From Alphaproteobacteria bacterium (GTDB lineage: Bacteria > Pseudomonadota > Alphaproteobacteria > Micavibrionales > Micavibrionaceae), in contig JAACPE010000001.1 in the NCBI GenBank assembly GCA_009995595.1, positions 62,001 to 126,000 on the forward strand: DNA of 64,000 nt, read 5' to 3'. Below the pieces are notes generated by a model, which saw nothing but the letters and a program-made list of their open reading frames with translations, searched no databases and was not told the origin of the DNA. This document shows, in pieces, positions 1 to 64,000 of this stretch (position 1 is its first letter; the number at the start of each line of letters is the position of its first letter). The position numbers were made by a program, and so were the translations under genes.

Positions 1-1
1 C

Positions 2-292
2 CCTCTTAGCAATAAACAATCAACAGAAGATGCAGTTGCAGAGAGAATTCTATCTTATACTTACACACCACCAACAGATAAATACCTCGTCGTTTTTAAA
101 GATGCCGAGCATAGCAGTTTTGGTCAAAGAGCAACCACAGACGCCCTTGGTACACATATTACACAAAGCGTTTCCCACGGCGCAGTCTTGTTTTTTGATG
201 CTTATCTAAAAGGAAATCAAGACGCATTGAATAGCTTGAGGCAGGATTATAAATCAACACTCAAGCCGGCCGATCATTTTGAATATAAATAA
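2..292 (+). CDS. Alpha/beta hydrolase, C-terminal fragment
   Basis: The first gene is cut by the window edge, so only about the last 96 residues are visible, ending at TAA 290-292. The readable frame contains VVFKDAEHSSFG, where the His fits the catalytic histidine near the end of alpha/beta hydrolases. It is followed by an amphipathic helix and FFDAYLKGNQDAL, a C-terminal pattern common in dienelactone-hydrolase-like and secreted polyester- or lipase-like members. The nucleophile and acid lie outside the window, so substrate and location cannot be judged. It is convergent with the phosphatase gene, whose stop lies 2 bp away. Superfamily membership is fairly likely; the subfamily is not known. 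Confidence 0.6.
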   Translation, partial: PLSNKQSTEDAVAERILSYTYTPPTDKYLVVFKDAEHSSFGQRATTDALGTHITQSVSHGAVLFFDAYLKGNQDALNSLRQDYKSTLKPADHFEYK

Positions 293-294
293 TT

Positions 295-780
295 CTAATC
301 TAGCGTAATGAAATCAATAAGCGTGTTGCTTTGCGGTTTTAAATCGCTCCACATCTCAATGGCGCAATCAAAAATAGAAAGGCTGGCTGGGTTATAAAAA
401 ATATTCAACTTTTCGAGCTTGGCGCTGTCACCCTTATCCGCCATAGACCGCGCGAGTAAATGTATCCCTGGGTTATGGGCAATCACCAGTAAATTTTCCG
501 AACCACAACGTTGTATACTGTTTAATATGTCACCTGCAGGAGCATTGGTCAGCGCGTCTTGATATTCAATCGCACCTATATTTCCATGTGCTTTTTTAAT
601 CGCATTTGCTGTCATTTGAGTGCGCCGCGCCGCAGAGCACAATGTTTTTTGTACGTCTTTTATATACCCGGCCAACTGCTCGGCTTGTTTAATCCCATGT
701 GGACTAAGGGGTCTATCTTTGTCCTCAACATCAAATGATGAGCTAGCCTGAGCATGACGCAAAAGATAAAGTTTTGGCAT
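295..780 (-). CDS. SixA-like phosphohistidine phosphatase (histidine phosphatase superfamily)
   Basis: A short 161-residue single-domain protein. It opens with LYLLRHAQA, the RHG-type catalytic motif with His9 as the expected phospho-acceptor, and has a second catalytic-type His in LLVIAHNPGIHLLA. Length and the RHAxA variant match the SixA branch, whose E. coli member dephosphorylates phosphohistidine on HPt or phosphotransferase proteins. The true substrate here is unknown. It has no signal peptide and should be cytosolic. Its ATG overlaps the RNase D stop as TAATG (778-782), so the two genes are probably translationally coupled and co-transcribed. Confidence 0.8.
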   Translation of the reverse strand: MPKLYLLRHAQASSSFDVEDKDRPLSPHGIKQAEQLAGYIKDVQKTLCSAARRTQMTANAIKKAHGNIGAIEYQDALTNAPAGDILNSIQRCGSENLLVIAHNPGIHLLARSMADKGDSAKLEKLNIFYNPASLSIFDCAIEMWSDLKPQSNTLIDFITLD

Positions 781-1931
781 TACGTTGTAATCACTTTTTT
801 TATTCGCCCTTTATGAAGCCCAAGGGTAAGGTTGCCCTCTTTAAGTGCTTTTGCGTCTTTACCAAATATTTCATACCGCCACCCTATCATGGCAGGAACG
901 TTGGGTGCGTCCTCGATGGCAATCGCTTCCAGATCGTCTGTCGTTGCAATCATCTTGGCGGCGACATCGGCTTCGGATGCGTTGATCTTGAGTAAAAGCT
1001 TGAGCATTTCAAGTGTCGGGGTTGCATGCTTGGGGAATGGCTCTTTGCCTGTGACTTGCGGCCATGTCGTTTTATCGCTATGGCGCGCGCGTTTAACAAT
1101 CTCTAATAAAACGTTGGCGGTTTTGCCGTTAGCGATCTCTTGGGGAACATTACGAATACGCTTTAACCCATCCCGATCCTTAGGTAAATAAACTGCAATA
1201 TCGGCGAGCGCATCATCTTTCATGATGCGGCTACGGGGGACATCTTTTTTACGGGCAATTTCTTCGCGCCATCCAGCCAACGCCTTTAAAACAGCAAGCA
1301 CTTCGGGCTTATCAGAACGTATCTTTATCCGTTTCCACATATCCTCAATAGGCTGTTCATAGGTTGAGACACTCGTAAGGACTTCCATTTCCGCCTTTAG
1401 CCATTTTTCGCGCCCTTGTTCTTTAAGGCGTTGATCAAGTGCCTTATAAGCATCGCGCAAAAAGATAACATCATCAAGTGCGTAGGTGAGCTGCTTGCCT
1501 GATAACGGGCGGCGCGACCAATCGGTAAATTGTGCATTCTTGGCCAATGCATGGCCCGTGATATCCTGAACAAGACGGTTATACGCAATAGAATCCCCAT
1601 ATCCACAAACCATCGCGGCAACTTGCGTGTCGAAAATAGGGTGGGGGATTTTGTTGTTCAGATAATAGAAAATCTCTAAATCTTGGCGCGCCGCATGAAA
1701 AACCTTGAGTACATTCTCATTATGAAGCAAGTCATTGAGCGGCGTCCAATCAAGCTTAAACTCAATGGGGTCAACGGCAACAGCCTCAAAATTATCTGCG
1801 CCAAGCTGAATAAGGCACAAAATAGGATAAAACGTCTTATCCCTCAAAAACTCGGTATCAATTGTGATATAAGGCTTTTGGGATAACTCAGTGCAAACGG
1901 TGTTGAGCTCTTCTTGTGTTTTAATAATCAT
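780..1931 (-). CDS. rnd: Ribonuclease D
   Basis: A 383-residue 3'-5' exoribonuclease that in other bacteria trims tRNA and other stable RNA 3' ends. The DEDDy exonuclease motifs are present: IDTEFLRD (Asp25, Glu27), FHAARQDLEIF, and YALDDVIFLRD with the Tyr and Asp of motif III. An HRDC domain follows (LAGWREEIARKKDVPRSRI). I chose ATG at 1929-1931, because the open frame continues upstream but residue 1 of this start leads directly into the conserved fold. It is the first gene of a two-gene minus-strand unit with the SixA-like phosphatase and is divergent from the secreted protein at 2044. Confidence 0.93.
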   Translation of the reverse strand: MIIKTQEELNTVCTELSQKPYITIDTEFLRDKTFYPILCLIQLGADNFEAVAVDPIEFKLDWTPLNDLLHNENVLKVFHAARQDLEIFYYLNNKIPHPIFDTQVAAMVCGYGDSIAYNRLVQDITGHALAKNAQFTDWSRRPLSGKQLTYALDDVIFLRDAYKALDQRLKEQGREKWLKAEMEVLTSVSTYEQPIEDMWKRIKIRSDKPEVLAVLKALAGWREEIARKKDVPRSRIMKDDALADIAVYLPKDRDGLKRIRNVPQEIANGKTANVLLEIVKRARHSDKTTWPQVTGKEPFPKHATPTLEMLKLLLKINASEADVAAKMIATTDDLEAIAIEDAPNVPAMIGWRYEIFGKDAKALKEGNLTLGLHKGRIKKVITT

Positions 1932-2043
1932 GGCGCAGTTATGGCATAATATCGACCTTAAAGACAAAGCGAAATACGAACAAAATGAGAGTTCACACAC
2001 AAATATATTGAATTATGTAAAATTTAAGTATATAAACATCAGC

Positions 2044-2607
2044 ATGATCAATTCAACAGCAATATTGAAACAAAGCTTAAATGCGATAGGCATATTTGCA
2101 CTGACTGCAAATCCTCTTGCGGCGCAAGACACTGATACGTCATGGCATGGCTATACGGCCTCTGAAGAATGCATAGAGCGGTCAATTCGCAGTGTCATGG
2201 GCGAAGACGGCGTTCATATAAGAAGAACACGCAGCAGTATAAGCGGGCATGCTATTGATACAGGTAGTGCATCGGACATCGGTTATACCGTTCGTTTTTT
2301 CCAAGATATAGAGGATGAACACCCAACGATAACCTCCTTATCACATCATTTTTCAACACATTTTTCTCAAGAGTTTAGGCCAGATGATAATACGCCTCTT
2401 GCGGAGAGAAATGGACATTTGGCGTATGAGCCAAACAGTTATCCTGCTGGCGTTGATGTTGAGGCACGCGGTTTGTCCCATACCTATCAACAAACAATTT
2501 CAAACGGACAATTTGTAGAAAATGGCTATGGCCCAATTGACTATGATACAGAAGGCCTTGTTCGCCACTTGGATGGCCTAATTCAAGCCTGTCATTTGAC
2601 GATGTAA
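2044..2607 (+). CDS. Secreted hypothetical protein, first of a related pair
   Basis: I do not recognise this family. The 187-residue product starts at ATG 2044 with a plausible Sec signal peptide (ALTANPLAAQ, cleavage near residue 27). The frame is open further upstream, but the longer version would bury the signal sequence. The mature part has a Cys in ASEECIERSIRSVMGEDGV and another near the C terminus (IQACHLTM), which could form a disulphide. The next gene encodes a shorter protein with the same layout (TQECIFQSIENTLEGVVYHL, C-terminal RMRAC), so they look like a diverged tandem duplication. The genes are 10 bp apart and probably one transcript. Periplasmic or envelope location is inferred. 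Confidence 0.7.
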   Translation: MINSTAILKQSLNAIGIFALTANPLAAQDTDTSWHGYTASEECIERSIRSVMGEDGVHIRRTRSSISGHAIDTGSASDIGYTVRFFQDIEDEHPTITSLSHHFSTHFSQEFRPDDNTPLAERNGHLAYEPNSYPAGVDVEARGLSHTYQQTISNGQFVENGYGPIDYDTEGLVRHLDGLIQACHLTM

Positions 2608-2617
2608 GGATATAACA

Positions 2618-3079
2618 ATGCTAAACCGCCTAACATTACCGTTTGTAACCGCTGTAAGTATTGCCACAGGCGGGAGCGCTATGGCGCAAGACGAAACAGT
2701 TTATGATGGATTACCAACGTACGAGACCGCAAGTTCTAGTTATAAAGTGACACAGGAATGTATATTCCAAAGTATTGAAAATACCCTTGAAGGGGTTGTC
2801 TACCACCTTGATCACTATGGCGATAACATAAGTGGCATGAACACGCGCGGCGTCATTACTGTTTATTTCGACGAGCTTGCCTTTGCAGATACAGTTGAAG
2901 TGACATCAATTGAGGTTATAGGCGGCGCTGAGGGCAACAATAATGCCCGTGCCCGTATTGAGTACTTAGAGGGTAACACAGCGCTCAATGAAACCACGAC
3001 AGATTGGACTGCCCATCATATGGCCAAAGAGGTTGAAAACCGCATGCGCGCTTGCTTAGGCCCTCAACTCCTTGGCTAA
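2618..3079 (+). CDS. Secreted hypothetical protein, second of a related pair
   Basis: Product of 153 residues with a clear signal peptide ending at SAMAQ (about residue 23). The mature domain has the cysteine-helix TQECIFQSIENTLEGVV, a central beta-rich stretch with many Thr and Val, and a final helix ENRMRACLG. The spacing of the two cysteines and the overall order match the upstream neighbour at 2044. No catalytic motif is visible and I cannot name the family. An AAGGA-type site precedes the upstream stop region (TGTAAGGATATAACA before the ATG), which supports this start. It is likely periplasmic and co-transcribed with its neighbour. Confidence 0.7.
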   Translation: MLNRLTLPFVTAVSIATGGSAMAQDETVYDGLPTYETASSSYKVTQECIFQSIENTLEGVVYHLDHYGDNISGMNTRGVITVYFDELAFADTVEVTSIEVIGGAEGNNNARARIEYLEGNTALNETTTDWTAHHMAKEVENRMRACLGPQLLG

Positions 3080-3155
3080 AAATTAAGCCTTTCCATTCCC
3101 CCTTAAAATCCGCTATAAAAATGCCTTAATTGACCAAAATTTAAGGGATTTATCG

Positions 3156-4979
3156 ATGCACCAGTACCGTACACATACATGCGCAGACCTTCGTAGCGAG
3201 CATGCAGGCCAAACAGTAAAGCTTTCGGGCTGGATTTCGCGTAAACGCGACCATGGCGGCGTGGTGTTCATTGATTTGCGTGATACATACGGCTTGACGC
3301 AGTGCGTTGTCGACGAAGGCTCGCCCTTACTCGCCCAAATCGAAAAATGCCGCGTTGAAAGCGTGATAACTGTCACTGGTGAAGTGCGCAGCCGCCCCGG
3401 CGAAACCCAAAACAAAAACATGCCAACCGGCGAGATTGAGCTTTATATCAATGATCTCGTGATCCAAGGCGCCGCCGACGTGATCCCCTTTCAGGTTGCC
3501 GAAGATGACGGTGCGGGTGAAGAAATTCGCCTGAAATATCGTTACCTCGATTTACGCCGCGAAAAAATGCAAAAAAACATTCGCTTGCGTAACAACGTGA
3601 TTTTCTCCATGCGCGAAAAAATGCATGGGCGCGGCTTCCAAGAATTCCAGACACCAATCCTAACAGCCTCCAGCCCAGAAGGGGCGCGTGACTACCTTGT
3701 CCCCTCACGCTTGCACCCTGGTAAATTTTACGCCCTGCCACAGGCACCCCAGCAATTTAAGCAAATGCTGATGGTGTCAGGGTTTGATAAATATTTCCAA
3801 ATCGCGCCATGTTTTCGCGATGAAGATGGCCGCGCTGATCGCCTTGCCGAGTTTTATCAACTTGATCTTGAAATGTCTTTCGTCACCCAAGAAGACGTGT
3901 TTAACACCGTTCAGCCCGTGATCGAAGAAGTCTTCACCAAGTTCAATGATTTTACAGGCACGGCGCATAAGGTCGAATGGCACCCCCATATCCGTTACGA
4001 AGACGCGATGATGAAATACGGCTCTGATAAGCCTGACCTGCGTAACCCGCTGGAGATTGTGGACGTGACCGAGGTTTTCGCCCGCGATGATGTTGAGTTC
4101 AAAGCCTTTAAAGGCACAATTGAAAAAGGCGGCGTTGTCCGAGCCATCCGCGCCCCTAAAGTCGCCGACCAACCGCGCAGCTTTTTCGATAAGCTTAATA
4201 GCTGGGCGCAAGGCGAAGGCGCGCCGGGCTTAGGATATGTGAAGATGGAAAATGGCGAAGGCGCAGGGCCAATCGCCAAATTCATCCCCGAAGCCGCGCA
4301 AGAACAGCTTAAAAAAATAGCAAACCTTCAAGACGGCGATGCCATCTTCTTTGTCTGTAACAAAGAACAACAAGCCGCCAAATTTGCTGGCCGCGCCCGT
4401 GATGCCATTTGTGATGCCCTCCCCGAAGGGCACGAGGCCGCCCGTGAAAAAGGCGTGTTTAAATTTTGCTGGATCATTGATTTCCCGATGTATGAACGCG
4501 ATGAGCTTACAGGCAAAATTGACTTCTCTCACAATCCGTTTTCAATGCCCCAAGGCGGCATGAATGATTTGCAAAACAAAGACCCAGAGCAAATTTACGC
4601 CTACCAATATGACGCCGTATGTAACGGATTTGAACTGTGCTCAGGTGCCATTCGAAACCATAAGGCCGATATCATGGAAAAGGCTTTTGCGATTGCGGGC
4701 TATGATAAAACCGTTCTTGAAAATAAATTTGGCGGGATGCTGAACGCCTTCCAATATGGCGCGCCGCCTCATGGTGGTTGTGCCTTTGGGATTGACCGTA
4801 TCGTCATGCTTTTGGCCGATGAGCCAAACTTGCGCGAAGTCTACGCCTTTGTGATGAACGGCCAATACGAAGACCAAATGATGTCCGCCCCAAGCGACAT
4901 CACGCCAGAACAGCTCAAAGACCTCCACATAAAACTGGATCTTCCAAAAGCAAAGGTAAAAACAGAGCAGGCTGCTTAG
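3156..4979 (+). CDS. aspS: Aspartyl-tRNA synthetase, probably non-discriminating
   Basis: A 607-residue class II synthetase charging tRNA with aspartate. Seen in order are the N-terminal OB-fold anticodon domain ([16 protein letters not shown]), class II motif 2 ([18 protein letters not shown]), the bacterial GAD insertion in the middle, and motif 3 ([14 protein letters not shown]). The anticodon domain has His33-Gly34 where E. coli has Leu-Gly. His here is known from enzymes that also charge tRNA-Asn, with GatCAB then converting the product. That suggests a non-discriminating enzyme. AAGGGA lies 10 bases before the ATG. Its stop overlaps the stop of the convergent gene at 4976. Confidence 0.96.
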
Positions 4980-5950
4980 GGTCTATATTTGCCAGGTCTT
5001 TGCGGTGCGTGCCTGTCTAGATGCGCAACCTTCATGATGAGGCCTGCATTGGGTATGTCGGTCAATAACCCTATTTCTTTAGGCGATTTTGGCTTGAGGT
5101 TATAACCAGGCCTTTCTGATAAAGTTCCATCTTCATCGTAATAGGGCATGGAAGAGAGCAACTTATCTATACCAGATAGATCTGCGAAAGGCTTAAACTT
5201 GAAACGCAATCCATCTTGTTTCCTGTATATTTGAAAGTTATCACAGGCGAGCTCTGAATAGATTTTTGCAAAATACTTGTCATTTAGATATGCAATATAG
5301 GCTGCTCTTTGCGCTGTGCCCCTAGCAACAGATTCTGGCTTTTTCTCATGAATTTCTAAAAAAACTTCTGCTATTTCACCATAGTCTGTTTGTAATAAAT
5401 GGTTCATTGGGCCTGTAATGCCAGCTGCTTGTAATTCATGACAAACAGTAATTTTGAATGCAACAGCGTCAGCCTCGATAATTCTATGATATATCATTAT
5501 TTCTTCTGCGCTTAGGCCAAATTGCCTAACCATGATGCCTTGGCAGTCTTGCCAGGCGTGCCTAAACTCATGTGCTGCAATAAAAATATATGCTTCTGGA
5601 TTTAAACCATATTGTTCAAGGGCTTCTGTACCAACAGATACTATAGAATCAACGTAGCCGCCGATCTTAGTGCCAGGATCAACGTGCATATAAACTTTCT
5701 CTAATTCAGGGGTGCTATCAATCATCGCCCTGAAGGTTGGGCTGCATAAAAGCATTCTACAAATATTGTCTAAAAATGCGGTTTGCCCCTCAAATGCGCC
5801 CTGTTGAATAGGCGATAAGGCGTGCGTTCTTTTTTTCAAAGTAAACGACGCTGGATTTTGAAAATCGTAGATGCGACGATATAAGAAAGGAAAAAGTCCC
5901 TTTTTGCCATCCTTAAAAGTGCTTTTTAAATCTTTTGTTCTATCTTGCAT
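4976..5950 (-). CDS. Putative zinc metallopeptidase-like protein with HEFRH motif
   Basis: A 324-residue protein without signal peptide or membrane segment. Residues 127-131 read HEFRH, a HExxH zinc motif, inside the helix [16 protein letters not shown], and EAD at 159-161 could supply a gluzincin-like third ligand. The surrounding sequence resembles uncharacterised alphaproteobacterial proteins of the DUF6782 kind that carry this motif, but I assign that from memory only. Peptidase activity is inference. The gene is convergent with aspS, and the two stop codons overlap by 3 bp, leaving no room for a classical terminator. Upstream lies an AT-rich spacer (5951-6048). Confidence 0.7.
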
Positions 5951-6048
5951 AAGGTTTATTAAGTAAAATAATAAATTATGTCAATTTTTTAAGGGGCTAG
6001 TACACTTTATTTTTACGTATTAAGTTATATGTGTTATTGTCTATGAAC

Positions 6049-6072
6049 AAAGCGCCCAATGGCGCTTTTTTT
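6049..6072 (+). terminator. Rho-independent terminator in a divergent intergenic region
   Basis: An 8-bp stem AAAGCGCC (6049-6056) / GGCGCTTT (6061-6068) with a four-base loop is followed by a run of T. It reads on the plus strand, yet no plus-strand gene ends nearby: aspS stops about 1.07 kb upstream and the intervening gene is on the other strand. It could end a small RNA starting in the AT-rich spacer at 5951-6045, or insulate the hydrolase gene. Confidence 0.65.
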
Positions 6073-6082
6073 ATGCTAAAAA

Positions 6083-6161
6083 AACGAACTAAAGGGGTTT
6101 TGTTTGTTTTCAAGGGGATAGACCCCCCACCTATACTCCTCGGGGGAACGAACTAAAGGGG
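6083..6161 (+). repeat. 15-bp direct repeat containing a ribosome-binding site
   Basis: AACGAACTAAAGGGG occurs at 6083-6097 and again, identical, at 6147-6161. The second copy carries the AAAGGGG that serves the ATG at 6168. The 49 bp between copies contain G and C runs (GGGG near 6114, CCCCCC at 6123-6128, GGGGG at 6142-6146) that can pair in alternative ways. A duplicated leader or RBS segment is the simplest reading; a regulatory role is only a possibility. Confidence 0.6.
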
Positions 6162-6167
6162 CTTTTG

Positions 6168-7004
6168 ATGGCGTTTACAAATCGGATAAAGAAAATTTTT
6201 ATTACTCTCATCCTGATCTATGTCTGCTTTGTTGCCGCGCTTTATCTGATACAGCGCAAAATGGTTTTCTTTACGCAGCCAAATGCGCCCGATATTTCCG
6301 CCTATGTTGATGATGGTATGCGGGCGATTGATATCACGCTCGGCAATGATACGCGTGTCACCTCGTGGTATCGCGCGCCGCTTGCGGGCAAACAAACGCT
6401 CGTCTTTTTTCACGGCAATGCGTCCAATCATTTCGGCAATGCATATAAGGCCGCGCCTTATTTAAATAAAGGCTATGGCTTTTTATCGGTCGGTTATCCC
6501 GGATATGGCGGGAACGAAGGCAAGCCTTCAGAAAAAACGCTCTATCAGTCTGCGCGGGCTTGGATTTTATATTTAATCAATGCACTTGAAACCCCGCCGC
6601 GCGATATCGTCCTTTATGGCGAGTCTTTGGGGACAGGTGTCGCTGTTCAAATGGGTTTAGAGTTTGAGGGGCTACAGGCTATCATCCTTGAATCGCCCTA
6701 TACCAGCCTGCCTGACGTTGCCGCGAAGCGTTATTTTTTCGTGCCTGTGCATATTCTAATGAAGGATAAATTTAATAGCCTGAAAAAAGTGCCAGACCTC
6801 AAAACGCCGCTCCTGATTATGCGCGGCGGGCAAGATACGGTCGTACCGCCAGCCTTTGGGCAAAAACTATATGACGCAGCAAATGCACCAAAAGACATCA
6901 TTCAATTTGATGCTTATGGTCACAACGATATGCCGCTCAATAAAATGGCACAAACAGTAGAGGATTTCTTAAGCAGCCTTAAGATTTCTTCCCCACAGGA
7001 ATAA
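6168..7004 (+). CDS. Membrane-anchored alpha/beta hydrolase (ABHD13/BEM46-like)
   Basis: A 278-residue protein with an N-terminal membrane anchor (about residues 9-30, ITLILIYVCFVAALYLI) followed by an alpha/beta hydrolase domain. Catalytic elements are visible: oxyanion-type FFHGNASN (81-87), nucleophile elbow GESLGTG (Ser153), the acid in GGQDTVVPP (Asp223) and the base in YGHNDM (His252). This triad and the short anchor fit the BEM46/ABHD13 group, whose bacterial substrates are mostly unknown. ATG 6168 is preferred over a TTG immediately before it because AAAGGGG lies 6 bases upstream. It runs tail-to-tail into the SOUL lipoprotein gene, overlapping by 26 bp. Confidence 0.85.
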   Translation: MAFTNRIKKIFITLILIYVCFVAALYLIQRKMVFFTQPNAPDISAYVDDGMRAIDITLGNDTRVTSWYRAPLAGKQTLVFFHGNASNHFGNAYKAAPYLNKGYGFLSVGYPGYGGNEGKPSEKTLYQSARAWILYLINALETPPRDIVLYGESLGTGVAVQMGLEFEGLQAIILESPYTSLPDVAAKRYFFVPVHILMKDKFNSLKKVPDLKTPLLIMRGGQDTVVPPAFGQKLYDAANAPKDIIQFDAYGHNDMPLNKMAQTVEDFLSSLKISSPQE

Positions 7005-7623
7005 GAACTTCGTTACGGCGAAATACTGGTAAGACAAACGGCGCATTATATCCTGCCGTTTGGTAGTCGCCCGTTATGCTATAACCATTATCGACAATCC
7101 ATTGCTCCAAAATATCTTTATGCTTTTGGGTGTTGCTATCAGTAAGACGGCCATTAAAACGGATCACGGCAACGGTGTAATCTTTTACCTCGCGCACAAC
7201 AACATCAGGGTTGGTTGGTTTTGGCGTTGTCTCAAGCGTAAAGCCTTCAGGCATCACAAAAGACATCATCGGCTTGCCTGATGTTTTATCACTGTCCATA
7301 AAAACAGGGGCGGTCATGGGTATCTCTTTGCCTAAATTTTTGTTTTCTTTATCCATGAAAACGGGCGCAGTCATGGCGATTTTTGATTGATCAATATTCG
7401 CGCCAGAGATGTAATCAAATAAAACCCTAAAGGCGCTATTGCGCTCGTCATCGCTATTCATCGGCGCGGAGACGAGGATCATGCTTTCATAGTTGCGAAC
7501 ATCGATCTTTAGTTCCTCATTGGAAACAATGGAAGTATATGGCGCAATTTTCGTTTTGTTATCACTGGCCACCGCGCACCCCGCTAAAAAAATGGATAAA
7601 AGGATTATGCTTAATATTTTCAT
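6979..7623 (-). CDS. SOUL-family haem-binding-like lipoprotein
   Basis: A 214-residue protein with a lipoprotein signal peptide (LLSIFLAGCAVAS, lipobox Cys16), so probably anchored in the envelope. The body is a SOUL/HBP domain: YTSIVSNEELKIDVRNYE at the start, two copies of the family's MTAPVF element (KIAMTAPVFMD and IPMTAPVFMD), and a PEGFTLETTPKPTNPDV segment. SOUL proteins in animals bind haem or porphyrin; bacterial lipoprotein members are little studied and ligand binding here is inferred. The gene's 3' end overlaps the convergent hydrolase by 26 bp. Confidence 0.85.
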   Translation of the reverse strand: MKILSIILLSIFLAGCAVASDNKTKIAPYTSIVSNEELKIDVRNYESMILVSAPMNSDDERNSAFRVLFDYISGANIDQSKIAMTAPVFMDKENKNLGKEIPMTAPVFMDSDKTSGKPMMSFVMPEGFTLETTPKPTNPDVVVREVKDYTVAVIRFNGRLTDSNTQKHKDILEQWIVDNGYSITGDYQTAGYNAPFVLPVFRRNEVLIPVGKKS

Positions 7624-7674
7624 ACAGCATATCTAGAGTGCCTTGGCTATAAAGTCGAATGAAGTTTCTTTTAT

Positions 7675-7761
7675 AAAAAAGCGAACCCGGGCTCTTAGGG
7701 GAGAGCGCCGGGTTCTTTAATCGCCTGCCTAGGGTTCACGGTTAGGGAGGGGCGGCAGGCG
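7675..7761 (-). terminator. Two tandem hairpins, the distal one a strong terminator
   Basis: Downstream of the diguanylate cyclase gene on the minus strand there are two hairpins. The first is CGCCTGCC/GGCAGGCG (7722-7729 with 7754-7761). The second is GAACCCGG plus GCTCT pairing with AGAGC plus CCGGGTTC (7683-7715). The second ends in a run of six T on the minus strand (7675-7681) and is a good intrinsic terminator. The first has no T run and may be a 3'-end stabilising structure. Confidence 0.75.
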
Positions 7762-7794
7762 AAACTTGTTCTGCTGTAACAAAGGGTTTAGGGC

Positions 7795-8475
7795 TTAAGC
7801 ATGAGAGACCTCACGCTCATATGGGCCAGAGTTTCTGGCTTTGTCGGAATACAATGCTTTGTCAGCAGCAGAAAAAATGCGTCCTGTTTTATCGCCGGGG
7901 TGATATTCGCGCACTCCGATTGACGCGCGAACAGGGATTTCATGACCTTCCCAAATGAAGGATAAATTATTAAGCGTGCGGATAAGGCGCTGCACGCGGT
8001 CCATTGATTCTTTTTTGGTTGTGTTGGTGAATAGAACCACAAATTCATCGCCGCCAAGGCGCCCTGCAACATCCATTTTACGGATATCCATTTTCAACGT
8101 TTGCGCCACAAGCTTAAGCGCAGCGTCACCACATGCATGACCATGCGTATCATTAATGCCTTTGAAATTATCAAGGTCTATCATTATCAGAAGGCCGCCT
8201 TTAAGGCGTTTCATACCACCTTTTTTCTCGCGCCCTGCACGGTCTAATTCACGTTCAAACGTCTGGATGAAACCACGGCGGTTGTTGATATTGGTTAGCT
8301 CATCTGTTGTTGCAATGCGGTTTAATTCTTCAATGCGGCTTGCTTGCATGCGGATAATCTTTTTGGCCTGCTCTAATAAAGCGCGCGCCGATTGATCATT
8401 GCGCGGCAAAGCAGAGAAAATTGTCTGCTCTGATATAGTGGACGATAAAATATTGTGTGAATAATCTGTTTGCAT
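7795..8475 (-). CDS. Diguanylate cyclase (GGDEF), soluble
   Basis: A 226-residue protein that should make c-di-GMP from GTP. It has a short N-terminal helix or coiled-coil (ARALLEQAKKIIRMQASRIE) and then a complete GGDEF domain (about 55-220). The active-site loop is an intact GGDEF at 141-145, and RKMD at 132-135 is positioned as the inhibitory I-site RxxD, so product inhibition is expected. There is no sensor domain, signal peptide or membrane segment; regulation may come through the N-terminal helix. It is transcribed alone, ending at the tandem hairpins downstream and divergent from EipB across 314 bp. Confidence 0.93.
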   Translation of the reverse strand: MQTDYSHNILSSTISEQTIFSALPRNDQSARALLEQAKKIIRMQASRIEELNRIATTDELTNINNRRGFIQTFERELDRAGREKKGGMKRLKGGLLIMIDLDNFKGINDTHGHACGDAALKLVAQTLKMDIRKMDVAGRLGGDEFVVLFTNTTKKESMDRVQRLIRTLNNLSFIWEGHEIPVRASIGVREYHPGDKTGRIFSAADKALYSDKARNSGPYEREVSHA

Positions 8476-8789
8476 AAATACCCCTATACCGATGACCCGA
8501 TTGTCGTTGAACCTGATCTTATCCTTGCGATTGGCATGCCAGTTTTAGATATTTAATGATTTCAATGCTTTATGCGTAAAATAAGGGGGTGAAACTATTT
8601 TTATAGGGCAATTCGAGAGGCAAAAAGATCAAGAGTAAATTGCCGATGAGGCAAGTTTTTCCGTATTATGAATAGTGACGTCTCAATACCGCTCTTAAAT
8701 TACGATTTTCTTTCCTGCCCCGTCTAAATTCCAGTATGGTATAAAATCTATTCACGGCGTGATGACGCCTTCATTTAAACGGCGAGTTT
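8476..8789. other. Divergent intergenic region between GGDEF gene and eipB
   Basis: These 314 bp hold no convincing ORF or RNA gene. GGTATAAAATC near 8738 could supply a plus-strand -10 for eipB, and GGCGT-GATG-ACGCC at 8756-8769 is a small inverted repeat just before the eipB start. I can assign nothing more. Confidence 0.4.
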
Positions 8790-9635
8790 ATGACTTTAAA
8801 AAATAATATATTAACATTCTTGACGGCGCTTTGTGTAATGACTTCGGGCGCGGCCTTTGCCCAAGATAACGCCATAACAAAAGAGGCGCTTGTGCCGCAT
8901 AAGGCACTTTATGATATCAGCCTTGTAGCAACCCGAAGCGGATCGCAAGTCGTGAATATCAGCGGCCAGATGTTTTATGAATGGAAGCCAACGTGCGAGG
9001 CATGGATTACAGACCATCGCTTTTCGCTGTTTTATGAGTATGCCGACAGTCCAGGGATGAGAATTACATCTGATTTTTCCACTCATGAAACCTATGATGG
9101 GAATTTGTTCAATTATTCGGCGCGGCGCAAGCGTGGCGGAGAGCTCTATGAGGAGTTACGCGGTCAGGCAGATTTAACCAAGAAAATCCGTGAAGCTAAT
9201 TTTTCTATGCCAGAAGGCCTCACCTTTGCCATGCCAGAAGGAACTTTATTTCCCATGAGGCATACAATTAAAATGATTAACATGGCGCGGCGCGGGGATA
9301 AATTTTTTCAAGCAACCGTTTTTGATGGAAGTGATAAAGAAGGCCCTGTGGAGATTAATACATTTATGGGTAAATCTGTTAACGCCATGAGCATGCTTGA
9401 GCCTAATAAGGCCATAGATATGAGCTTAATCAATACCAAAGCATGGAAAGCGCGCATGGCGGTCTTTCCCGTCGAAAATCCAGAGGCCTCTTCTGATTAT
9501 GAAATGAATATGGTTTTTCATGAAAACGGGGTTATTTCGGACATGTTAATTGAATACGATGATTTTTCTGTCACGCAAAAGCTTGTGGCGCTTGAAAAAG
9601 CACCTTCGCTTGACACAAATTCATGCAACTTTTAA
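8790..9635 (+). CDS. eipB: EipB-family (DUF1849) periplasmic envelope-integrity protein
   Basis: A 281-residue secreted protein with signal peptide ending at GAAFAQ (about residue 25). The mature start VPHKALYDISLVATRSGS, the MFYEWKPTCEAWITDHRFSL block and the C-terminal NSCNF match the DUF1849/EipB family. In Brucella, EipB is a periplasmic beta-spiral protein needed for envelope integrity and held by a disulphide between cysteines near residues 69 and 278. Here Cys69 and Cys279 occupy the same places. The family is typical of alphaproteobacteria. It stands alone between the divergent GGDEF gene and divK. Confidence 0.9.
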   Translation: MTLKNNILTFLTALCVMTSGAAFAQDNAITKEALVPHKALYDISLVATRSGSQVVNISGQMFYEWKPTCEAWITDHRFSLFYEYADSPGMRITSDFSTHETYDGNLFNYSARRKRGGELYEELRGQADLTKKIREANFSMPEGLTFAMPEGTLFPMRHTIKMINMARRGDKFFQATVFDGSDKEGPVEINTFMGKSVNAMSMLEPNKAIDMSLINTKAWKARMAVFPVENPEASSDYEMNMVFHENGVISDMLIEYDDFSVTQKLVALEKAPSLDTNSCNF

Positions 9636-9731
9636 AAATTATGTTGTAATATTAACACTTTATACAGGAACTCCCTGCTAAGTTAAGGGGGTAAAAGAAT
9701 TAAAAAGGCAGTATTAGGGGCATCGCTATAA

Positions 9732-10100
9732 ATGACTAAAAAAGTTCTTATCGTTGAAGATAACGCGCTGAACATGAAGCTCTTTCATGATTTGCTCGAA
9801 GCGCAAGGTATCGATACGATTGAAACCCGTGACGGCCTTAAGGTGCTTGAAATTGCGCGGGAAAATAAGCCTGATCTTATATTAATGGATATTCAATTGC
9901 CTGAAATCTCTGGGCTTGATGTAACGAAAAAGCTCAAAGAACAAGACGATTTAAGACATATCCCTGTGATTGCCATCACGGCGTTTGCCATGAAGGGCGA
10001 TGAAGAAAAAATTCGTGAAGGCGGCTGCGAAGATTATATTTCAAAGCCTATATCCGTTGTTAGCTTTTTAGAAACCGTAAACAAGTATTTAGATAAATAG
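9732..10100 (+). CDS. divK: DivK-type single-domain response regulator
   Basis: A 122-residue lone receiver domain. Phospho-acceptor Asp53 sits in [16 protein letters not shown], with acidic residues in VEDN, the conserved Thr in AITAFAM and Lys in YISKPIS. Sequence and position directly upstream of pleD match DivK, the essential cell-fate regulator that in Caulobacter is phosphorylated by PleC/DivJ kinases and in turn tunes CtrA activity. No output domain is present, so it works by protein contact in the cytosol or at poles. The 36-bp gap to pleD implies one transcript. Confidence 0.93.
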
Positions 10101-10136
10101 AAAACTTTATAAAAACAAGAATAAGATAGGAAATCT

Positions 10137-11570
10137 ATGTCTGCTCGCGTACTCGTCGTTGATGATATTTTGCCCAATGTAAAGCTTTTGGAAGCAAAGC
10201 TTTCGAGCGAATATTATGAGGTTTTAACAGCCACGAGTGGCATGGAAGCCTTGGAAAAAGTGATTACAGAAAGTCCAGATATCATTTTACTGGATGTCAT
10301 GATGCCGGGCATGGACGGGTTTGAGGTTTGCGCTGCGATTAAATCAAATCCTGATGTGGCGCATATTCCCGTTGTGATGGTTACGGCACTGACTGATTCC
10401 TCTGATCGTGTTCGCGGTCTTGAGGCGGGAGCAGATGATTTTTTGAGTAAACCACTGAATGATACTGCGCTCATGGCGCGTGTGCGCTCTCTTGTGCGTC
10501 TTAAGATGACGGTTGATGAATGGCGCGCGCGCGAAATTACGGCCTCGCAACTGGGTGTTTCTGATAAAGCGCCAAGTGTGATGAGTGAGCCTGTTGAAAA
10601 TGCTAAAATCCTTGTGATAGAAGATATGGAGTTTGAACATGACAAAGTCATAAAAACCTTGGAAAAGGATAATGACGACGTCACGATTGTGACCAACGGT
10701 CCCGACGCTATGACGAAAATTAGTGAGCAAGCCTATGATCTGCTCGTGGTTAGCTTGAATTTGGAGCAAGAAGACGGCCTGCGCCTTTGTTCGCATTTGC
10801 GGTCCGCTGAAAAAACACGTTCCATCCCGATTTTAATGATTGCAGAAGATGATGATATGTCGCGCATCGCCCACGGTCTTGAAATAGGCGCGCATGATTA
10901 TATTCTTCGTCCGATTGACACGAATGAGCTTTTGGCGCGTGTTCGCACGCAAATCAGGCGCAAACGTTTCCAAGAGCGCCTGCGGGCGTCTTACGAGGTC
11001 AGCCTCTCCATGGCGCTGACAGATCCGCTAACGGGTCTTTATAACCGCCGTTATTTTGAAGTGCATTTCCAAAAATTATTGCAAAAAAACATGACAAGCC
11101 GCAAACCGATGAGCGTTTTGATGATGGATATTGACCACTTTAAGGCTGTTAATGATACTTATGGTCACGGTGTTGGTGATGAAATCCTTAAAGAATTTGC
11201 ACTGCGTGTTCAAGATAAACTGCGTGGATTTGACCTTGTGGCGCGTATGGGCGGCGAAGAATTTGCCGCAATTTTACCTGATGTATCAGAGGAAACGGCT
11301 TATATCGTTGCAGAACGTTTAAGGCGCTCTATTTCCAATCATCCCTTCAAATGCGCCGTGCCAGAAGGGCAAATTAGTGTAATGGTGTCCATTGGCGGCA
11401 CGATTATTCAACCAGGCACTCAGCAAGCGCTTGATGTTGTCTTAAAACAAGCTGATGACGCGCTTTATGCCGCAAAAGGAAACGGGCGCGATCAATGCTT
11501 TTTTGATGGTGTTGGAAAACTTAATCCAGAAGACCATTTGCCAACGCCAAGGCAGTTTATTAAAGACTAA
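10137..11570 (+). CDS. pleD: PleD-type response regulator diguanylate cyclase
   Basis: A 477-residue protein with REC-REC-GGDEF order. REC1 has phospho-acceptor Asp53 (LLDVMMPGMDGFEV). REC2 (about 155-270) has Ser206 at the acceptor position, as expected for the adaptor receiver of PleD. The GGDEF domain carries GGEEF at 372-376 with RGFD at 363-366 as an I-site. In Caulobacter, phosphorylation dimerises PleD and switches on c-di-GMP synthesis during the swarmer-to-stalked transition. Pairing with divK supports the name. A perfect palindromic terminator follows at 11602. Confidence 0.94.
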   Translation: MSARVLVVDDILPNVKLLEAKLSSEYYEVLTATSGMEALEKVITESPDIILLDVMMPGMDGFEVCAAIKSNPDVAHIPVVMVTALTDSSDRVRGLEAGADDFLSKPLNDTALMARVRSLVRLKMTVDEWRAREITASQLGVSDKAPSVMSEPVENAKILVIEDMEFEHDKVIKTLEKDNDDVTIVTNGPDAMTKISEQAYDLLVVSLNLEQEDGLRLCSHLRSAEKTRSIPILMIAEDDDMSRIAHGLEIGAHDYILRPIDTNELLARVRTQIRRKRFQERLRASYEVSLSMALTDPLTGLYNRRYFEVHFQKLLQKNMTSRKPMSVLMMDIDHFKAVNDTYGHGVGDEILKEFALRVQDKLRGFDLVARMGGEEFAAILPDVSEETAYIVAERLRRSISNHPFKCAVPEGQISVMVSIGGTIIQPGTQQALDVVLKQADDALYAAKGNGRDQCFFDGVGKLNPEDHLPTPRQFIKD

Positions 11571-11601
11571 CAACGCTACTTGGCATTATTTACTCATTAA
11601 A

Positions 11602-11630
11602 AAAGGCGCTTTTAAAAGCGCCTTTATTTT
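11602..11630. terminator. Bidirectional terminator between pleD and rpmG
   Basis: A perfect 24-bp palindrome, 11602-11613 with 11614-11625 (arms AAAGGCGCTTTT and AAAAGCGCCTTT), has T-rich flanks on both strands. It can end the divK-pleD transcript on the plus strand and the rpmG transcript on the minus strand. Confidence 0.85.
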
Positions 11631-11656
11631 TATTGGTATGATCAGAGAAACTAAAA

Positions 11657-11866
11657 CTAGTTTTTCTTTGATGGTGGCATTTTCTTTTCTTCGAAAAGAA
11701 CGTGCATGCCGCGCTTACCTGTTTCAGGATTTGTCGCCCACGGGTCATACTTCATCATTTTCATTTTTTCTGTTTGCGTCTTTGGGTTCTTTTTCTTGTA
11801 ATAACGATACCCTGTGCCAGCGGAGCTTTCCATACGCACTTTGACAGCATTTGCACCTTTAGCCAT
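11657..11866 (-). CDS. rpmG: Ribosomal protein L33
   Basis: A 69-residue basic protein starting at ATG 11864-11866, preceded by AGAAGGAATAG. KVRMESSAGTGYRYYKKKN and TEKMKMMKYDP are the L33 signature for the large ribosomal subunit. The expected KNPxTxTEK segment lacks zinc-binding cysteines, so this is the zinc-free form. It is longer than the usual 55 residues, with an insert around TNPETGKRGMH and a lysine-rich tail. The frame stays open upstream to 11944 but that extension is not L33-like. Its position near rnr is common in alphaproteobacteria. Confidence 0.93.
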   Translation of the reverse strand: MAKGANAVKVRMESSAGTGYRYYKKKNPKTQTEKMKMMKYDPWATNPETGKRGMHVLFEEKKMPPSKKN

Positions 11867-11971
11867 AATTCTATTCCTTCTACTTATCCATCTAATGGGA
11901 AATTCTGGGCTGAAAATAAGGATTTTACGGCTAAAGTCAAGCATTGCTTGGTTGAAAACATAGTGTTTGGG

Positions 11972-14281
11972 CTATTTTTTCTTGGTATAGCTGTTTTTCT
12001 TTGGTTTCCCGCCGCCTTTGGGTGGTTTACGAAACGGCGCATTGCCTGGTTTCTTGTTGCCTTTTTTATCTCTAAAGCTGCCTTTTTTCTGGCTGCGCGG
12101 CGGATCAGGAATTTTGGAGCGTTTGAACTGAATGCCTTCAATATCGGCTGATCTGTCATTCGCAACTTCGAATAATGACGACCCCGTCATGCCATCGGCC
12201 TCTTTGAGGCGCACCTGAATTTTCGCACCAAGGCGATAAATACGCTTATGGCGCCGCCCAATCAGGGCGTGCTGCATTTCATCATGCACATAATAATCAT
12301 CGGGCAGCGTACGCATCGGGATGAGACCATCGGCGCCGTTCTCATCAAGGCTGACAAAAAGGCCAAAGCGTGTGACGCTGCTGATCACGCCAGAAAACTC
12401 TGCACCGATACGTTCACTCATCCATGCGGCAGTGAAACGGTCAACGGCTGAGCGCTCTGCATCGGCGGAGTTGCGCTCTGTTTTTGAGATATGATCGGCT
12501 TTTTCAGTCAGGGTTACTTCTTCTTCCTCGCTTAATCCACCCTCGCCAAGTTTATAGGCGCGGATGAGTGAGCGATGAACAAGCAAATCGGCATAACGGC
12601 GAATAGGGGATGTAAAATGACCATATTTTAAAAGCGCTAAGCCAAAATGACCAATATTCTCTGGCGAATAAATTGCCTGTGATTGCGTTCTTAAAATCAC
12701 GGTAGAGATAAGTTTTGAATAATCGGTCTTGGCGGCCTTTTGTAAAAGCTGATTAATTTGCGCTGGTTTGGCTATACCGCTTGGAAGGGTTAGGCCAAAG
12801 CTCTCTAAAAATTCGCGCGCACTATCAAGTTTTTCGGTGGAAGGGCGGTCATGGACACGGTATACGCAGGGCGCATTTTTCATCTCAAGCGACTGTGCGG
12901 CGGCGACATTGGCTAAGATCATGAATTCTTCAATGAGTTTGTGGGCATCAAGGCGCGTGCGCATTTTGACACCTGTCATTTTGCCCTTATCATCAATCAA
13001 GATTTGGCGCTCTGGCAGGTCAAGGTCAAGGGCGCCGCGTTTTTGGCGCGCTTTGTCAAGAACCGCGTAAGCGTCATAAAGTGGCGCGATGACATCATTC
13101 ATGAGCGGCGTTGTGATGTCATCCGTAAGACCATCTCTGGCCGCTTGAACCTGTTCATAGGTCAGCCGCGCGTGGGAGCGCATCAGCCCGCGCACAATTT
13201 TGTGACGTGTGAGATTGCCGTTATCATCAATCCACAGATGAAAGGCCATGCAGGCACGATCCTCGTGCGGGCGTAGGGAACATAAATCATTCGAGAGCGC
13301 TTCGGGTAACATAGGGACAACGCGATCTGGAAAATAGGTCGAATTGCCGCGATTATACGCCTCGTTATCAAGCGCGGTTTTGGTGCGGACATAATGCGCA
13401 ACATCGGCAATCGCCACAATAAGGTGAAAGCCCCCACCTTCGGCCTCGCTTCGGCGCTGCGCAAAGACGGCATCATCAAAGTCACGGGCGTCGGCTCCGT
13501 CAATCGTTACAAGTGGGATATTCCGCAAATCTTCGCGCGTATAACTTTTACCCTTTAAAGGCGGCACTTTCAGGTTTTTGGTTTCATCAAGGACTTTATC
13601 GAGAAACCCCTCATGAAGCCCGGCTTCATGGAGTGCAATAAGACTGATAGCATTAACATCATCACGATGACCGAGCACTTGTGTCACTTTTGCCTTTTGA
13701 CGTTTGAGGCCGCGGGCGGAGATGATCTCGGCAATCACCAGATCACCCGATTTGGCATCGCCCAAATCACTCTGACCAACATCAAAATCATATTTTGCCT
13801 TTTTATCAAAAGGCGCCAGAATAAACCCTTGTTTAACCGCAACAATTTGCCCCATCACGGTGGCGCGTTGTTTATCAAGGCGGCGAATAAGTGTGCCTTC
13901 ATAAAGTGTGTCATTAAATTTCTTGAGTTTGGCCAGAACGCGGTCACCTTCTTTGACGGGCGCATTAGAGAGCAGTTCAACACGCGGCTTTGGCCCTTGG
14001 GTTTCTTCGTCCCATTCTAAAGGCACGCCATAAATATCGCCGTCAATGTCAATCTTGGTAATCTGGATAATGCCGACAGAGGGCAGAGAGTTGGGGACTG
14101 TATAACCTTTATCTGGCCCTTTGACAATTTTGCCGTCCATTTCAAGCTCGCGGAGCATTTTTTTCAGCGCCTTGCGGTCATCGCCCTTTATCCCAAAAAC
14201 GCGCACCAGCTCGCGCTTGGATTGTGGCTCTGTGGCAACTTTGATAAAGGCTAGGATCTCGTCAATTTGGGGCATACTCAT
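11972..14281 (-). CDS. rnr: Ribonuclease R
   Basis: A 769-residue processive 3'-5' exoribonuclease that degrades structured RNA. Seen in order are an N-terminal winged-helix (SKRELVRVFGIKGDDRKALKKML), cold-shock domains, the RNB catalytic domain with TIDGADARDFDDAV supplying the metal-binding aspartates, an S1 domain (SGVISSVTRFGLFVSLDENG) and a strongly basic Lys/Gly/Pro tail of about 45 residues. The tail is typical of RNase R and probably binds RNA or ribosomes. In many relatives topA lies directly upstream on the same strand; here two opposite or broken genes (14344-16030) intervene. A weak SD precedes ATG 14281. Confidence 0.96.
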   Translation of the reverse strand: MSMPQIDEILAFIKVATEPQSKRELVRVFGIKGDDRKALKKMLRELEMDGKIVKGPDKGYTVPNSLPSVGIIQITKIDIDGDIYGVPLEWDEETQGPKPRVELLSNAPVKEGDRVLAKLKKFNDTLYEGTLIRRLDKQRATVMGQIVAVKQGFILAPFDKKAKYDFDVGQSDLGDAKSGDLVIAEIISARGLKRQKAKVTQVLGHRDDVNAISLIALHEAGLHEGFLDKVLDETKNLKVPPLKGKSYTREDLRNIPLVTIDGADARDFDDAVFAQRRSEAEGGGFHLIVAIADVAHYVRTKTALDNEAYNRGNSTYFPDRVVPMLPEALSNDLCSLRPHEDRACMAFHLWIDDNGNLTRHKIVRGLMRSHARLTYEQVQAARDGLTDDITTPLMNDVIAPLYDAYAVLDKARQKRGALDLDLPERQILIDDKGKMTGVKMRTRLDAHKLIEEFMILANVAAAQSLEMKNAPCVYRVHDRPSTEKLDSAREFLESFGLTLPSGIAKPAQINQLLQKAAKTDYSKLISTVILRTQSQAIYSPENIGHFGLALLKYGHFTSPIRRYADLLVHRSLIRAYKLGEGGLSEEEEVTLTEKADHISKTERNSADAERSAVDRFTAAWMSERIGAEFSGVISSVTRFGLFVSLDENGADGLIPMRTLPDDYYVHDEMQHALIGRRHKRIYRLGAKIQVRLKEADGMTGSSLFEVANDRSADIEGIQFKRSKIPDPPRSQKKGSFRDKKGNKKPGNAPFRKPPKGGGKPKKNSYTKKK

Positions 14282-14343
14282 ATATTGAGTGTAGCGTGCT
14301 TATCTGCTACTTCTCAACGTGTAATTGGCAAAAGGGCATTTTA

Positions 14344-15354
14344 ATGCAGAAGATACTCATCACAGGCACGAGCGGGTTTATTGGCTTTCACTTGGCGCAG
14401 CGCTTATGCGGGCAGGGGCTTGAGGTTCTTGGTATTGATAATATGAATGACTATTATGATGTGTCCTTGAAAGAGGCGCGTCTGGCACTTTTGCAAAAAC
14501 ATAACAGCTTTGGGTTTATTCAGGCCGATTTGGCCGATGATGGCGCTATTGACAAGGCTTTTGCTGATTTTAAACCCGATGTTGTGGTCAATTTGGCAGC
14601 GCAAGCGGGCGTGCGTTATTCCCTAGAAAATCCGCGGGCGTATACCAATAGCAATATCGTTGGGTTTATGAATATTTTGGAAGGATGTCGCCACCATAAC
14701 GTCAAGCATTTGGTTTTTGCGTCCTCAAGCTCGGTTTATGGCGCAAACACGAAAGTCCCTTTTAGTGTAAGCGATACTGTCGACCACCCCGTGAGCCTAT
14801 ATGCCGCCACGAAAAAGAGCAATGAGATGATGGCGCATTCCTACGCGCATCTTTATGGCTTGCCGTGTTCGGGTTTGCGGTTTTTTACGGTCTATGGCCC
14901 ATGGGGGCGTCCCGATATGGCGTATTTTAAATTCACCAAAGCAATCATGAACGGTGAGCCGATCGATGTTTATAACAATGGCGATATGAAACGCGACTTT
15001 ACTTATATCGACGATATTATCGACGGTGTTGAGAAAATGATCGGCCATATTGCAACACCCAGTAGTGGATGGAATGCGGACGCGCCAGACCCCTCAATAT
15101 CTAACGCGCCGTATCGTTTGTATAATATAGGGCATAATGATCCCGTCAATTTATTAAACATGATCAATATGTTAGAGGATGTCTTGGGCAAAAAAGCACA
15201 GATCGTTATGAAGCCCATGCAACCAGGAGATGTATTAGAAACCTACGCCGATATAGACGCGATAGACGCCGCCGTAGGCTTTAAACCAAGCACGTCATTG
15301 GAAGAGGGATTGGCGAAGTTTGCGGAGTGGTATCGCGGGTTTTATGGTGAATGA
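14344..15354 (+). CDS. NAD-dependent nucleotide-sugar epimerase, UDP-glucuronate 4-epimerase type
   Basis: A 336-residue extended SDR enzyme. GTSGFIG at 8-14 is the NAD-binding loop. The catalytic set is Ser in ASSSSVYG (126-133) with Tyr153 and Lys157 in YAATK. FFTVYGPWGRPDMAYFKF and GDMKRDFTYIDD match the CapI/LpsL branch that makes UDP-galacturonate from UDP-glucuronate for capsule or LPS. The substrate is inferred from these motifs. ATG 14344 starts right before beta-1; an upstream in-frame start would add 16 unrelated residues. It sits on the opposite strand between rnr and topA and looks inserted. Confidence 0.87.
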   Translation: MQKILITGTSGFIGFHLAQRLCGQGLEVLGIDNMNDYYDVSLKEARLALLQKHNSFGFIQADLADDGAIDKAFADFKPDVVVNLAAQAGVRYSLENPRAYTNSNIVGFMNILEGCRHHNVKHLVFASSSSVYGANTKVPFSVSDTVDHPVSLYAATKKSNEMMAHSYAHLYGLPCSGLRFFTVYGPWGRPDMAYFKFTKAIMNGEPIDVYNNGDMKRDFTYIDDIIDGVEKMIGHIATPSSGWNADAPDPSISNAPYRLYNIGHNDPVNLLNMINMLEDVLGKKAQIVMKPMQPGDVLETYADIDAIDAAVGFKPSTSLEEGLAKFAEWYRGFYGE

Positions 15355-16030
15355 TTACAAAATGTTGCACGTTGGCGCATACAATTAGCAGGATCTCTTG
15401 TTTGTTGGCATGCTGATTGTAGTGGGTGTTCTTCACCATTTTGTGGTCTTGATTGTGTTTCAACATAAATTGTTGGTCGTTGAGCAAAGCTAATGCTTAG
15501 GCATATAGGTTCTCCAGCATCATAAGAGCGACTGATAAGACAGCTAGCGTTTGTATCATGGCAGATTTTTAATGCGTTGTTTCTAGCTTCTTGTTTAGTG
15601 TTGCCTTCTCCACGATAAGGCGTACCGCTCTCAGAAAAAGAAATAGCGAGGGCAGGATAAATTTCATTTCTTAGGAGAGACGCATCTTCCTGTTCTGCGT
15701 TCCCAGATACCATTGCGGTGATAGCTAAAATAAAACCAACAAAAGCTCCTAACTCTGTCCGACTAGTTTTTGGAAATGGTTGCTTACTTAATTCAACTCT
15801 TTTTTTAGTTGTATATTGTGGTTTGTGGTTTTGATTAGCTTTATTATCTATCGCAGACTTAACTATGAATATTGCAACATCGCTTGCTGTAACCTTTCCA
15901 CTTTTCCTGAGCCTTGGTAATGGTTTTTAGGTTTATTCCACGAATCTCGTTGCCTTTGAGCATTTTGCTGTCTAATGCGCGCAGCTTCGCGGCGCCAAGG
16001 GTCGGGGCTGTATAAATCGGGATCTGACAT
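15342..16030 (-). pseudogene. Membrane-anchored DUF4189-like protein, frameshifted
   Basis: On the minus strand a good start (ATG 16028-16030, AGAGG 8 bases upstream) opens a 55-residue frame rich in Arg and Gln that stops early. A second frame, one base back, is open from about 15929 to the stop at 15342. It reads through a membrane segment (ELGAFVGFILAITAMV) into a DUF4189-like domain (YPALAISFSESG, then Cys-containing SCLISRSYDAGEPICLS). The second frame has no ATG, GTG or TTG until residue Met at 15713, inside the membrane segment. A -1 shift at the A run (T at 15902-15905 on plus) would join them into one sensible protein of about 230 residues. It could be a true mutation, a programmed shift or a sequence error. 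The 3' end overlaps the epimerase by 13 bp. Confidence 0.6.
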
Positions 16031-16156
16031 AAATTTTGCCTCTTTTTATTGTCATAAAGCTTTTACGCTTTAAGTATTAATAAAAGGTTAATTTTTTTAA
16101 TCAAGTATATTTTAACCTTATCTTATAATTGCGCGGTTGTAGAGGCAGAGGCCGAT

Positions 16157-16184
16157 AGAATGCTTCGCTTTGCTCGCAATGACG
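16157..16184. repeat. Fragment resembling a dispersed intergenic repeat
   Basis: AGAATGCTTCGCTTTGCTCG followed by CAATGACG resembles the core of a repeat seen between genes in many bacterial genomes (GTCATTGCGAG...CGAAGC on the other strand). It lies 10 bp beyond the topA stop. Only one copy is visible in the window, so repeat status rests on recollection of the motif. Confidence 0.4.
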
Positions 16185-16194
16185 ACGTTCAAGA

Positions 16195-18753
16195 TTAAGA
16201 CTTCTTCACTGCCTTTTTCTTTACCGCTCTCTTTTTGACGGCTTTTTTCTTAGTCGTCTTTTTACCTGCAGTGCCGCCTGATACTTTATTGGCATCTTTT
16301 GCGGCCTTGGCGGTATCTTTGGCGCTGTCGCGTTCTATTTTCTTGGCGATCAAATCAACGGCGCGGTTCATGCCGATTGTCATCACGTCTTCATCTTTGG
16401 GGATGGAGGCGAATTTACTGTCATGCATGACAAAGGGGCCAAAGCGGCCAATACCCGCCCTAATCATTTTGCCTGTTTCTGGGTGTATGCCAACATCACG
16501 GGGCAGAGCGAGCAAGCCGACCGCGATTTCTAAAGTCACATCATCAATGGCAATTTCCTTCGGCACGCCTTGGCGTTTTGGCGCTTTTTTCGGTCGTTTT
16601 GGCGGCTTGTGCGCGGGAATATCTTTGCCTTTTTCTTTGGCATTTTCCACGCGCTTGGCATAGCGCTCCTCATAGAGCGCAAGTTTTTCTTTATACGCGG
16701 CGTCTTCTTCCTTTGTTTCAGGCGGCGGGTCAATTTGCACATACGGGCCATAAGGGCCGCGGCGCAAAGAGACGGTGCGTCCGTTTTCTGGATGGGGGCC
16801 TAGCTCTTTAGGCTCATTGGCCAAATCAGCGCCATCACTATCGCCGTCACTGCTCATGAGAGGACGGGTGAATTTACATGTCGGGTAATCGGAACAGCCA
16901 ATAAATGCACCAAATTTACCGAGTTTTAAGGATAGCTCTCCCTTTTTACAGGCGGGGCATTCCCGCGCCGGGCTGCCATCGTCGCGCTCTGGGAAGAAGT
17001 GATGGCCAAGCTCTTCATTAAGGTGGTCAATGACTTCGGTAATGGTAAGGGGTTTGATCTCATCCACTTTTTTGGAAAAATCGATCCAAAATTGGCGCAA
17101 GGCCTCTTTCCATGAGGCTTGCCCTGCGGCAATGGCGTCAAGTTCTTCTTCCAAATTGGCGGTGAAATCATAATCCATATATTTGGTGAAAAATTTCAGT
17201 AAGAAGCTGGTAACCAAACGACCACGATCTTCAGGGATGAAGCGTCGGTTTTCCATGGTTACATAATTACGATCCCGCAAAACCTGAAGGATGGACGCAT
17301 AAGTTGATGGGCGACCAATGCCAAGTTCTTCCATTTTCTTAACCAAAGTGGCTTCGGAATAACGCGGCGGGGGCATGGTGAAATGCTGTGTTTCGCGAAC
17401 GTCTATTAATTTAGTTTTGTCGCTTTCGGCAAGCGGTGGCAAGATGCGGTCTTTATCGTTATCGTTTTGTTCATCATCATCAAGGGTTTCTTCGATGTAC
17501 AGCGTCAAGAAACCATCAAATGCAATGACAGAGCCATTGGCCCGCAAAACAACATCATCTGTGCCATCCGATATATCGGCGGCGACTTGATCCATAATCG
17601 CGTTTTCCATTTGTGAAGCCATGGTGCGTTTCCAAATGAGCTCATAAAGGCGCATTTGATCGCTTTCGAGTCTAAGCGAGCTTGGGGTTTTGCTCAGCTC
17701 GGTCGGGCGGATTGCTTCGTGCGCTTCTTGGGCGTTTTTGGCTTTGGATTTATAAAGCCGTGGCTCTTTGGGTAGGTATTTATCACCATAATCTTTTTTA
17801 ATCAGTGCGCGCGCTTGGTTTACGGCATCTTCGGATAGTGTTGTGCCGTCGGTACGCATATAAGTAATAAGACCTTCTTCGTATAAACGCTGCGCGGTGC
17901 GCATGGTCTGAGAGGCGCTCATGCCGAGTTTACCAGACGCTTCCATTTGCAAAGACGATGTAATGAAGGGGGCGGGCGGATTACGGCGTGCTTGTTTCTT
18001 GGTGAGCTTGGTAATCCTTAAATTTTTTGAGCGAATACGCTCTGCCGCTTTTTTAGAATCAGCTTCTCTACCGATATCAAGCTTGCCGAGTTTGTTGCCT
18101 GATAACGTTGTCAGGCGGGCAGTGAAAGGCGCTCCATCTTTGTTGTGTAAGAGAGTTTCCAGTGACCAGTATTCTTGTGCTTTAAACGCTTCAATCTCGC
18201 TTTCGCGTTCGGCAATAAGGCGAAGCGCAACAGATTGCACGCGCCCAGCAGAGCGCGAACCCGGCAGTTTACGCCATAAAATGGGGGAAATGTTAAAGCC
18301 AACAAGATAATCAAGGGCGCGGCGTGCCATATAGGCATCAATCAAATCTTGGTCGATATTACGGGCATGGTCAAAGGCGTCTTGGACGGCCTTTTTTGTA
18401 ATTTCGTTAAAGGCCACGCGGTGAACTTTTTTGCCGCTTAGAAGATTGGCGTCCTTCAGAATTTCATTAATGTGCCAAGAAATAGCCTCCCCTTCACGGT
18501 CGGGGTCGGTTGCGAGATAGATTGTACTTGCGGCCTTAACGAGTTTTTTAATGTCATTGACGTTTTTCTTGGCGCGATCGCCTAGTTCCCACGTCATTGC
18601 AAAATCTTCGTCTGGTTTTACCGAACCATCTTTGTTAACCAAGTCGCGGACATGTCCGTATGAAGCGATCACAACGTATTCAGGGCCAAGATATTTATTA
18701 ATAGTCTTGGCCTTTGCGGGGGACTCAACGATCACAACATTTGGTGCAGACAT
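16195..18753 (-). CDS. topA: DNA topoisomerase I
   Basis: An 852-residue type IA topoisomerase relaxing negative supercoils. The TOPRIM domain is N-terminal (VVIVESPAKAKTI, DPDREGE at 83-89) and the catalytic Tyr298 is in ITYMRTDGT. The carboxy part has one four-cysteine zinc ribbon (CPACKKGELSLKLGKF... GCSDYPTCKF), then zinc-free repeats built on RxGPYGPYVQ and RFGPFVM. It ends in a Lys/Ala-rich tail of about 35 residues likely to hold DNA. It follows dprA on the same strand with a 22-bp gap. Length and domain order are normal for alphaproteobacteria. Confidence 0.97.
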   Translation of the reverse strand: MSAPNVVIVESPAKAKTINKYLGPEYVVIASYGHVRDLVNKDGSVKPDEDFAMTWELGDRAKKNVNDIKKLVKAASTIYLATDPDREGEAISWHINEILKDANLLSGKKVHRVAFNEITKKAVQDAFDHARNIDQDLIDAYMARRALDYLVGFNISPILWRKLPGSRSAGRVQSVALRLIAERESEIEAFKAQEYWSLETLLHNKDGAPFTARLTTLSGNKLGKLDIGREADSKKAAERIRSKNLRITKLTKKQARRNPPAPFITSSLQMEASGKLGMSASQTMRTAQRLYEEGLITYMRTDGTTLSEDAVNQARALIKKDYGDKYLPKEPRLYKSKAKNAQEAHEAIRPTELSKTPSSLRLESDQMRLYELIWKRTMASQMENAIMDQVAADISDGTDDVVLRANGSVIAFDGFLTLYIEETLDDDEQNDNDKDRILPPLAESDKTKLIDVRETQHFTMPPPRYSEATLVKKMEELGIGRPSTYASILQVLRDRNYVTMENRRFIPEDRGRLVTSFLLKFFTKYMDYDFTANLEEELDAIAAGQASWKEALRQFWIDFSKKVDEIKPLTITEVIDHLNEELGHHFFPERDDGSPARECPACKKGELSLKLGKFGAFIGCSDYPTCKFTRPLMSSDGDSDGADLANEPKELGPHPENGRTVSLRRGPYGPYVQIDPPPETKEEDAAYKEKLALYEERYAKRVENAKEKGKDIPAHKPPKRPKKAPKRQGVPKEIAIDDVTLEIAVGLLALPRDVGIHPETGKMIRAGIGRFGPFVMHDSKFASIPKDEDVMTIGMNRAVDLIAKKIERDSAKDTAKAAKDANKVSGGTAGKKTTKKKAVKKRAVKKKAVKKS

Positions 18754-18775
18754 TATTTTTCCTTAAATCAGGTGC

Positions 18776-19942
18776 TTAATCGAGTAAGACCACACGGTTT
18801 CCCGGAAGCCTTTGAAGGCGCCCTGCAAGTTCAAGTTCAAGCAAGGTCATTTGCACTTCTGGGATAGTCAAATGACACGCATTGATCAATTCGTCAATAC
18901 CAAGGGGGAGTTGGGACAGATTCTGTAAAATTATATCGTGTGTGTTTTGAGAGGTTTCAATGTTTTCTTTTATCTGTCTGTCATTGGCGGGGGGTGGTGC
19001 TATTGTGGCTTGGCGGCCTGCGTAATCTTGCATGCTGCGCCCGCCTGAATAATTTTGTAAGGCACTTATAATGTCATCGGCATTTTGAATGAGGGTCGCC
19101 CCGTCTTGGATCAGTTTATTCGGCCCTGCTGCGCGCGGGTCGGCGGGGTATCCTGGCACAGCATAAACATCGCGCCCTTGTTCCCCTGCCATGCGGGCGG
19201 TAATCAGCGAGCCAGATCGTAGCGAGGCCTCAACCACAATCACGCCTGCCGAAAGACCAGAGACAATACGATTGCGTTTAGGGAAATGTCGCGCAATGGG
19301 TTCCATTCCAAGGGGGCTTTCTGCGATGACGAGGCCTTGTGTGCATATTTTTTCATAGAGTTTTTGGTTTTCGCGGGGGTAGACAATATCGATGCCGCCC
19401 GCAACAACGGCGATTGTGCCAGTGCTCAGCGCGCCTTCATGGGCGTGGGTATCAATGCCTCGGGCAAGGCCAGAGACAATAATCTGCCCCGCGTGTCCTA
19501 AATCCATGGCGAGTTTGGTTGCAAATTTACGCCCATTAAGCGAGGCATTACGCGCCCCGACCATCGCAATGCACGGCATTTTAGTGAGGCGTATATCGCC
19601 GATATAAGATAAAACTGGTGGCGCGTCTTCGATAGCCCCCAAAGCCAGAGGATAAAGCGTATCTGCGGCGCATATTATATCACCGCCCATTTTATAAAGG
19701 GCGTTAAGTTCTTTTTCAATGAGGAAAAGCGGCGGGGCGGTCAGCTCTTTTTTACGACCACCTTTTTTAGAGAGTTCGGGTAGAGCCTCAAGCGCTTTGG
19801 TCGCAGTGCCATACTGTTCGATCAGTTTATAAAAGGTGATGGGGCCAATATTGTCGGTGCGAATAAGGCGAAGCCAGTTGAGTTTTTCGGTCTCAGTGAG
19901 AGGGGCCGTCATCTCTAAATTATTTTGATGGAATAAATCCAT
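18776..19942 (-). CDS. dprA: DNA-processing protein DprA
   Basis: A 388-residue protein that loads RecA on incoming single-stranded DNA in transformation. It has an N-terminal SAM-like helical region (LRLIRTDNIGPITFYKLIEQYG), the Rossmann-fold core (VGARNASLNGRK, SGLARGIDTHAHEGAL, FPKRNRIVSGLS, EASLRSGSLITAR) and a C-terminal winged-helix domain (IDELINACHLTIPEVQMTLLELELAGRLQRLPGNRVVL). It lies in the common order plsY-dprA-topA, 3 bp after plsY. Together with the pilus locus it makes competence thinkable, but no ComEC or other uptake gene is in view. Confidence 0.95.
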   Translation of the reverse strand: MDLFHQNNLEMTAPLTETEKLNWLRLIRTDNIGPITFYKLIEQYGTATKALEALPELSKKGGRKKELTAPPLFLIEKELNALYKMGGDIICAADTLYPLALGAIEDAPPVLSYIGDIRLTKMPCIAMVGARNASLNGRKFATKLAMDLGHAGQIIVSGLARGIDTHAHEGALSTGTIAVVAGGIDIVYPRENQKLYEKICTQGLVIAESPLGMEPIARHFPKRNRIVSGLSAGVIVVEASLRSGSLITARMAGEQGRDVYAVPGYPADPRAAGPNKLIQDGATLIQNADDIISALQNYSGGRSMQDYAGRQATIAPPPANDRQIKENIETSQNTHDIILQNLSQLPLGIDELINACHLTIPEVQMTLLELELAGRLQRLPGNRVVLLD

Positions 19943-19945
19943 TAC

Positions 19946-20611
19946 TTACGCGCTTTCGCTATTTTTCTTTTTACCAATTTTGGGTTCGGTGCCGTTCATA
20001 ATACGTTTGATATTGGTGTGATGTTTAATAACCACAAGGGCAGAAATCGCCGCGCTGATATAGGCAGCCTGCGCGTTATAAAAAAAGTAAACAGCCACGG
20101 GCGAAATCAGCATCGCGCTGATGGCGGCGAGAGATGATATTTTGCTAAAAGCGGCAGATAAAAGCCAAACAAGACACGCTGTTATTCCAGCAAGTGGGAC
20201 AGCCATCAGAAGCGTACCAAGTGTTGTGGCAACGCCTTTACCCCCTTTAAACTTAAGCCATATCGGAAAGCAATGCCCGATAATCGCGCCAGAACCAGCA
20301 AGGAAGGCCATGAAGGCAACAGGCACAGGGTAACTGACGCAAGGACAAGGGTCAGTGATGCAATAAATAAATTCGCATGTTTTTGAAAAAACGACGAGCG
20401 CAGCTATGACGGCTATCGCGCCTTTGCCGCTATCGAGGAGTAGAGTGGCGAATGCGAGGGGTTTATTGCCAGTGCGCAGCACATTGGTTGCGCCAATATT
20501 GCCAGAGCCGATTTTACGGATATCGCCATAGCCAAAGAGTTTGCAAAGAACAAGGCCAAAAGGAATTGAGCCGATAAAATAACCAAGCAGGAGCGCAGCG
20601 CCATAAAGCAT
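19946..20611 (-). CDS. plsY: Acyl-phosphate:glycerol-3-phosphate acyltransferase
   Basis: A 221-residue integral membrane enzyme that acylates position 1 of glycerol-3-phosphate using acyl-phosphate from PlsX, the first step of phospholipid synthesis. The family motifs are present: GSIPFG near the start, SGNIGATNVLR, and GHCFPIWLKFKGGKGVAT. Between membrane helices is an insertion with several cysteines (CEFIYCITDPCPC, about residues 84-96) that makes it longer than the usual 195-205 residues. Such a cysteine-rich loop is unusual but the core is intact. It overlaps nothing and sits 1 bp from pyrB. Confidence 0.95.
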   Translation of the reverse strand: MLYGAALLLGYFIGSIPFGLVLCKLFGYGDIRKIGSGNIGATNVLRTGNKPLAFATLLLDSGKGAIAVIAALVVFSKTCEFIYCITDPCPCVSYPVPVAFMAFLAGSGAIIGHCFPIWLKFKGGKGVATTLGTLLMAVPLAGITACLVWLLSAAFSKISSLAAISAMLISPVAVYFFYNAQAAYISAAISALVVIKHHTNIKRIMNGTEPKIGKKKNSESA

Positions 20612-20612
20612 G

Positions 20613-21602
20613 TTATCTATTTTCTTTCATTAAAATATCCATAACCGCCATGCGGGTGGGCACGCCGTTACGTACTTGTTCCAAAATCAGAGATTGTGTG
20701 GGATGATCTGCGACCTCGTCCGCAATTTCGACTCCCCTGTTCATGGGGCCAGGGTGCATGACAACAGCGTCTTTTTTTGCGTACGCTAATTTTTCTGAAG
20801 TCAGGCCGTATTCTTCAAAAAAGGCGTCTTCTGATTCAATGAGGCCGGCCTGCATGCGTTCTTTTTGATTACGAAGCATCATGACGACATCGCAATCAGT
20901 GATCCCTTCTATAAGATTCTCATAGGTTTGAATGAACGCTGAATTAGATCCAGCTGGAAATTTTTGAGGCATAAGGGCAGGGGGCGCAACAACATGAACC
21001 TGCGCCTCTAGTTTCGTTAATAAAATCATATTTGAGGCGGCAACGCGTGAATGGGCGATATCGCCGCATATCGCAATTTTCTTGCCTTTAATTTCCCCAA
21101 AATGACGGCGTATGGTTAGCGCATCAAGAATGGCCTGCGTTGGATGTTCATGCCAGCTATCACCCGCATTAATGACAGGGCAATCAACGATTTGAGAGAT
21201 AAATGTTGGTGCGCCATACTCGCTGTGGCGCACCACGATTGCATCAGGGCGCAGCATAGAGTGTAGTGTTTGGATGGTATCGGTGAGGCTCTCCCCTTTG
21301 CTAAGAGAGCTTGTGCGTAAATCAATGTTCACAACATCAGCGCCAAGGCGCTTAGCGGCCATCTCAAAGGATGTGCGTGTGCGCGTTGAATCTTCAAAAA
21401 ATAGCGTTAACACAATTTGGTCTTTTAAGATATTGGGCTTAAATGCCCGATCATCAAGACGTTCGGCATAGTAATCTGCCAGATCGATGATGATGTTTAT
21501 TTCCTCAGGGGATAGGGTTTCAATCCCGATCAGGTGTTTATGCGTAAACGCATCGCGATTTACTTTTTTGAAACTATCTGTGTTTTTTGGATTATTGATC
21601 AT
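20613..21602 (-). CDS. pyrB: Aspartate carbamoyltransferase catalytic subunit
   Basis: A 329-residue enzyme joining carbamoyl phosphate and aspartate in pyrimidine synthesis. Carbamoyl-phosphate binding residues are in FFEDSTRTRTSFE and HPTQAILDALT, and the C-terminal aspartate-binding part includes VVMHPGPMNRGVEI. In many alphaproteobacteria a dihydroorotase gene (pyrC) follows pyrB; here plsY follows after 1 bp, so pyrC must lie elsewhere. The upstream prepilin peptidase gene is on the same strand 44 bp away and may share its transcript. Confidence 0.96.
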   Translation of the reverse strand: MINNPKNTDSFKKVNRDAFTHKHLIGIETLSPEEINIIIDLADYYAERLDDRAFKPNILKDQIVLTLFFEDSTRTRTSFEMAAKRLGADVVNIDLRTSSLSKGESLTDTIQTLHSMLRPDAIVVRHSEYGAPTFISQIVDCPVINAGDSWHEHPTQAILDALTIRRHFGEIKGKKIAICGDIAHSRVAASNMILLTKLEAQVHVVAPPALMPQKFPAGSNSAFIQTYENLIEGITDCDVVMMLRNQKERMQAGLIESEDAFFEEYGLTSEKLAYAKKDAVVMHPGPMNRGVEIADEVADHPTQSLILEQVRNGVPTRMAVMDILMKENR

Positions 21603-21646
21603 ATCAATGTAAGATATAAGCGTGGGGCTTTCAATAAAGCAAGGCT

Positions 21647-22168
21647 TTAGAATAGATTTTGAAAAGATTGCACAATTATGTGGTGATACTGTATTGCGCC
21701 CATAATAATAATCCCTGCCGCAAATCCTGGACCAGCGGGTATACGAAGGCGTGTCATATTAATGGGTTGCTTATTTTTATAGGCGATATAAATGGCGTAA
21801 ATAATACCGTGAATAAGCCCAGCAAAAGCGCCAACTGTTATGGCAAAAAAAACACCTTCCAGCCCAAGCCAAATGCCGCCTGCGCCCAAAAGTTTGACAT
21901 CACCCAGTCCAAGTGAGTCTTGTTTATAGTACCAATTGCCAACCGCACGAATAGTGTAAAGTGTCCAAAAACCGGCAAGCGCGCCGTATGCGCTTTCATG
22001 AACGGATATCTCCTGAAAACCGTCAATTAATAAGAACACAAATCCAAGCAAGGCAAAGGCAGCAACCCAAATATTAGGTAGAATAAAGGTTCTTAGGTCT
22101 ATGTAAGATAAAATGCCTAAAACAAAAATGCCTGAAAAGGCGATGAGGAGAGTAGCGATATCAATCAT
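21647..22168 (-). CDS. Prepilin peptidase, A24 family, short form
   Basis: A 173-residue polytopic aspartic peptidase that cuts the leader of type IV prepilins at the cytosolic membrane face. The two catalytic aspartates are in YIDLRTFILPN (Asp about 23) and GLGDVKLLGAGG, the GxGD motif. It lacks the N-terminal zinc and methylase domain of PilD, as in CpaA/TadV or R64 PilU-type enzymes. It lies just upstream, on the other strand, of the pilus locus and is the likely processing enzyme for the two pilin-like proteins there. Confidence 0.9.
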   Translation of the reverse strand: MIDIATLLIAFSGIFVLGILSYIDLRTFILPNIWVAAFALLGFVFLLIDGFQEISVHESAYGALAGFWTLYTIRAVGNWYYKQDSLGLGDVKLLGAGGIWLGLEGVFFAITVGAFAGLIHGIIYAIYIAYKNKQPINMTRLRIPAGPGFAAGIIIMGAIQYHHIIVQSFQNLF

Positions 22169-22228
22169 ATGACAATAGCTCAGGTTGTTGTGGTTAAAAA
22201 AGTGAGGGATTGTAAGTATTTACCTCTT

Positions 22229-22234
22229 TATAAT
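22229..22234 (+). promoter_or_regulatory. Candidate -10 element before the pilus locus
   Basis: A perfect TATAAT lies in the 142-bp divergent spacer between the prepilin peptidase and the response regulator, about 95 bp before the latter. I could not find a convincing -35 at 16-18 bp, so this is a weak call. Confidence 0.3.
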
Positions 22235-22328
22235 AAGGTACTGTAAGATTGCGTAAATTGTAAGAGTCTATTAGCTTGTTAACTATTGATTCTTGAAAAC
22301 TCTTTAACCGATGTCTGGCAAAACATTT

Positions 22329-22715
22329 ATGTCTGAAAATAAGATTATTCTGGTAGTTGAAGATAACGATTTTGTGCGTATGCAAATCGTCAAATTCTTG
22401 ACAGACGCTGGCTACAAAACTGTTGAAGCGACAGAAGGGGATGATGCATTAAGTAAAATAGCATCCCAGCATATAGATTTAGCGATAGTCGATTTGCGAA
22501 TGGAGCCTGTGGATGGATTTGAGTTTATCCGCGCTATGCGTGGTAAAAATATTAAAATTCCCGTTATTCTGGCTACTGGTGATGATAGTCCTGATATTCT
22601 AGAACAAGCAAATACATGGAATGTTGGGTCTGTTCTTATCAAGCCGATAGAAAAAGATCGTTTGGTGAAAACGGTCGAGCGGACATTTAAAATTTGGGAG
22701 AGAACCTCTTTATGA
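22329..22715 (+). CDS. Single-domain response regulator at the head of the pilus locus
   Basis: A 128-residue receiver domain: acidic pair in VVEDND, phospho-acceptor Asp55 in AIVDLRMEPVDGFEF, Thr in LATGDDS and Lys in VLIKPIE. No output domain follows. I start at ATG 22329 because it leads straight into beta-1; an ATG at 22311 would add six residues, and neither has a clear SD. Its stop overlaps the secretin start as ATGA (22712-22715), so it is coupled to pilus synthesis. It could receive phosphate from the hybrid kinase at the other end of the locus, which is inference. Confidence 0.88.
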   Translation: MSENKIILVVEDNDFVRMQIVKFLTDAGYKTVEATEGDDALSKIASQHIDLAIVDLRMEPVDGFEFIRAMRGKNIKIPVILATGDDSPDILEQANTWNVGSVLIKPIEKDRLVKTVERTFKIWERTSL

Positions 22716-25039
22716 GACGCGCCACGATGACCTTTAAGCCTTTTTTATATTCTTGCCTTGTTGCAGGCGTATCCCTTTTTGTTTCTGGTTGTGCCGATGT
22801 AAATGTGCCAGATGCGCGTAACGTTAGTATTCCCTCTCCGGTGACAGCAGAGCAGCGACGTGAGGCGATTAACGAGCGTCCCGATAGTGTTATGTATTTG
22901 CCGCTTGGGGAGGATATCCTTATTCCTATGGAACTAGCGGGAGAGCAGCTTCCCAAAGACAGGGTTGGACCGTTTGAGCTTCGTGGTGAAACGCTGGCAG
23001 GTGCTTTGCAGCTTATTTTAGCGGAATATGATATCGCACTTGCTTTTGAGACCAACGAGGGACTGACCCGCCAAATTACAGTCGCAAATCTAAGTGGCCC
23101 GCTTGACAAGGTTGTCGCTCGTGTTTGTTCGCTAGCTGACCTTTATTGTTCTTACGAAGACCAGGCTATTATTGTTAAGGATACGCAAGTCTTTACTGTC
23201 TCTTTACCGCCAATTGGTAATGATGGGGAAACTGATTTTATTAATGATGTGATTGAAGGGCTGACAGCTATTGTTGGCGAAGAGGCGGCTGCACCTGTTT
23301 CGGATGCGACAACGCGCTCTGTTATTTATACAGCAACGCAGCGTAGTTCGAAAATGGCAGAGCAATATTTCCAACGGTTGCGCGCCAATACGGCGCTTGT
23401 TGTTTTCGAAACTTATATTTGGGAAGTTTCTTTAAATTCAGGAAATTCAACTGGGATTAACTGGGATGAATTTACAACTTTTGGAAAGTTTAATACGGGT
23501 ATATCCGTCGCAGGTAGCGTTGGTGCAAACTTTACAAACCCTGTGAGTATTGGGTTGCCAACAACCAACTTTATTGGCCGTGATACAAATCCTGTTGAAT
23601 TTGTTCGTTTTCTCTCGCAATTTGGGGCCGTTAAAACAATATCACAGCCACAAATCTCCGTTTTATCGGGCTCTCAAGCTGATTTACGCGTGGCTGATAC
23701 GCAAAACTTTGTCTCTGAAATTACAACAACTTTAAGTGAAGGGCAGTCTACAACCTCTGTTACGACAGATAGTGTGGATACAGGCTTTACGCTGACAATT
23801 GGGAGTTCATGGGATAAATCGACAGTTTATGCGGATGTAAACATCTCGCTTGAAAATGTTAATGCTATTGAAGATTTTACTTTCTCAGATGGGGGCGCAG
23901 CAGGGACGAGCACGACGATTCAGTTGCCACAAACATCAGAGCGTGAACTCAATACGCAAATTCGTGTACGTCCTGGCGATTCAATTCTCATCGCAGGGCT
24001 TGTTCGGGAAAGCGACAATTTTGATAGCCGAGGCCCAGGGTTTATGGAGCCGATTTTGCCCGATAGCCGCACTGCAGAAACGCGTAATCTTGAGCTTGTG
24101 TTTATGATGCGCCCGCGCGTGATTGTTTATACTTCTGGCGATGATCAACGTTATAAAAATTACCTTGCATCTAAAACAGCGCCTACCAGTTTGATAGAAA
24201 GCCCTGTTATTGGGCTTGTCAGTGAAGATGTTTTGCAACCTTCTGCACCAATAGATCCGATGCCTATGGTATCAAAAGCGCCGAGTATTGGCCCTGTCAT
24301 AGCAGAGCCTATTATGATTGAGCCTTCTGCGCCCCCCGTAATTGAGCCCGTGGCGATGAGTGAGCCGATTGAACCAATAATTCAAAAGATGTCAGAACCT
24401 ATTATTATGAGCGCGCCGAGTGACTCCTATTTGCCCCCTGTTTCAAGAGAGCCGATGAGTGCTAGTGTTTCTGCCCCTCTCGTGATGAGTGCTTCAAGTG
24501 AGAGTTATGCCGCAGAAACGCAGATGCCCGCTGCTGCGAAGCCCAGAACTGTTGAAGAAATCTTAGCAGAAGAAACATATGCTGTTGCCCCGCGTTTAAC
24601 TGCGCCTGCAGATGTAGCGCCCATTATGGCGGCGCCTGTTTATGTTCCTCAAACTGTCGCTCCTGTCTCTATTGTCCCTGCAGAGCCTTTTGTCACCTCT
24701 GCGCCGCCGCCTAGAACAGTGAATGATATTTTAGGGAGTGACCCTATCGTAAACTTTAATTTGACTGAAGACGCTGCGCCGCCAGAGGCTATGCTTGAAC
24801 CTGCTTTAGTGCCTAATTTATATGTTGAAGAGCCCGTTGCGCCTGCTCTTATTCAGCCCTCAATAGCGGTCAGAGCAAACTCATATTCTTCTGGCTATGA
24901 AGAGCGTTATACACCATCAACATCATCCGCGCGTGTTTCAAGGCAAGCACCCAGAACATCCCAAGGCGATAGAATTGTTGCGCCAAGCACGGGGTATGGT
25001 GGTTACACGTCCTACAATTCTAATGAGGCTGGGCGTTAA
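22712..25039 (+). CDS. Lipoprotein secretin of a type IVb-like pilus (PilN/BfpB-like)
   Basis: A 775-residue outer-membrane secretin. The signal peptide ends in LFVSGC, giving lipidated Cys27. Residues about 90-160 form a small N-terminal domain (GPFELRGETLAGALQLILAEYDIAL), and the secretin beta-domain covers about 210-490, with QFGAVKTISQPQISVLSGS, the central gate region and TQIRVRPGDSILIAGLVRES near its end. A lipidated secretin without long N1 repeats fits the R64 PilN/BfpB/TcpC group. About 280 residues after the channel are Pro/Ala/Ser/Met-rich and include RTVEEILAEE and RTVNDILGSD, a repeated motif. That tail is unusual. The start overlaps the upstream stop (ATGA). Confidence 0.88.
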   Translation: MRRATMTFKPFLYSCLVAGVSLFVSGCADVNVPDARNVSIPSPVTAEQRREAINERPDSVMYLPLGEDILIPMELAGEQLPKDRVGPFELRGETLAGALQLILAEYDIALAFETNEGLTRQITVANLSGPLDKVVARVCSLADLYCSYEDQAIIVKDTQVFTVSLPPIGNDGETDFINDVIEGLTAIVGEEAAAPVSDATTRSVIYTATQRSSKMAEQYFQRLRANTALVVFETYIWEVSLNSGNSTGINWDEFTTFGKFNTGISVAGSVGANFTNPVSIGLPTTNFIGRDTNPVEFVRFLSQFGAVKTISQPQISVLSGSQADLRVADTQNFVSEITTTLSEGQSTTSVTTDSVDTGFTLTIGSSWDKSTVYADVNISLENVNAIEDFTFSDGGAAGTSTTIQLPQTSERELNTQIRVRPGDSILIAGLVRESDNFDSRGPGFMEPILPDSRTAETRNLELVFMMRPRVIVYTSGDDQRYKNYLASKTAPTSLIESPVIGLVSEDVLQPSAPIDPMPMVSKAPSIGPVIAEPIMIEPSAPPVIEPVAMSEPIEPIIQKMSEPIIMSAPSDSYLPPVSREPMSASVSAPLVMSASSESYAAETQMPAAAKPRTVEEILAEETYAVAPRLTAPADVAPIMAAPVYVPQTVAPVSIVPAEPFVTSAPPPRTVNDILGSDPIVNFNLTEDAAPPEAMLEPALVPNLYVEEPVAPALIQPSIAVRANSYSSGYEERYTPSTSSARVSRQAPRTSQGDRIVAPSTGYGGYTSYNSNEAGR

Positions 25040-25041
25040 TA

Positions 25042-26748
25042 ATGAGATATAACAGATCCAGACAAACTCTAAATATAATTGTTGTGGCGTTATTTTTAAC
25101 GCTCACAAATTTATCTGCTTTTGCGCAGTCTGCATTCGAAGACCCAGGGACGCGATCATCTGCAGCAGGCGAGACAAATGCAGGCGGTCTAGTAGCGATT
25201 ACGAGTGACCTTGATAGCGGTAACGTCACATTAGGGTCTTCTTCGCAGATTGTTCTTTTGTTTAGAAATGATTCCAGTAAAGACGTCACGATGGGCGCCA
25301 TTAACTTATATCCCTCTTCTAACGTTTCAGCCAGTATTGCCCAAAACCAGTGTGCACAAGACCCCCTTGCTCCTGACGCAATATGTGCGATTGCCCTTCA
25401 GGTGAAGGGACTTCAGCCGGGGCGTTTTCGCGTTGAAATGCTTATCCGTCATGATGGCCGTACAAAGCTTATTACTTCAACAGTTCAGGGGCTTGTTGAT
25501 GCTTCTGATGATACGCGTTTAGAATTGGTCAATGATGTTGAGGCTATTCCGCAAGATCTTGATTTTGGATCATTAAATGAAAGCCGCACACAGATACGTT
25601 CTATTATATTTAGAAATATTACATCTAAGAAAATTGTAATTGAGGATATTTTTATTCAAGCCAATCCACAATCAGGCTTTTCTTTGGATGCCAATTGTCC
25701 AGAGCTTAATACAGGGGAGGCCTGTGTTGCTACTGTAACATGGGCGCCTGTTCAGCGCGGGCCTGCGACAGGTGTGCTGATTGTCAAGCATGATGGCCCT
25801 GCAGCCGTGGCGAGTGTTACCCTTGATGGAACTTATGAGCCTGATAGTGCCTCTGAAGCGGAAGTGTTCCCTGAGGCTGTGCCAGGTAAAGGGTTGTTGA
25901 CGGCGTCACAGACTGATATTGATTTTGGATCAGGAATTGAGAGTAGTTCTTCGATAACAGTTTCTCTTGTTAATGTTGGCGATGCGCCCATTCTTTTAAA
26001 AAATATCCGTCTGTCTAATGACAAAAATGGCATCGTCATTTCGCCGCAAGGTTGTGCGCCTGGTGTCAGGCTTGATCCTGTTGAGGCTTGTCCCCTGACA
26101 TTGACGTGGGAGCCAACGCGTGAAGGTAATATTCTTGATGATATTCAGATTTCCCATGATGGAGCGCGCGGTATTTTAGTTCTTCCTCTTCGGGGTAATG
26201 CGACAAAGGCGATTAACCGTGATAGTGAAGCGATCTTCCTTGATAGTAATATTCTTAATCCATCCAATCCTTATTTAAGTTCGTTCCCGACATTGCCGGC
26301 TTCTGCGCTTGATTTGCCAGCCGAAGAAGAAGAGGTCACGACTGTTACTGAAACGGTAAAAAATGAAGATGGAACAGAGACTGAAGTTACCCGTAAAACA
26401 GTAACAACAAAGGCTCGCGCTCCTTCATCTGCGGCGGTGCCACAAAAACGTGTTGTTGATTTGCGCGGTGCCCTTGATGGATATCGTATCACTTCGATTG
26501 GTCAGAGCCGCGGCATTATTTCAGGGCCGGGAGGAAGCCGCGTTGTCTTTAATGGCGAGCAAGCCGTTATAGGCGGTATTTTGTGGGATGTGACTGTGCG
26601 TGCCAGTGCGATTGAGTTTGGGGCAAGTGAACAAAAAGTTTTGCTTCTTTTTGACCGATCTTTAACAACTTTTAACGCAAATGGTGCAAACTCTAACGAG
26701 GGGACTGTCGTTACAACTGATACGGCGACCACTGACACAGATAATTAA
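25042..26748 (+). CDS. Periplasmic pilus protein: three ASH/choice-of-anchor-D-like domains plus PilP-like C terminus
   Basis: A 568-residue exported protein, signal peptide ending AFAQ (about residue 29). Three repeats of about 100 residues each contain a DFGS/NVTLGS-like strand, a hydrophobic 'fxN' strand and a Cys pair (CAQDPLAPDAIC, CPELNTGEAC, CAPGVRLDPVEAC), the look of ASH/HYDIN or choice-of-anchor-D Ig-like domains. After an acidic, Thr-rich linker comes YRITSIGQSRGIISGPGG and VIGGILWDVTV, which resembles the beta-domain of PilP/GspC that contacts secretins. I infer a secretin partner. It is 2 bp after the secretin. The combination is not one I recognise from described pili. Confidence 0.75.
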   Translation: MRYNRSRQTLNIIVVALFLTLTNLSAFAQSAFEDPGTRSSAAGETNAGGLVAITSDLDSGNVTLGSSSQIVLLFRNDSSKDVTMGAINLYPSSNVSASIAQNQCAQDPLAPDAICAIALQVKGLQPGRFRVEMLIRHDGRTKLITSTVQGLVDASDDTRLELVNDVEAIPQDLDFGSLNESRTQIRSIIFRNITSKKIVIEDIFIQANPQSGFSLDANCPELNTGEACVATVTWAPVQRGPATGVLIVKHDGPAAVASVTLDGTYEPDSASEAEVFPEAVPGKGLLTASQTDIDFGSGIESSSSITVSLVNVGDAPILLKNIRLSNDKNGIVISPQGCAPGVRLDPVEACPLTLTWEPTREGNILDDIQISHDGARGILVLPLRGNATKAINRDSEAIFLDSNILNPSNPYLSSFPTLPASALDLPAEEEEVTTVTETVKNEDGTETEVTRKTVTTKARAPSSAAVPQKRVVDLRGALDGYRITSIGQSRGIISGPGGSRVVFNGEQAVIGGILWDVTVRASAIEFGASEQKVLLLFDRSLTTFNANGANSNEGTVVTTDTATTDTDN

Positions 26749-26771
26749 GCGCGGCAGTAACTAAGGGCTCA

Positions 26772-28643
26772 ATGGACGATAACGACACGAATTTTGATCC
26801 GCACTCAACACCTCTTATTCCTGTTGAGGTTGCTTCTGCTGGTCAGGATAAAGAAATTGACGTTGTTGAAGGAGCGGTTCAAGAACGCCGCGGCGGTGAT
26901 CGTCGTAAAAAGAATATAGGCCCCCCTTTTGGTGTTGAACGCCGCAAAGCCACAGACCGCCGTAAAATAAGAAGCAAAGAAGGCCGCGAACGTTACCTTG
27001 ATATGGTTCACCGTGAGCGTGCGATGCTTCTTGAATATGGTGTGTCACGCTCAACAGAGCAGCTTTTGGACATGGCGGGCGCTATTTCTGATGATGGCGG
27101 CGACCAAGAAGAAGGGATGCGCTACCGTGCTACGGGCGATCAGCTTCGTACTATTTTACCAGTGCAATCTTGGCTACCGCTAAGTATTCATTTAATTGGC
27201 CTGCAAGAGGGTATCTTGAAAATCGCCCCTTTAAATGATCTCAATGAACGCCAGCTAGAAAGCCTGTTATCAGCAGCGCGGCGAAGCGGATTTCACGTTG
27301 ATGAGATTGTCTCTGAAATGTGGGATCGGGCAGAGCTTTTGGATACGCTGCGTTCTGTGCATGATTTGTCGGCTGATCGTTGTGAAAAAACATTGTCAAT
27401 GTGGCTTAGTGATATTGATAACGGTCTTTTACTTAACCGTTTCTTACGCGATATGATGGCAGAATCTTTACAAATGCGTGCATCTGATATTCACTTGGTA
27501 CAGGACAATAACCCTGATGCGCCGAACTGGATTCGGTATCGTATTGACGGCGATCTTATCCCAATTCATCTTTTACCTGCCGAGGCGATGGCGCGTTTGA
27601 CCACGCTTTTAAAACGGGATGCGGGTCTTAACTTTGGTGATCGTGTGACCCCAAAAGATGGTCGTTTTGGTTTTGTCTGGCAGGGGCGGACGATTGACGT
27701 CCGTGTTGCCGCAGGGCCGCAAGCCCAAGATGGTGAAAAGATCACATTGCGTTTGCTTGACCGCGCCGCCTTGAAAGGCTTTGATGAATTATTCCGTCGC
27801 CATGAAACCGTTGGCGATAATCTGGCTAATCTTTTGTCGCCTGAAATTAAGGGGGGCGGGGGGCTTATCCTTCTCTCAGGCCCAACGGGATCTGGTAAAA
27901 CAACCACGCTTTATGCGTGCGTTCAGCAAATTGACCGGCGGCGTAAACATGTTTTAACAATTGAAGATCCAATTGAGTACGAGCTTCGTTATTCGACGCA
28001 GTGGCAAGTTCGCCCCGGCCAAGAGGGGGGCGGTTTTGCTGATTTGATTCGTGCCTCAATGCGCCATGACCCTGATTATATTATCATCGGTGAGATGCGT
28101 GATTCTGATACGGTGGAGACAGCACTTCGCGCTGCAGAATCTGGCCACACCGTTATCTCAACGATTCACGCCGATACGGCGCTTCAAACATTCGAGCGGA
28201 TGAGATCTCTTATGCCATCTGAGCGTGAGCGTTCCTCAACATACACACTCGCACAGCAGGTGCGTGCTATTTTAAACCAGCGTCTTGTGAGGACATTGTG
28301 TCAGGGCTGTGCCCATAAAAAGATATTAAAAGATGTTGTGCCCCCTGAGGCACTTAAAGAATTTGGTTTGACGGGTGACGAAAAAGTTAAAACGCATAAT
28401 AGTTCAGGCTGTGATCTGTGTAATAGAACGGGTATTTCAGGTCGAACACTTTTACTTGACGCGCTTTTGATTACATCAGGTCCTGGTCAGAGAAACCATA
28501 TTTATGAGGCACTTTTAAATAATCCGCATGATTTGATCGGGTGTAATGATGTTATTGTTCATACAAGGCGCGAAGGGCTGGTTGATTTGGTCATAAGCGG
28601 ACAAATTGACCCCGTTTCTGCCCGATCTTATCTTGAAGAATAG
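26772..28643 (+). CDS. Type II/IV secretion-type pilus assembly ATPase
   Basis: A 623-residue hexameric motor ATPase of the GspE/PilB family driving pilin extraction. The N-terminal 70 residues are charged with repeated RR-x-DRRK motifs. An N1E-like region follows (about 125-210). The catalytic core has Walker A GPTGSGKTTT (370-379), Asp box TIEDPIEYEL, Walker B IIIGEMRD (Glu441) and His box STIHAD. A four-cysteine zinc site (Cys510, 513, 547, 550) marks the assembly type rather than a PilT retraction motor. No second ATPase is in the locus, so retraction, if any, is not PilT-driven from here. Confidence 0.95.
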   Translation: MDDNDTNFDPHSTPLIPVEVASAGQDKEIDVVEGAVQERRGGDRRKKNIGPPFGVERRKATDRRKIRSKEGRERYLDMVHRERAMLLEYGVSRSTEQLLDMAGAISDDGGDQEEGMRYRATGDQLRTILPVQSWLPLSIHLIGLQEGILKIAPLNDLNERQLESLLSAARRSGFHVDEIVSEMWDRAELLDTLRSVHDLSADRCEKTLSMWLSDIDNGLLLNRFLRDMMAESLQMRASDIHLVQDNNPDAPNWIRYRIDGDLIPIHLLPAEAMARLTTLLKRDAGLNFGDRVTPKDGRFGFVWQGRTIDVRVAAGPQAQDGEKITLRLLDRAALKGFDELFRRHETVGDNLANLLSPEIKGGGGLILLSGPTGSGKTTTLYACVQQIDRRRKHVLTIEDPIEYELRYSTQWQVRPGQEGGGFADLIRASMRHDPDYIIIGEMRDSDTVETALRAAESGHTVISTIHADTALQTFERMRSLMPSERERSSTYTLAQQVRAILNQRLVRTLCQGCAHKKILKDVVPPEALKEFGLTGDEKVKTHNSSGCDLCNRTGISGRTLLLDALLITSGPGQRNHIYEALLNNPHDLIGCNDVIVHTRREGLVDLVISGQIDPVSARSYLEE

Positions 28644-28675
28644 CTCTGATATATAAAAAGGCATAAAGGGGAATT

Positions 28676-29899
28676 ATGCAGCAATGGATTGCAGAAATAG
28701 CGTATGATAGCATGTCTGGGGTTAAAAGGATTGAAGAGTCTTTTTATCTTCCTAGTATTGATGACGTGCGCGAGGCGGTTCATAAAAAAGGCGGCTACGT
28801 TATTGCTATACGGGCGCACAAACGATCTGCTATTGAACGGTTTTTGGCGCGTTCAACTTGGTGGCAAGTTCAGCTTTTACGCGGTATTCAATTTCGCTCC
28901 ACATCTGTATCGTCACCTGGCGTGGCGCTTTGGCGTATTATTGAGGCGGAAACAAGCCCGCGCCGGCAAAACATTCTCTCTCCTGCACGCGAAGCGCTCT
29001 CCAGAGGCCTTGGTGTAATTGACGCCTTGAAGGCGCTCAATATTTTTGATTTTGGTACGCTTGCGATTTTAGCGGCGTCTGAAAAAGCCAATAAGCTCTC
29101 AGAGGGTATCCCGCACGCTATTCAATCGATTACCCAGAAAAGGAAAAACCAGCGCGCTATTATGGGGACGATGGGCTGGCTTGGTTTTGATGTGCTCACA
29201 ATTGTGTCATCATTGGCGGCTGGTAAAGAAATGGTCCTGGGCTGGTTTGGAAATAATAAACCGACTGAACCTGATAAATTAGCCGAATATGAACGGGTCG
29301 TCGGTAATTTAGGACTGACATGGGATATTCTTATTTGGATTGCGTATGGCTCTGCAATTTTCATGGCCTGGGCCTTGTTTTCTTTTTATGTTAACAAAGG
29401 GAAGGTTGATTGGCCGACCGCGCGTATTGTCCGTAAAATTCCGCTTATTGGGTCCTATATGCGCGATTTGGGCTTTTCTGATTCGATGATGGCGTGTGCT
29501 CGAATGTTAAAAGGGCATGTTCCTATTAATGATGCGCTGGCTCAAGCGGGTGAGGCGACAAGTTCTCCTGAGGTCAGAAAATATTGGGAAACGGCAAATG
29601 CCGAGCTTGAGCGGGGTATTGGGCTTGGTTCTGCGCTAGACCGCGCGCCGCTATCACGCGGAGAGCGCCTTGAACTTGCGAGCTTGTCTGATCTTGATCA
29701 AGTTGCTACAATCGTTGAGTCAATTGCAGAAATGCGAGCCAGTTCGGCAAAGACAAAACATTCTTTAATCGTCTGGATCGCTTTTGCGCTTACAGGCGTT
29801 TTCTTAGCTATAGCCTTTGGAAGTGCCATTTACGCACTAACGGTTATGAATATGAGTATGGATAGTATGATGGGCGGACTCATGGGGGGAGCACTTTAA
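28676..29899 (+). CDS. Pilus inner-membrane platform protein (PilC/GspF family)
   Basis: A 407-residue polytopic protein with two GspF-type helical repeats. The first (about 95-200) reads LSPAREALSRGLGVIDALKALNIFDFGTLAILAASEKANKLSEGI, and the second (about 265-355) has MMACARMLKGHVPINDALAQAGEA. Hydrophobic segments lie near 165-185, 215-240 and 365-390. It forms the rotor platform contacted by the ATPase. The N-terminal about 60 residues (IAYDSMSGVKRIEESFYLPSIDD...) resemble the leader domain of PilC proteins. AAAGGGG precedes the ATG. It is 32 bp after the ATPase, in the same transcript. Confidence 0.9.
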   Translation: MQQWIAEIAYDSMSGVKRIEESFYLPSIDDVREAVHKKGGYVIAIRAHKRSAIERFLARSTWWQVQLLRGIQFRSTSVSSPGVALWRIIEAETSPRRQNILSPAREALSRGLGVIDALKALNIFDFGTLAILAASEKANKLSEGIPHAIQSITQKRKNQRAIMGTMGWLGFDVLTIVSSLAAGKEMVLGWFGNNKPTEPDKLAEYERVVGNLGLTWDILIWIAYGSAIFMAWALFSFYVNKGKVDWPTARIVRKIPLIGSYMRDLGFSDSMMACARMLKGHVPINDALAQAGEATSSPEVRKYWETANAELERGIGLGSALDRAPLSRGERLELASLSDLDQVATIVESIAEMRASSAKTKHSLIVWIAFALTGVFLAIAFGSAIYALTVMNMSMDSMMGGLMGGAL

Positions 29900-29900
29900 C

Positions 29901-30872
29901 GTGGGTGTATTTAGTAAAGCAGATAAAGCTAGAGGCGCTGTCGAAGAAAAACGGCAGCGTTTTGTGCCGCGCCCGGGTCTGAGTGATCGTTTAGCGGGTG
30001 AAGCGGACCGTTTTGTTTCAGAGTTGAAACCATATCTTCCTCAAGAGCTTGTGGGCGGATCTGTGCCGCACATCGCTGGATTGGAAGATGAAACGGTATG
30101 GAACGCGGCGTCCCAAGCTTGCGGGACTGAAAAAGTGCATTTCACGTATTCTATCGATGAGGGGAAATGCTGGTATCTTGCCTGCGCGTCATCGACCTTG
30201 GCCTCAAACCCAGATACTTGGTGCCCTTTGGCAGCGGCCTTACCGGGAAATAGCGAGTATTGGGATAAAGAAACTGTTTATCTTTATGAGCAAGAAGGTA
30301 TTGCCTCAGCCCTAAGGTGGGATGGGGATTCTGGCCGTATGCAAGTGTTCTTAGGCGCAGCAAGAAGTTTGTTGCCGCGTATTCAAAGCATGGATGCCAA
30401 TTTTGTGACAATTAACACGGATATTGCCGATATCGTGCCGTGGAAAAACAAAATGTTGAACACGGAAAAGCTATCCCGAGCGACAACGAAAATGCTTTTA
30501 TTATCTGGTGTTGTGACCACCTTTATTATTTTGGCTTTTTTGATTTTTCAATTTGTTCTGACCAATACTGTTCAACGTGATCTTGAGGCCGTTAAACTCG
30601 AAACGACAACGGTAACAGAAAGATTGATGTTACAAGCATATGACGCATTGCAGTCCGATACGATTAAACACATGGTGCGTATTCAAGAATTGCTGGATGA
30701 ATTAAAGGCAATTGATGGGACGCTTGTGAAGTATGAGGTCACAGGATCATCGCTGACATGGGAGGCGCTTATTCCCCAAGGGCTCGAAAAATCAGGCTCA
30801 ATGAAAAGTGCAGAGGTTTTAGGTCTTGAAGAGGGTGGCTCTAAACGCATACGGGTGCGTGGCAGACGATAG
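29901..30872 (+). CDS. Bitopic pilus assembly protein (PilO2/BfpC- or PilM-N-like topology)
   Basis: A 323-residue protein starting with GTG. It has about 197 cytosolic residues, one membrane segment (about 198-221, MLLLSGVVTTFIILAFLIFQFVL) and about 100 periplasmic residues beginning with a coiled-coil (ETTTVTERLMLQAYDALQ) and ending in a small alpha/beta part. This layout matches BfpC/PilO2 of type IVb systems, or a PilM-PilN fusion, that links the motor to periplasmic proteins. Sequence identity to named families is not evident to me, so the role rests on topology and on its place after the platform gene. Confidence 0.65.
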   Translation: MGVFSKADKARGAVEEKRQRFVPRPGLSDRLAGEADRFVSELKPYLPQELVGGSVPHIAGLEDETVWNAASQACGTEKVHFTYSIDEGKCWYLACASSTLASNPDTWCPLAAALPGNSEYWDKETVYLYEQEGIASALRWDGDSGRMQVFLGAARSLLPRIQSMDANFVTINTDIADIVPWKNKMLNTEKLSRATTKMLLLSGVVTTFIILAFLIFQFVLTNTVQRDLEAVKLETTTVTERLMLQAYDALQSDTIKHMVRIQELLDELKAIDGTLVKYEVTGSSLTWEALIPQGLEKSGSMKSAEVLGLEEGGSKRIRVRGRR

Positions 30873-31004
30873 AAATAAGAGTAAGTTGGTTAAAATTAGA
30901 TAAAATTTTATATAAATTATTGATAATCCTAAATGGACCTTAATGTTTTTTAGTTACAATTTTATATACAATTTAAATAGTTTGTAAAAACGCTGGAGAG
31001 TAAA

Positions 31005-31538
31005 GTGGACTTTAAGTCACTTGATTTTAATAAATTAAAAAAGCTGTTGGATCCAAAGGCGTCCGCAGATTTAAACACGTTTTTGGAGAGATTACCCCAA
31101 AATGCAGGCCAAACGGTTTTGATTGCCGCAGCAATTGCATGGGGTATGGCCGCAGCTTTGGGGCTTTATACTGCTGTCAAGGTGCAACAGTTAACTGAGC
31201 TGCGGGCAGAGTTAAAAGAGACACAGGCCTTAAAGCCAAATGTCCCAACAATTAATAATGTCCCCATTGATAAAGCATCGGTTGATAAATTTGTTGCTGA
31301 TGCAAAAGAGATATATCGAGGCCTTAGTATTACCGCCAGTGGCTCAACGGTTATTATTACGGCAACAAACACAAGGAATTTTACAGAATTTAGAGAAGCA
31401 CTCGGTCACGTCCAAAATGGGGGGCAGGGATGGCGTGTTTCACTAGAAAAACTATGCGTTGGACGAGAATGTGACAAAACACACAAACTGGCGGCATCCC
31501 TCAAAGTTAACAAAGTGAGTGTACAACCACCAAGTTAA
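31005..31538 (+). CDS. Small bitopic pilus protein (PilO/PilP-like)
   Basis: A 177-residue protein started by GTG 31005 with TGGAGAG upstream. The N-terminal 35 residues are cytosolic, a membrane helix spans about 37-57 (TVLIAAAIAWGMAAALGLYTAV), and the rest is periplasmic: a short coiled-coil (QLTELRAELKETQALKP) and an alpha/beta domain with ITASGSTVIITATNTRNFTEFREALG. A Cys pair (CVGREC) may form a disulphide. The fold order resembles PilO/GspM alignment proteins. The 132 bp before it are very AT-rich and could hold an internal promoter. Function is inferred from context. Confidence 0.65.
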   Translation: MDFKSLDFNKLKKLLDPKASADLNTFLERLPQNAGQTVLIAAAIAWGMAAALGLYTAVKVQQLTELRAELKETQALKPNVPTINNVPIDKASVDKFVADAKEIYRGLSITASGSTVIITATNTRNFTEFREALGHVQNGGQGWRVSLEKLCVGRECDKTHKLAASLKVNKVSVQPPS

Positions 31539-31590
31539 GCTTTGAAATCATTAGAAATAATGATTAAATACGACAAATTGGAGAAAAATT

Positions 31591-32367
31591 ATGGGTTCAG
31601 TAACTATGCAAATTAAAAACACACAAAGAAAGAGCGAGCAAGGCAACGTGCTGTTTCTTATTCTCATTGCCGTGGCGCTCTTTGCGGCGCTGTCATATGC
31701 GGTGACTCAATCAACGCGTTCTGGCGGGGGTTCAGCAGACAGAGAGACCTCTATTTTAAGTAGTGCGTCGATGACACAATACCCTGCGGGGTTAAGAACC
31801 TCTGTTATACGGATGATCTTGGGGGGAACAGCTGTTGATGCAATGCTGTTTAATTCTCCATCAAATATTAGTGGATCAGAAACAGTAGAGCTTTTTCACC
31901 CAAGTGGTGGTGGCGCATTATATCAGAATGCCGCTAATGATATTATGGCAACAAATACTGCTGGGACTTGGTACATTAATGCTAACTTTTTTGTCCCTGA
32001 AATTGGTTTGACACCTGGAGGGAGCGTCTCTAGTGACGATGCAGCTGATGTTCTAGCGTTTTTGCCTGGTGTGTCCTCAACTGTATGTCGCAGGTTGAAT
32101 GAAGAAATAGGGATGGATTTGAGTTCTCCAGGTTGTACATTTCAAATTTCTACAGCACCGCAGGTGACATTAGGAACGCCTGCAAAAATTTCAGAAAACA
32201 TTTCATCATCTGGAGATTTTGCATCACAGGCTGCTGCAGCAGATGAGTTAGAAGGGGATGGCGGGTCTTGTAAAGTTCTTGCTGGATTGCCTTCAGGCTG
32301 TTTTTTTGAGCCGAGTTTAGGTACAAGCGGACAGTTTGTCTTCTATTCTTCTATTTTAGAAAGATAA
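31591..32367 (+). CDS. Pilin-like protein with class III-like N terminus, candidate major pilin
   Basis: A 258-residue protein with a short basic leader and a candidate prepilin peptidase site EQG|NVLFLILIAVALFAAL, after which a long hydrophobic helix continues (SYAVTQSTRSGGG). Position +5 is Leu, not the Glu found in canonical type IV pilins. The soluble part is Gly/Ser/Thr-rich with Cys pairs (VCRRLNEEIGMDLSSPGC and SCKVLAGLPSGC). I have seen this N-terminus in uncharacterised alphaproteobacterial proteins. It is the first pilin after the assembly genes and is followed by its own terminator, which suits an abundant product. GGAGAAA lies 7 bases before ATG. Confidence 0.65.
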   Translation: MGSVTMQIKNTQRKSEQGNVLFLILIAVALFAALSYAVTQSTRSGGGSADRETSILSSASMTQYPAGLRTSVIRMILGGTAVDAMLFNSPSNISGSETVELFHPSGGGALYQNAANDIMATNTAGTWYINANFFVPEIGLTPGGSVSSDDAADVLAFLPGVSSTVCRRLNEEIGMDLSSPGCTFQISTAPQVTLGTPAKISENISSSGDFASQAAAADELEGDGGSCKVLAGLPSGCFFEPSLGTSGQFVFYSSILER

Positions 32368-32390
32368 GGTAGGTCTGCTAAAGATTTTCA

Positions 32391-32427
32391 AAACCCAATC
32401 TACCTTTAGGTGGGTTGGGTTTTTTTC
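32391..32427 (+). terminator. Terminator between the two pilin-like genes
   Basis: AAACCCAATCTACC (32391-32404) pairs with GGTGGGTTGGGTTT (32409-32422) through two G-U pairs and a four-base loop, followed by T's to 32426. It should end most transcripts after the first pilin gene; read-through or a separate promoter would feed the second. Confidence 0.85.
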
Positions 32428-32442
32428 AAAAGGGGATAAAAA

Positions 32443-33159
32443 TTGGAATGTTTTTTAAAAGAAAAGACCAAACAAAGTGGTAGCGCGCTTGTCTATATTC
32501 TTATAGCGATTGCGCTTTTGGCGGCGCTTACGGCTTCGTTTATGCGGCCTTCATCACAACAAACAACTTCACAAAATACGTTTAATACAATAACAGAGCT
32601 TAATTCACAGATTAATTTTATTCGTTCTGCCATCCAAGAATGCGTGCTGACTTACCCTGGCGGCGATACGGCATTAATTGGTGATCCTTCATATAACTCA
32701 CCTTATCCTCTTAATCCGTCTAGTGCTTATTTCACACCCGCTCCGAAAAGTGGCGCGGCGGCAAATGACCAAGTACGTAATATCCTCTGCCCTGGTAACC
32801 CTGGTGATAGTAACGATCACGCCGATATTTTTGGCGGGCGTTCAGGAAAGTTCTTCCCACCGCCTGTAAAATTATTTGAGGAGTGGGAATATTTTAATAA
32901 TCAAGATGGTGTTTTTTTCTTAACACGCACAACCAAAACTGACGCATTTTTAAAAACTGCAATGGATAAACTTGATGATCAATACTCTGAATGTGAGATG
33001 GATGTGTTTGACCCCGGGGCAGGATTAGGTAATGGATTGGTAAGTTTTAATCCTGACATAGCATGTAACGAAGTTTATTGTCTCAGGATATGGCTCATTA
33101 CAAATGACAGCGCCGTTTACAATGGTGATGCAGATGGTGATGAAGTGGGTTGCCCTTAA
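32443..33159 (+). CDS. Pilin-like protein, candidate minor pilin
   Basis: A 238-residue protein starting at TTG 32443 (AGGGGAT 8 bases upstream). The leader ends QSG|SALVYILIAIALLAALTASF, closely parallel to the neighbour and likewise lacking Glu5. The soluble domain carries several cysteines and asparagine/proline-rich loops, and ends NGDADGDEVGCP, an acidic DxDxD pattern that could bind calcium. Larger size and low expected expression (it follows a terminator) fit a minor or tip pilin. The gene ends 3 bp before the convergent hybrid kinase stop. Named function is inference. Confidence 0.6.
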   Translation: MECFLKEKTKQSGSALVYILIAIALLAALTASFMRPSSQQTTSQNTFNTITELNSQINFIRSAIQECVLTYPGGDTALIGDPSYNSPYPLNPSSAYFTPAPKSGAAANDQVRNILCPGNPGDSNDHADIFGGRSGKFFPPPVKLFEEWEYFNNQDGVFFLTRTTKTDAFLKTAMDKLDDQYSECEMDVFDPGAGLGNGLVSFNPDIACNEVYCLRIWLITNDSAVYNGDADGDEVGCP

Positions 33160-33162
33160 AAA

Positions 33163-35100
33163 TTAAAGCGTGCTTAGCTCTATTTTAACGGCATCAAAAT
33201 GCTTGTTGATATCGATCACTATATTTTTGAAGTCTAAATTACTCTCAGACGCAGTTTGTAACTTTCCTGCCGAATTTCCTAACATGCTTGCTCCAGCAGA
33301 TTTTGCCGCGCCTTTAAGGCTATGAGCGGCTTCAGTAAGGTCATGCCTGTTTTCATCTTCTGCGGCCTTGTTGATTTTATCGACAATTGGTTGCGCCATG
33401 GCGGGAAACATTTTTAACATGGCGATAACGCTATCATCCCATGCTCCCATTTGTTTGATAACGGCGTCTTTATCTATGGCTGTTAAATCTCCACTCGCTT
33501 TATCGCTCTGGTCTATTGCTAATGTCTGATGATCGCTCTCTTTCAATAGACCCCATCGAATGAGAAGGCGTTTAAATTGCCCCAAAGAGACGGGTTTTAA
33601 TAAACATTCATCAAAACCATGTGCCATATAAACTTGCCGTTGTGCCATCTGTACATCGGCAGTAAGGGCGATTACGGGAAAGTGACGATCAAGGGCTTTG
33701 TCATCTTTACGTATTTCCTCAATAACACCATACCCGTCCATTTCAGGCATATGGAGGTCGGTCAGTAAAATACCGTATTCACCGCTACGGACCGCTTTTA
33801 AGGCTTCTTTACCATTTTCTACAAAGGTGGCCTGCGCCCCAATATTATCAAGCTGCTTTCTTAATACGTGACGAACCGTTTCAGTATCTTCAGCGATTAG
33901 AAGTTTTGTAGGGCCGCTAATTTCTATTTTCGTTGCCTTGCTGGCGGCGTCTTTAACAGCTTCACCTAAACCGATACGGCTGGCAGGCTTGGTAAGATAG
34001 GTTACGCCCAAAGTCTGCAAGGTATGTTGAAGTCCCGCGTCATCGCGGACGGTATACATGATTAAACCCATAAAAGGGCGCACTTCCATAATCTCTCTTA
34101 TAAGATTAAGGCCAAGTCCATCAGGGAGCCCTTGGTCGATAATGGCCACATCAAAGGGGCGACGTTTGATCAACTCTAATCCTTCGGCGTAGGTTGGGCA
34201 GCTTTCAATAGTGGCGCCCATGGAACGCATGGATTTGACAATCTCTTTTGCGCCCATGGGGTGATCTTCGACGGATAAGATGGAGATGCCCTCTAAATTG
34301 GGCATGTCGAAATTTGTGGCCTCTGTGCTTACCTCTTCGGTGGGTATTTCAAACCAAAAGCTCGATCCTTGTCCCTCAATGCTGTTGACGCCTATTTGAC
34401 CCCCCATAAGCTCTACGAGTTTTTTACATATGGATAGACCAAGCCCTGTCCCCCCAAATTTACGGCTGGTGGAGTTATCAGCCTGAGTAAATGGCGCAAA
34501 GAGCTTGTCGGCGACTTCTTGGCTCATACCCATTCCTGTATCATTGATTTCAAAGCGTAAAATAAGTTTTGGCGGTGGTAAGTCATTTTCATCACTGACT
34601 TTTGTGATCTTGATTGTCACAGACCCCTGGCTTGTGAATTTTAGGGCATTACTCATAAGATTCATAATGACCTGACGCAGACGTTTGGGGTCTCCAACAA
34701 TCACAAAAGGGACATTGCCATCAATATCGTCTAGCAGCTCAACAGATTTTCCCTGTACTTTAACCGCCATCGCCTCGTTAATACCGCGCGCTAAAGTGCG
34801 GATGGGCACTTCAAAGAAATCAAGTTCCATTTTGTCAGCGTCCATTTTGGCGAAATCGAGAATATCATCGAGGATTTCAAGCAAGCCGCTTGCTGATTGC
34901 TTGGCTGTTTGAGCCATATTCAAGACAGTATCATCAGGATTTTCATATTCAATCAGCTCAAGTAAGCCGTAAATAGACTGCATCGGCGTTCTAATCTCAT
35001 GGCTCATTGTCGCCAAAAAGTTCGATTTTTGTTCAGCCAGCGCGTCCGCTTTTTTAACGGCGCGCTGCAAATCTTTAATAGTGTCGTTTTTATCAGTCAT
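33163..35100 (-). CDS. Cytosolic hybrid histidine kinase with two receivers and an HPt domain
   Basis: A 645-residue protein with no membrane segment or sensory domain beyond a short N-terminal coiled-coil. HisKA has His34 in ATMSHEIRTPMQ. The HATPase has N, G1 and G2 boxes (MNLMSNALKFTSQG, FEINDTGMGMS, RKFGGTGLGLSIC). REC1 (about 270-385, IIDQGLPDG) and REC2 (about 400-520, LLTDLHMPEMDGYG) follow, then a C-terminal HPt with AAHSLKGAAKSAG. This is a complete BarA/ArcB-like phosphorelay without input. It abuts the pilus locus head-to-tail and may signal to the receiver protein at 22329 (inference). It is divergent from asd. Confidence 0.93.
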   Translation of the reverse strand: MTDKNDTIKDLQRAVKKADALAEQKSNFLATMSHEIRTPMQSIYGLLELIEYENPDDTVLNMAQTAKQSASGLLEILDDILDFAKMDADKMELDFFEVPIRTLARGINEAMAVKVQGKSVELLDDIDGNVPFVIVGDPKRLRQVIMNLMSNALKFTSQGSVTIKITKVSDENDLPPPKLILRFEINDTGMGMSQEVADKLFAPFTQADNSTSRKFGGTGLGLSICKKLVELMGGQIGVNSIEGQGSSFWFEIPTEEVSTEATNFDMPNLEGISILSVEDHPMGAKEIVKSMRSMGATIESCPTYAEGLELIKRRPFDVAIIDQGLPDGLGLNLIREIMEVRPFMGLIMYTVRDDAGLQHTLQTLGVTYLTKPASRIGLGEAVKDAASKATKIEISGPTKLLIAEDTETVRHVLRKQLDNIGAQATFVENGKEALKAVRSGEYGILLTDLHMPEMDGYGVIEEIRKDDKALDRHFPVIALTADVQMAQRQVYMAHGFDECLLKPVSLGQFKRLLIRWGLLKESDHQTLAIDQSDKASGDLTAIDKDAVIKQMGAWDDSVIAMLKMFPAMAQPIVDKINKAAEDENRHDLTEAAHSLKGAAKSAGASMLGNSAGKLQTASESNLDFKNIVIDINKHFDAVKIELSTL

Positions 35101-35228
35101 TTTGGCTTTGAGGTGTTGAGGTGGGACGGCGAATGCCCTATATAATACAGCGTATAACGAGAATAAGAAAGTGCGTCTTTATCTGGCCATATCATAGCCA
35201 TGACGCCACACACTAAAGGATTATAGAA

Positions 35229-36242
35229 ATGAGTTATAAAGTAGCCGTTGTCGGTGCAACAGGGAATGTGGGGCACGAAATGCTCAATATTTTGCATGAG
35301 CGCAATTTCCCTGTGAGCGATGTTGTGGCTCTGGCCTCTGCGCGCTCGGTGGGTAAGGAAGTATCTTTTGGCGATGAAGACCTTAAGGTGCAAGACCTTG
35401 GTAAATACGATTTTAAGGGCACAGATATTGTGCTGTCATCCCCTGGCGCGGCGATTTCAGCCGAATTTGCGCCGATTGCGGGCAAGGCTGGCGCGGTGGT
35501 GATTGATAATACAAGCCATTTTCGTATGGATCCAGACGTGCCGTTGGTTGTGCCAGAAGTTAATCCTGAGGCGATAGCAGGTCACACAAAGAGAGGCATT
35601 ATAGCAAACCCCAATTGTTCTACAATTCAGATGGTTGTGGCACTTAAACCGCTTCATGATGTTGCAAAAATCAAGCGCGTTGTTGTATCAACTTATCAGT
35701 CCGTTTCTGGCGGGGGTAAAGAGGCAATGGATGAGTTATTCAATCAATCGCGCCATTTCTTTATGAATGACAAGCCAAATATCGAGATTTTTCCAAAGCA
35801 AATCGCGTTTAATGTTATTCCCCAAATTGATAAATTTATGGATGATGGGCAAACGAAGGAAGAGTGGAAAATGGTTGTGGAAACACAAAAAATCCTGGAT
35901 CCTGCGATCAAAGTCTGCGCGAACTGCGTACGGGTGCCGGTCTTTATCGGACATTCAGAAATGATTAGCGTTGAATTTGAAGATATAGGTATCAAACCCC
36001 TAGAAGCCATGCGCTTATGGCGCGATGCGCCCGGCGTGACCGTCATTGATGTTGATAGCGATATGGAATACATAACACCCGCCGAAATTTCAGGTGAAGA
36101 TGATGTCTTTATTTCGCGTGTCCGCAAAGATTATAGCGTTGAAAACGGTCTTAATTTCTGGTGTGTGTCAGATAACTTACGTAAAGGCGCGGCGTTAAAC
36201 GCTATTCAAATCGCCGAGGTCTTGATCAAAGAGTATATGTAG
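35229..36242 (+). CDS. asd: Aspartate-semialdehyde dehydrogenase
   Basis: A 337-residue NADPH enzyme reducing aspartyl phosphate to the semialdehyde for lysine, threonine, methionine and diaminopimelate. It has the N-terminal Rossmann loop VVGATGNVGHEM, the catalytic Cys in NPNCSTIQMV, and the active-site QSVSGGGKEAMDEL and HSE-type motifs. It supplies diaminopimelate used by MurE in this window. AAAGGATTATAGAA is upstream of the ATG. A stem-loop at 36261 separates it from sdhCDAB. It is divergent from the hybrid kinase with a 128-bp spacer. Confidence 0.96.
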   Translation: MSYKVAVVGATGNVGHEMLNILHERNFPVSDVVALASARSVGKEVSFGDEDLKVQDLGKYDFKGTDIVLSSPGAAISAEFAPIAGKAGAVVIDNTSHFRMDPDVPLVVPEVNPEAIAGHTKRGIIANPNCSTIQMVVALKPLHDVAKIKRVVVSTYQSVSGGGKEAMDELFNQSRHFFMNDKPNIEIFPKQIAFNVIPQIDKFMDDGQTKEEWKMVVETQKILDPAIKVCANCVRVPVFIGHSEMISVEFEDIGIKPLEAMRLWRDAPGVTVIDVDSDMEYITPAEISGEDDVFISRVRKDYSVENGLNFWCVSDNLRKGAALNAIQIAEVLIKEYM

Positions 36243-36260
36243 GTCCTCGATTTGAATAAA

Positions 36261-36293
36261 TGAAAATGATGCCAAGCTGTGGCTTCATTTTCA
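36261..36293 (+). terminator. Stem-loop after asd, probable weak terminator
   Basis: TGAAAATGA (36261-36269) pairs with TCATTTTCA (36285-36293) and GCC with GGC inside, around a 7-base loop. A T-T mismatch interrupts the stem and no long T run follows, so termination may be partial. Confidence 0.5.
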
Positions 36294-36372
36294 TACTCAA
36301 GTCTGTTAAACATAATTAACTTGTTTCAAGTTGATTCCCACCGATATAATAGAGTCCAACAAAGAGAAAAAT

Positions 36373-36819
36373 ATGACGGATATCACAATAAAATCAAAAA
36401 GGCCTTTATCGCCGCATTTGCAAACTTACCGCTTACCTTACAACGCCCTTATGTCTATTGCGGGGCGGATGGTCGGTATCGGACTGGCCGCAACTATGGT
36501 TGTGACATGTATTTGGTTTGTCACTCTTGTTTTTAATCCAGAATTATTGGCAAAAACGCAGATATTTTTTGCATTTCCCTTAGTCAAGTATTTGGCCCTT
36601 GTATGGGCGTTTGCGATTTTCTTTTATATTGGTAATGGCATTCGTCATTTTCTCTGGGCGATAGGGCTGGGTGTGAATGAAAAAGCGGGGATTTTATCAG
36701 GTAACATTGTTTTAGCCCTTTCTGCTATTGCGACGCTAGGACTCTGGAATGTAACGGTTAATCACTCAGTTTCATCGCCAGTGAGTACAACAACAGTTGA
36801 GGAGTCGGCCAATGAGTAA
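36373..36819 (+). CDS. sdhC: Succinate dehydrogenase cytochrome b556 subunit, with altered haem site
   Basis: A 148-residue three-helix membrane subunit of complex II that, with SdhD, binds quinone and haem b. RPLSPHLQTYRLPYNALMSI is the family opening, and Ser28 and Arg32 match the E. coli quinone-site Ser27/Arg31. Two positions differ. The His of the SILHR motif is Gly31, and the haem ligand position equivalent to E. coli His84 is Tyr85 (FFYIGNGIRHF), while the next conserved His92 remains. ATG 36373 has AAAGAG upstream; the frame is open earlier but is not needed. Its stop overlaps sdhD by 8 bp. Confidence 0.92.
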   Translation: MTDITIKSKRPLSPHLQTYRLPYNALMSIAGRMVGIGLAATMVVTCIWFVTLVFNPELLAKTQIFFAFPLVKYLALVWAFAIFFYIGNGIRHFLWAIGLGVNEKAGILSGNIVLALSAIATLGLWNVTVNHSVSSPVSTTTVEESANE

Positions 36820-37204
36820 TTCAATTCAGACACCCTTAGCAAAAGCAAAAGGCTTAGGCTCATCGCATCATGGAACACATCACATGATCGCTCATAATAT
36901 TACGACGCTGACGAATATACCGCTTGTTTTATGGGTGATGTATTCGGTGATAACACTGCGCGGGGCAAGTTATGATGACTTTATGGCTTGGGTTGCAAAT
37001 CCGATTAGTGTTGTGCTTATTATTTTATTTGTTATTTCTGTTTTTAAACATTTTGCGCTCGAGCTTCAGGTTGTTTTTGAGGATTATGTGTCATGCAAAG
37101 TTGCGCGTATCATCATTGTTGTGGGCATGAAATTATTCTTTTTTGTGTTGGGGCTTAGCACAATTTTAGCGACATTAAAGGTCGCGCTTTCATCAGGAAT
37201 TTAA
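36812..37204 (+). CDS. sdhD: Succinate dehydrogenase membrane anchor subunit
   Basis: A 130-residue three-helix anchor. GSSHHGTHHMIAHNITTL and FKHFALELQVVFEDYV are the SdhD signatures. His80 aligns with the E. coli haem ligand His71, and Asp-Tyr in EDYV with the quinone-site pair. So the SdhD half of the haem site is intact although the SdhC half is changed. The ATG lies inside the end of sdhC (ATGAGTAA, 36812-36819) with GAGGAG upstream. It is followed by sdhA after 28 bp. Confidence 0.94.
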   Translation: MSNSIQTPLAKAKGLGSSHHGTHHMIAHNITTLTNIPLVLWVMYSVITLRGASYDDFMAWVANPISVVLIILFVISVFKHFALELQVVFEDYVSCKVARIIIVVGMKLFFFVLGLSTILATLKVALSSGI

Positions 37205-37232
37205 GGGTATAGGGGTTTAAGGGTCTAAAAAT

Positions 37233-39038
37233 ATGTCAGAAGCAAAAGTTGGAAATTACGAAGTTGTCGATCACGAATATGATGTGGTTGTTGTTGGAGC
37301 GGGCGGTGCGGGGCTTCGCGCTGGTTTTGGTTGCGCTGAAAAAGGATTGAACACAGCCATTATTTCTAAAGTTTTCCCAACGCGTTCGCATACTGTTGCG
37401 GCGCAAGGCGGCATTTCTGCAGCATTAGGGAATATGGGTGAGGATGACTGGCGCTTTCATATGTATGATACGATTAAGGGGTCTGATTGGCTCGGTGATC
37501 AAGACGCCATTGAATATATGTGCCGCGAGGCGATCCCTGCGATCTATGAACTTGAACATTATGGCGTGCCCTTTTCAAGAACGGCAGAGGGAAAAATTTA
37601 CCAACGTGCCTTTGGCGGCATGACAACACATTACGGCAAGGGTACGGCACAGCGTACTTGCGCTGCCGCAGACCGCACTGGCCATGCGATGTTACACACA
37701 CTTTACCAGCAATCTTTGAAACACAAGGCGCAATTCTTTATTGAGTATTTTGCGCTTGATCTCATTATGGATGAACATGGTGCCTGTATCGGTGTGATGG
37801 CGTGGAATTTGGATGATGGAAAAATTCATCGTTTTAAGGCACACCAAACAATTTTGGCAACAGGTGGTTATGGTCGTGCGTATTTCTCTTGTACCTCTGC
37901 GCATACCTGTACAGGTGATGGCGGCGGAATGGTTGCTCGTGCCGGGCTGCCGCTCCAAGATATGGAGTTCACCCAGTTTCACCCCACAGGAATATATGGC
38001 GCAGGCTGCTTGATTACCGAAGGGGTGCGCGGTGAGGGGGGCTATCTGACCAACTCAGAAGGGGAGCGCTTCATGGAGCGTTACGCGCCAAGCGCGAAAG
38101 ACCTTGCTTCACGTGATGTTGTATCGCGTTCTATGACAATAGAAATTCGCGAAGGGCGCGGCGTTGGGCCGAAGAAAGATCACATTCACCTTAATTTGAT
38201 GCATCTTGATCCAAAAGTAATTCAATCAAGATTGCCGGGCATTGCCGAAACCGCAAAAATTTTTGCGGGCGTTGATGTGACGAGAGAGCCTATCCCTGTT
38301 TTACCGACTGTTCACTATAATATGGGCGGTATTCCAACCAATTTCCGTACAGAAGTATTGCGTCCGACACCAAAAGATCCGAATAATATTGTGCCAGGGC
38401 TTATGGCGATTGGGGAGAGCGCTTGCGTGTCAGTGCATGGCGCAAACCGTTTGGGGTCGAACTCCTTGCTTGATTTGGTTGTCTTTGGCCGCGCTGCCGC
38501 TATACGCGCCGCAGAAACAGTAACGCCAAACATGCCGCACAAATCATTTAAAGAGGGATTTGATGGGACGCACGCTCTGGTGCGCCTTGATAAATTCCGT
38601 CATAACGAGGGCGATCTAAGCCCGTCTGATCTGCGCAGTGAAATGCAGTTAACTATGCAGGAGCATGCCGCCGTTTTTAGAACAGGCGATGTTCTAGAAG
38701 AGGGGCATAGAAAAATTGTTGAGATATTCAACAAACGCGACAATCTAAAAGTTGGCGATAAGTCGATGATTTTTAACACTGATCTTGTCGAAACTCTGGA
38801 GCTTGATAACTTGCTGTATCAAGCAGTGGCATCTTTATCGTCTGCGGCAAACCGTAAAGAGTCCCGCGGGGCACATGCACGTGAAGACTTTACCGAGCGT
38901 AATGATGATGAATGGATGAAACATACTGTGACCTATGTTGATGAACAAGGGGGGACAACAATTGATTATCGCCCTGTTATTCTTCACACATTGACGGATG
39001 AAGTTGAAGCAGTGCCGCCAAAAGCGCGTGTTTACTAG
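37233..39038 (+). CDS. sdhA: Succinate dehydrogenase flavoprotein subunit
   Basis: A 601-residue flavoprotein oxidising succinate to fumarate in the TCA cycle. The FAD-binding start is [15 protein letters not shown]. The covalent FAD histidine is in [10 protein letters not shown]. Substrate-site motifs are [21 protein letters not shown] and [18 protein letters not shown]. It sits on the cytosolic side with SdhB. Motifs and length are those of alphaproteobacterial SdhA, not NadB. Third gene of the sdhCDAB unit. Confidence 0.97.
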
Positions 39039-39064
39039 GGTAGGGGATATAAAGGGAATAGATT

Positions 39065-39862
39065 ATGGCTAAATTTACATTACCAAAAAATTCAAAAGTA
39101 AACGGTAAGGGTAAAAAATACCCTGCGGCGAAAGATGTAAAAAATAAAAAGACGTTTTCCGTTTATCGTTGGAATCCTGAACAGGATGGAAATCCGCGTA
39201 TGGATGAGTATGAGATTAATCTTGATGAATGCGGCCCAATGGTTTTGGACGCGATTATTCATATTAAAGATAAGGTTGATAGCACGCTAACATTCCGCCG
39301 ATCATGCCGTGAGGGGATTTGTGGATCCTGTGCGATGAATATTGATGGGCGTAATACGCTCGCATGTCTCAAGCCGATTAATGAGGTAAAAGGGGATGTA
39401 AAGATTAGACCCTTGCCGCATATGCCCGTTGTTAAAGACCTTGTCCCTGATCTAAATCATGCTTATGCGCAATATGCGTCCATTGAGCCGTGGATGAAAA
39501 CAGACAGCCCCACGCCGACTAAAGAGCGTCTTCAAAGCCCAGAAGATGCCCAAAAGTTGAATGGTGATGATGGAAAAGGGCCATCGGGTTGTATTTTATG
39601 TTTTTGTTGCTCAACATCATGCCCGTCATATTGGTGGAATTCAGATAAGTTTATGGGCCCTGCTATTTTACTCAATGCATGGCGATGGATTACGGATAGC
39701 CGCGATGAAGCAACGGGTGAGCGGCTAGATCAGCTTGAAGATCCTTTCAAACTCTATCGTTGCCATACGATTATGAATTGCACCAATTCGTGTCCGAAAG
39801 ATCTTAATCCTGCAAAATCAATTGCTGAGATTAAAAAATTGATGGTTGAGCGTCACAGTTAA
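39065..39862 (+). CDS. sdhB: Succinate dehydrogenase iron-sulphur subunit
   Basis: A 265-residue electron carrier with three clusters. The plant-type [2Fe-2S] cysteines are in [22 protein letters not shown]. The C-terminal ferredoxin domain has [16 protein letters not shown] and [17 protein letters not shown] for the [4Fe-4S] and [3Fe-4S] clusters. Electrons pass from SdhA FAD to quinone at SdhC/D. It closes the sdhCDAB operon, 26 bp after sdhA, and no strong terminator is obvious before the DUF1761 gene 93 bp further on. Confidence 0.97.
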
Positions 39863-39955
39863 TGGGTTATACTAATTTGAAGGTATAGTTTGTAAACTTT
39901 TTGGTAATTTTTCTGGCGTATAACTTCCTTAGACACATTAAAACTGCGAGGCTTT

Positions 39956-40378
39956 ATGCTTGCCAATTTAGAAATTAGTTTTCCAGCCTTCATTATCTCA
40001 GGGGTACTGGCTTTTGCTTTAGGGCTAGTTTGGTATCACCAAAAAGTTATGGGCAAACAATGGGCTGCTGCGCGGGGTATTAAAAAAACAGACCAAACAA
40101 AATCTGCGCTTTTATATGCTTCTTCAATGTTCTTATGGATTTTATCGGCCTGTTTTTATGCCTTTATCGCTCAGTTTTTAGGGATTCACTCAGCGGCAGG
40201 CTATTTTGCACTGTCATGTTTGCTTTGGGTTGCATTTGCTATGCCACCAGCATTAATGGGCGCGCTATATACAGGATATCCATTTGAGGCGGTTGCGATT
40301 GACACATCCTATCAGCTTGGTGGGTATTACATTTTTGCGGTTGTTCATATTGTGTTTTTACAGTTTGGTTTACTGTAA
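39956..40378 (+). CDS. DUF1761-family membrane protein
   Basis: A 140-residue protein with four predicted membrane helices. The opening SGVLAFALGLVWYHQKVMGKQWAAARG is the DUF1761 signature (xxWYxxxxGxxW). These are common, uncharacterised bacterial membrane proteins. It starts at ATG 39956. The gene is convergent with nadC with a 2-bp gap and stands just after sdhB, possibly by read-through. No function can be given. Confidence 0.75.
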   Translation: MLANLEISFPAFIISGVLAFALGLVWYHQKVMGKQWAAARGIKKTDQTKSALLYASSMFLWILSACFYAFIAQFLGIHSAAGYFALSCLLWVAFAMPPALMGALYTGYPFEAVAIDTSYQLGGYYIFAVVHIVFLQFGLL

Positions 40379-40380
40379 GG

Positions 40381-41241
40381 TTAACAAACATCCAAACCAA
40401 TATCGAAAACTTTGACGCTGTGTGTTAAAGCGCCGCTTGAAATATAATCAACACCGCTCTCAGCGACACGGACAACACTTTCAAGAGTAATGCCCCCAGA
40501 GGCCTCGGTGATGAGTTTACCATCGCATAGAGCAACAGCTTTTCTCAGAATATCAGGCGTCATATTATCAAGTAAAACAATATCGGCGCCACCATGGTCA
40601 ATAACTTCTTTGAGTTGATCAAGGGTATCAACTTCAATTTCTATTTTCACATAGGGGTTTGCTTTTGCGACGCGATCTAGCGCTTTTGTAATACCACCAG
40701 CCGCAGCAATATGATTGTCTTTAATCAAAACCATATCATACAAACCCATACGGTGATTTTTACCGCCGCCCATTTTAACAGCATGCTTCTGTAATATGCG
40801 CCAAGCTGGGAGTGTTTTACGAGTGTCTAAAATTTTGGCGTTAGTGTGTTTGACGGCCTCTACAAAAAGCGCAGTATGCGTGGAAATACCGCTTAAATGC
40901 GTCATAAAATTAAGAGCGATGCGTTCAGCTTGCAAAATTTCTTGCGCTTTACCTGTAATGGTCAATATGTGGTCTTTTGGTTTAACAGGGTCACCATCTT
41001 GAAGATGCGTTTTAAGCGTAACACTAGGGGCAAGGCGACTAAAAATATATTTGGCTATATCAACACCGCAAAGAATACCTCTTTCGCGGCTCACCATGGA
41101 TGTTGTTATAATATCATCAGGATCAATAGTGGACTGCGTTGTTATATCGCCAATAAAGCCTGTTTGATTGCCCTCTGTTTGCCCAAGATCTTCGCGTATT
41201 GCAATCTCAACCAATAACTTAACATCATCAGTGATGATCAT
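40381..41241 (-). CDS. nadC: Quinolinate phosphoribosyltransferase (carboxylating)
   Basis: A 286-residue enzyme turning quinolinate and PRPP into nicotinate mononucleotide in de novo NAD synthesis. DTRKTLPAWRILQKHAVKMGGGKNHRMGLYDMVLIKDNH carries the substrate Arg, Lys and His residues. VLLDNMTPD and EASGGITLESV are the phosphate-binding barrel ends. Its ATG overlaps the nadA stop as TAATG, so the two are coupled. Length is normal for the family. Confidence 0.96.
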   Translation of the reverse strand: MIITDDVKLLVEIAIREDLGQTEGNQTGFIGDITTQSTIDPDDIITTSMVSRERGILCGVDIAKYIFSRLAPSVTLKTHLQDGDPVKPKDHILTITGKAQEILQAERIALNFMTHLSGISTHTALFVEAVKHTNAKILDTRKTLPAWRILQKHAVKMGGGKNHRMGLYDMVLIKDNHIAAAGGITKALDRVAKANPYVKIEIEVDTLDQLKEVIDHGGADIVLLDNMTPDILRKAVALCDGKLITEASGGITLESVVRVAESGVDYISSGALTHSVKVFDIGLDVC

Positions 41242-42236
41242 TAGCTCATCTCAAGCATTTTATTAACGGGAATAAGGGCGCGTTTGGCAAGTTCTGGGTC
41301 AATGACGACCTCAGGTTGTTCGGTTTTAAGCGCCTCTAATATCTTCGGTAGTGTAATACGCTTCATGTGTGGGCACATTTGGCAAGGGCGAACGAGTTCC
41401 ATCTCCGGGTGGACTGCGGCGATGTTATCGCTCATGGAGCATTCTGTGATAAGAACAACGCGGTCAGGTTTTTTGCCTTCTACATATTCGATCATTTGTT
41501 GTGTTGAGCCTGTGAAGTCTGCTTCTGCTAAAACTTCCGGTGGACACTCAGGATGGGCTATAACAACGACGCCCTCATAGCGTGCACGGAATTGATGGAT
41601 ATCATCAGCCGTAAAGCGCTCATGCACTTCACAGCTACCCTCCCATGTTAGGATTTTTTTCGACGTGTGGCCTTGTGTGTATTGTGCCAAATATTTATCT
41701 GGGATCATAAGGACTTCATCGCTATCAAGCCCATTAACAATTTTAATAGCGTTGCCAGAGGTACAACAAATATCGCTTTCTGCCTTTACCTCTGCAGACG
41801 TGTTCACATACGTTACTATCGGCACGCCTGGGTATTTTTCACGAAGTAAACGAACATCCGCTGCTGTAATAGATTCAGCTAATGAGCACCCTGCTTTTAA
41901 ATCAGGGATTAAAACTTTTTTATCCATACAGAGAATTTTTGATGTTTCGGCCATAAAATGCACGCCGCATTGGACGATGATATCGGCATCTGTTTTTGCT
42001 GCTTCACGGGCAAGGGCAAGAGAGTCGCCAACAATATCAGCAACACCATGAAAAATGTCAGGCGTCATATAATTATGAGCCAAAATGACGGCATTTTTTT
42101 CTTTTTTTAGTGTATTGATTTCGAAGATATAAGGGGCGATCGTTGCCCAATACTCTTCGTCATATTGATCTTTTAAAAGATTAAAAATAGGGGCCGTTTC
42201 TTTTGCGACGGCGTCCGTGTAAGCGAGATCTGTCAT
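41241..42236 (-). CDS. nadA: Quinolinate synthase
   Basis: A 331-residue [4Fe-4S] enzyme condensing iminoaspartate with dihydroxyacetone phosphate to quinolinate. Three cysteines expected to hold the cluster are in [21 protein letters not shown] and [32 protein letters not shown] is the first of three alpha/beta repeats. nadB (aspartate oxidase) is absent from this unit, although it often accompanies nadA-nadC, so iminoaspartate must come from a gene elsewhere. Upstream is a spacer before msrA. Confidence 0.96.
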
Positions 42237-42326
42237 AACACTATCCTTTTATTATGCCCATCTTTTACCCCATTGGGATGGACGAATAAAGTTATTTGTT
42301 CTTTATATCGAAGAGGGTTTGGCAGA

Positions 42327-42953
42327 TTATTTTTGTTTTTTAAGCAAGACACGAATGTGGGGTCGGCCTGTTTCGGCTTCATATTTCTCGTAATATTGCT
42401 GATGATAGTCTTCACCTTCCCAAAATGTTGATTTTGGAGATATTTCCGTCACAATCGGGTTTTTCCATACTTTTGAAAGCGTTGCGGCGGTAATTGCAGC
42501 TTCAGCCGCCTGTTTTTGTGCCTCATCGTGGTAAAAAATGGCAGAGCGGTATTGTGTGCCGACATCAACCCCTTGGCGGTCTTTTTGCGTTGGGTCATGG
42601 GCTTTTGTAAGAAAATAGTCCAAAAGCTCACGATAAGTGATTTTTGAGTTGTCAAAATAGATCTCAACGGCCTCTGCATGGCCAGTTTTTCCCGTTGTGA
42701 TGTCTCTATAAGTGGGATTATCGGTTGTGCCGCCTTCGTAGCCGACACGCGTGTATAAGACGCCCTCTAGGCTTCTAAATTCGCTTTCGATACACCAAAA
42801 ACACCCTCCTGCCAGTGTGGTGACTTCGGCATTTTCTGGTATTGTGTCTTGAACGGTTTGGCTCACTTCCATACTCCTTAGTTGTAAGGGGTTCATGAAT
42901 AAGAATGCCCCCGTCATGGATAAAAAGATAATAAAAGATATAATATGTTTCAT
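42327..42953 (-). CDS. msrA: Peptide methionine sulfoxide reductase A, membrane-anchored or exported
   Basis: A 208-residue protein with an N-terminal hydrophobic segment (IISFIIFLSMTGAFLFM) that should export or anchor it. The catalytic motif is GGCFWCIESEF with Cys51. HAEAVEIYFD and DVGTQYRSAIFYHDE are family marks that bind methionine sulfoxide, and SPKSTFWEGEDYHQQYYEK the C-terminal fold end. It repairs oxidised methionine, most likely in periplasmic proteins given the leader. Transcribed on its own between nadA and the terminator at 42986. Confidence 0.94.
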   Translation of the reverse strand: MKHIISFIIFLSMTGAFLFMNPLQLRSMEVSQTVQDTIPENAEVTTLAGGCFWCIESEFRSLEGVLYTRVGYEGGTTDNPTYRDITTGKTGHAEAVEIYFDNSKITYRELLDYFLTKAHDPTQKDRQGVDVGTQYRSAIFYHDEAQKQAAEAAITAATLSKVWKNPIVTEISPKSTFWEGEDYHQQYYEKYEAETGRPHIRVLLKKQK

Positions 42954-42985
42954 ACTTGTCTATTCGTTCACACTACAATAAAGGA

Positions 42986-43015
42986 TACAAAAAAAGAGGG
43001 CAAAAAGCCCTCTTT
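42986..43015 (-). terminator. Rho-independent terminator for the gene at 43048
   Basis: AAAGAGGG and CCCTCTTT (42993-43000, 43008-43015) form an 8-bp stem, and the minus strand continues into a T run (42990-42995 and beyond). It follows the stop of the secreted protein gene at 43048 by about 30 bp. Confidence 0.85.
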
Positions 43016-43047
43016 AATTGATTATATTTTTTTAACCTAGGCTTAAA

Positions 43048-43656
43048 TTAAAGCGGTAAGTTCGTATTTGTATTGCAGTACAGACGATCTAGAGCAACAC
43101 GCTTGTTGTCTTTAGAGATGTACATCTTACACTTTGAATGACCATTTAGGTTACTATGTGTGTAGTAATATGGTGCGTAACCCGCAGCATATGTCAGGCT
43201 GAACTCTTTCAAGTCAACATCAACAACCGCCGTATCGGCCATTGGTGACATTGTGAGTGACCCAAGCTCAAACTGTGCTTTATAGCCCGGAATGGTGCGT
43301 TTCTTTGTTTCGATCAAAGAAATGTTGTCCCACTTGCCCATTGCCTGAAAGCCAGTTTTTGCATAAGGATGCGCTGCATATGGATAACGATAAGCATAGT
43401 TATTATAATAATATGCATTATTGACCCATGTGTGATGTGGAAGAACAGTTGCATTCACGTTGTTTTCAAATGATGCGTGTGAAGCGATCAGACGATCAAG
43501 TTGATTACGACTGTCTAAAAGACTTGGACTATTAATCGCTGTGTTAAGGCCAGCGATGAAGCTATGCACTTCACTAACTGACATACGTTCTCCAGCATGT
43601 GCTGGTCCTGCTAGTGCTACGGTCGCTACTGCGCCAAGTAATGTTAGGTATCTCAT
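43048..43656 (-). CDS. Secreted hypothetical protein, tyrosine-rich, first of a second related pair
   Basis: A 202-residue exported protein with signal peptide ending AHA (about residue 21). An N-terminal helical part (EVHSFIAGLNTAINSPSLLDSRNQLDRLIASHASFENN) is followed by a very Tyr-rich loop (NNAYYYNNYAYRYPYAAHPY) and a beta-rich C-terminal part with two cysteines (KCKMYIS..., LYCNTNTN). The helix-ATFE/ASFE element and the final Cys-x-T-N-T motif also occur in the product at 43813, so the two are diverged relatives. I do not recognise the family; an NTF2-like fold is possible. Confidence 0.7.
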   Translation of the reverse strand: MRYLTLLGAVATVALAGPAHAGERMSVSEVHSFIAGLNTAINSPSLLDSRNQLDRLIASHASFENNVNATVLPHHTWVNNAYYYNNYAYRYPYAAHPYAKTGFQAMGKWDNISLIETKKRTIPGYKAQFELGSLTMSPMADTAVVDVDLKEFSLTYAAGYAPYYYTHSNLNGHSKCKMYISKDNKRVALDRLYCNTNTNLPL

Positions 43657-43732
43657 ATTTCTCTCCTTTGTTAGATATGTGATTTATTAACCCCACAAAA
43701 AAGATTAAACGGAAAAGGTTACGGAAAAGTAA

Positions 43733-43760
43733 ATCCCCCGCATTAATTTATGCGAGGGAT
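43733..43760 (-). terminator. Stem-loop downstream of the gene at 43813
   Basis: ATCCCCCGCAT (43733-43743) pairs with ATGCGAGGGAT (43750-43760) with one mismatch and a six-base loop. On the minus strand it is followed by TTTACTTTTC, a poor but plausible terminator tail. Confidence 0.45.
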
Positions 43761-43812
43761 ATAAAACCTTTATGGGCTGTAGTTTACAGCTATAAAAAAA
43801 ATTATAAAAAGT

Positions 43813-44370
43813 TTAGATATCGTTTACAAAACTTGTGTTTGTGTGGCATTTTGCATCAACAGCAACGGCTTTTTCGCCCTCAATTTTATGCGTCGTAATG
43901 CATTTTGTTGTGCTAATGAATGCTTTACCTGCTTCTTTAACATCGTTTGGGTTCAGGGCTACGCCTTGTTCAGTCATTATTTCTTGTGAGATAACTGATT
44001 TACCGTCATTTGCAGGCTGTACAGCGATAGTTTCAATAGAAACTTCATAGTCATCAACATAATGTGTGCCGTGAATAAAAGTATTAATATAGTCTGCTTT
44101 TGACATCTTGATGTTTTGTTGCAGCATGTCTTTTGGCATTGTTGTGTTGCTCATGCTCATCTCAAATGTCGCGGTTTCGCTAATGTGCTGGTGCAAAAAA
44201 GTGATTGTTTCTTGCATGTTTGAGCGATCTTCTAATAAAGAAGACATTGTTTTGTTCTTTTCACTAATAAGCGCAAGATAATCAGGTGCAGTGCTCGCTT
44301 GTGTTTGAAGTGATGAGCCAATGGTTAGGCCGATAAGTGTAACAATTGTCAATAGAATGGCGCGTTTCAT
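43813..44370 (-). CDS. Secreted hypothetical protein, second of a related pair
   Basis: A 185-residue exported protein. ATG 44368-44370 has AAAGGGG upstream and begins MKRAILLTIVTLIGL, a signal peptide; the open frame continues upstream but without a signal sequence. The mature part has SLLEDRSNMQETITFLHQHI SETATFEMSM and ends with two cysteines (KCITTHKI, KCHTNTSF), matching the layout of the neighbour at 43048. The conserved helix followed by a TFE motif resembles NTF2-like folds only loosely. Both genes point the same way, 156 bp apart, each with its own stem-loop, so they are probably separate transcripts. Confidence 0.72.
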   Translation of the reverse strand: MKRAILLTIVTLIGLTIGSSLQTQASTAPDYLALISEKNKTMSSLLEDRSNMQETITFLHQHISETATFEMSMSNTTMPKDMLQQNIKMSKADYINTFIHGTHYVDDYEVSIETIAVQPANDGKSVISQEIMTEQGVALNPNDVKEAGKAFISTTKCITTHKIEGEKAVAVDAKCHTNTSFVNDI

Positions 44371-44513
44371 TGCGATCCCCTTTTTTCCCTGTAATACTCT
44401 CCTTACAGATATCGATGCCAAGCTGGCGAGATAGCTCCAAACAGAGTAGTAATGATTTGAGTTAACGATTTATTAACCTTTTTATAAAGTTATGTCAATT
44501 AATATTTGCGAAA

Positions 44514-45809
44514 ATGTCCACAAAACCTATAAACAACGCTGCTTTTAATAAGAAATCTGCCTTTTCGTGGTGTTTGTACGATTGGGCAAACACGGCTTTT
44601 GGTACGGTTATTATTACTTTTATTTATGGCGTTTATTTCACGAAAGAACTTGTGGGCGATGACACCACAGGTAACGCCCTATGGAGCTACGCAATAGCGG
44701 CCTCTGGTTTGGGGATTGCATTCTTTGCGCCATTTTTGGGTGCGGTGGCGGATAATGCGGGTAGTCGTAAGCGATGGATCTTCTTTTTCTCTATGGTTTG
44801 TATTATTGCCACGTCGATGTTGTGGTTTTCAGAAAACCCCGATGGATCAAAGAATATTATTTTTGTTCTTATAATGGTAGGGATTGCGAATTTGGGGTTA
44901 GAGCTAGGGCAAGTTTTTTATAACGCCATGCTGCCGTCCGTTGCCCCGCCGCAAATGAAGGGGCGGCTCTCGGGCTGGGCGTGGGGCATGGGTTATATTG
45001 GCGGCCTGATGTCCTTGGTGGCTTGTTTGTTTGGCTTTGTAGGGTTAGGGGAGATAAAGCCTCTTTTTAACCTACCGACAGACAATAATGAGCACATTCG
45101 TATCATTGGCCCGTTTATTGGGCTTTGGTTTTTTGTGTTTATGGTGCCGCTATTTTTATTCACAAAAGAAAAGCCATCACAGAGTGAAAATTTAACGCGG
45201 GCATTTCGTGATGGGTTCAAACAGCTTATTGAAAGCTTCCACAACGTTCGTAAGTTTAAGAGCCTTTTTATGTTTCTTATTGCAAGCGCGCTTTATCGTG
45301 ACGGCCTAATTACCCTTTTTGCGATTGGCGGTGTTTATGCGGCAGGACAATTTGGGATGAGCTTTAATGAGATCCTCCTATTTGCGATTGCCCTCAATGT
45401 AACGGCGGGTTTAGGCGCATTTGGATTCGCGTATTTAGACGATGCGATTGGATCAAAAAGAACGATCATTTATTCGCTTATTGGTCTTATAGGTATTGGC
45501 GTAATTATTCTTTTAATCTCAGATAAATATATCTTTTTGGGGTTGTCCTTATTCCTTGGTATTTTTATGGGGCCTGTTCAGGCCGCAAGCCGAACCATGG
45601 TGACGCGCCTCAGCCCGCCGCATATATTGACGCAGGCTTATGGTTTTTATGCCTTTACAGGCAAATCTATTTCATTTTTAGGGCCGCTTTGTTTTGGTCT
45701 GGCGACAACGTATTTTGGCACGCAACAAGCTGGTATGGCGAGTATCATTTTATTCTGGATTGCAGGATTACTTCTTCTTTATAATGTAAAAGAGAAGGAT
45801 ATATCGTGA
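44514..45809 (+). CDS. MFS transporter, UMF1/Atg22-like family
   Basis: A 431-residue membrane protein with about 12 hydrophobic segments. WCLYDWANTAFGTVIITFIYGVYF is the signature of the Atg22-like (UMF1) branch of the major facilitator superfamily, and the loop DNAGSRKRW is the MFS motif A. Yeast Atg22 exports amino acids from the vacuole; bacterial substrates are unsettled. Its stop overlaps the AmpD start as GTGA (45806-45809), so the two are coupled. That suggests, without proof, a link to uptake or efflux of wall-derived material. Confidence 0.87.
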   Translation: MSTKPINNAAFNKKSAFSWCLYDWANTAFGTVIITFIYGVYFTKELVGDDTTGNALWSYAIAASGLGIAFFAPFLGAVADNAGSRKRWIFFFSMVCIIATSMLWFSENPDGSKNIIFVLIMVGIANLGLELGQVFYNAMLPSVAPPQMKGRLSGWAWGMGYIGGLMSLVACLFGFVGLGEIKPLFNLPTDNNEHIRIIGPFIGLWFFVFMVPLFLFTKEKPSQSENLTRAFRDGFKQLIESFHNVRKFKSLFMFLIASALYRDGLITLFAIGGVYAAGQFGMSFNEILLFAIALNVTAGLGAFGFAYLDDAIGSKRTIIYSLIGLIGIGVIILLISDKYIFLGLSLFLGIFMGPVQAASRTMVTRLSPPHILTQAYGFYAFTGKSISFLGPLCFGLATTYFGTQQAGMASIILFWIAGLLLLYNVKEKDIS

Positions 45810-46522
45810 CCTTAAACATCATACAAAAACCATCCCCCAATTTTGATGATCGTTATGGCATTGAACCGTCATTGATTATTTTGCATTACACGGGCATGAA
45901 AACTGCGCGTGAGGCGCTGGATCGTTTAACAGATATAGAATCAAAAGTGAGCGCGCATTATACCGTTGATATGGATGGGACGATTTATCAGCATGTTGAT
46001 GAGAAAAATCGCGCTTGGCACGCGGGGGCGGGCGCATGGAAATCCTATAAAGATATTAATCGCCGCTCTATTGGAATTGAAATTGTAAATAAAGGGCATG
46101 AGTACGGATACCATGTATTTCCCGAAGAACAAATTTACGCCGTTAAAAATCTATGCCATGAGATTATCGTACGTCATCAGATTGAGCCAGAGGGCGTTTT
46201 GGCACATTCAGACACTGCGCCAAGCCGGAAAGAAGACCCGGGCGAGCTTTTTCCCTGGGAAGAATTAGCAAAAGTGGGTGTTGGTATTTGGCCAGATGTT
46301 TCTGTTGAGGATAGTGTAAAATCTTACAGTATTGATATTTTTCAGGCCCTTTTTGATTTTGGTTATAGATGTGATGACCCTCAAAAATCCCTGCTTGCGT
46401 TTCAGCGTCATTATGTACCGCATGTCTTTAGCGATGGGAAAGCAGGCGTGGTCACAACAGAAACGAAGGGGCGGATTTATGCCTTGCTCGCTGAGCATTT
46501 GATTATTCCCCATAAACTGTGA
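45806..46522 (+). CDS. ampD: AmpD-like N-acetylmuramoyl-L-alanine amidase
   Basis: A 238-residue zinc amidase cleaving the stem peptide from muramic acid in recycled wall fragments. Zinc ligands are His27 (LHYTG), His134 (LAHSDTAP) and Asp144 (KEDPG), with Lys142 of the KxDPG motif; Glu in IGIEIVN is catalytic-type. A C-terminal peptidoglycan-binding-like domain (DIFQALFDFGYRCDDPQKSLLAFQRHY) follows. There is no signal peptide, which fits a cytosolic AmpD-type recycler rather than an envelope amidase. GTG start overlaps the UMF1 stop. It precedes rnpB, as in other alphaproteobacteria. Confidence 0.9.
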   Translation: MTLNIIQKPSPNFDDRYGIEPSLIILHYTGMKTAREALDRLTDIESKVSAHYTVDMDGTIYQHVDEKNRAWHAGAGAWKSYKDINRRSIGIEIVNKGHEYGYHVFPEEQIYAVKNLCHEIIVRHQIEPEGVLAHSDTAPSRKEDPGELFPWEELAKVGVGIWPDVSVEDSVKSYSIDIFQALFDFGYRCDDPQKSLLAFQRHYVPHVFSDGKAGVVTTETKGRIYALLAEHLIIPHKL

Positions 46523-46534
46523 TACTTACTTTTC

Positions 46535-46922
46535 ATCCAGAAGGCTGGGCAGCCGCATTGTGATAATTTATTATCATTCTGAGGAAAGTCCGGGCTTCAT
46601 GAAAACACAGTGCCGGGTAATACCCGGGTGGCGCGAGCCAACGGAAAGTGCTGCAGAAACTTAAACCGCCGATGGGCTTTTAGGTCACAGGCAAGGATGA
46701 GAAGGTGCGGTAAGAGCGCACCGCGAGGCTGGTAACAGACTTGGCAAGGTAAACCCCACTGGAAGCAAGATCAAATAGGAACCGCGCATAGGGCGTTTTC
46801 CCCTCGGTGGTTCGGGTAGATTGCTTGAGGGTGCTGGTAACAGCACTCCTAGAGGAATGGTTGCCGCTTTGTTAGGTTTCGGCCTTGCAAAGTACAAAAC
46901 CCGGCTTATAGGCCCTCTGGAT
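46535..46922 (+). ncRNA. rnpB: RNase P RNA (class A)
   Basis: The catalytic RNA that matures tRNA 5' ends. Helix P1 is formed by ATCCAGA (46535-46541) with TCTGGAT (46916-46922). The universal P4 strand GAGGAAAGTCCGGGCT is at 46581-46596. The conserved J regions GGTAAACCCCACTGGAAGCA (46748 onward) and AAATAGGAA are present, and the 3' core reads ACAAAACCCGGCTTATAGGCC near 46894. Length and elements fit class A. It is followed at 46927 by a strong terminator, and the preceding gene ends 12 bp before, so its promoter lies in or near ampD. Confidence 0.97.
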
Positions 46923-46926
46923 AAAT

Positions 46927-46965
46927 AAAAACCGCCAAATCGTTATGATCTGGCGGTTTTTCTTT
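46927..46965 (+). terminator. rnpB terminator
   Basis: AAAACCGCCA (46927-46936) pairs perfectly with TGGCGGTTTT (46951-46960), followed by TCTTT. It directly follows the RNase P RNA. Confidence 0.88.
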
Positions 46966-47025
46966 GCTTCCCCCACAAAGGTTGTCCCATAAGACAGAGG
47001 TCGGCTGGTGTGTGTTTTGTTTCGA

Positions 47026-47145
47026 TTAACGAATAAAAGTCATCGTCTTTTCAAAATCAGCAGATTTATGTGCTGAATAAACAATTGTACCAGCATAAAG
47101 ACCGCCGTTAATTGCCAAGACCATGATAAGTAATGCTGTAATCAT
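47026..47145 (-). CDS. Small membrane protein, 39 residues
   Basis: A short minus-strand frame that starts at ATG 47143-47145 after AAGGGGAAAATACATT (a good SD about 10 bases upstream) and stops at 47026-47028. The product has one hydrophobic helix (ITALLIMVLAINGGLYAG) and a short charged tail (SAHKSADFEKTM). It is a plausible single-pass small protein. Nothing similar is known to me. It lies between the rnpB terminator and the dcw cluster control region and is divergent from mraZ. Support is the RBS and sensible composition only. Confidence 0.6.
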   Translation of the reverse strand: MITALLIMVLAINGGLYAGTIVYSAHKSADFEKTMTFIR

Positions 47146-47270
47146 AATGTATTTTCCCCTTACACAGATTAGTTGTTTCCTTAAGCGTGTATAGATTTAC
47201 CATAACAATTTTCATAACACAAGCATTATTTTCAAAAAAAGTGAGTTAAAACAATGGGTTAGGAAATTTT

Positions 47271-47328
47271 ATCCTTTGAAAGGATATTTTGTCATAATAA
47301 CTATGCGCTTTTCGCAGAATTCTGCGAA
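47271..47328. promoter_or_regulatory. Two palindromes in the region upstream of mraZ
   Basis: TTCGCAGAATTCTGCGAA at 47311-47328 is a perfect 18-bp palindrome. ATCCTTTGAAAGGAT at 47271-47285 is a second, with a single central base. Both lie in the 427-bp stretch between the small ORF (47145) and mraZ (47573) that otherwise shows no gene. They are likely operators for dimeric regulators; I cannot say which. Confidence 0.5.
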
Positions 47329-47437
47329 TCGGCCATTTTATTATTTATGAAAAATAAAATTTGAAATTTCAACTAATTTCACTTTTTTTATTTTATTTGT
47401 GAATGAAACGGCTTTGGGCGCAGGGTTTCATTGACGA

Positions 47438-47473
47438 TCCATGTTTTTCCATGATATTCCATAGATATCCATG
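47438..47473. promoter_or_regulatory. Candidate MraZ operator: four 10-bp-period repeats
   Basis: TCCATG or TCCATA occurs at 47438, 47448, 47458 and 47468, each followed by four variable bases, so the period is exactly 10 bp, one helix turn. On the other strand this is TGGAN repeated with 5-base spacers. The E. coli MraZ site is three TGGGN repeats with 5-base spacers, upstream of mraZ itself. The spot here is 100-135 bp before the mraZ start, next to a candidate promoter. Confidence 0.65.
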
Positions 47474-47484
47474 AATTTCCTCTC

Positions 47485-47513
47485 TTGGGGAGATTTACCG
47501 CTTAAAGTATTGC
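47485..47513 (+). promoter_or_regulatory. Candidate dcw promoter
   Basis: TTGGGG at 47485-47490 and TATTGC at 47508-47513 are 17 bp apart and 60 bp before the mraZ start. The match to consensus is modest (the TTG and TAT parts). A weaker alternative is TTGACG at 47431. The repeats at 47438-47473 lie between these. Confidence 0.35.
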
Positions 47514-47572
47514 TGTGTGGCGCAGATATCGCGCCGTTTTAAAAAGGATTATCGAGAAAGACGCCATAGAGA

Positions 47573-48046
47573 ATGCCTCTATTTCTATCAACGCATATTA
47601 ATAAAGTAGACAAGAAGGGGCGTGTGTCCGTTCCTTCAGGCTTTCGTGCGGCGCTTAGTGATCAGAGCTTTCAAGGTGTTGTTCTTTTTCGGTCTAATAA
47701 TTTTGCCTGCCTTGAGGGCTTTGCTTATTCTTATATGGAAGAGCTTGGCGAGCGCCTTGATAATTTTGATTTGTTCTCAAGCGAGCAAGATGATTTGGCG
47801 ACGGCTATTTTTGCCGAAGCGGTTCAACTTCCTCTTGATGGGGATGGGCGTATTATTTTATCGCCAGAGTTGGTTGAGTTTGCGGCTCTTAATGATAAGG
47901 CTGCTTTTGTTGGTCTGGGGCCAAAATTTCAAATCTGGAATCCTCAGGCGCTTGATAAGCGCCGCATAGAAGCACGCAAAACTGTATCCAAATCGGGTTT
48001 GACTGTTCCGAAAAATAATAAAGCAAAAGCGGGTGCTCATGACTAG
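47573..48046 (+). CDS. mraZ: Transcriptional regulator MraZ
   Basis: A 157-residue DNA-binding protein with two AbrB-like halves, each bearing the DxxGR motif (DKKGRVSVP at about 13-21 and DGDGRIILSP near 85). MraZ in E. coli represses the dcw cluster and itself by binding short repeats upstream of its gene. The four-copy repeat at 47438 is the likely target. It is first in the cluster and its stop overlaps the rsmH start (ATGACTAG). A basic C-terminal tail (KNNKAKAGAHD) follows the fold. Confidence 0.95.
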   Translation: MPLFLSTHINKVDKKGRVSVPSGFRAALSDQSFQGVVLFRSNNFACLEGFAYSYMEELGERLDNFDLFSSEQDDLATAIFAEAVQLPLDGDGRIILSPELVEFAALNDKAAFVGLGPKFQIWNPQALDKRRIEARKTVSKSGLTVPKNNKAKAGAHD

Positions 48047-49001
48047 TTCTCCGCATTATCCCGTTATGCTGAACGATGTTCTTGCCGCGATCAAACCACA
48101 AGATGGTGAGGTTTATCTTGATGGTACTTTTGGCGCAGGCGGTTATAGTCGCGCAATTTTAGAAAGCGCTGATTGCACGGTGATTGCAATTGATCGTGAT
48201 CCCTCCGTTGAGCAAACGGCGGACCAATTAAAAAAAGAGTTTGGCGCGCGCTTTCTTTTTTTGAAAGGTTGTTTTGGCGATGCTGTGTCTTTGATGTCTA
48301 AAACACCTTATAAAGCTGTCCATGGTTTTGTCGTTGATATTGGTGTGTCATCTATGCAAATCGACCAAGCAATGCGTGGTTTTTCGTTTAAGGTTGATGG
48401 ACCGCTTGATATGCGTATGGATATGACATCTGGCATCACAGCGGCGGATATTGTCAATGAGTATAAAGAAGAGGATCTGGCTCATGTCATTTACCGTTAT
48501 GGTGAAGAGCGTTTATCGCGCCGTATCGCAAAACGTATTGTTGAGCGCCGCGCTCAAGCGCCAATACAAACAACTTTAGAGCTTGCGGATATTGTTCGTT
48601 CTGTTGTGCCACGCTCTCCTAAAGATAAAATTGATCCTGCAACGCGCACGTTTCAGGCACTGCGTATTGCGGTTAATGATGAGCTTGGCGAATTAGAGCG
48701 TGGATTGGACGCTGCCGAAACATTACTCCATGAGAGCGGGCGACTTGTTGTTGTATCCTTTCATTCCCTCGAAGATGGTATCGCCAAGGCGTTCTTAAAT
48801 GAGCGTTCTGGTCGTATGCCTAATCCTTCAAAATATCTCCCCAATATCATCGAGGAGATCTCCCCCTCTTTTACGCTCATAAAGCGTAAAGCTATACTGC
48901 CTTCTGATGAAGAAGTTCAAGAAAACGCACGCTCTCGCTCAGCCAAGATGCGTGTTGCTGTTCGTACCTCTGCCCCATCTATGCAAAAGGAGGCTGCTTA
49001 A
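48039..49001 (+). CDS. rsmH: 16S rRNA (cytosine1402-N4)-methyltransferase
   Basis: A 320-residue SAM-dependent enzyme methylating C1402 of 16S rRNA. HYPVMLNDVLAAI opens the fold, GTFGAGGYSRAIL is the SAM motif, and the C-terminal half has RTFQALRIAVNDELGELERGL. I take ATG 48039, which overlaps the mraZ stop; a GTG at 48033 would add two residues. Standard second gene of the dcw cluster (old name mraW). Cytosolic. Confidence 0.96.
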   Translation: MTSSPHYPVMLNDVLAAIKPQDGEVYLDGTFGAGGYSRAILESADCTVIAIDRDPSVEQTADQLKKEFGARFLFLKGCFGDAVSLMSKTPYKAVHGFVVDIGVSSMQIDQAMRGFSFKVDGPLDMRMDMTSGITAADIVNEYKEEDLAHVIYRYGEERLSRRIAKRIVERRAQAPIQTTLELADIVRSVVPRSPKDKIDPATRTFQALRIAVNDELGELERGLDAAETLLHESGRLVVVSFHSLEDGIAKAFLNERSGRMPNPSKYLPNIIEEISPSFTLIKRKAILPSDEEVQENARSRSAKMRVAVRTSAPSMQKEAA

Positions 49002-49003
49002 TT

Positions 49004-49447
49004 ATGAGGATATCGTCTCTCTTTCATTTGGCTCTTGCCTTTTTCTTTGGGGCAATTTTATTTTGGACGTCACAATCTGTGCAGGATAAAGAGCGTCATA
49101 TTTATGAGGCGCGTAATATGCTCGCCCAAGAACAAGAAACAATTCGCGTCCTCTCAACAGAATGGGATTACCTCAATAGTCCTATACGTCTTGAAAAATT
49201 GGCAAAGCAAGGTGTTGGTATGGATGAAACAGCCAACGAAAATGGTATCGGAATTATGAGCAAAGTTGGTGAGATACCTGAACCGATTGCGCCCATAGTT
49301 CCAACAATAAAGCCTGCTAGCCTCGTTCGTATTGAGCCTGCAGCGGGTGTAAGTTCGCAAACCCTTACTGTGCCATCCACTGTTGATAAACAGCGCTTTA
49401 ATGATGTTGTAAATAGTTTGATAGCCGATACGGAAGGTGAGCGATGA
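49004..49447 (+). CDS. ftsL: Cell division protein FtsL with extended C terminus
   Basis: A 147-residue bitopic protein: short cytosolic start, membrane helix (about 6-24, LFHLALAFFFGAILFWTS) and a coiled-coil (IYEARNMLAQEQETIRVLSTEW). STEWDYLNSPIRLEKLAKQ is the FtsL motif. It joins FtsQ and FtsB in the divisome. About 60 residues beyond the coiled-coil are Pro/Ile-rich (IPEPIAPIVPTIKPASLVRI) and longer than E. coli FtsL. Its stop overlaps ftsI as ATGA (49444-49447). Confidence 0.85.
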   Translation: MRISSLFHLALAFFFGAILFWTSQSVQDKERHIYEARNMLAQEQETIRVLSTEWDYLNSPIRLEKLAKQGVGMDETANENGIGIMSKVGEIPEPIAPIVPTIKPASLVRIEPAAGVSSQTLTVPSTVDKQRFNDVVNSLIADTEGER

Positions 49448-51195
49448 GCCTTTTTCAGCGTAAAAAATTGCACATGGTTGGTGTGCGTAGCGGGGCATTA
49501 GAGCAAGCGCGCGGGCGTATCGTTATGATGAGCGCGGTCTTTGTTGTTTGTTACTTAATCGTTGTGGCTCGATCCGTTGATGTCATGGTCATTCAAGGGG
49601 TGATGATGAATAAAGGCGAGGAAGTCTCTTTGTACGAAGAATATCGCCCAGAAGAAAAACAAAAACGCCGCGCTGATATTGTTGATCGTAATGGCGTCTT
49701 ATTGGCACGTTCATTAGAAGTGTCTTCTTTACATGCCGATCCTAAAATGGTTTTAGACCCTGCCAAGCTAGCTCAGGACTTAAAATATATTTTTCCAGAC
49801 TTGGTTTATGGTGATGTTTTAAAAAAACTGCAAGGTAAAAATCGCTTTGTTTGGATCAAGCGAAATCTAACACCCCAAGAACAAGAAGCGATTCTGCAGC
49901 TTGGATCGCCGGCTTTAAATTTTAAATTTGAAGATCATCGTGTCTATCCTCATGGGGAGTTGGGCGGTCATGTTCTTGGCTATAGTGGTATTGATGGGCA
50001 GGGGCTCTCTGGCGTTGAAGCATCGTTTAATGAATTGCTTCATAATGCGCAAGAGCCGCTGGCTTTAACAATTGATGTGCGTATTCAACATGTATTACGC
50101 CGTGAGATTGCTGCGCAAATGCAAAAACATCATGCTAAAGGTGGCGCTGGTGTCATTATGGATGTGCGCGATGGCTCTGTGTTGGCGGCAGTATCCTTGC
50201 CCGATTTTAATCCGCTAGATTACCAAACAGCGCAAGACAATGCGAAGTTTAACCGTGTGTCTCTAGGTGTTTATGAACTTGGTTCCACTTTTAAAATTTT
50301 CTCAACAGCCGCTTTGCTAGAAAAAACTGGTGGGAATATGCATCAAACATTTGATGTGCGGGAATCTTTAAAGCGTGGTCGTTTTAGGATTAGTGATTAC
50401 CACGGCCAAAAACGCGTCCTAACATTACCTGAAGTTTTTATGCATTCTTCCAATATTGGCTCTGCTCTGATGGGTGAGGAAGTTGGTACAGAGGGATTAA
50501 AAAGTTTTTATAACGACCTAGGACTTCTCGATCAATCTAAGATTGAAATAGGAGAAGTGGGCAAACCTATTGTCCCAAGCCCGTGGCGTGATCTACACAC
50601 TTTAACGGCGTCTTATGGGCATGGCGTTGCTGTTTCTCCGCTTCAACTCTCAAGCGCGGTAGCCTCTATCGTGAATGGTGGCAATTACGTACAGCCCACC
50701 CTTATTTTGAACAAAAAAAGCCTTGGTGATGACAATAAACGGTCAATGCCTGACCAAAAACTACGTTTAATTTCTCCCGAGGTATCACATAGAATGCGCC
50801 AGCTTTTGAGGCTGACTGTTACAGAAGGCACAGGCGGTAAAGCCGACGTTCCTGGATACTTGGTTGGTGGAAAAACAGGAACGGCAGAAAAACCGGGCGT
50901 TGGTGGATATAACAAAAAAAGCCTGATTTCGTCTTTCGTTGGCGTCTTTCCATCCAATGACCCGCATTACGTTGTGTATGTGATGGTTGATGAGCCTCAA
51001 GGGATAAAAGAAACCTATGGCTATGCCACTGGCGGCTGGGTTGCTGCGCCTGCCGTGAAGAATATTATTGCGTCTATGGCTTCAATTTTAAAAATTCCAC
51101 CTGTGGAAGGTGAGCCCCGCATTGAAGAGAGCTTACTGCGTTACGTGAAAACAAAAGAACAAATTAAAGAGGAAAAGAAACTTGCAACTTACTAA
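49444..51195 (+). CDS. ftsI: Septal peptidoglycan transpeptidase FtsI (PBP3)
   Basis: A 583-residue class B penicillin-binding protein. A membrane anchor spans about 28-47. The pedestal domain starts RADIVDRNGVLLARSLEVSSL. The transpeptidase has STFK (Ser281 nucleophile), SSN (335-337) and KTGT (477-480). It crosslinks septal wall together with FtsW. The final part is Glu/Lys-rich and codes the start of murE, which begins at TTG 51182 inside its end. Length is normal. Confidence 0.96.
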   Translation: MSLFQRKKLHMVGVRSGALEQARGRIVMMSAVFVVCYLIVVARSVDVMVIQGVMMNKGEEVSLYEEYRPEEKQKRRADIVDRNGVLLARSLEVSSLHADPKMVLDPAKLAQDLKYIFPDLVYGDVLKKLQGKNRFVWIKRNLTPQEQEAILQLGSPALNFKFEDHRVYPHGELGGHVLGYSGIDGQGLSGVEASFNELLHNAQEPLALTIDVRIQHVLRREIAAQMQKHHAKGGAGVIMDVRDGSVLAAVSLPDFNPLDYQTAQDNAKFNRVSLGVYELGSTFKIFSTAALLEKTGGNMHQTFDVRESLKRGRFRISDYHGQKRVLTLPEVFMHSSNIGSALMGEEVGTEGLKSFYNDLGLLDQSKIEIGEVGKPIVPSPWRDLHTLTASYGHGVAVSPLQLSSAVASIVNGGNYVQPTLILNKKSLGDDNKRSMPDQKLRLISPEVSHRMRQLLRLTVTEGTGGKADVPGYLVGGKTGTAEKPGVGGYNKKSLISSFVGVFPSNDPHYVVYVMVDEPQGIKETYGYATGGWVAAPAVKNIIASMASILKIPPVEGEPRIEESLLRYVKTKEQIKEEKKLATY

Positions 51196-52642
51196 TTTAA
51201 TTGATGGTATTTTAAAAACAGACAAAAACGCCACAATAAGTGGCGTTACTGTTGATAGTCGCCTTGTAAAAAAAGGATTTTTGTTTGGAGCTCTTCCAGG
51301 TAGCAAAGAAGATGGGGCAAAATATATTGCCGATGCGATTGATCATGGGGCAACTGTTTTATTGGTTCATGAAAAGGCAATTATCCCCGCAATCAGTGAT
51401 GATATTATTGTTCTTAAAACAAGTAACACTCGTAAAGACTTTGCTAAAATAGCGAGCAAATTCTATAAGCTTCAGCCAGAAAATATTGTTGCCGTTACAG
51501 GCACAAGCGGTAAAACTTCTACTGTTTCATTTACACAGCAGTTGTGGCATTTGTCAGGGATTACAAGCTGCGCGTCCCTTGGTACGCTTGGTGTAAGTGG
51601 CCCTGGTATTCGTCGTTATGGGCGCTTAACAACACCAGATTCTGAAGGGCTTCATGCGGAACTTGCTGATTTGGCTTCTGTCGGTGTGACGCATTTGGCG
51701 ATGGAGGCTTCAAGTCATGGCTTACATCAATATCGCCTTGATGGCGTGCATGTTGATGTTGCCGCATATACGAACTTATCGCGTGATCATCTGGATTATC
51801 ATAAAGATATGGATGAATATTTTGAAGCCAAAGCGCGTTTGTTCTCTGAGATTCTTAAAAATGACGGCACTGCAGTTATAAATATTGATGATGAATATGC
51901 GCAGCGTCTCATTAAGATATGTGAAAAACGTGGTGTTAAAATTATCACCGTTGGCCATCATGATGCCGATATTACGGTCAAATCACGTATGCCTATTCCA
52001 GATGGACAGGCTATAAATATTTCAGTTTATGGCGTTGATTACTCTTTAACGCTTCCGCTTGTTGGCGATTTCCAAGTTATGAATGCCCTTTGTGCCCTGG
52101 GGCTTGTGCTTGCTAAAGATAACACGCCAGAAAAATATGTGCCTTTGCTTGAGAAATTACGCGGCGTTCCAGGGCGTTTGCAATTGGTGGGTGATCATAC
52201 AAAAGGCGCAGTTTATGTAGATTATGCACATAAGCCTGCTGCGCTTGAAACTGTTTTAAAAACACTACGTCCGCACACTGAAAATCGTCTGATCTGTGTT
52301 TTTGGGTGCGGAGGTAATCGTGATGCAGGTAAGAGAGCTATCATGGGGAAAATTGCTCATGATCTTGCTGATATCGTTGTCGTTACAGACGATAATCCGC
52401 GTTATGAGCAAGCAGAAGATATTCGCAAAGAGATATTATCTAGCGCGCCTGATGCCATAGAAATTGGTGATCGTGCCAAAGCGATTGAGTGGGGCGTTCA
52501 GAATTTACAGCAGGGGGATGTTTTGCTTGTTGCTGGTAAAGGGCACGAAACAGGACAAATAATTGCAGATAAAGTGCTTCCTTTTGATGATGTCGAAGAA
52601 GTCGAAAAAGCGATTAAAAACCTTAATCAGGGAAAATTATAA
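51182..52642 (+). CDS. murE: UDP-MurNAc-tripeptide synthetase (meso-diaminopimelate adding)
   Basis: A 486-residue Mur ligase adding the third residue of the stem peptide. ATP binding is in VTGTSGKTST, the central domain has SSHGLHQYRLDGV, and DDNPRYE is the DNPR motif of enzymes using diaminopimelate rather than lysine. The start is TTG 51182, with AGAGGAAAAG before it, overlapping ftsI by 14 bp. Its stop overlaps murF as TAATG. Diaminopimelate would come through Asd, also in this window. Confidence 0.96.
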   Translation: MQLTNLIDGILKTDKNATISGVTVDSRLVKKGFLFGALPGSKEDGAKYIADAIDHGATVLLVHEKAIIPAISDDIIVLKTSNTRKDFAKIASKFYKLQPENIVAVTGTSGKTSTVSFTQQLWHLSGITSCASLGTLGVSGPGIRRYGRLTTPDSEGLHAELADLASVGVTHLAMEASSHGLHQYRLDGVHVDVAAYTNLSRDHLDYHKDMDEYFEAKARLFSEILKNDGTAVINIDDEYAQRLIKICEKRGVKIITVGHHDADITVKSRMPIPDGQAINISVYGVDYSLTLPLVGDFQVMNALCALGLVLAKDNTPEKYVPLLEKLRGVPGRLQLVGDHTKGAVYVDYAHKPAALETVLKTLRPHTENRLICVFGCGGNRDAGKRAIMGKIAHDLADIVVVTDDNPRYEQAEDIRKEILSSAPDAIEIGDRAKAIEWGVQNLQQGDVLLVAGKGHETGQIIADKVLPFDDVEEVEKAIKNLNQGKL

Positions 52643-54072
52643 TGCGGCAATCAAATATGATCTGGACATCGGCAGAGGCAGTAAAAGCCACAGGTGGTAA
52701 AGCGTCAGGGGAATGGCACGCTTATGGTGTATCAATTGATACGCGCACTGTTAAAAAAGGCGATTTGTTTATTGCGCTTAAAGGTGACACAGGTAATGGT
52801 CATGATTACGTTGCAAAAGCTATTGAAAATGGGGCTGTTTGCGCTGTTGTCTCAAAGGCTGTTGAAGGCGTTGACCCAAAAAACCTTCTTATTGTTGATG
52901 ACACTTTAAAGGCTATGCAGGATTTAGGGCGCTTTGCCCGTGAACGAACTGGTGCAAAAGTGATTGGCATTACGGGTAGTGTTGGTAAAACTGGAACGAA
53001 AGAGATGCTCGCTACAGCGCTTGATACCCAGGGGCAAACACATGCGAGCATCAAAAGTTATAATAATCATTGGGGTGTGCCGCTTTCACTGTCCAATATG
53101 CATGCGGGGACAGATTTCGGCATTTTTGAAATGGGGATGAACCACCCTAATGAAATTACACCGCTGACCAATCAGGTGAAACCGCACATTGCTATTATTA
53201 CAACGATAGCACCAGTCCATATTGAACATTTTGATAATGGCCTTGATGGAATCGTGGATGCTAAGACAGAAATCTTTGATGGCGTTCAAGAGGGCGGCTA
53301 CGCTGTTCTTAATTCGGATATTCCGCAGTTTGAAAAATTAAAGGAAAAGGCGCTCGCCAAAAACTTAAATGTTGCCACTTTTGGTGAAAATGAAATGGCG
53401 CAAGCGCGCTTGCTTGATTGTCTTGAGGCTGCAAACGGGTCGCGCGTTAAAGCCAAGATTTTGGATGAGGAAGTAAGCTTTACTTTGCAAATTGCAGGGC
53501 GTCATATTGCACAAAATGCGATGGCAGTTTTATTGGCAGTTAAGCTTGCAGGCGCGGATGTTCAAAAAGCGGCAAAAGCCATAGAACGCCAAGAGCCGAT
53601 TATGGGGCGTGGTAAGCGTGAAAAATTAGATATCGGGGAACCTCATAATCCAATTACTTTAATTGATGAAAGCTATAATGCGTCACCTGCGTCAATGAAT
53701 GCATCATTTAAAGTGCTGGCGCTTGTTGATCCAGGGCGCGGCGGTAGGCGTATTGCTATCCTTGGTGATATGTTAGAGCTTGGTAAGGATAGTGCTAAGC
53801 TCCATGCTGATTTGGCGTTACCCATAAAAGCGGCGGGAATTGATCTTGTTTACACTTGCGGTAAAGATATGAAAAACCTACACGATCAGTTGCCTGCTAA
53901 TCAACGCGGGGCGCATAAAAATACAAGTAAGGAACTTGCCGAAATTGTACCTGATGTCCTTATTCCGGGTGACGTTGTCATGGTCAAAGGATCACTGGGA
54001 AGTAAAATGGGCGTGGTTGTTGAGGCGCTGCGCGCTTTGCCTGTTAAATTTAAAAAAGCAACTAATACCTAA
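52642..54072 (+). CDS. murF: UDP-MurNAc-tripeptide D-Ala-D-Ala ligase
   Basis: A 476-residue Mur ligase that adds D-alanyl-D-alanine, completing the UDP-MurNAc-pentapeptide. ATP site is in GITGSVGKTGTKEM, followed by NNHWGVPLSLSNM of the central domain and DESYNASPASMNAS in the C-terminal part. It uses D-Ala-D-Ala from Ddl, encoded later in the cluster. Start ATG 52642 overlaps the murE stop. Cytosolic, normal length. Confidence 0.96.
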   Translation: MRQSNMIWTSAEAVKATGGKASGEWHAYGVSIDTRTVKKGDLFIALKGDTGNGHDYVAKAIENGAVCAVVSKAVEGVDPKNLLIVDDTLKAMQDLGRFARERTGAKVIGITGSVGKTGTKEMLATALDTQGQTHASIKSYNNHWGVPLSLSNMHAGTDFGIFEMGMNHPNEITPLTNQVKPHIAIITTIAPVHIEHFDNGLDGIVDAKTEIFDGVQEGGYAVLNSDIPQFEKLKEKALAKNLNVATFGENEMAQARLLDCLEAANGSRVKAKILDEEVSFTLQIAGRHIAQNAMAVLLAVKLAGADVQKAAKAIERQEPIMGRGKREKLDIGEPHNPITLIDESYNASPASMNASFKVLALVDPGRGGRRIAILGDMLELGKDSAKLHADLALPIKAAGIDLVYTCGKDMKNLHDQLPANQRGAHKNTSKELAEIVPDVLIPGDVVMVKGSLGSKMGVVVEALRALPVKFKKATNT

Positions 54073-54099
54073 ACGTTACTCGTCAAAAGAAAGCCAACT

Positions 54100-55194
54100 A
54101 TGTTCTATCATTTCCTCTATCCGCTTGCAGATCAGTTTAGTGCGTTTAATTTATTCCAATATCTTACGTTTCGCACAGGTGGCGCGATTATGACAGCGCT
54201 GATTCTTTGTTTTTTAGTGGGGCCAAGAATGATTACGTGGCTCAAGAAAAAACAAAAAGAAGGCCAGCCCATCCGCGAAGATGGGCCAGAAGGGCATTTT
54301 AAAAAAGCAGGAACGCCGACTATGGGCGGCCTTATGATTTTAATTTCTGCAGGAATTGCTGTTTTTCTTTGGTCTGATTTAACAAATCCTTATGTTTGGA
54401 TTGTTAGCTTTGTGATTATCTCCTTTGGTGTCATTGGATTTTTGGATGATTATGCCAAGCTAACAAAGCGCTCCCATAATGGTGTTCCTGGTAAAGTGCG
54501 TTTGGGGCTAGAACTGCTGGTGTCATTTGCAGCTGTTTATGCTTATGTCCATTTCACTACTGAAGCAAATCCTGCTGATGCAACGGGTCTTGCGTTGCCA
54601 TTTTTTAAGGATTTGCTGATACCTCTTGGTCTTTTATTCTTTCCTTTTGCGGCGCTCGTGATTGTTGGGGCGTCGAATGCGGTGAACTTAACAGATGGTC
54701 TTGATGGCCTTGCAATTGTTCCAGTCATGATTGCAGCCGCCTGTTTCGGATTGATTAGTTATCTTGTGGGAAATGCCATTTATTCTGATTATCTTGGTAT
54801 CCATTTTGTTGCGGGAACGGGTGAGATGGCGATTATTTGCGGTGCGCTCATTGGCGCAGGGATGGGATTTTTATGGTTTAATGCCCCCCCAGCGATGGTT
54901 TTTATGGGTGATACAGGATCACTCTCCATGGGGGCAGGCCTTGGTGCGATTGCCGTTGTAGTAAAGCATGAATTAGTTTTAGCAATAATCGGCGGCCTTT
55001 TTGTTTTGGAAACGGTCTCCGTGATTGTGCAAGTCGTTTCTTTTAAATTAACAGGAAAACGCGTTTTTCGTATGGCCCCAATCCATCACCATTTTGAGAA
55101 AAAGGGCTGGTCAGAGCCAACGGTTGTCATACGTTTTTGGATCATTGCGATGATCTTGGCACTGATTGGTTTATCAACGCTGAAGCTGCGTTAA
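54100..55194 (+). CDS. mraY: Phospho-MurNAc-pentapeptide transferase
   Basis: A 364-residue polytopic enzyme moving phospho-MurNAc-pentapeptide onto undecaprenyl phosphate to make lipid I. Catalytic aspartates are in GFLDDYAKL and [23 protein letters not shown] is the conserved HHH loop. About ten membrane segments are visible. It follows murF after 27 bp. The motif TPTMGGLMI at the first cytosolic loop is typical. Confidence 0.97.
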
Positions 55195-55197
55195 ACG

Positions 55198-56562
55198 ATG
55201 ATTGATTTATCTTCATATGTTCGGGGATTAAAAAATCAAAAGATTGCAGTCTTTGGATTAGGTCTCTCCGGCTTATCAACTGTAAGGGCGCTTATCGCCT
55301 CAGGGGCACATGTTCATGCGTGGGATGATAGCCAAGAGCAACAGGATAACGCGCTTAATTTAGGCGCGAAAATCTCTGACCTCACCCAAACACTAGATAG
55401 TAGTTTTGACGCGCTTGTTCTATCCCCCGGCGTTGCGCTGACGCACCCTGCGCCGCATGATATTGTTAAAAAAGCACAAAGCGAAAGTGTTAGTATTATT
55501 GGGGATATTGACCTTTTGCATCATGCTCATCACGGCCTAAAAACAATTGGCATTACGGGTACAAATGGAAAATCGACAACAACGGCGTTAATGGCGCATG
55601 TTCTTAATCAATGCGGCGTCAATGCTTTGGCGGCAGGTAATATTGGCATGCCCGTGCTTGATCTGGACTTAAAAGGCATGGATGTTTTGGTTTTGGAATT
55701 ATCCTCTTATCAGCTTGATCTATGTCATTCTTATACTCCTGATATTTCTATCCTCTTAAATATCACGCCTGATCATTTAGATCGCCACGGCGATATGGCG
55801 GGATATACAAAAGCCAAAAGCCGAATACTAAAAGGCAAAGGTTTAGCCATCATCGGTATTGATGATCAGCCAACAAAAACACTGTATGAGGATGCTATAG
55901 AGCGAAAAGAGCGTGATGTTGTCAGCATCTCTGTTCTTGGTCACGCAAATATTTACGTTCAAGAGGGTGTTTTATATGATCATGACAAAACAATTACTGA
56001 TTTAAGAACGCTCGATACCCTTAAAGGGGTTCATAATCATCAAAATATTGCTTGTGTCTATGCGGCTGCGAAAGAGATGGGATTACAAGCTGATGATATA
56101 ATGACTGCTATTAAAACCTATGGCGGTTTACCCCATCGTCAATTTAAGGTCGCTCAGATAAACAACGTTACCTATATTAATGACAGCAAAGCAACCAATT
56201 CTGAAGCCGCCTCCAAAGCGCTTTCATCTTATGATAATATTTACTGGATTGTCGGCGGCCTGCCCAAAGTAGGCGGTTTAAATGGTTTAGAACAATTGAT
56301 GCAACGCGTCAAAAAAGCCTATCTCATAGGACAAGCCGCGCCTGATTTTAAAATATGGCTTGATCATAACAATGTACCAAGCGATATGTGCGGCACTTTA
56401 GATGTCGCAACAAAAAAAGCCCATGAAGAGGCACAACTGGCTCATGAACATGGCACAGTGTTGCTTGCGCCAGCTTGCGCGTCATGGGATCAGTTTAAAT
56501 CTTTTGAGGTGCGTGGCCATACATTCATGCAAATCATTTATGACATTGAAGGAAAAAAATAA
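55198..56562 (+). CDS. murD: UDP-MurNAc-L-alanine:D-glutamate ligase
   Basis: A 454-residue Mur ligase adding D-glutamate. The N-terminal Rossmann-type domain (VFGLGLSGLSTVRAL) binds UDP substrate, GTNGKSTTTALMAHV the ATP, and HRQFKVAQINNVTYINDSKATN is the typical central-to-C-terminal join. It is separated from mraY by 3 bp and its stop overlaps ftsW as TAATG-like (56560-56564). Cytosolic. Confidence 0.96.
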   Translation: MIDLSSYVRGLKNQKIAVFGLGLSGLSTVRALIASGAHVHAWDDSQEQQDNALNLGAKISDLTQTLDSSFDALVLSPGVALTHPAPHDIVKKAQSESVSIIGDIDLLHHAHHGLKTIGITGTNGKSTTTALMAHVLNQCGVNALAAGNIGMPVLDLDLKGMDVLVLELSSYQLDLCHSYTPDISILLNITPDHLDRHGDMAGYTKAKSRILKGKGLAIIGIDDQPTKTLYEDAIERKERDVVSISVLGHANIYVQEGVLYDHDKTITDLRTLDTLKGVHNHQNIACVYAAAKEMGLQADDIMTAIKTYGGLPHRQFKVAQINNVTYINDSKATNSEAASKALSSYDNIYWIVGGLPKVGGLNGLEQLMQRVKKAYLIGQAAPDFKIWLDHNNVPSDMCGTLDVATKKAHEEAQLAHEHGTVLLAPACASWDQFKSFEVRGHTFMQIIYDIEGKK

Positions 56563-57737
56563 TGGGTCTTTTCTCACGCCATTTTTCCCGCACAAGTCAA
56601 TCGATAACGGCCCGTTGGTGGTGGACAGTTGACCGCGCAATGCTTGCTTTTATTTTTGTGCTTTACATCATTGGGGCGTTTATGATCGCCACCGCAAGTC
56701 CATCTGTTGCTATCAGAATTGGTGCTTATGAATATTTATTTCTGATTAAACATTTTATAGTCCTTTTGCCTTCTATCATCGTAATGTTGGTTATTTCGCT
56801 ATTTGATGTTGATACACTTCGCCGTGCCAGCATGATTGCTTTTGTGGGTTGTATTGTTTTGCTTATCTATACTCTATTTTTTGGCTTAGAGGTAAAGGGG
56901 GCAAAACGTTGGATTGATTTGCCGTTCTTTTCTCTACAACCCAGTGAGTTTGCAAAGCCAGCCTTTATTGTTGTCACGGCATGGCTTATGGCGCGCTATA
57001 AAGAAAATTCACAATTCAAAGGGCATTATTACGCATGGGGGCTTTTTTTATTCCTGATTGCTCTTTTATTACTTCAACCAGATTTAGGGATGACATTTGT
57101 CGTAACAGTAAGTTTTTTTTCTGTTATGTTTTTGGCGGGTCTACCCTTTCGATACGTGTTTATTTTGGCGGGGCTTGGGGTAACGGCTTTTGTTTTGATT
57201 TATATGAGTTTTTCCCATGTTCAAAGCCGTGTAGACCGTTTTTTGAACCCAGAGAGCGGCGATACCTACCAAATTGAAAAATCTCTTGATGCTTTTAAAA
57301 ACGGTGGAATTACAGGCACGGGGCCAGGGCAAGGCGAGGTGAAACTTCGTATACCAGATGCCCATGCCGATTTTATCTTTTCTGTTGCGGCGGAAGAGTT
57401 TGGGCTTTTCTTTATTATCACCCTTATTGGTATTTATGGGTATATCTTTGTGCGTGGCTTTAACCGAATCATGGACAGTGATAACCTTTTCATCATATTA
57501 TCTGTTGGTGGGTTGCTCACGATGTTTGCGCTTCAGGCCCTAGTGCACATGGGGTCGGCCTTGCATATTGTGCCAACAAAGGGCATGACTTTACCTTTGA
57601 TAAGTTATGGAGGATCATCTCTTTTATCCATGAGCATGGTAATGGGTATGATCTTGGCCTTGACCAGAAAACAGAGGAAGCGCGGTATCTCCAAAGGGGG
57701 ATTAACGATTAGGGAAATCGGCGGCGAAAAACTGTAA
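56562..57737 (+). CDS. ftsW: Peptidoglycan polymerase FtsW (SEDS family)
   Basis: A 391-residue SEDS protein with about ten membrane segments that polymerises lipid II at the septum with FtsI. GAKRWIDLPFFSLQPSEFAKP is the conserved SEDS extracellular-adjacent motif, YQIEKSLDAFKNGGITGTGPGQGEVK the loop with the conserved acidic site, and GMTLPLISYGGSSLL the final signature. A basic tail ends it. Start overlaps murD. Confidence 0.96.
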   Translation: MGLFSRHFSRTSQSITARWWWTVDRAMLAFIFVLYIIGAFMIATASPSVAIRIGAYEYLFLIKHFIVLLPSIIVMLVISLFDVDTLRRASMIAFVGCIVLLIYTLFFGLEVKGAKRWIDLPFFSLQPSEFAKPAFIVVTAWLMARYKENSQFKGHYYAWGLFLFLIALLLLQPDLGMTFVVTVSFFSVMFLAGLPFRYVFILAGLGVTAFVLIYMSFSHVQSRVDRFLNPESGDTYQIEKSLDAFKNGGITGTGPGQGEVKLRIPDAHADFIFSVAAEEFGLFFIITLIGIYGYIFVRGFNRIMDSDNLFIILSVGGLLTMFALQALVHMGSALHIVPTKGMTLPLISYGGSSLLSMSMVMGMILALTRKQRKRGISKGGLTIREIGGEKL

Positions 57738-57758
57738 TTTTACAAAAAGAGGACCGCC

Positions 57759-58940
57759 TTGAACGACGAAAAAAATAAAAAAGAGACAGTCAATAAAGAC
57801 AGCAAGCAGATTTTAATTAGCGCTGGCGGGACAGGCGGACATATGTTCCCAGCCGAAGCCTTGGCGCGAGATTTAATTGGGCGTGGCTATCGCGTTGCAC
57901 TGGCCACAGATATTAGAGGTAGAAAATATGAACCTTTCGCCGATGGTATTCCTGTTTATGTTCTAAAGTCTGGATCTTTAAAATCTGGCATTTTAAGCAA
58001 GTTTGGCACGCTTATCTCTTTGGCTTTGGGGACACTCCAAGCTAAGAGTCTGGTGCGAAAGTTAAAGCCTGCTGTGGTTATTGGTTTTGGAGGGTATCCC
58101 TCTTTCCCGGCAGTTTACGCCGCGCAAAAGGCCCGTGTGGCCACGATTATTCACGAACAAAACGCGGTTTTGGGTAAGGCCAATGCGGTTTTAGCCAAAC
58201 GCGCAGACCGAATAGCGCTTTCATGGCCCAAAGTTGGTGGAATTGACGAAAGTGACGCCGTGCGCGCTGTAATCGTCGGTAATCCTGTGCGCCCCGACAT
58301 TGCGGCGCTTTATAACCAGCCCTACCCAGCAATCGAGCAAGACGGCGCTCTTCGTATTTTTGTAATCGGCGGATCGCAAGGGGCGTCTGTTTTCAGTGAC
58401 GTACTTCCTAAGGCGCTAGATCAGCTCTCAAAAGAACATAAAGCGCGCCTTGAAATCGTCCAACAATGTCGTGCAGAAGACATCGACAGAGTGCGCGAAG
58501 CCTATGGTCAGTCTGGTATAAGGGCCACCTTAGCGCCATTTTTCAAAGATGTAAGCACACATTTGGGCCATGCCCATCTTGTTATTGCCAGATCAGGAGC
58601 GGGCACAGTCGCAGAAGTGACAACCGCGGGACGTCCCGCTATTTTTGTTCCATACCCTCACCATGCCGACCAACAACAAAAGCATAACGCCGATACGGTC
58701 GCCGATGTGGGCGGTGCATGGGTTATGACCCAAGACGGCTTCACCGTAGAGGCTTTGCTCACGCGCATTGAAACATTTTTACAAAACCCAGAAACCTTGT
58801 TTCGCGCGGCAGAAAACGCTAGAACATGTGGTAAACCAGATGCAGCGCGCCGCTTAGGGAATTTAGTAACGGCGCTTGCGAGCGGCTGGGATAAAGAGGC
58901 CTCTAAGGCGTATGACCTCACGCAAGGCCGCAACGATTAG
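57759..58940 (+). CDS. murG: UDP-GlcNAc:lipid I GlcNAc-transferase
   Basis: A 393-residue GT28 glycosyltransferase making lipid II on the cytosolic membrane face. ISAGGTGGHMFPAEALA is the first G-loop. GFGGYPSFPAVYAA and FVIGGSQGASVFSD are the next binding loops, and IARSGAGTVAEVTTAGRPAIFVPYP the UDP-GlcNAc pocket. The start is TTG 57759 with AAGAGGA upstream; 20 charged residues precede the first loop. TTG starts occur also in murE. Confidence 0.95.
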   Translation: MNDEKNKKETVNKDSKQILISAGGTGGHMFPAEALARDLIGRGYRVALATDIRGRKYEPFADGIPVYVLKSGSLKSGILSKFGTLISLALGTLQAKSLVRKLKPAVVIGFGGYPSFPAVYAAQKARVATIIHEQNAVLGKANAVLAKRADRIALSWPKVGGIDESDAVRAVIVGNPVRPDIAALYNQPYPAIEQDGALRIFVIGGSQGASVFSDVLPKALDQLSKEHKARLEIVQQCRAEDIDRVREAYGQSGIRATLAPFFKDVSTHLGHAHLVIARSGAGTVAEVTTAGRPAIFVPYPHHADQQQKHNADTVADVGGAWVMTQDGFTVEALLTRIETFLQNPETLFRAAENARTCGKPDAARRLGNLVTALASGWDKEASKAYDLTQGRND

Positions 58941-58983
58941 AGATTAAATAGACGAGAACTAAAGAGTAAAAGGATTATACGTT

Positions 58984-60426
58984 ATGCGGGCAATGCCACA
59001 AAATATTGGAACACTTCATTTTGTCGGCATTGGCGGCATCGGTATGAGCGGGATTGCCGAAGTCCTTCATGCAATGGGCTATACCGTGCAGGGGTCTGAT
59101 TTATCGGAAAGTCCAAACGTCCTTCGCCTGCGCCAAAAAGGCATAAAAGTTTACATAGGTCAAAAAGCCGAGAATATTAATGACGCAACGATTGTTATTA
59201 TCTCAACGGCGATCAAAGACAGTAATCCAGAGCTAAAAGCCGCCCGAGATAAACGCTTAACCGTTGTCCGACGCGCCGAAATGCTAGCTGAAATTATGCG
59301 CCTTAAATGGTCGGTGGCGATTGCGGGAACGCACGGCAAAACCACGACCACAATGATGGTCGGCACAATGTTAGAAGAGGCGGGGTATGACCCGACCGTT
59401 ATTAACGGCGGGATCGTTAATAGTTATGGGACGAACACGCGTTTGGGTAAGGGTGACTGGATCGTAGCTGAGGCTGATGAGAGTGATGGTACCTTTACCA
59501 AACTCCCAGCCACTGTTGCTGTGGTCACGAATATTGATCCCGAGCATCTGGATCACTATGGATCCTATGATAATATTAAAGCCGCCTTTCGCCGCTTTAT
59601 TGACAATCTACCGTTCTATGGTTTTGCAACATTATGCTCTGATCACCCTGCTGTGCAGGAATTGATCCCGCGCTTAGCTGATCGCCGCGTTCTCACATAC
59701 GGGTTTAACCCTCAAGCCGATGTACAAGTCACAAATGTCCGTAATAGCACAGAAGGCAATACTTTTGACGTCACTTTTGCGCAATGGCTGAATGATGGAA
59801 AAGAAGAAACGCTACGTGACGTATTCCTTCCAATGCTCGGAGATCACAATATTTTGAATTCATTAGCGGCTTTGGCGATTGCCCATGAAATGGGGGTACC
59901 TGCCGCAACAATGAAAACGGCCATGAAAAACTTTTCTGGCGTTAAGCGCCGCTTTACGAACACAGGGATGAGCAACGGTATAACTGTCATTGATGATTAT
60001 GGTCATCACCCTGTAGAGATTAAAGCTGTTTTAAAAGCCGCGCGCCAAGCTGTTGATAAATCAGGTAAAAAAATCATCGCCGTGATGCAACCACACCGTT
60101 ATTCGCGCTTACATGATTTGTTTGAAGATTTCTGCACCTGCTTTAATGACGCCGAAAGCGTTTATATAGGTGATGTATATTCTGCTGGCGAGGACCCTAT
60201 CGAGGGAGCTGATAAAGACCATCTGGTAAAAGGGATTAAAGACCGTGGTCATAAAAAAGTGCAAGCTTTACCAACACCCGATGACCTTGGTATGCTTATC
60301 GCGCAAGAGGCCGAAGATGGCGATTACGTGATCTGCCTTGGCGCAGGCGACATCACCAAATGGGCCTATGCGCTTCCAAAACAACTTGATGATGCTTTTG
60401 CGGCGCTAAAAAAGAAAAGTGCTTAA
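58984..60426 (+). CDS. murC: UDP-MurNAc-L-alanine ligase
   Basis: A 480-residue Mur ligase adding the first L-alanine. [17 protein letters not shown] is the UDP-binding start, [14 protein letters not shown] the ATP loop, EADESDGTF the conserved acidic site and VKRRFTNTG with [12 protein letters not shown] the later signatures. It closes the Mur ligase set present here (C, D, E, F). Next comes an EamA gene 3 bp away where murB is usual. Confidence 0.96.
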
Positions 60427-60429
60427 TCC

Positions 60430-61344
60430 ATGAGTTGGATGATTTTGGCATCTATTCCGCCGCTTTTATGGTCATTCAGCAATCATATAGATGAATACCT
60501 ATCCAAAAATCATTTTACGTCTAGCCCGTTTTTGATGATTGTCGCGGCTTGCCTTATTCAAATCATACCGGGGGTAGCGATTTTATCGTTTCATCAGCAG
60601 GCCTTTGATTTGTCTTTATCGCTTATTATGATTTTGTGCGCTTTAGGAGTTTTTTCAATTTTGTGTTTTGTCCCTTATATTAAGGCGATCCAAATTGACG
60701 GGGCGAGCGTGGCTGTCCCTATTTACCAAACTATTCCTGTTTTTACATTTTTTTTGGCGTGGGTCTTTTTGGGAGAAACAGTGAGTCTTTTTAAGATCGC
60801 CGCGGCGTTTTTGATTGTCTCTGCGGCTTTTGCAATTACATGGAATTTTCAAACGAAATCAATATCTTATAAGACTCTTTATCTTATGTTTCTCTCCTCC
60901 TTCGGGCTGGGTATATATAATGTAATCAGTCGTTATTATTTAAAGGATGGTGTGGATTGGCTTTCTATGCTGGGCTGGTCATTTATCGGAACGGCTATTT
61001 TTGGATTTATTGCTGTTGCTGTTGTTAAAACGTGGCGTAATAATTTGTACCTGATCGTCAGAACAGGCGGCAAGCATGTTTTAATTTTGTTTTTTATTCA
61101 ACTTGCCCTAGATATCGCGGCCTTTAGCCTATTTATTGTTGCCCTGTCTCTAGCCCCTGCGGCAGGTCTTGTTTCAACGATGAATGGGTTACAGCCTTTT
61201 TATATCATGGTTGTTGCCGCGCTCGGCGGTTACTTTTTGCCCCAATTTTTCCCAAAAGCGGCCTCGGGAAAGACACTTGTCTGGCGCTTACTGTGTGTTG
61301 TGATGCTTTTTATAGGTGTTGCTGTTCTCTCTCTTTCTGATTAG
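60430..61344 (+). CDS. EamA/DMT-family transporter inside the dcw cluster
   Basis: A 304-residue membrane protein with about ten hydrophobic helices in two halves, each an EamA unit. The middle of each half has the typical Pro/Glu element (SVAVPIYQTIPVFTFFLAWVFLGETVSLFK and SLAPAAGLVSTMNGLQPFYIMVVAALGGYF). The substrate is unknown; DMT members move metabolites, drugs or lipid-linked sugars. Its position between murC and murB, 3 bp after one and 8 bp before the other, is not part of the usual cluster. It may be captured, or may serve wall or lipid carrier transport. No SD of note. Confidence 0.82.
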   Translation: MSWMILASIPPLLWSFSNHIDEYLSKNHFTSSPFLMIVAACLIQIIPGVAILSFHQQAFDLSLSLIMILCALGVFSILCFVPYIKAIQIDGASVAVPIYQTIPVFTFFLAWVFLGETVSLFKIAAAFLIVSAAFAITWNFQTKSISYKTLYLMFLSSFGLGIYNVISRYYLKDGVDWLSMLGWSFIGTAIFGFIAVAVVKTWRNNLYLIVRTGGKHVLILFFIQLALDIAAFSLFIVALSLAPAAGLVSTMNGLQPFYIMVVAALGGYFLPQFFPKAASGKTLVWRLLCVVMLFIGVAVLSLSD

Positions 61345-61352
61345 AAATAATT

Positions 61353-62288
61353 ATGCTTAATTCTACAAAAATAACTGATTTACCAGTCGTTCGCGGTCGA
61401 TATTCTGAAAATGCGCCGCTTGGCGTAAAGGGCTGGTTTCGGTGCGGCGGCGCGGCTGAGATTTTATTCAAGCCTGAGGATCAAGATGATCTTCAGCATT
61501 TTTTGCAAAACTGTCCAAGCCAGACGCCCGTTCATATCTTTGGCGCGTTATCCAACACAATTATCCGTGATGGTGGCTTAAAAGGTGTCACTATTCGGTT
61601 AGGGCGTCAATTTGCCGATATCAAAGTGGAGGGGGATCTTATCACGGCGGGGGCGCTGGCTTTAGATGCCAATGTTGCCAATATTGCCGCCGAGCATGCT
61701 CTTGGTGGCCTTGAGTTTTTATCAGGTATCCCCGGCACAATTGGTGGCGCTCTTAAAATGAATGCGGGCTGTTACGGCGTTGAAACCAAAGATGTGCTGG
61801 TTGAGGCAACACTGCTAAGCCGTAATGGGCGCCTTATAACTGTCACTCCACAAGAGTTAGAGATGACGTATCGTCATACAAATATTGATCAAGATATTGT
61901 TTTATCTGCAACCTTTAAAGGTATTCCTGAGAGTTCTGAGTTTGTAAAAGCCCGCATAGCAGAAATTAAAACGCGCCGTGAAGAGAGCCAGCCTATTCGC
62001 GAAAAAACAGGCGGATCGACTTTTGCAAATCCCTCCGTTGATGACTTAACGGCAGCAGGACTGCCAGAGGAAACAAAAGTCTGGAAGCTTATTGATTCTG
62101 TTGGTGGCCGCGGTCTTATGGTGGGCGGTGCACAGATGAATGAAAAGCATTGTAATTTTATGATCAACACGGGAAATGCGACCTCCGCCGATTTAGAAAA
62201 TCTAGGGGAAGAAATACGTGCCCGTGTTTTGGAAAAACATGGAATCACCCTACGCTGGGAAATAAGAAGGATGGGCGAAAGCCTATAA
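61353..62288 (+). CDS. murB: UDP-N-acetylenolpyruvoylglucosamine reductase
   Basis: A 311-residue FAD enzyme forming UDP-MurNAc. The FAD-binding part has FGALSNTIIRDGGLKG and FLSGIPGTIGGALKMNAGCYG. The catalytic Ser is in GGSTFANPSVDD, and ARVLEKHGITLRWEIRRMG ends the short (type II-like) form. It follows the EamA gene and precedes ddl by 5 bp. The FGALSN segment has Ala-Leu where Gly-Ser is more usual, otherwise normal. Confidence 0.95.
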   Translation: MLNSTKITDLPVVRGRYSENAPLGVKGWFRCGGAAEILFKPEDQDDLQHFLQNCPSQTPVHIFGALSNTIIRDGGLKGVTIRLGRQFADIKVEGDLITAGALALDANVANIAAEHALGGLEFLSGIPGTIGGALKMNAGCYGVETKDVLVEATLLSRNGRLITVTPQELEMTYRHTNIDQDIVLSATFKGIPESSEFVKARIAEIKTRREESQPIREKTGGSTFANPSVDDLTAAGLPEETKVWKLIDSVGGRGLMVGGAQMNEKHCNFMINTGNATSADLENLGEEIRARVLEKHGITLRWEIRRMGESL

Positions 62289-62293
62289 AAGAT

Positions 62294-63271
62294 ATGAGCA
62301 AAAAAGTAGCATTATTGGTGGGCGGCTGGTCTGCAGAACGTGAAGTTTCGCTGATGAAAGGCGTCCATATTGAAAAAGCCCTAAATGATGCAGGGTATGA
62401 CGTCACTCTTATTGATGTGACAAGTGATATCCCTAAATTAATCAAAGATTTAACCCCTAAGCCTGATGTTGTTTTTAACAATCTTTATGGTCGCGGCGGT
62501 GAAGATGGTGTTATTCAAGGTATCCTTGAGGCGCTTGAAATTCCTTATACACATTCAGGCGTTGAGGCGTCGGCGATTGGTATGAACAAACCGATGGCAA
62601 AACGTATAGCCTCAAGTGCAGGCGTGCCAAGTCCGATGGGCGTTGTCGCGAGCAAACAAGATGTTCTTGATGAAAAGGTTATGCCGCGTCCTTATGTTGT
62701 AAAGCCTCTCAATGAAGGCTCAAGCGTTGGCGTGCGGATTATTATGGATGGTGAGAATCAAAAGCCCCTTGATGAAGCTCATTGGACCTTTGGTGAGCAA
62801 GTTCTGGTGGAGAAATTCATTCCGGGGCGAGAAATTCATGTTGCTGTTTTAGATGGAAAAGCCCAAGGCGTTACGGAAATTAAATTCCCGGGACGTTTTT
62901 TTGATTATGAGGCAAAATACAGTGATCAACGAACTCAGCTTGTCACTCCTGCCGATGTGCCTGCTGATGTGGCTAGAGCGGCAATGGGTTACGCAGAGGC
63001 AGTTTTTAATGAATTGGGCTGTCGCGGCCTTTCTCGTTGTGATTTTCGATATGATGATTCCAAAAGCGGAATAGATGGGGTATACTTTTTGGAAATTAAT
63101 ACCATGCCGGGTTTGGCCCCCGGATCAGTCGCCCTGATCCAGCCAGAACATAATGGCATGACCTTTGTTCAATTATGTTCCCATTTAGTAGAGACCGCAA
63201 CATGTCAGGCTGGCGCAAAAAATCGAAAAAATCCATCATCAAGCGAAAAAGAAAATCGCCTGAGCGCATAA
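62294..63271 (+). CDS. ddl: D-alanine--D-alanine ligase
   Basis: A 325-residue ATP-grasp enzyme making D-Ala-D-Ala for MurF. VALLVGGWSAEREVSLMKG is the opening, VVKPLNEGSSVGV the ATP loop, GREIHVAVLDG and FLEINTMPGLAPGSV the metal and substrate site. The last 20 residues (QAGAKNRKNPSSSEKENR) are a charged tail whose DNA also encodes the start of ftsQ in another frame, a 70-bp overlap. The enzyme core itself is complete before the tail. Confidence 0.95.
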   Translation: MSKKVALLVGGWSAEREVSLMKGVHIEKALNDAGYDVTLIDVTSDIPKLIKDLTPKPDVVFNNLYGRGGEDGVIQGILEALEIPYTHSGVEASAIGMNKPMAKRIASSAGVPSPMGVVASKQDVLDEKVMPRPYVVKPLNEGSSVGVRIIMDGENQKPLDEAHWTFGEQVLVEKFIPGREIHVAVLDGKAQGVTEIKFPGRFFDYEAKYSDQRTQLVTPADVPADVARAAMGYAEAVFNELGCRGLSRCDFRYDDSKSGIDGVYFLEINTMPGLAPGSVALIQPEHNGMTFVQLCSHLVETATCQAGAKNRKNPSSSEKENRLSA

Positions 63272-64000
63272 TTTTTTTGGTTAGAAAATTTGGTCTTGTG
63301 CTAGGCGTTTTTGTCTTGATTGGCTGGCTTGGGTCTTGGTTTTTCTTATCCGATGCGGATTATCATACCAAAACATGGGCGCATGAAAAGACGCTGGGTT
63401 TTACAGCCGATTTAGGATTTACAGTCAAAGACCTTCTGGTGGAGGGGCGTCATTATACAGATGCAGACGCCGTGATGGCGATTGTGAATGTGCGTAAGGG
63501 CGATCCACTTTTTTCTTTCGATACAAAATCTGCCCAGGATATGTTGAACAAGCTTTCATGGGTAAAATCTGCGCATGTCGAACGCCGGCTGCCTGATACA
63601 ATTTATATTGGACTCACGGAGCGCGAACCTTTTGCCCTATGGCAGAATAACAAGCAAATAAAATTGATTGATGAGGACGGTGTTTTTTTAACAGATCATA
63701 AGCTCGATCGTTTTAAAGATTACATCATGGTTGTTGGTGATGAGGCGCCAGAACATAGTGGGGATTTTCTGAAAATTCTGAATGTTGAAACGATTGTGCG
63801 CGATAAAGTTGAAAGCGCCCAATATGTGGGCGATCGTCGTTGGGATTTGGTATTAAAAAATGGCATCACTGTTAAATTGCCTGAAAATGATGTGTCACTC
63901 GCCCTAAGTCGATTATCATTGGCGCAAACAGAAGAAGCTTTACTTGATAAAGATATAAAAATGATTGATATGCGCGAAGTCGACCGTATAGTCATTCGAA
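63202..64000 (+). CDS. ftsQ: Cell division protein FtsQ, 5' part
   Basis: The gene starts at ATG 63202 within ddl, in a different frame, and runs past the right edge, so about 266 residues are seen. A basic cytosolic tail (GWRKKSKKSIIKRKRK), a membrane segment (about 31-52, FGLVLGVFVLIGWLGSWFFL) and a POTRA domain (FTVKDLLVEGRHYTDADAVMAI) are clear. A beta domain follows with VKSAHVERRLPDTIYIGLTEREPFALWQ. FtsQ bridges early and late divisome proteins with FtsL and FtsB. Position after ddl is standard. Confidence 0.93.
   Translation, partial: MSGWRKKSKKSIIKRKRKSPERIIFLVRKFGLVLGVFVLIGWLGSWFFLSDADYHTKTWAHEKTLGFTADLGFTVKDLLVEGRHYTDADAVMAIVNVRKGDPLFSFDTKSAQDMLNKLSWVKSAHVERRLPDTIYIGLTEREPFALWQNNKQIKLIDEDGVFLTDHKLDRFKDYIMVVGDEAPEHSGDFLKILNVETIVRDKVESAQYVGDRRWDLVLKNGITVKLPENDVSLALSRLSLAQTEEALLDKDIKMIDMREVDRIVIR

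Follow-up and report, generated by a model that had tools for sequence, protein, structure and literature searches.

A conserved type IV pilus-like machine with Glu5-less pilins in relatives of Micavibrio

The window analysed here, a stretch of 64,000 nucleotides, belongs to a Micavibrionales genome of 1.99 Mb (G000) and holds a pilus-like locus on its plus strand. The first gene encodes a single-domain response regulator consisting of a receiver only (22329..22715, PF00072 84 bits; an alternative in-frame ATG is possible upstream, at 22311), whose family carries a D-x-R-M/L motif in all 64 members. Its stop codon overlaps the start codon of the secretin gene in the ATGA at 22712-22715; a preliminary description had noticed this overlap and called the two proteins fused, but the sequence indicates translational coupling and no protein fusion. 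The secretin (22712..25039, PF00263 62.7 bits), the putative outer-membrane channel, is a predicted lipoprotein with a VSGC lipobox, the pattern being found in 57 of 66 homologues; it scores 100.9 bits as MshL (cut-off 250.2) and 73.3 bits as PilN, both under the cut-off. It is followed by a periplasmic ASH/Ig-like protein (25042..26748, ASH PF15780 67.2 bits) with a C-terminal HR-like domain (26467..26677, approximate limits taken from the region aligned by hhalign), an assembly ATPase of the PilB/GspE type (26772..28643, T2SSE 268 bits) and a single inner-membrane platform of the GspF/PilC type (28676..29899, T2SSF 38.6 bits). Two bitopic proteins come next: bitopic 1 (29901..30872), GspL/BfpC-like by its structure model, PW motif and transmembrane segment, and bitopic 2 (31005..31538), recognized by alignment and its transmembrane segment and PilO/GspM-like by position only. 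Two pilin genes close the series, both with a class III signal peptide and both Glu5-less: pilin 1 (31606..32367, EQG/NVLFL, alternative start 31591) and pilin 2 (32443..33159, QSG/SALVY, with an uncertain TTG start codon).

All these components lie where the preliminary description had placed them. The short prepilin peptidase that it had included is also present, but just outside the range it gave, on the minus strand (21647..22168); this A24 enzyme (PF01478 60.7 bits) lacks an N-methyltransferase domain, and its gene is a conserved neighbour in most homologous loci. On the other side, a hybrid histidine kinase gene (33163..35100, minus strand; Pfam domains HisKA, HATPase, two REC and Hpt) is convergent with the locus. 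Downstream of the pilus genes it recurs in 52 of 80 loci, several of the remaining ones being truncated before reaching it, and its product is probably a regulator.

The profile libraries place the locus in no characterised pilus type, in agreement with the uncommon make-up first ascribed to it: none of the curated T4aP, T4bP, T2SS, MSHA and Tad gene sets is matched. The GspD, GspE and GspF equivalog scores (54.5, 239.4 and 27.5 bits) are all below their cut-offs (351, 630 and 424), and the Pfam and NCBIfam models gave no hit for GspC, GspG, GspH, GspI or GspJ among the locus proteins, nor for PilM, PilN, PilO, PilP or PilT within the locus. HMM and profile comparisons recognised no R64 PilO2, PilP, PilR or PilS, and a TadA-type ATPase with TadB/TadC and a Flp pilin is not found at the locus. 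In an ATPase tree built without BfpD and TcpT, the enzymes of the locus and its relatives form a clade of their own (UFBoot 99), apart from the R64 thin-pilus enzymes (R64-type PilQ clade, UFBoot 94) and from those of T2SS and T4aP. Neither the ATPase tree nor the accessory proteins bring the machine close to the R64-type T4bP, which qualifies the type IVb-like label of the preliminary description; the lipoprotein secretin and the predicted fold of pilin 1 agree with that label.

The odd parts of the locus appear mostly to be standard ones in disguise. The ASH protein, initially listed as an ASH-domain partner, looks like a remodelled standard part with a PilP-like HR domain: its C-terminus aligns with the small proteins that occupy the equivalent slot in related loci (hhalign, P=3.5e-8, prob 95%), and these in turn align with T4aP PilP (P=2.5e-5, prob 75%), the likeness coming through these intermediates since the direct comparison with PilP is weak (P=0.011). 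We propose that it is the PilP/GspC equivalent by virtue of its HR-like domain. Bitopic 1, which has no Pfam or NCBIfam hit, is made of a cytoplasmic domain of ~195 aa, a transmembrane segment (198-216) preceded by a PW motif as in PilN, a coiled coil and a ferredoxin-like periplasmic domain. Its model matches PilO (2rjz, Z 6.9) and PulL (8a9w, Z 6.9), as well as XcpY, EpsL and PulM (Z 5-6.9); sequence profiles gave no signal with R64 PilO2 or E. coli GspL/GspM, so that the periplasmic link comes from structure only. Some alignments for structure prediction were built without plasmid sequences, and the cytoplasmic domain was modelled with low confidence (17-row alignment). The modelled periplasmic domain looks to be of the PilO/GspL/GspM kind, and the whole protein GspL/BfpC-like in arrangement. 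In the case of bitopic 2, the alignment shows one N-terminal transmembrane segment and a periplasmic domain with a conserved C-x-G-x-x-C, with no significant match to the PilO, PilN and GspM profiles. The reported absence of PilM holds for profile hits at the locus; however, because the ASH protein and bitopic 1 resemble standard components in altered form, PilM has probably been replaced and is not simply missing.

The neighbourhood comparison suggested by the preliminary description showed that the order secretin-ASH-ATPase-platform-bitopic 1 is kept in 49 of the 50 long homologous loci of other Micavibrionales, and the full series of 11 genes, running from that of the prepilin peptidase to that of the hybrid kinase, in 36 of them, so that the gene set is not a product of chance. 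A narrower core is found in eight other alphaproteobacteria, and in three genomes it adjoins VirB-type T4SS genes. A Dot/Icm link first suspected by eye for L141-L143 was ruled out by Pfam, which identified VirB8, CagX/VirB9, TrbI/VirB10, VirB11-like and VirD4-like genes; no T4SS genes lie next to the locus in Micavibrionales. The core also occurs on two betaproteobacterial conjugative plasmids, the only two carriers of the system among 72,556 plasmids, whose platforms are linked to that of the locus by HMM comparison (8e-33 and 4e-30). The receiver and the hybrid kinase are Micavibrionales additions; the receiver, listed at first as part of the set, is conserved within this order but lies outside the core of the other relatives. 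A phylum-wide sample, listed mostly for the same class, contained one holder besides G000, an alphaproteobacterium, and the order-wide sample around G196 consisted of two genomes.

The most unusual feature is the dispersed family of Glu5-less pilins. By textbook account, the assembly of type IV pili requires Glu5, and pilins devoid of it are classically minor or initiating subunits. As the preliminary description had it, no classical Glu5 pilin exists in the locus: mature position +5 is Leu in pilin 1 and in all its homologues (64/64) and Tyr in pilin 2 (61/61), and Glu5 occurs in no pilin-family member examined, whether operonic or paralogous. The operonic pilins are of ~250 aa each. Pilin 1, with two invariant Cys, gave an AF2 model of pLDDT 87.7 whose best solved matches are C. 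difficile PilA1 (Z 6.2), TcpA (5.0; 140 aligned, rmsd 8.1), CofA (4.2) and S. Typhi PilS (3.7), all four type IV pilins and three of them type IVb. The Z values are moderate, none exceeding 6.2, with no unrelated fold near and the next row at 2.6; Foldseek alone found nothing significant. The predicted fold of pilin 1 is type IVb-like. Matches of the pilin profiles to PDB sequences were limited to the hydrophobic helix and were discarded. Pilin 2 matches GspK weakly and, by alignment, has homologues on the betaproteobacterial plasmids. With profiles as the only means of search, ten pilin-family genes were found in G000, eight of them solo and outside the operon; most relatives have 7-12 and some up to 36, about eight pilin groups being common to genus members. 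Among 78 genomes, at least two pilin-family genes are present in 56 of the 59 with bitopic 1 and in 1 of the 19 without it (Fisher p about 1e-13, uncorrected for phylogeny). G043 and G053 have a divergent bitopic 1 and no detected pilin-family member.

The host has other filament systems. The absence of PilT, correctly reported for the locus, does not extend to the genome, where the profile search located PilT and PilU at C1:428725 and C1:430074. They adjoin the locus of an MSHA-like pilus, which has a Glu5 pilin and its own PilB-type ATPase, platform and MshL-like secretin (MshL 227.9 bits). A separate Tad locus lies on C7, and DotB/DotC/DotD-like genes are found away from the pilus locus; the remaining T2SSE-family ATPases belong to the MSHA-like pilus (PilB, PilT, PilU), the Tad locus and the DotB-like gene. 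Of two A24 peptidase genes, that of the locus encodes the sole non-Tad prepilin peptidase found.

As read from the sequences, the gene set, its conservation and homologies, the absence of Glu5 and the co-occurrence of pilins and machine lead us to favour, as fairly probable, a single dedicated type IV filament machine from a lineage so far undescribed. We infer the following order of assembly. The short A24 peptidase would cut the prepilins after Gly, and the ATPase would power the GspF-like platform, which would pull the mature pilins out of the inner membrane. Bitopic 1, as cytoplasmic adaptor and PilN-like part, would form the alignment complex with bitopic 2, and the HR-like domain of the ASH protein would link this complex to the lipoprotein secretin, the exit of the filament; the Ig-like domains of the ASH protein may act in the periplasm or at the cell wall. 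The filament would be formed by the operonic Glu5-less pair together with the eight solo members using the same machine, and would therefore probably be an adhesive pilus of mixed or exchangeable subunits. Contact with prey or surfaces is a plausible role in Micavibrio relatives, and the receiver/hybrid-kinase pair would set the pilus output. More tentatively, the machine could represent a separate family with major pilins devoid of Glu5, whose subunits would therefore have to find their register in the fibre by means other than the canonical Glu5 contact, a Micavibrio-like fibre being built from at least eight dispersed pilins in an exchangeable, prey- or surface-specific composition.

The Glu5-less proteins might instead form the short periplasmic pseudopilus of a T2SS-like system, pushing folded proteins through the secretin. 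Lack of Glu5 is characteristic of GspK, which pilin 2 weakly matches, and the HR-like domain, GspL-like bitopic 1, GspE-like ATPase and lipoprotein secretin all fit. Moreover, the locus could be what was annotated in M. aeruginosavorus as a T2SS without GspC, G, H and K, mostly upregulated during attachment (PMC3189940). We nevertheless regard a T2SS as unlikely: GspC and GspG/H/I/J profiles have no match, the ATPase falls outside the T2SS clade, pilin 1 looks like a type IVb major pilin, and the numerous pilin paralogues are more easily reconciled with a surface fibre than with a piston.

An R64-like thin pilus that holds mating or target cells for a T4SS, at least ancestrally, would account for two placements of the core: in three genomes beside VirB8/VirB9- and VirB10/VirB11/VirD4-type genes, and on a pair of conjugative plasmids. 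A function of this kind is shown by the T4P of TP114, an IncI2 plasmid (PMC9045228), and Dot-like genes exist elsewhere in G000. Since the Micavibrionales locus is not beside T4SS genes, the R64 accessory proteins are unrecognised and the plasmid carriers are so few, we judge this improbable. Less credible still is a composite pilus, in which the operonic pilins would be minor or tip subunits only and the shaft a Glu5 pilin from elsewhere, assembled with PilT/PilU. A Glu5 pilin, PilB, PilT and PilU do exist in the genome, and the A24 peptidase of the locus must process the Glu5 pilin too unless the Tad peptidase does; yet an ATPase, a platform and a secretin of its own are encoded at the classical locus, and the machine in the window is a full separate set.

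In conclusion, a type IV pilus-like machine, undescribed so far, is conserved across the relatives of Micavibrio, a predatory bacterium. The association of a conserved machine with Glu5-less pilins makes the Glu5 rule directly testable, the ASH-HR protein would offer an example of a rebuilt PilP-type docking protein, and the pilins scattered around the genome suggest a combinatorial fibre on the cell surface, in a lineage from which bacterial predators are known. The siting of the machine on conjugative plasmids and next to T4SS genes is relevant to how pili and T4SS become associated. In profile-based surveys, many 'generic' systems stay unassigned (Denise et al. 2019, PMC6668835); the machine may be one of these groups, or may have been reported as an incomplete T2SS.

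With the type IVb pili (R64, BFP, TCP), the machine shares a lipoprotein secretin, one ATPase and one platform encoded together in a single locus, and a pilin 1 whose fold is predicted to be type IVb-like and which bears a C-terminal Cys pair; it differs from them by its separate ATPase clade, the lack of recognisable R64 PilO2, PilP, PilR and PilS, the absence of Glu5, the ASH-HR protein and the dispersed pilin paralogues. The GspL-like bitopic protein, the putative HR-like docking domain, the GspE/GspF-type motor and a Glu5-less subunit like GspK recall the T2SS, whereas GspC/G/H/I/J hits and equivalog scores above cut-off are missing. The secretin scores best as MshL, which recalls the MSHA-like pili, but the host has a separate and much better MSHA-like locus, with which PilT/PilU sit; the PilM/PilN/PilO/PilP set of type IVa pili is absent from the locus. 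The short prepilin peptidase and a single ATPase that has no retraction partner at the locus are reminiscent of Tad (type IVc), whose Kil system is linked to predation in other bacteria (PMC12075869), although the ATPase is of the PilB/GspE type, neither a Flp pilin nor a TadB/TadC pair is present, and the host has its own Tad locus. Finally, occurrence as a plasmid-borne T4P and variable subunits are shared with the pilus of the IncI2 plasmid TP114; in TP114, where the variation sets target specificity, it concerns the tip adhesin PilV (PMC9045228), whereas here it takes the form of a family of separate pilin genes.

The locus is most economically read as encoding a type IV filament machine that belongs to a lineage not yet described. 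Its genome (1.99 Mb, completeness 99.97%) probably belongs to Micavibrionales, since the MAGs matched by a conserved locus protein are labelled Micavibrio, Alphaproteobacteria or similar. The leftmost gene of the locus, on the minus strand at 21647-22168 of the window, encodes an A24 prepilin peptidase, and a plus-strand run then carries, from left to right, a receiver-only regulator joined by an ATGA overlap to the secretin gene, the secretin, its periplasmic ASH/Ig-like partner (the ASH protein), the ATPase, the platform, two single-TM proteins (bitopic 1 and 2) and two pilins. At the right end, convergent with the pilin genes, stands the gene of a hybrid histidine kinase whose domains are HisKA, HATPase, a pair of receivers and Hpt. 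The parts list of the preliminary description proves correct by the sequence and by Pfam and NCBIfam profiles. The secretin, the ATPase and the platform are each of a common type, and their scores fall far under every system-specific cut-off.

The comparison set comprised 80 loci from public genomes, 50 of them with long flanks, and within these 50 the order of the five-gene core is kept in 49 and the full set of 11 genes in 36. Seven long loci of Micavibrionales (L085, L089, L093, L096, L097, L098 and L103) match up to bitopic 1 only, bitopic 2 and the pilins being undetected past that point, and their right half has either diverged beyond detection or is different. Outside the order, a scan of 385 genomes sampled from the class with the bitopic 1 profile found eight further alphaproteobacteria; in all eight the genes for the secretin, the ATPase, the platform and then the two bitopic proteins stand in order, the ASH protein occupies its slot in five, and most have recognisable pilins. 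The receiver and the kinase lie outside this wider core. In loci L141-L143 a small periplasmic protein replaces the ASH protein, and genes of the VirB8 and VirB9 types adjoin the filament core at one end, with genes of the VirB10, VirB11 and VirD4 types at the opposite end where the contig extends that far (called by Pfam on L143, and on L141 and L142 by similarity); these three are mixed pilus-T4SS clusters. The same gene order occurs on two betaproteobacterial conjugative plasmids, from Rhodoferax ferrireducens T118 and Methylibium petroleiphilum PM1, where HMMs match the secretin, the ATPase, the platform, the two bitopic proteins and the two pilin families; among 72,556 plasmids, the platform and bitopic 1 queries matched none besides these. 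On the Rhodoferax plasmid (L144:3635-7019), the ATPase is preceded by two secretin-like genes side by side, and a peptidyl-prolyl isomerase stands amid the pilins.

The C-terminal ~70 residues of the ASH protein are related to the small protein occupying its slot in L141-L145 (hhalign probability 95%, P=3.5e-8), which is itself related to T4aP PilP across the HR region (probability 75%, P=2.5e-5); the direct comparison with PilP gives only P=0.011, so that the likeness to PilP is reached in two steps. Bitopic 1 has no Pfam or NCBIfam match and a single TM, immediately preceded by a PW motif as in PilN, and the best structural matches of its periplasmic domain include PilO, PulL, XcpY, EpsL and PulM (Z 5-6.9). 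Its predicted structure is of the GspL/BfpC arrangement, a cytoplasmic domain of uncertain fold fused to a PilN-like part, which would account for the absence of PilM. The main rival explanation, that the locus encodes a T2SS-like pseudopilus, is favoured by these GspL- and HR-like features, by GspK-like ones, and by the reported T2SS of M. aeruginosavorus that has no GspC, G, H or K (Wang et al. 2011, PMC3189940). In a 38-sequence tree, built on a small reference set without BfpD and TcpT, the ATPases of the locus system form their own clade (UFBoot 99), outside both the R64-type T4bP clade (UFBoot 94) and the T2SS/T4aP group (UFBoot 90).

Foldseek alone gave no match for the pilin 1 model (pLDDT 87.7); a second aligner placed at the top C. 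difficile PilA1 (Z 6.2), TcpA (5.0), CofA (4.2) and S. Typhi PilS (3.7), three of the four being type IVb pilins, and the next row scores 2.6. Classical major pilins require glutamate at the fifth residue of the mature protein (Glu5). No family member examined has it: in Micavibrionales all 64 pilin 1 sequences have Leu at this residue and all 61 pilin 2 sequences have Tyr, and in the wider set it is Leu, Pro, Thr, Met, Tyr or Ala. The genome holding the window has ten pilin-family profile matches, pilin 2 included, and eight members lie at seven sites away from the operon, mostly alone between unrelated genes; all begin with the G|hydrophobic pattern and lack Glu5, and the majority carry a C-terminal aromatic-rich stretch resembling YxxLLAR. 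Three congeneric genomes have a similar set, with about eight groups having members in several species. Bitopic 1 is present in 59 of 78 relatives, and at least two family members occur in 56 of these 59 genomes versus one of the 19 without it, the lone exception being an 87% complete assembly (Fisher p ~1e-13, ignoring shared ancestry); genomes without the machine are spread over several families and genera. Pilin 1 family matches number 36 and 26 in two Micavibrionales genomes (G052 and G059), the usual count being 7-12.

The same genome encodes six T2SSE-family ATPases: that of the locus, an MSHA-like PilB bearing an MshE-type c-di-GMP motif, PilT, PilU, a Tad and a DotB-like one. A separate MSHA-like locus on contig C1 (412000-437000; L131, L132) contains PilB, PilT, PilU, an MshL-like secretin and a Glu5 pilin, and pilins with the N-methylation motif lie at C1:435822 (GFTLVE) and C1:667-671 kb. 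Only two A24 peptidases were found, the short one of the window and one in the Tad locus; being the sole one outside the Tad locus, the former probably also processes the classical pilin. Contig C6 carries type IVB secretion system genes similar to those of DotD, DotC (T4SS_TraI) and DotB (82490-86273; L134:12515-16273), adjoining an STN-domain protein; M. aeruginosavorus was reported without a type IV secretion system. Close to them, next to FlgK/FlgL-like genes, runs a series of related large secreted proteins of ~470-980 aa (L134:94-8778), with no Pfam match in the one examined.

In the model we propose, the machine would build a fibre from type IVb-like pilins that lack Glu5, and in Micavibrionales it would have gained two-component control and scattered extra subunits. 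The lineage and the variety of subunits suggest that the fibre may serve adhesion to prey or to surfaces. M. aeruginosavorus is reported to lead an epibiotic predatory life and to express highly some pilus-related genes, which may include those of this locus (Wang et al. 2011, PMC3189940). No described system with this gene set was met in the literature searched, which covered few subscription journals. The system is a variant inside the type IV filament superfamily and no new kind of machine.
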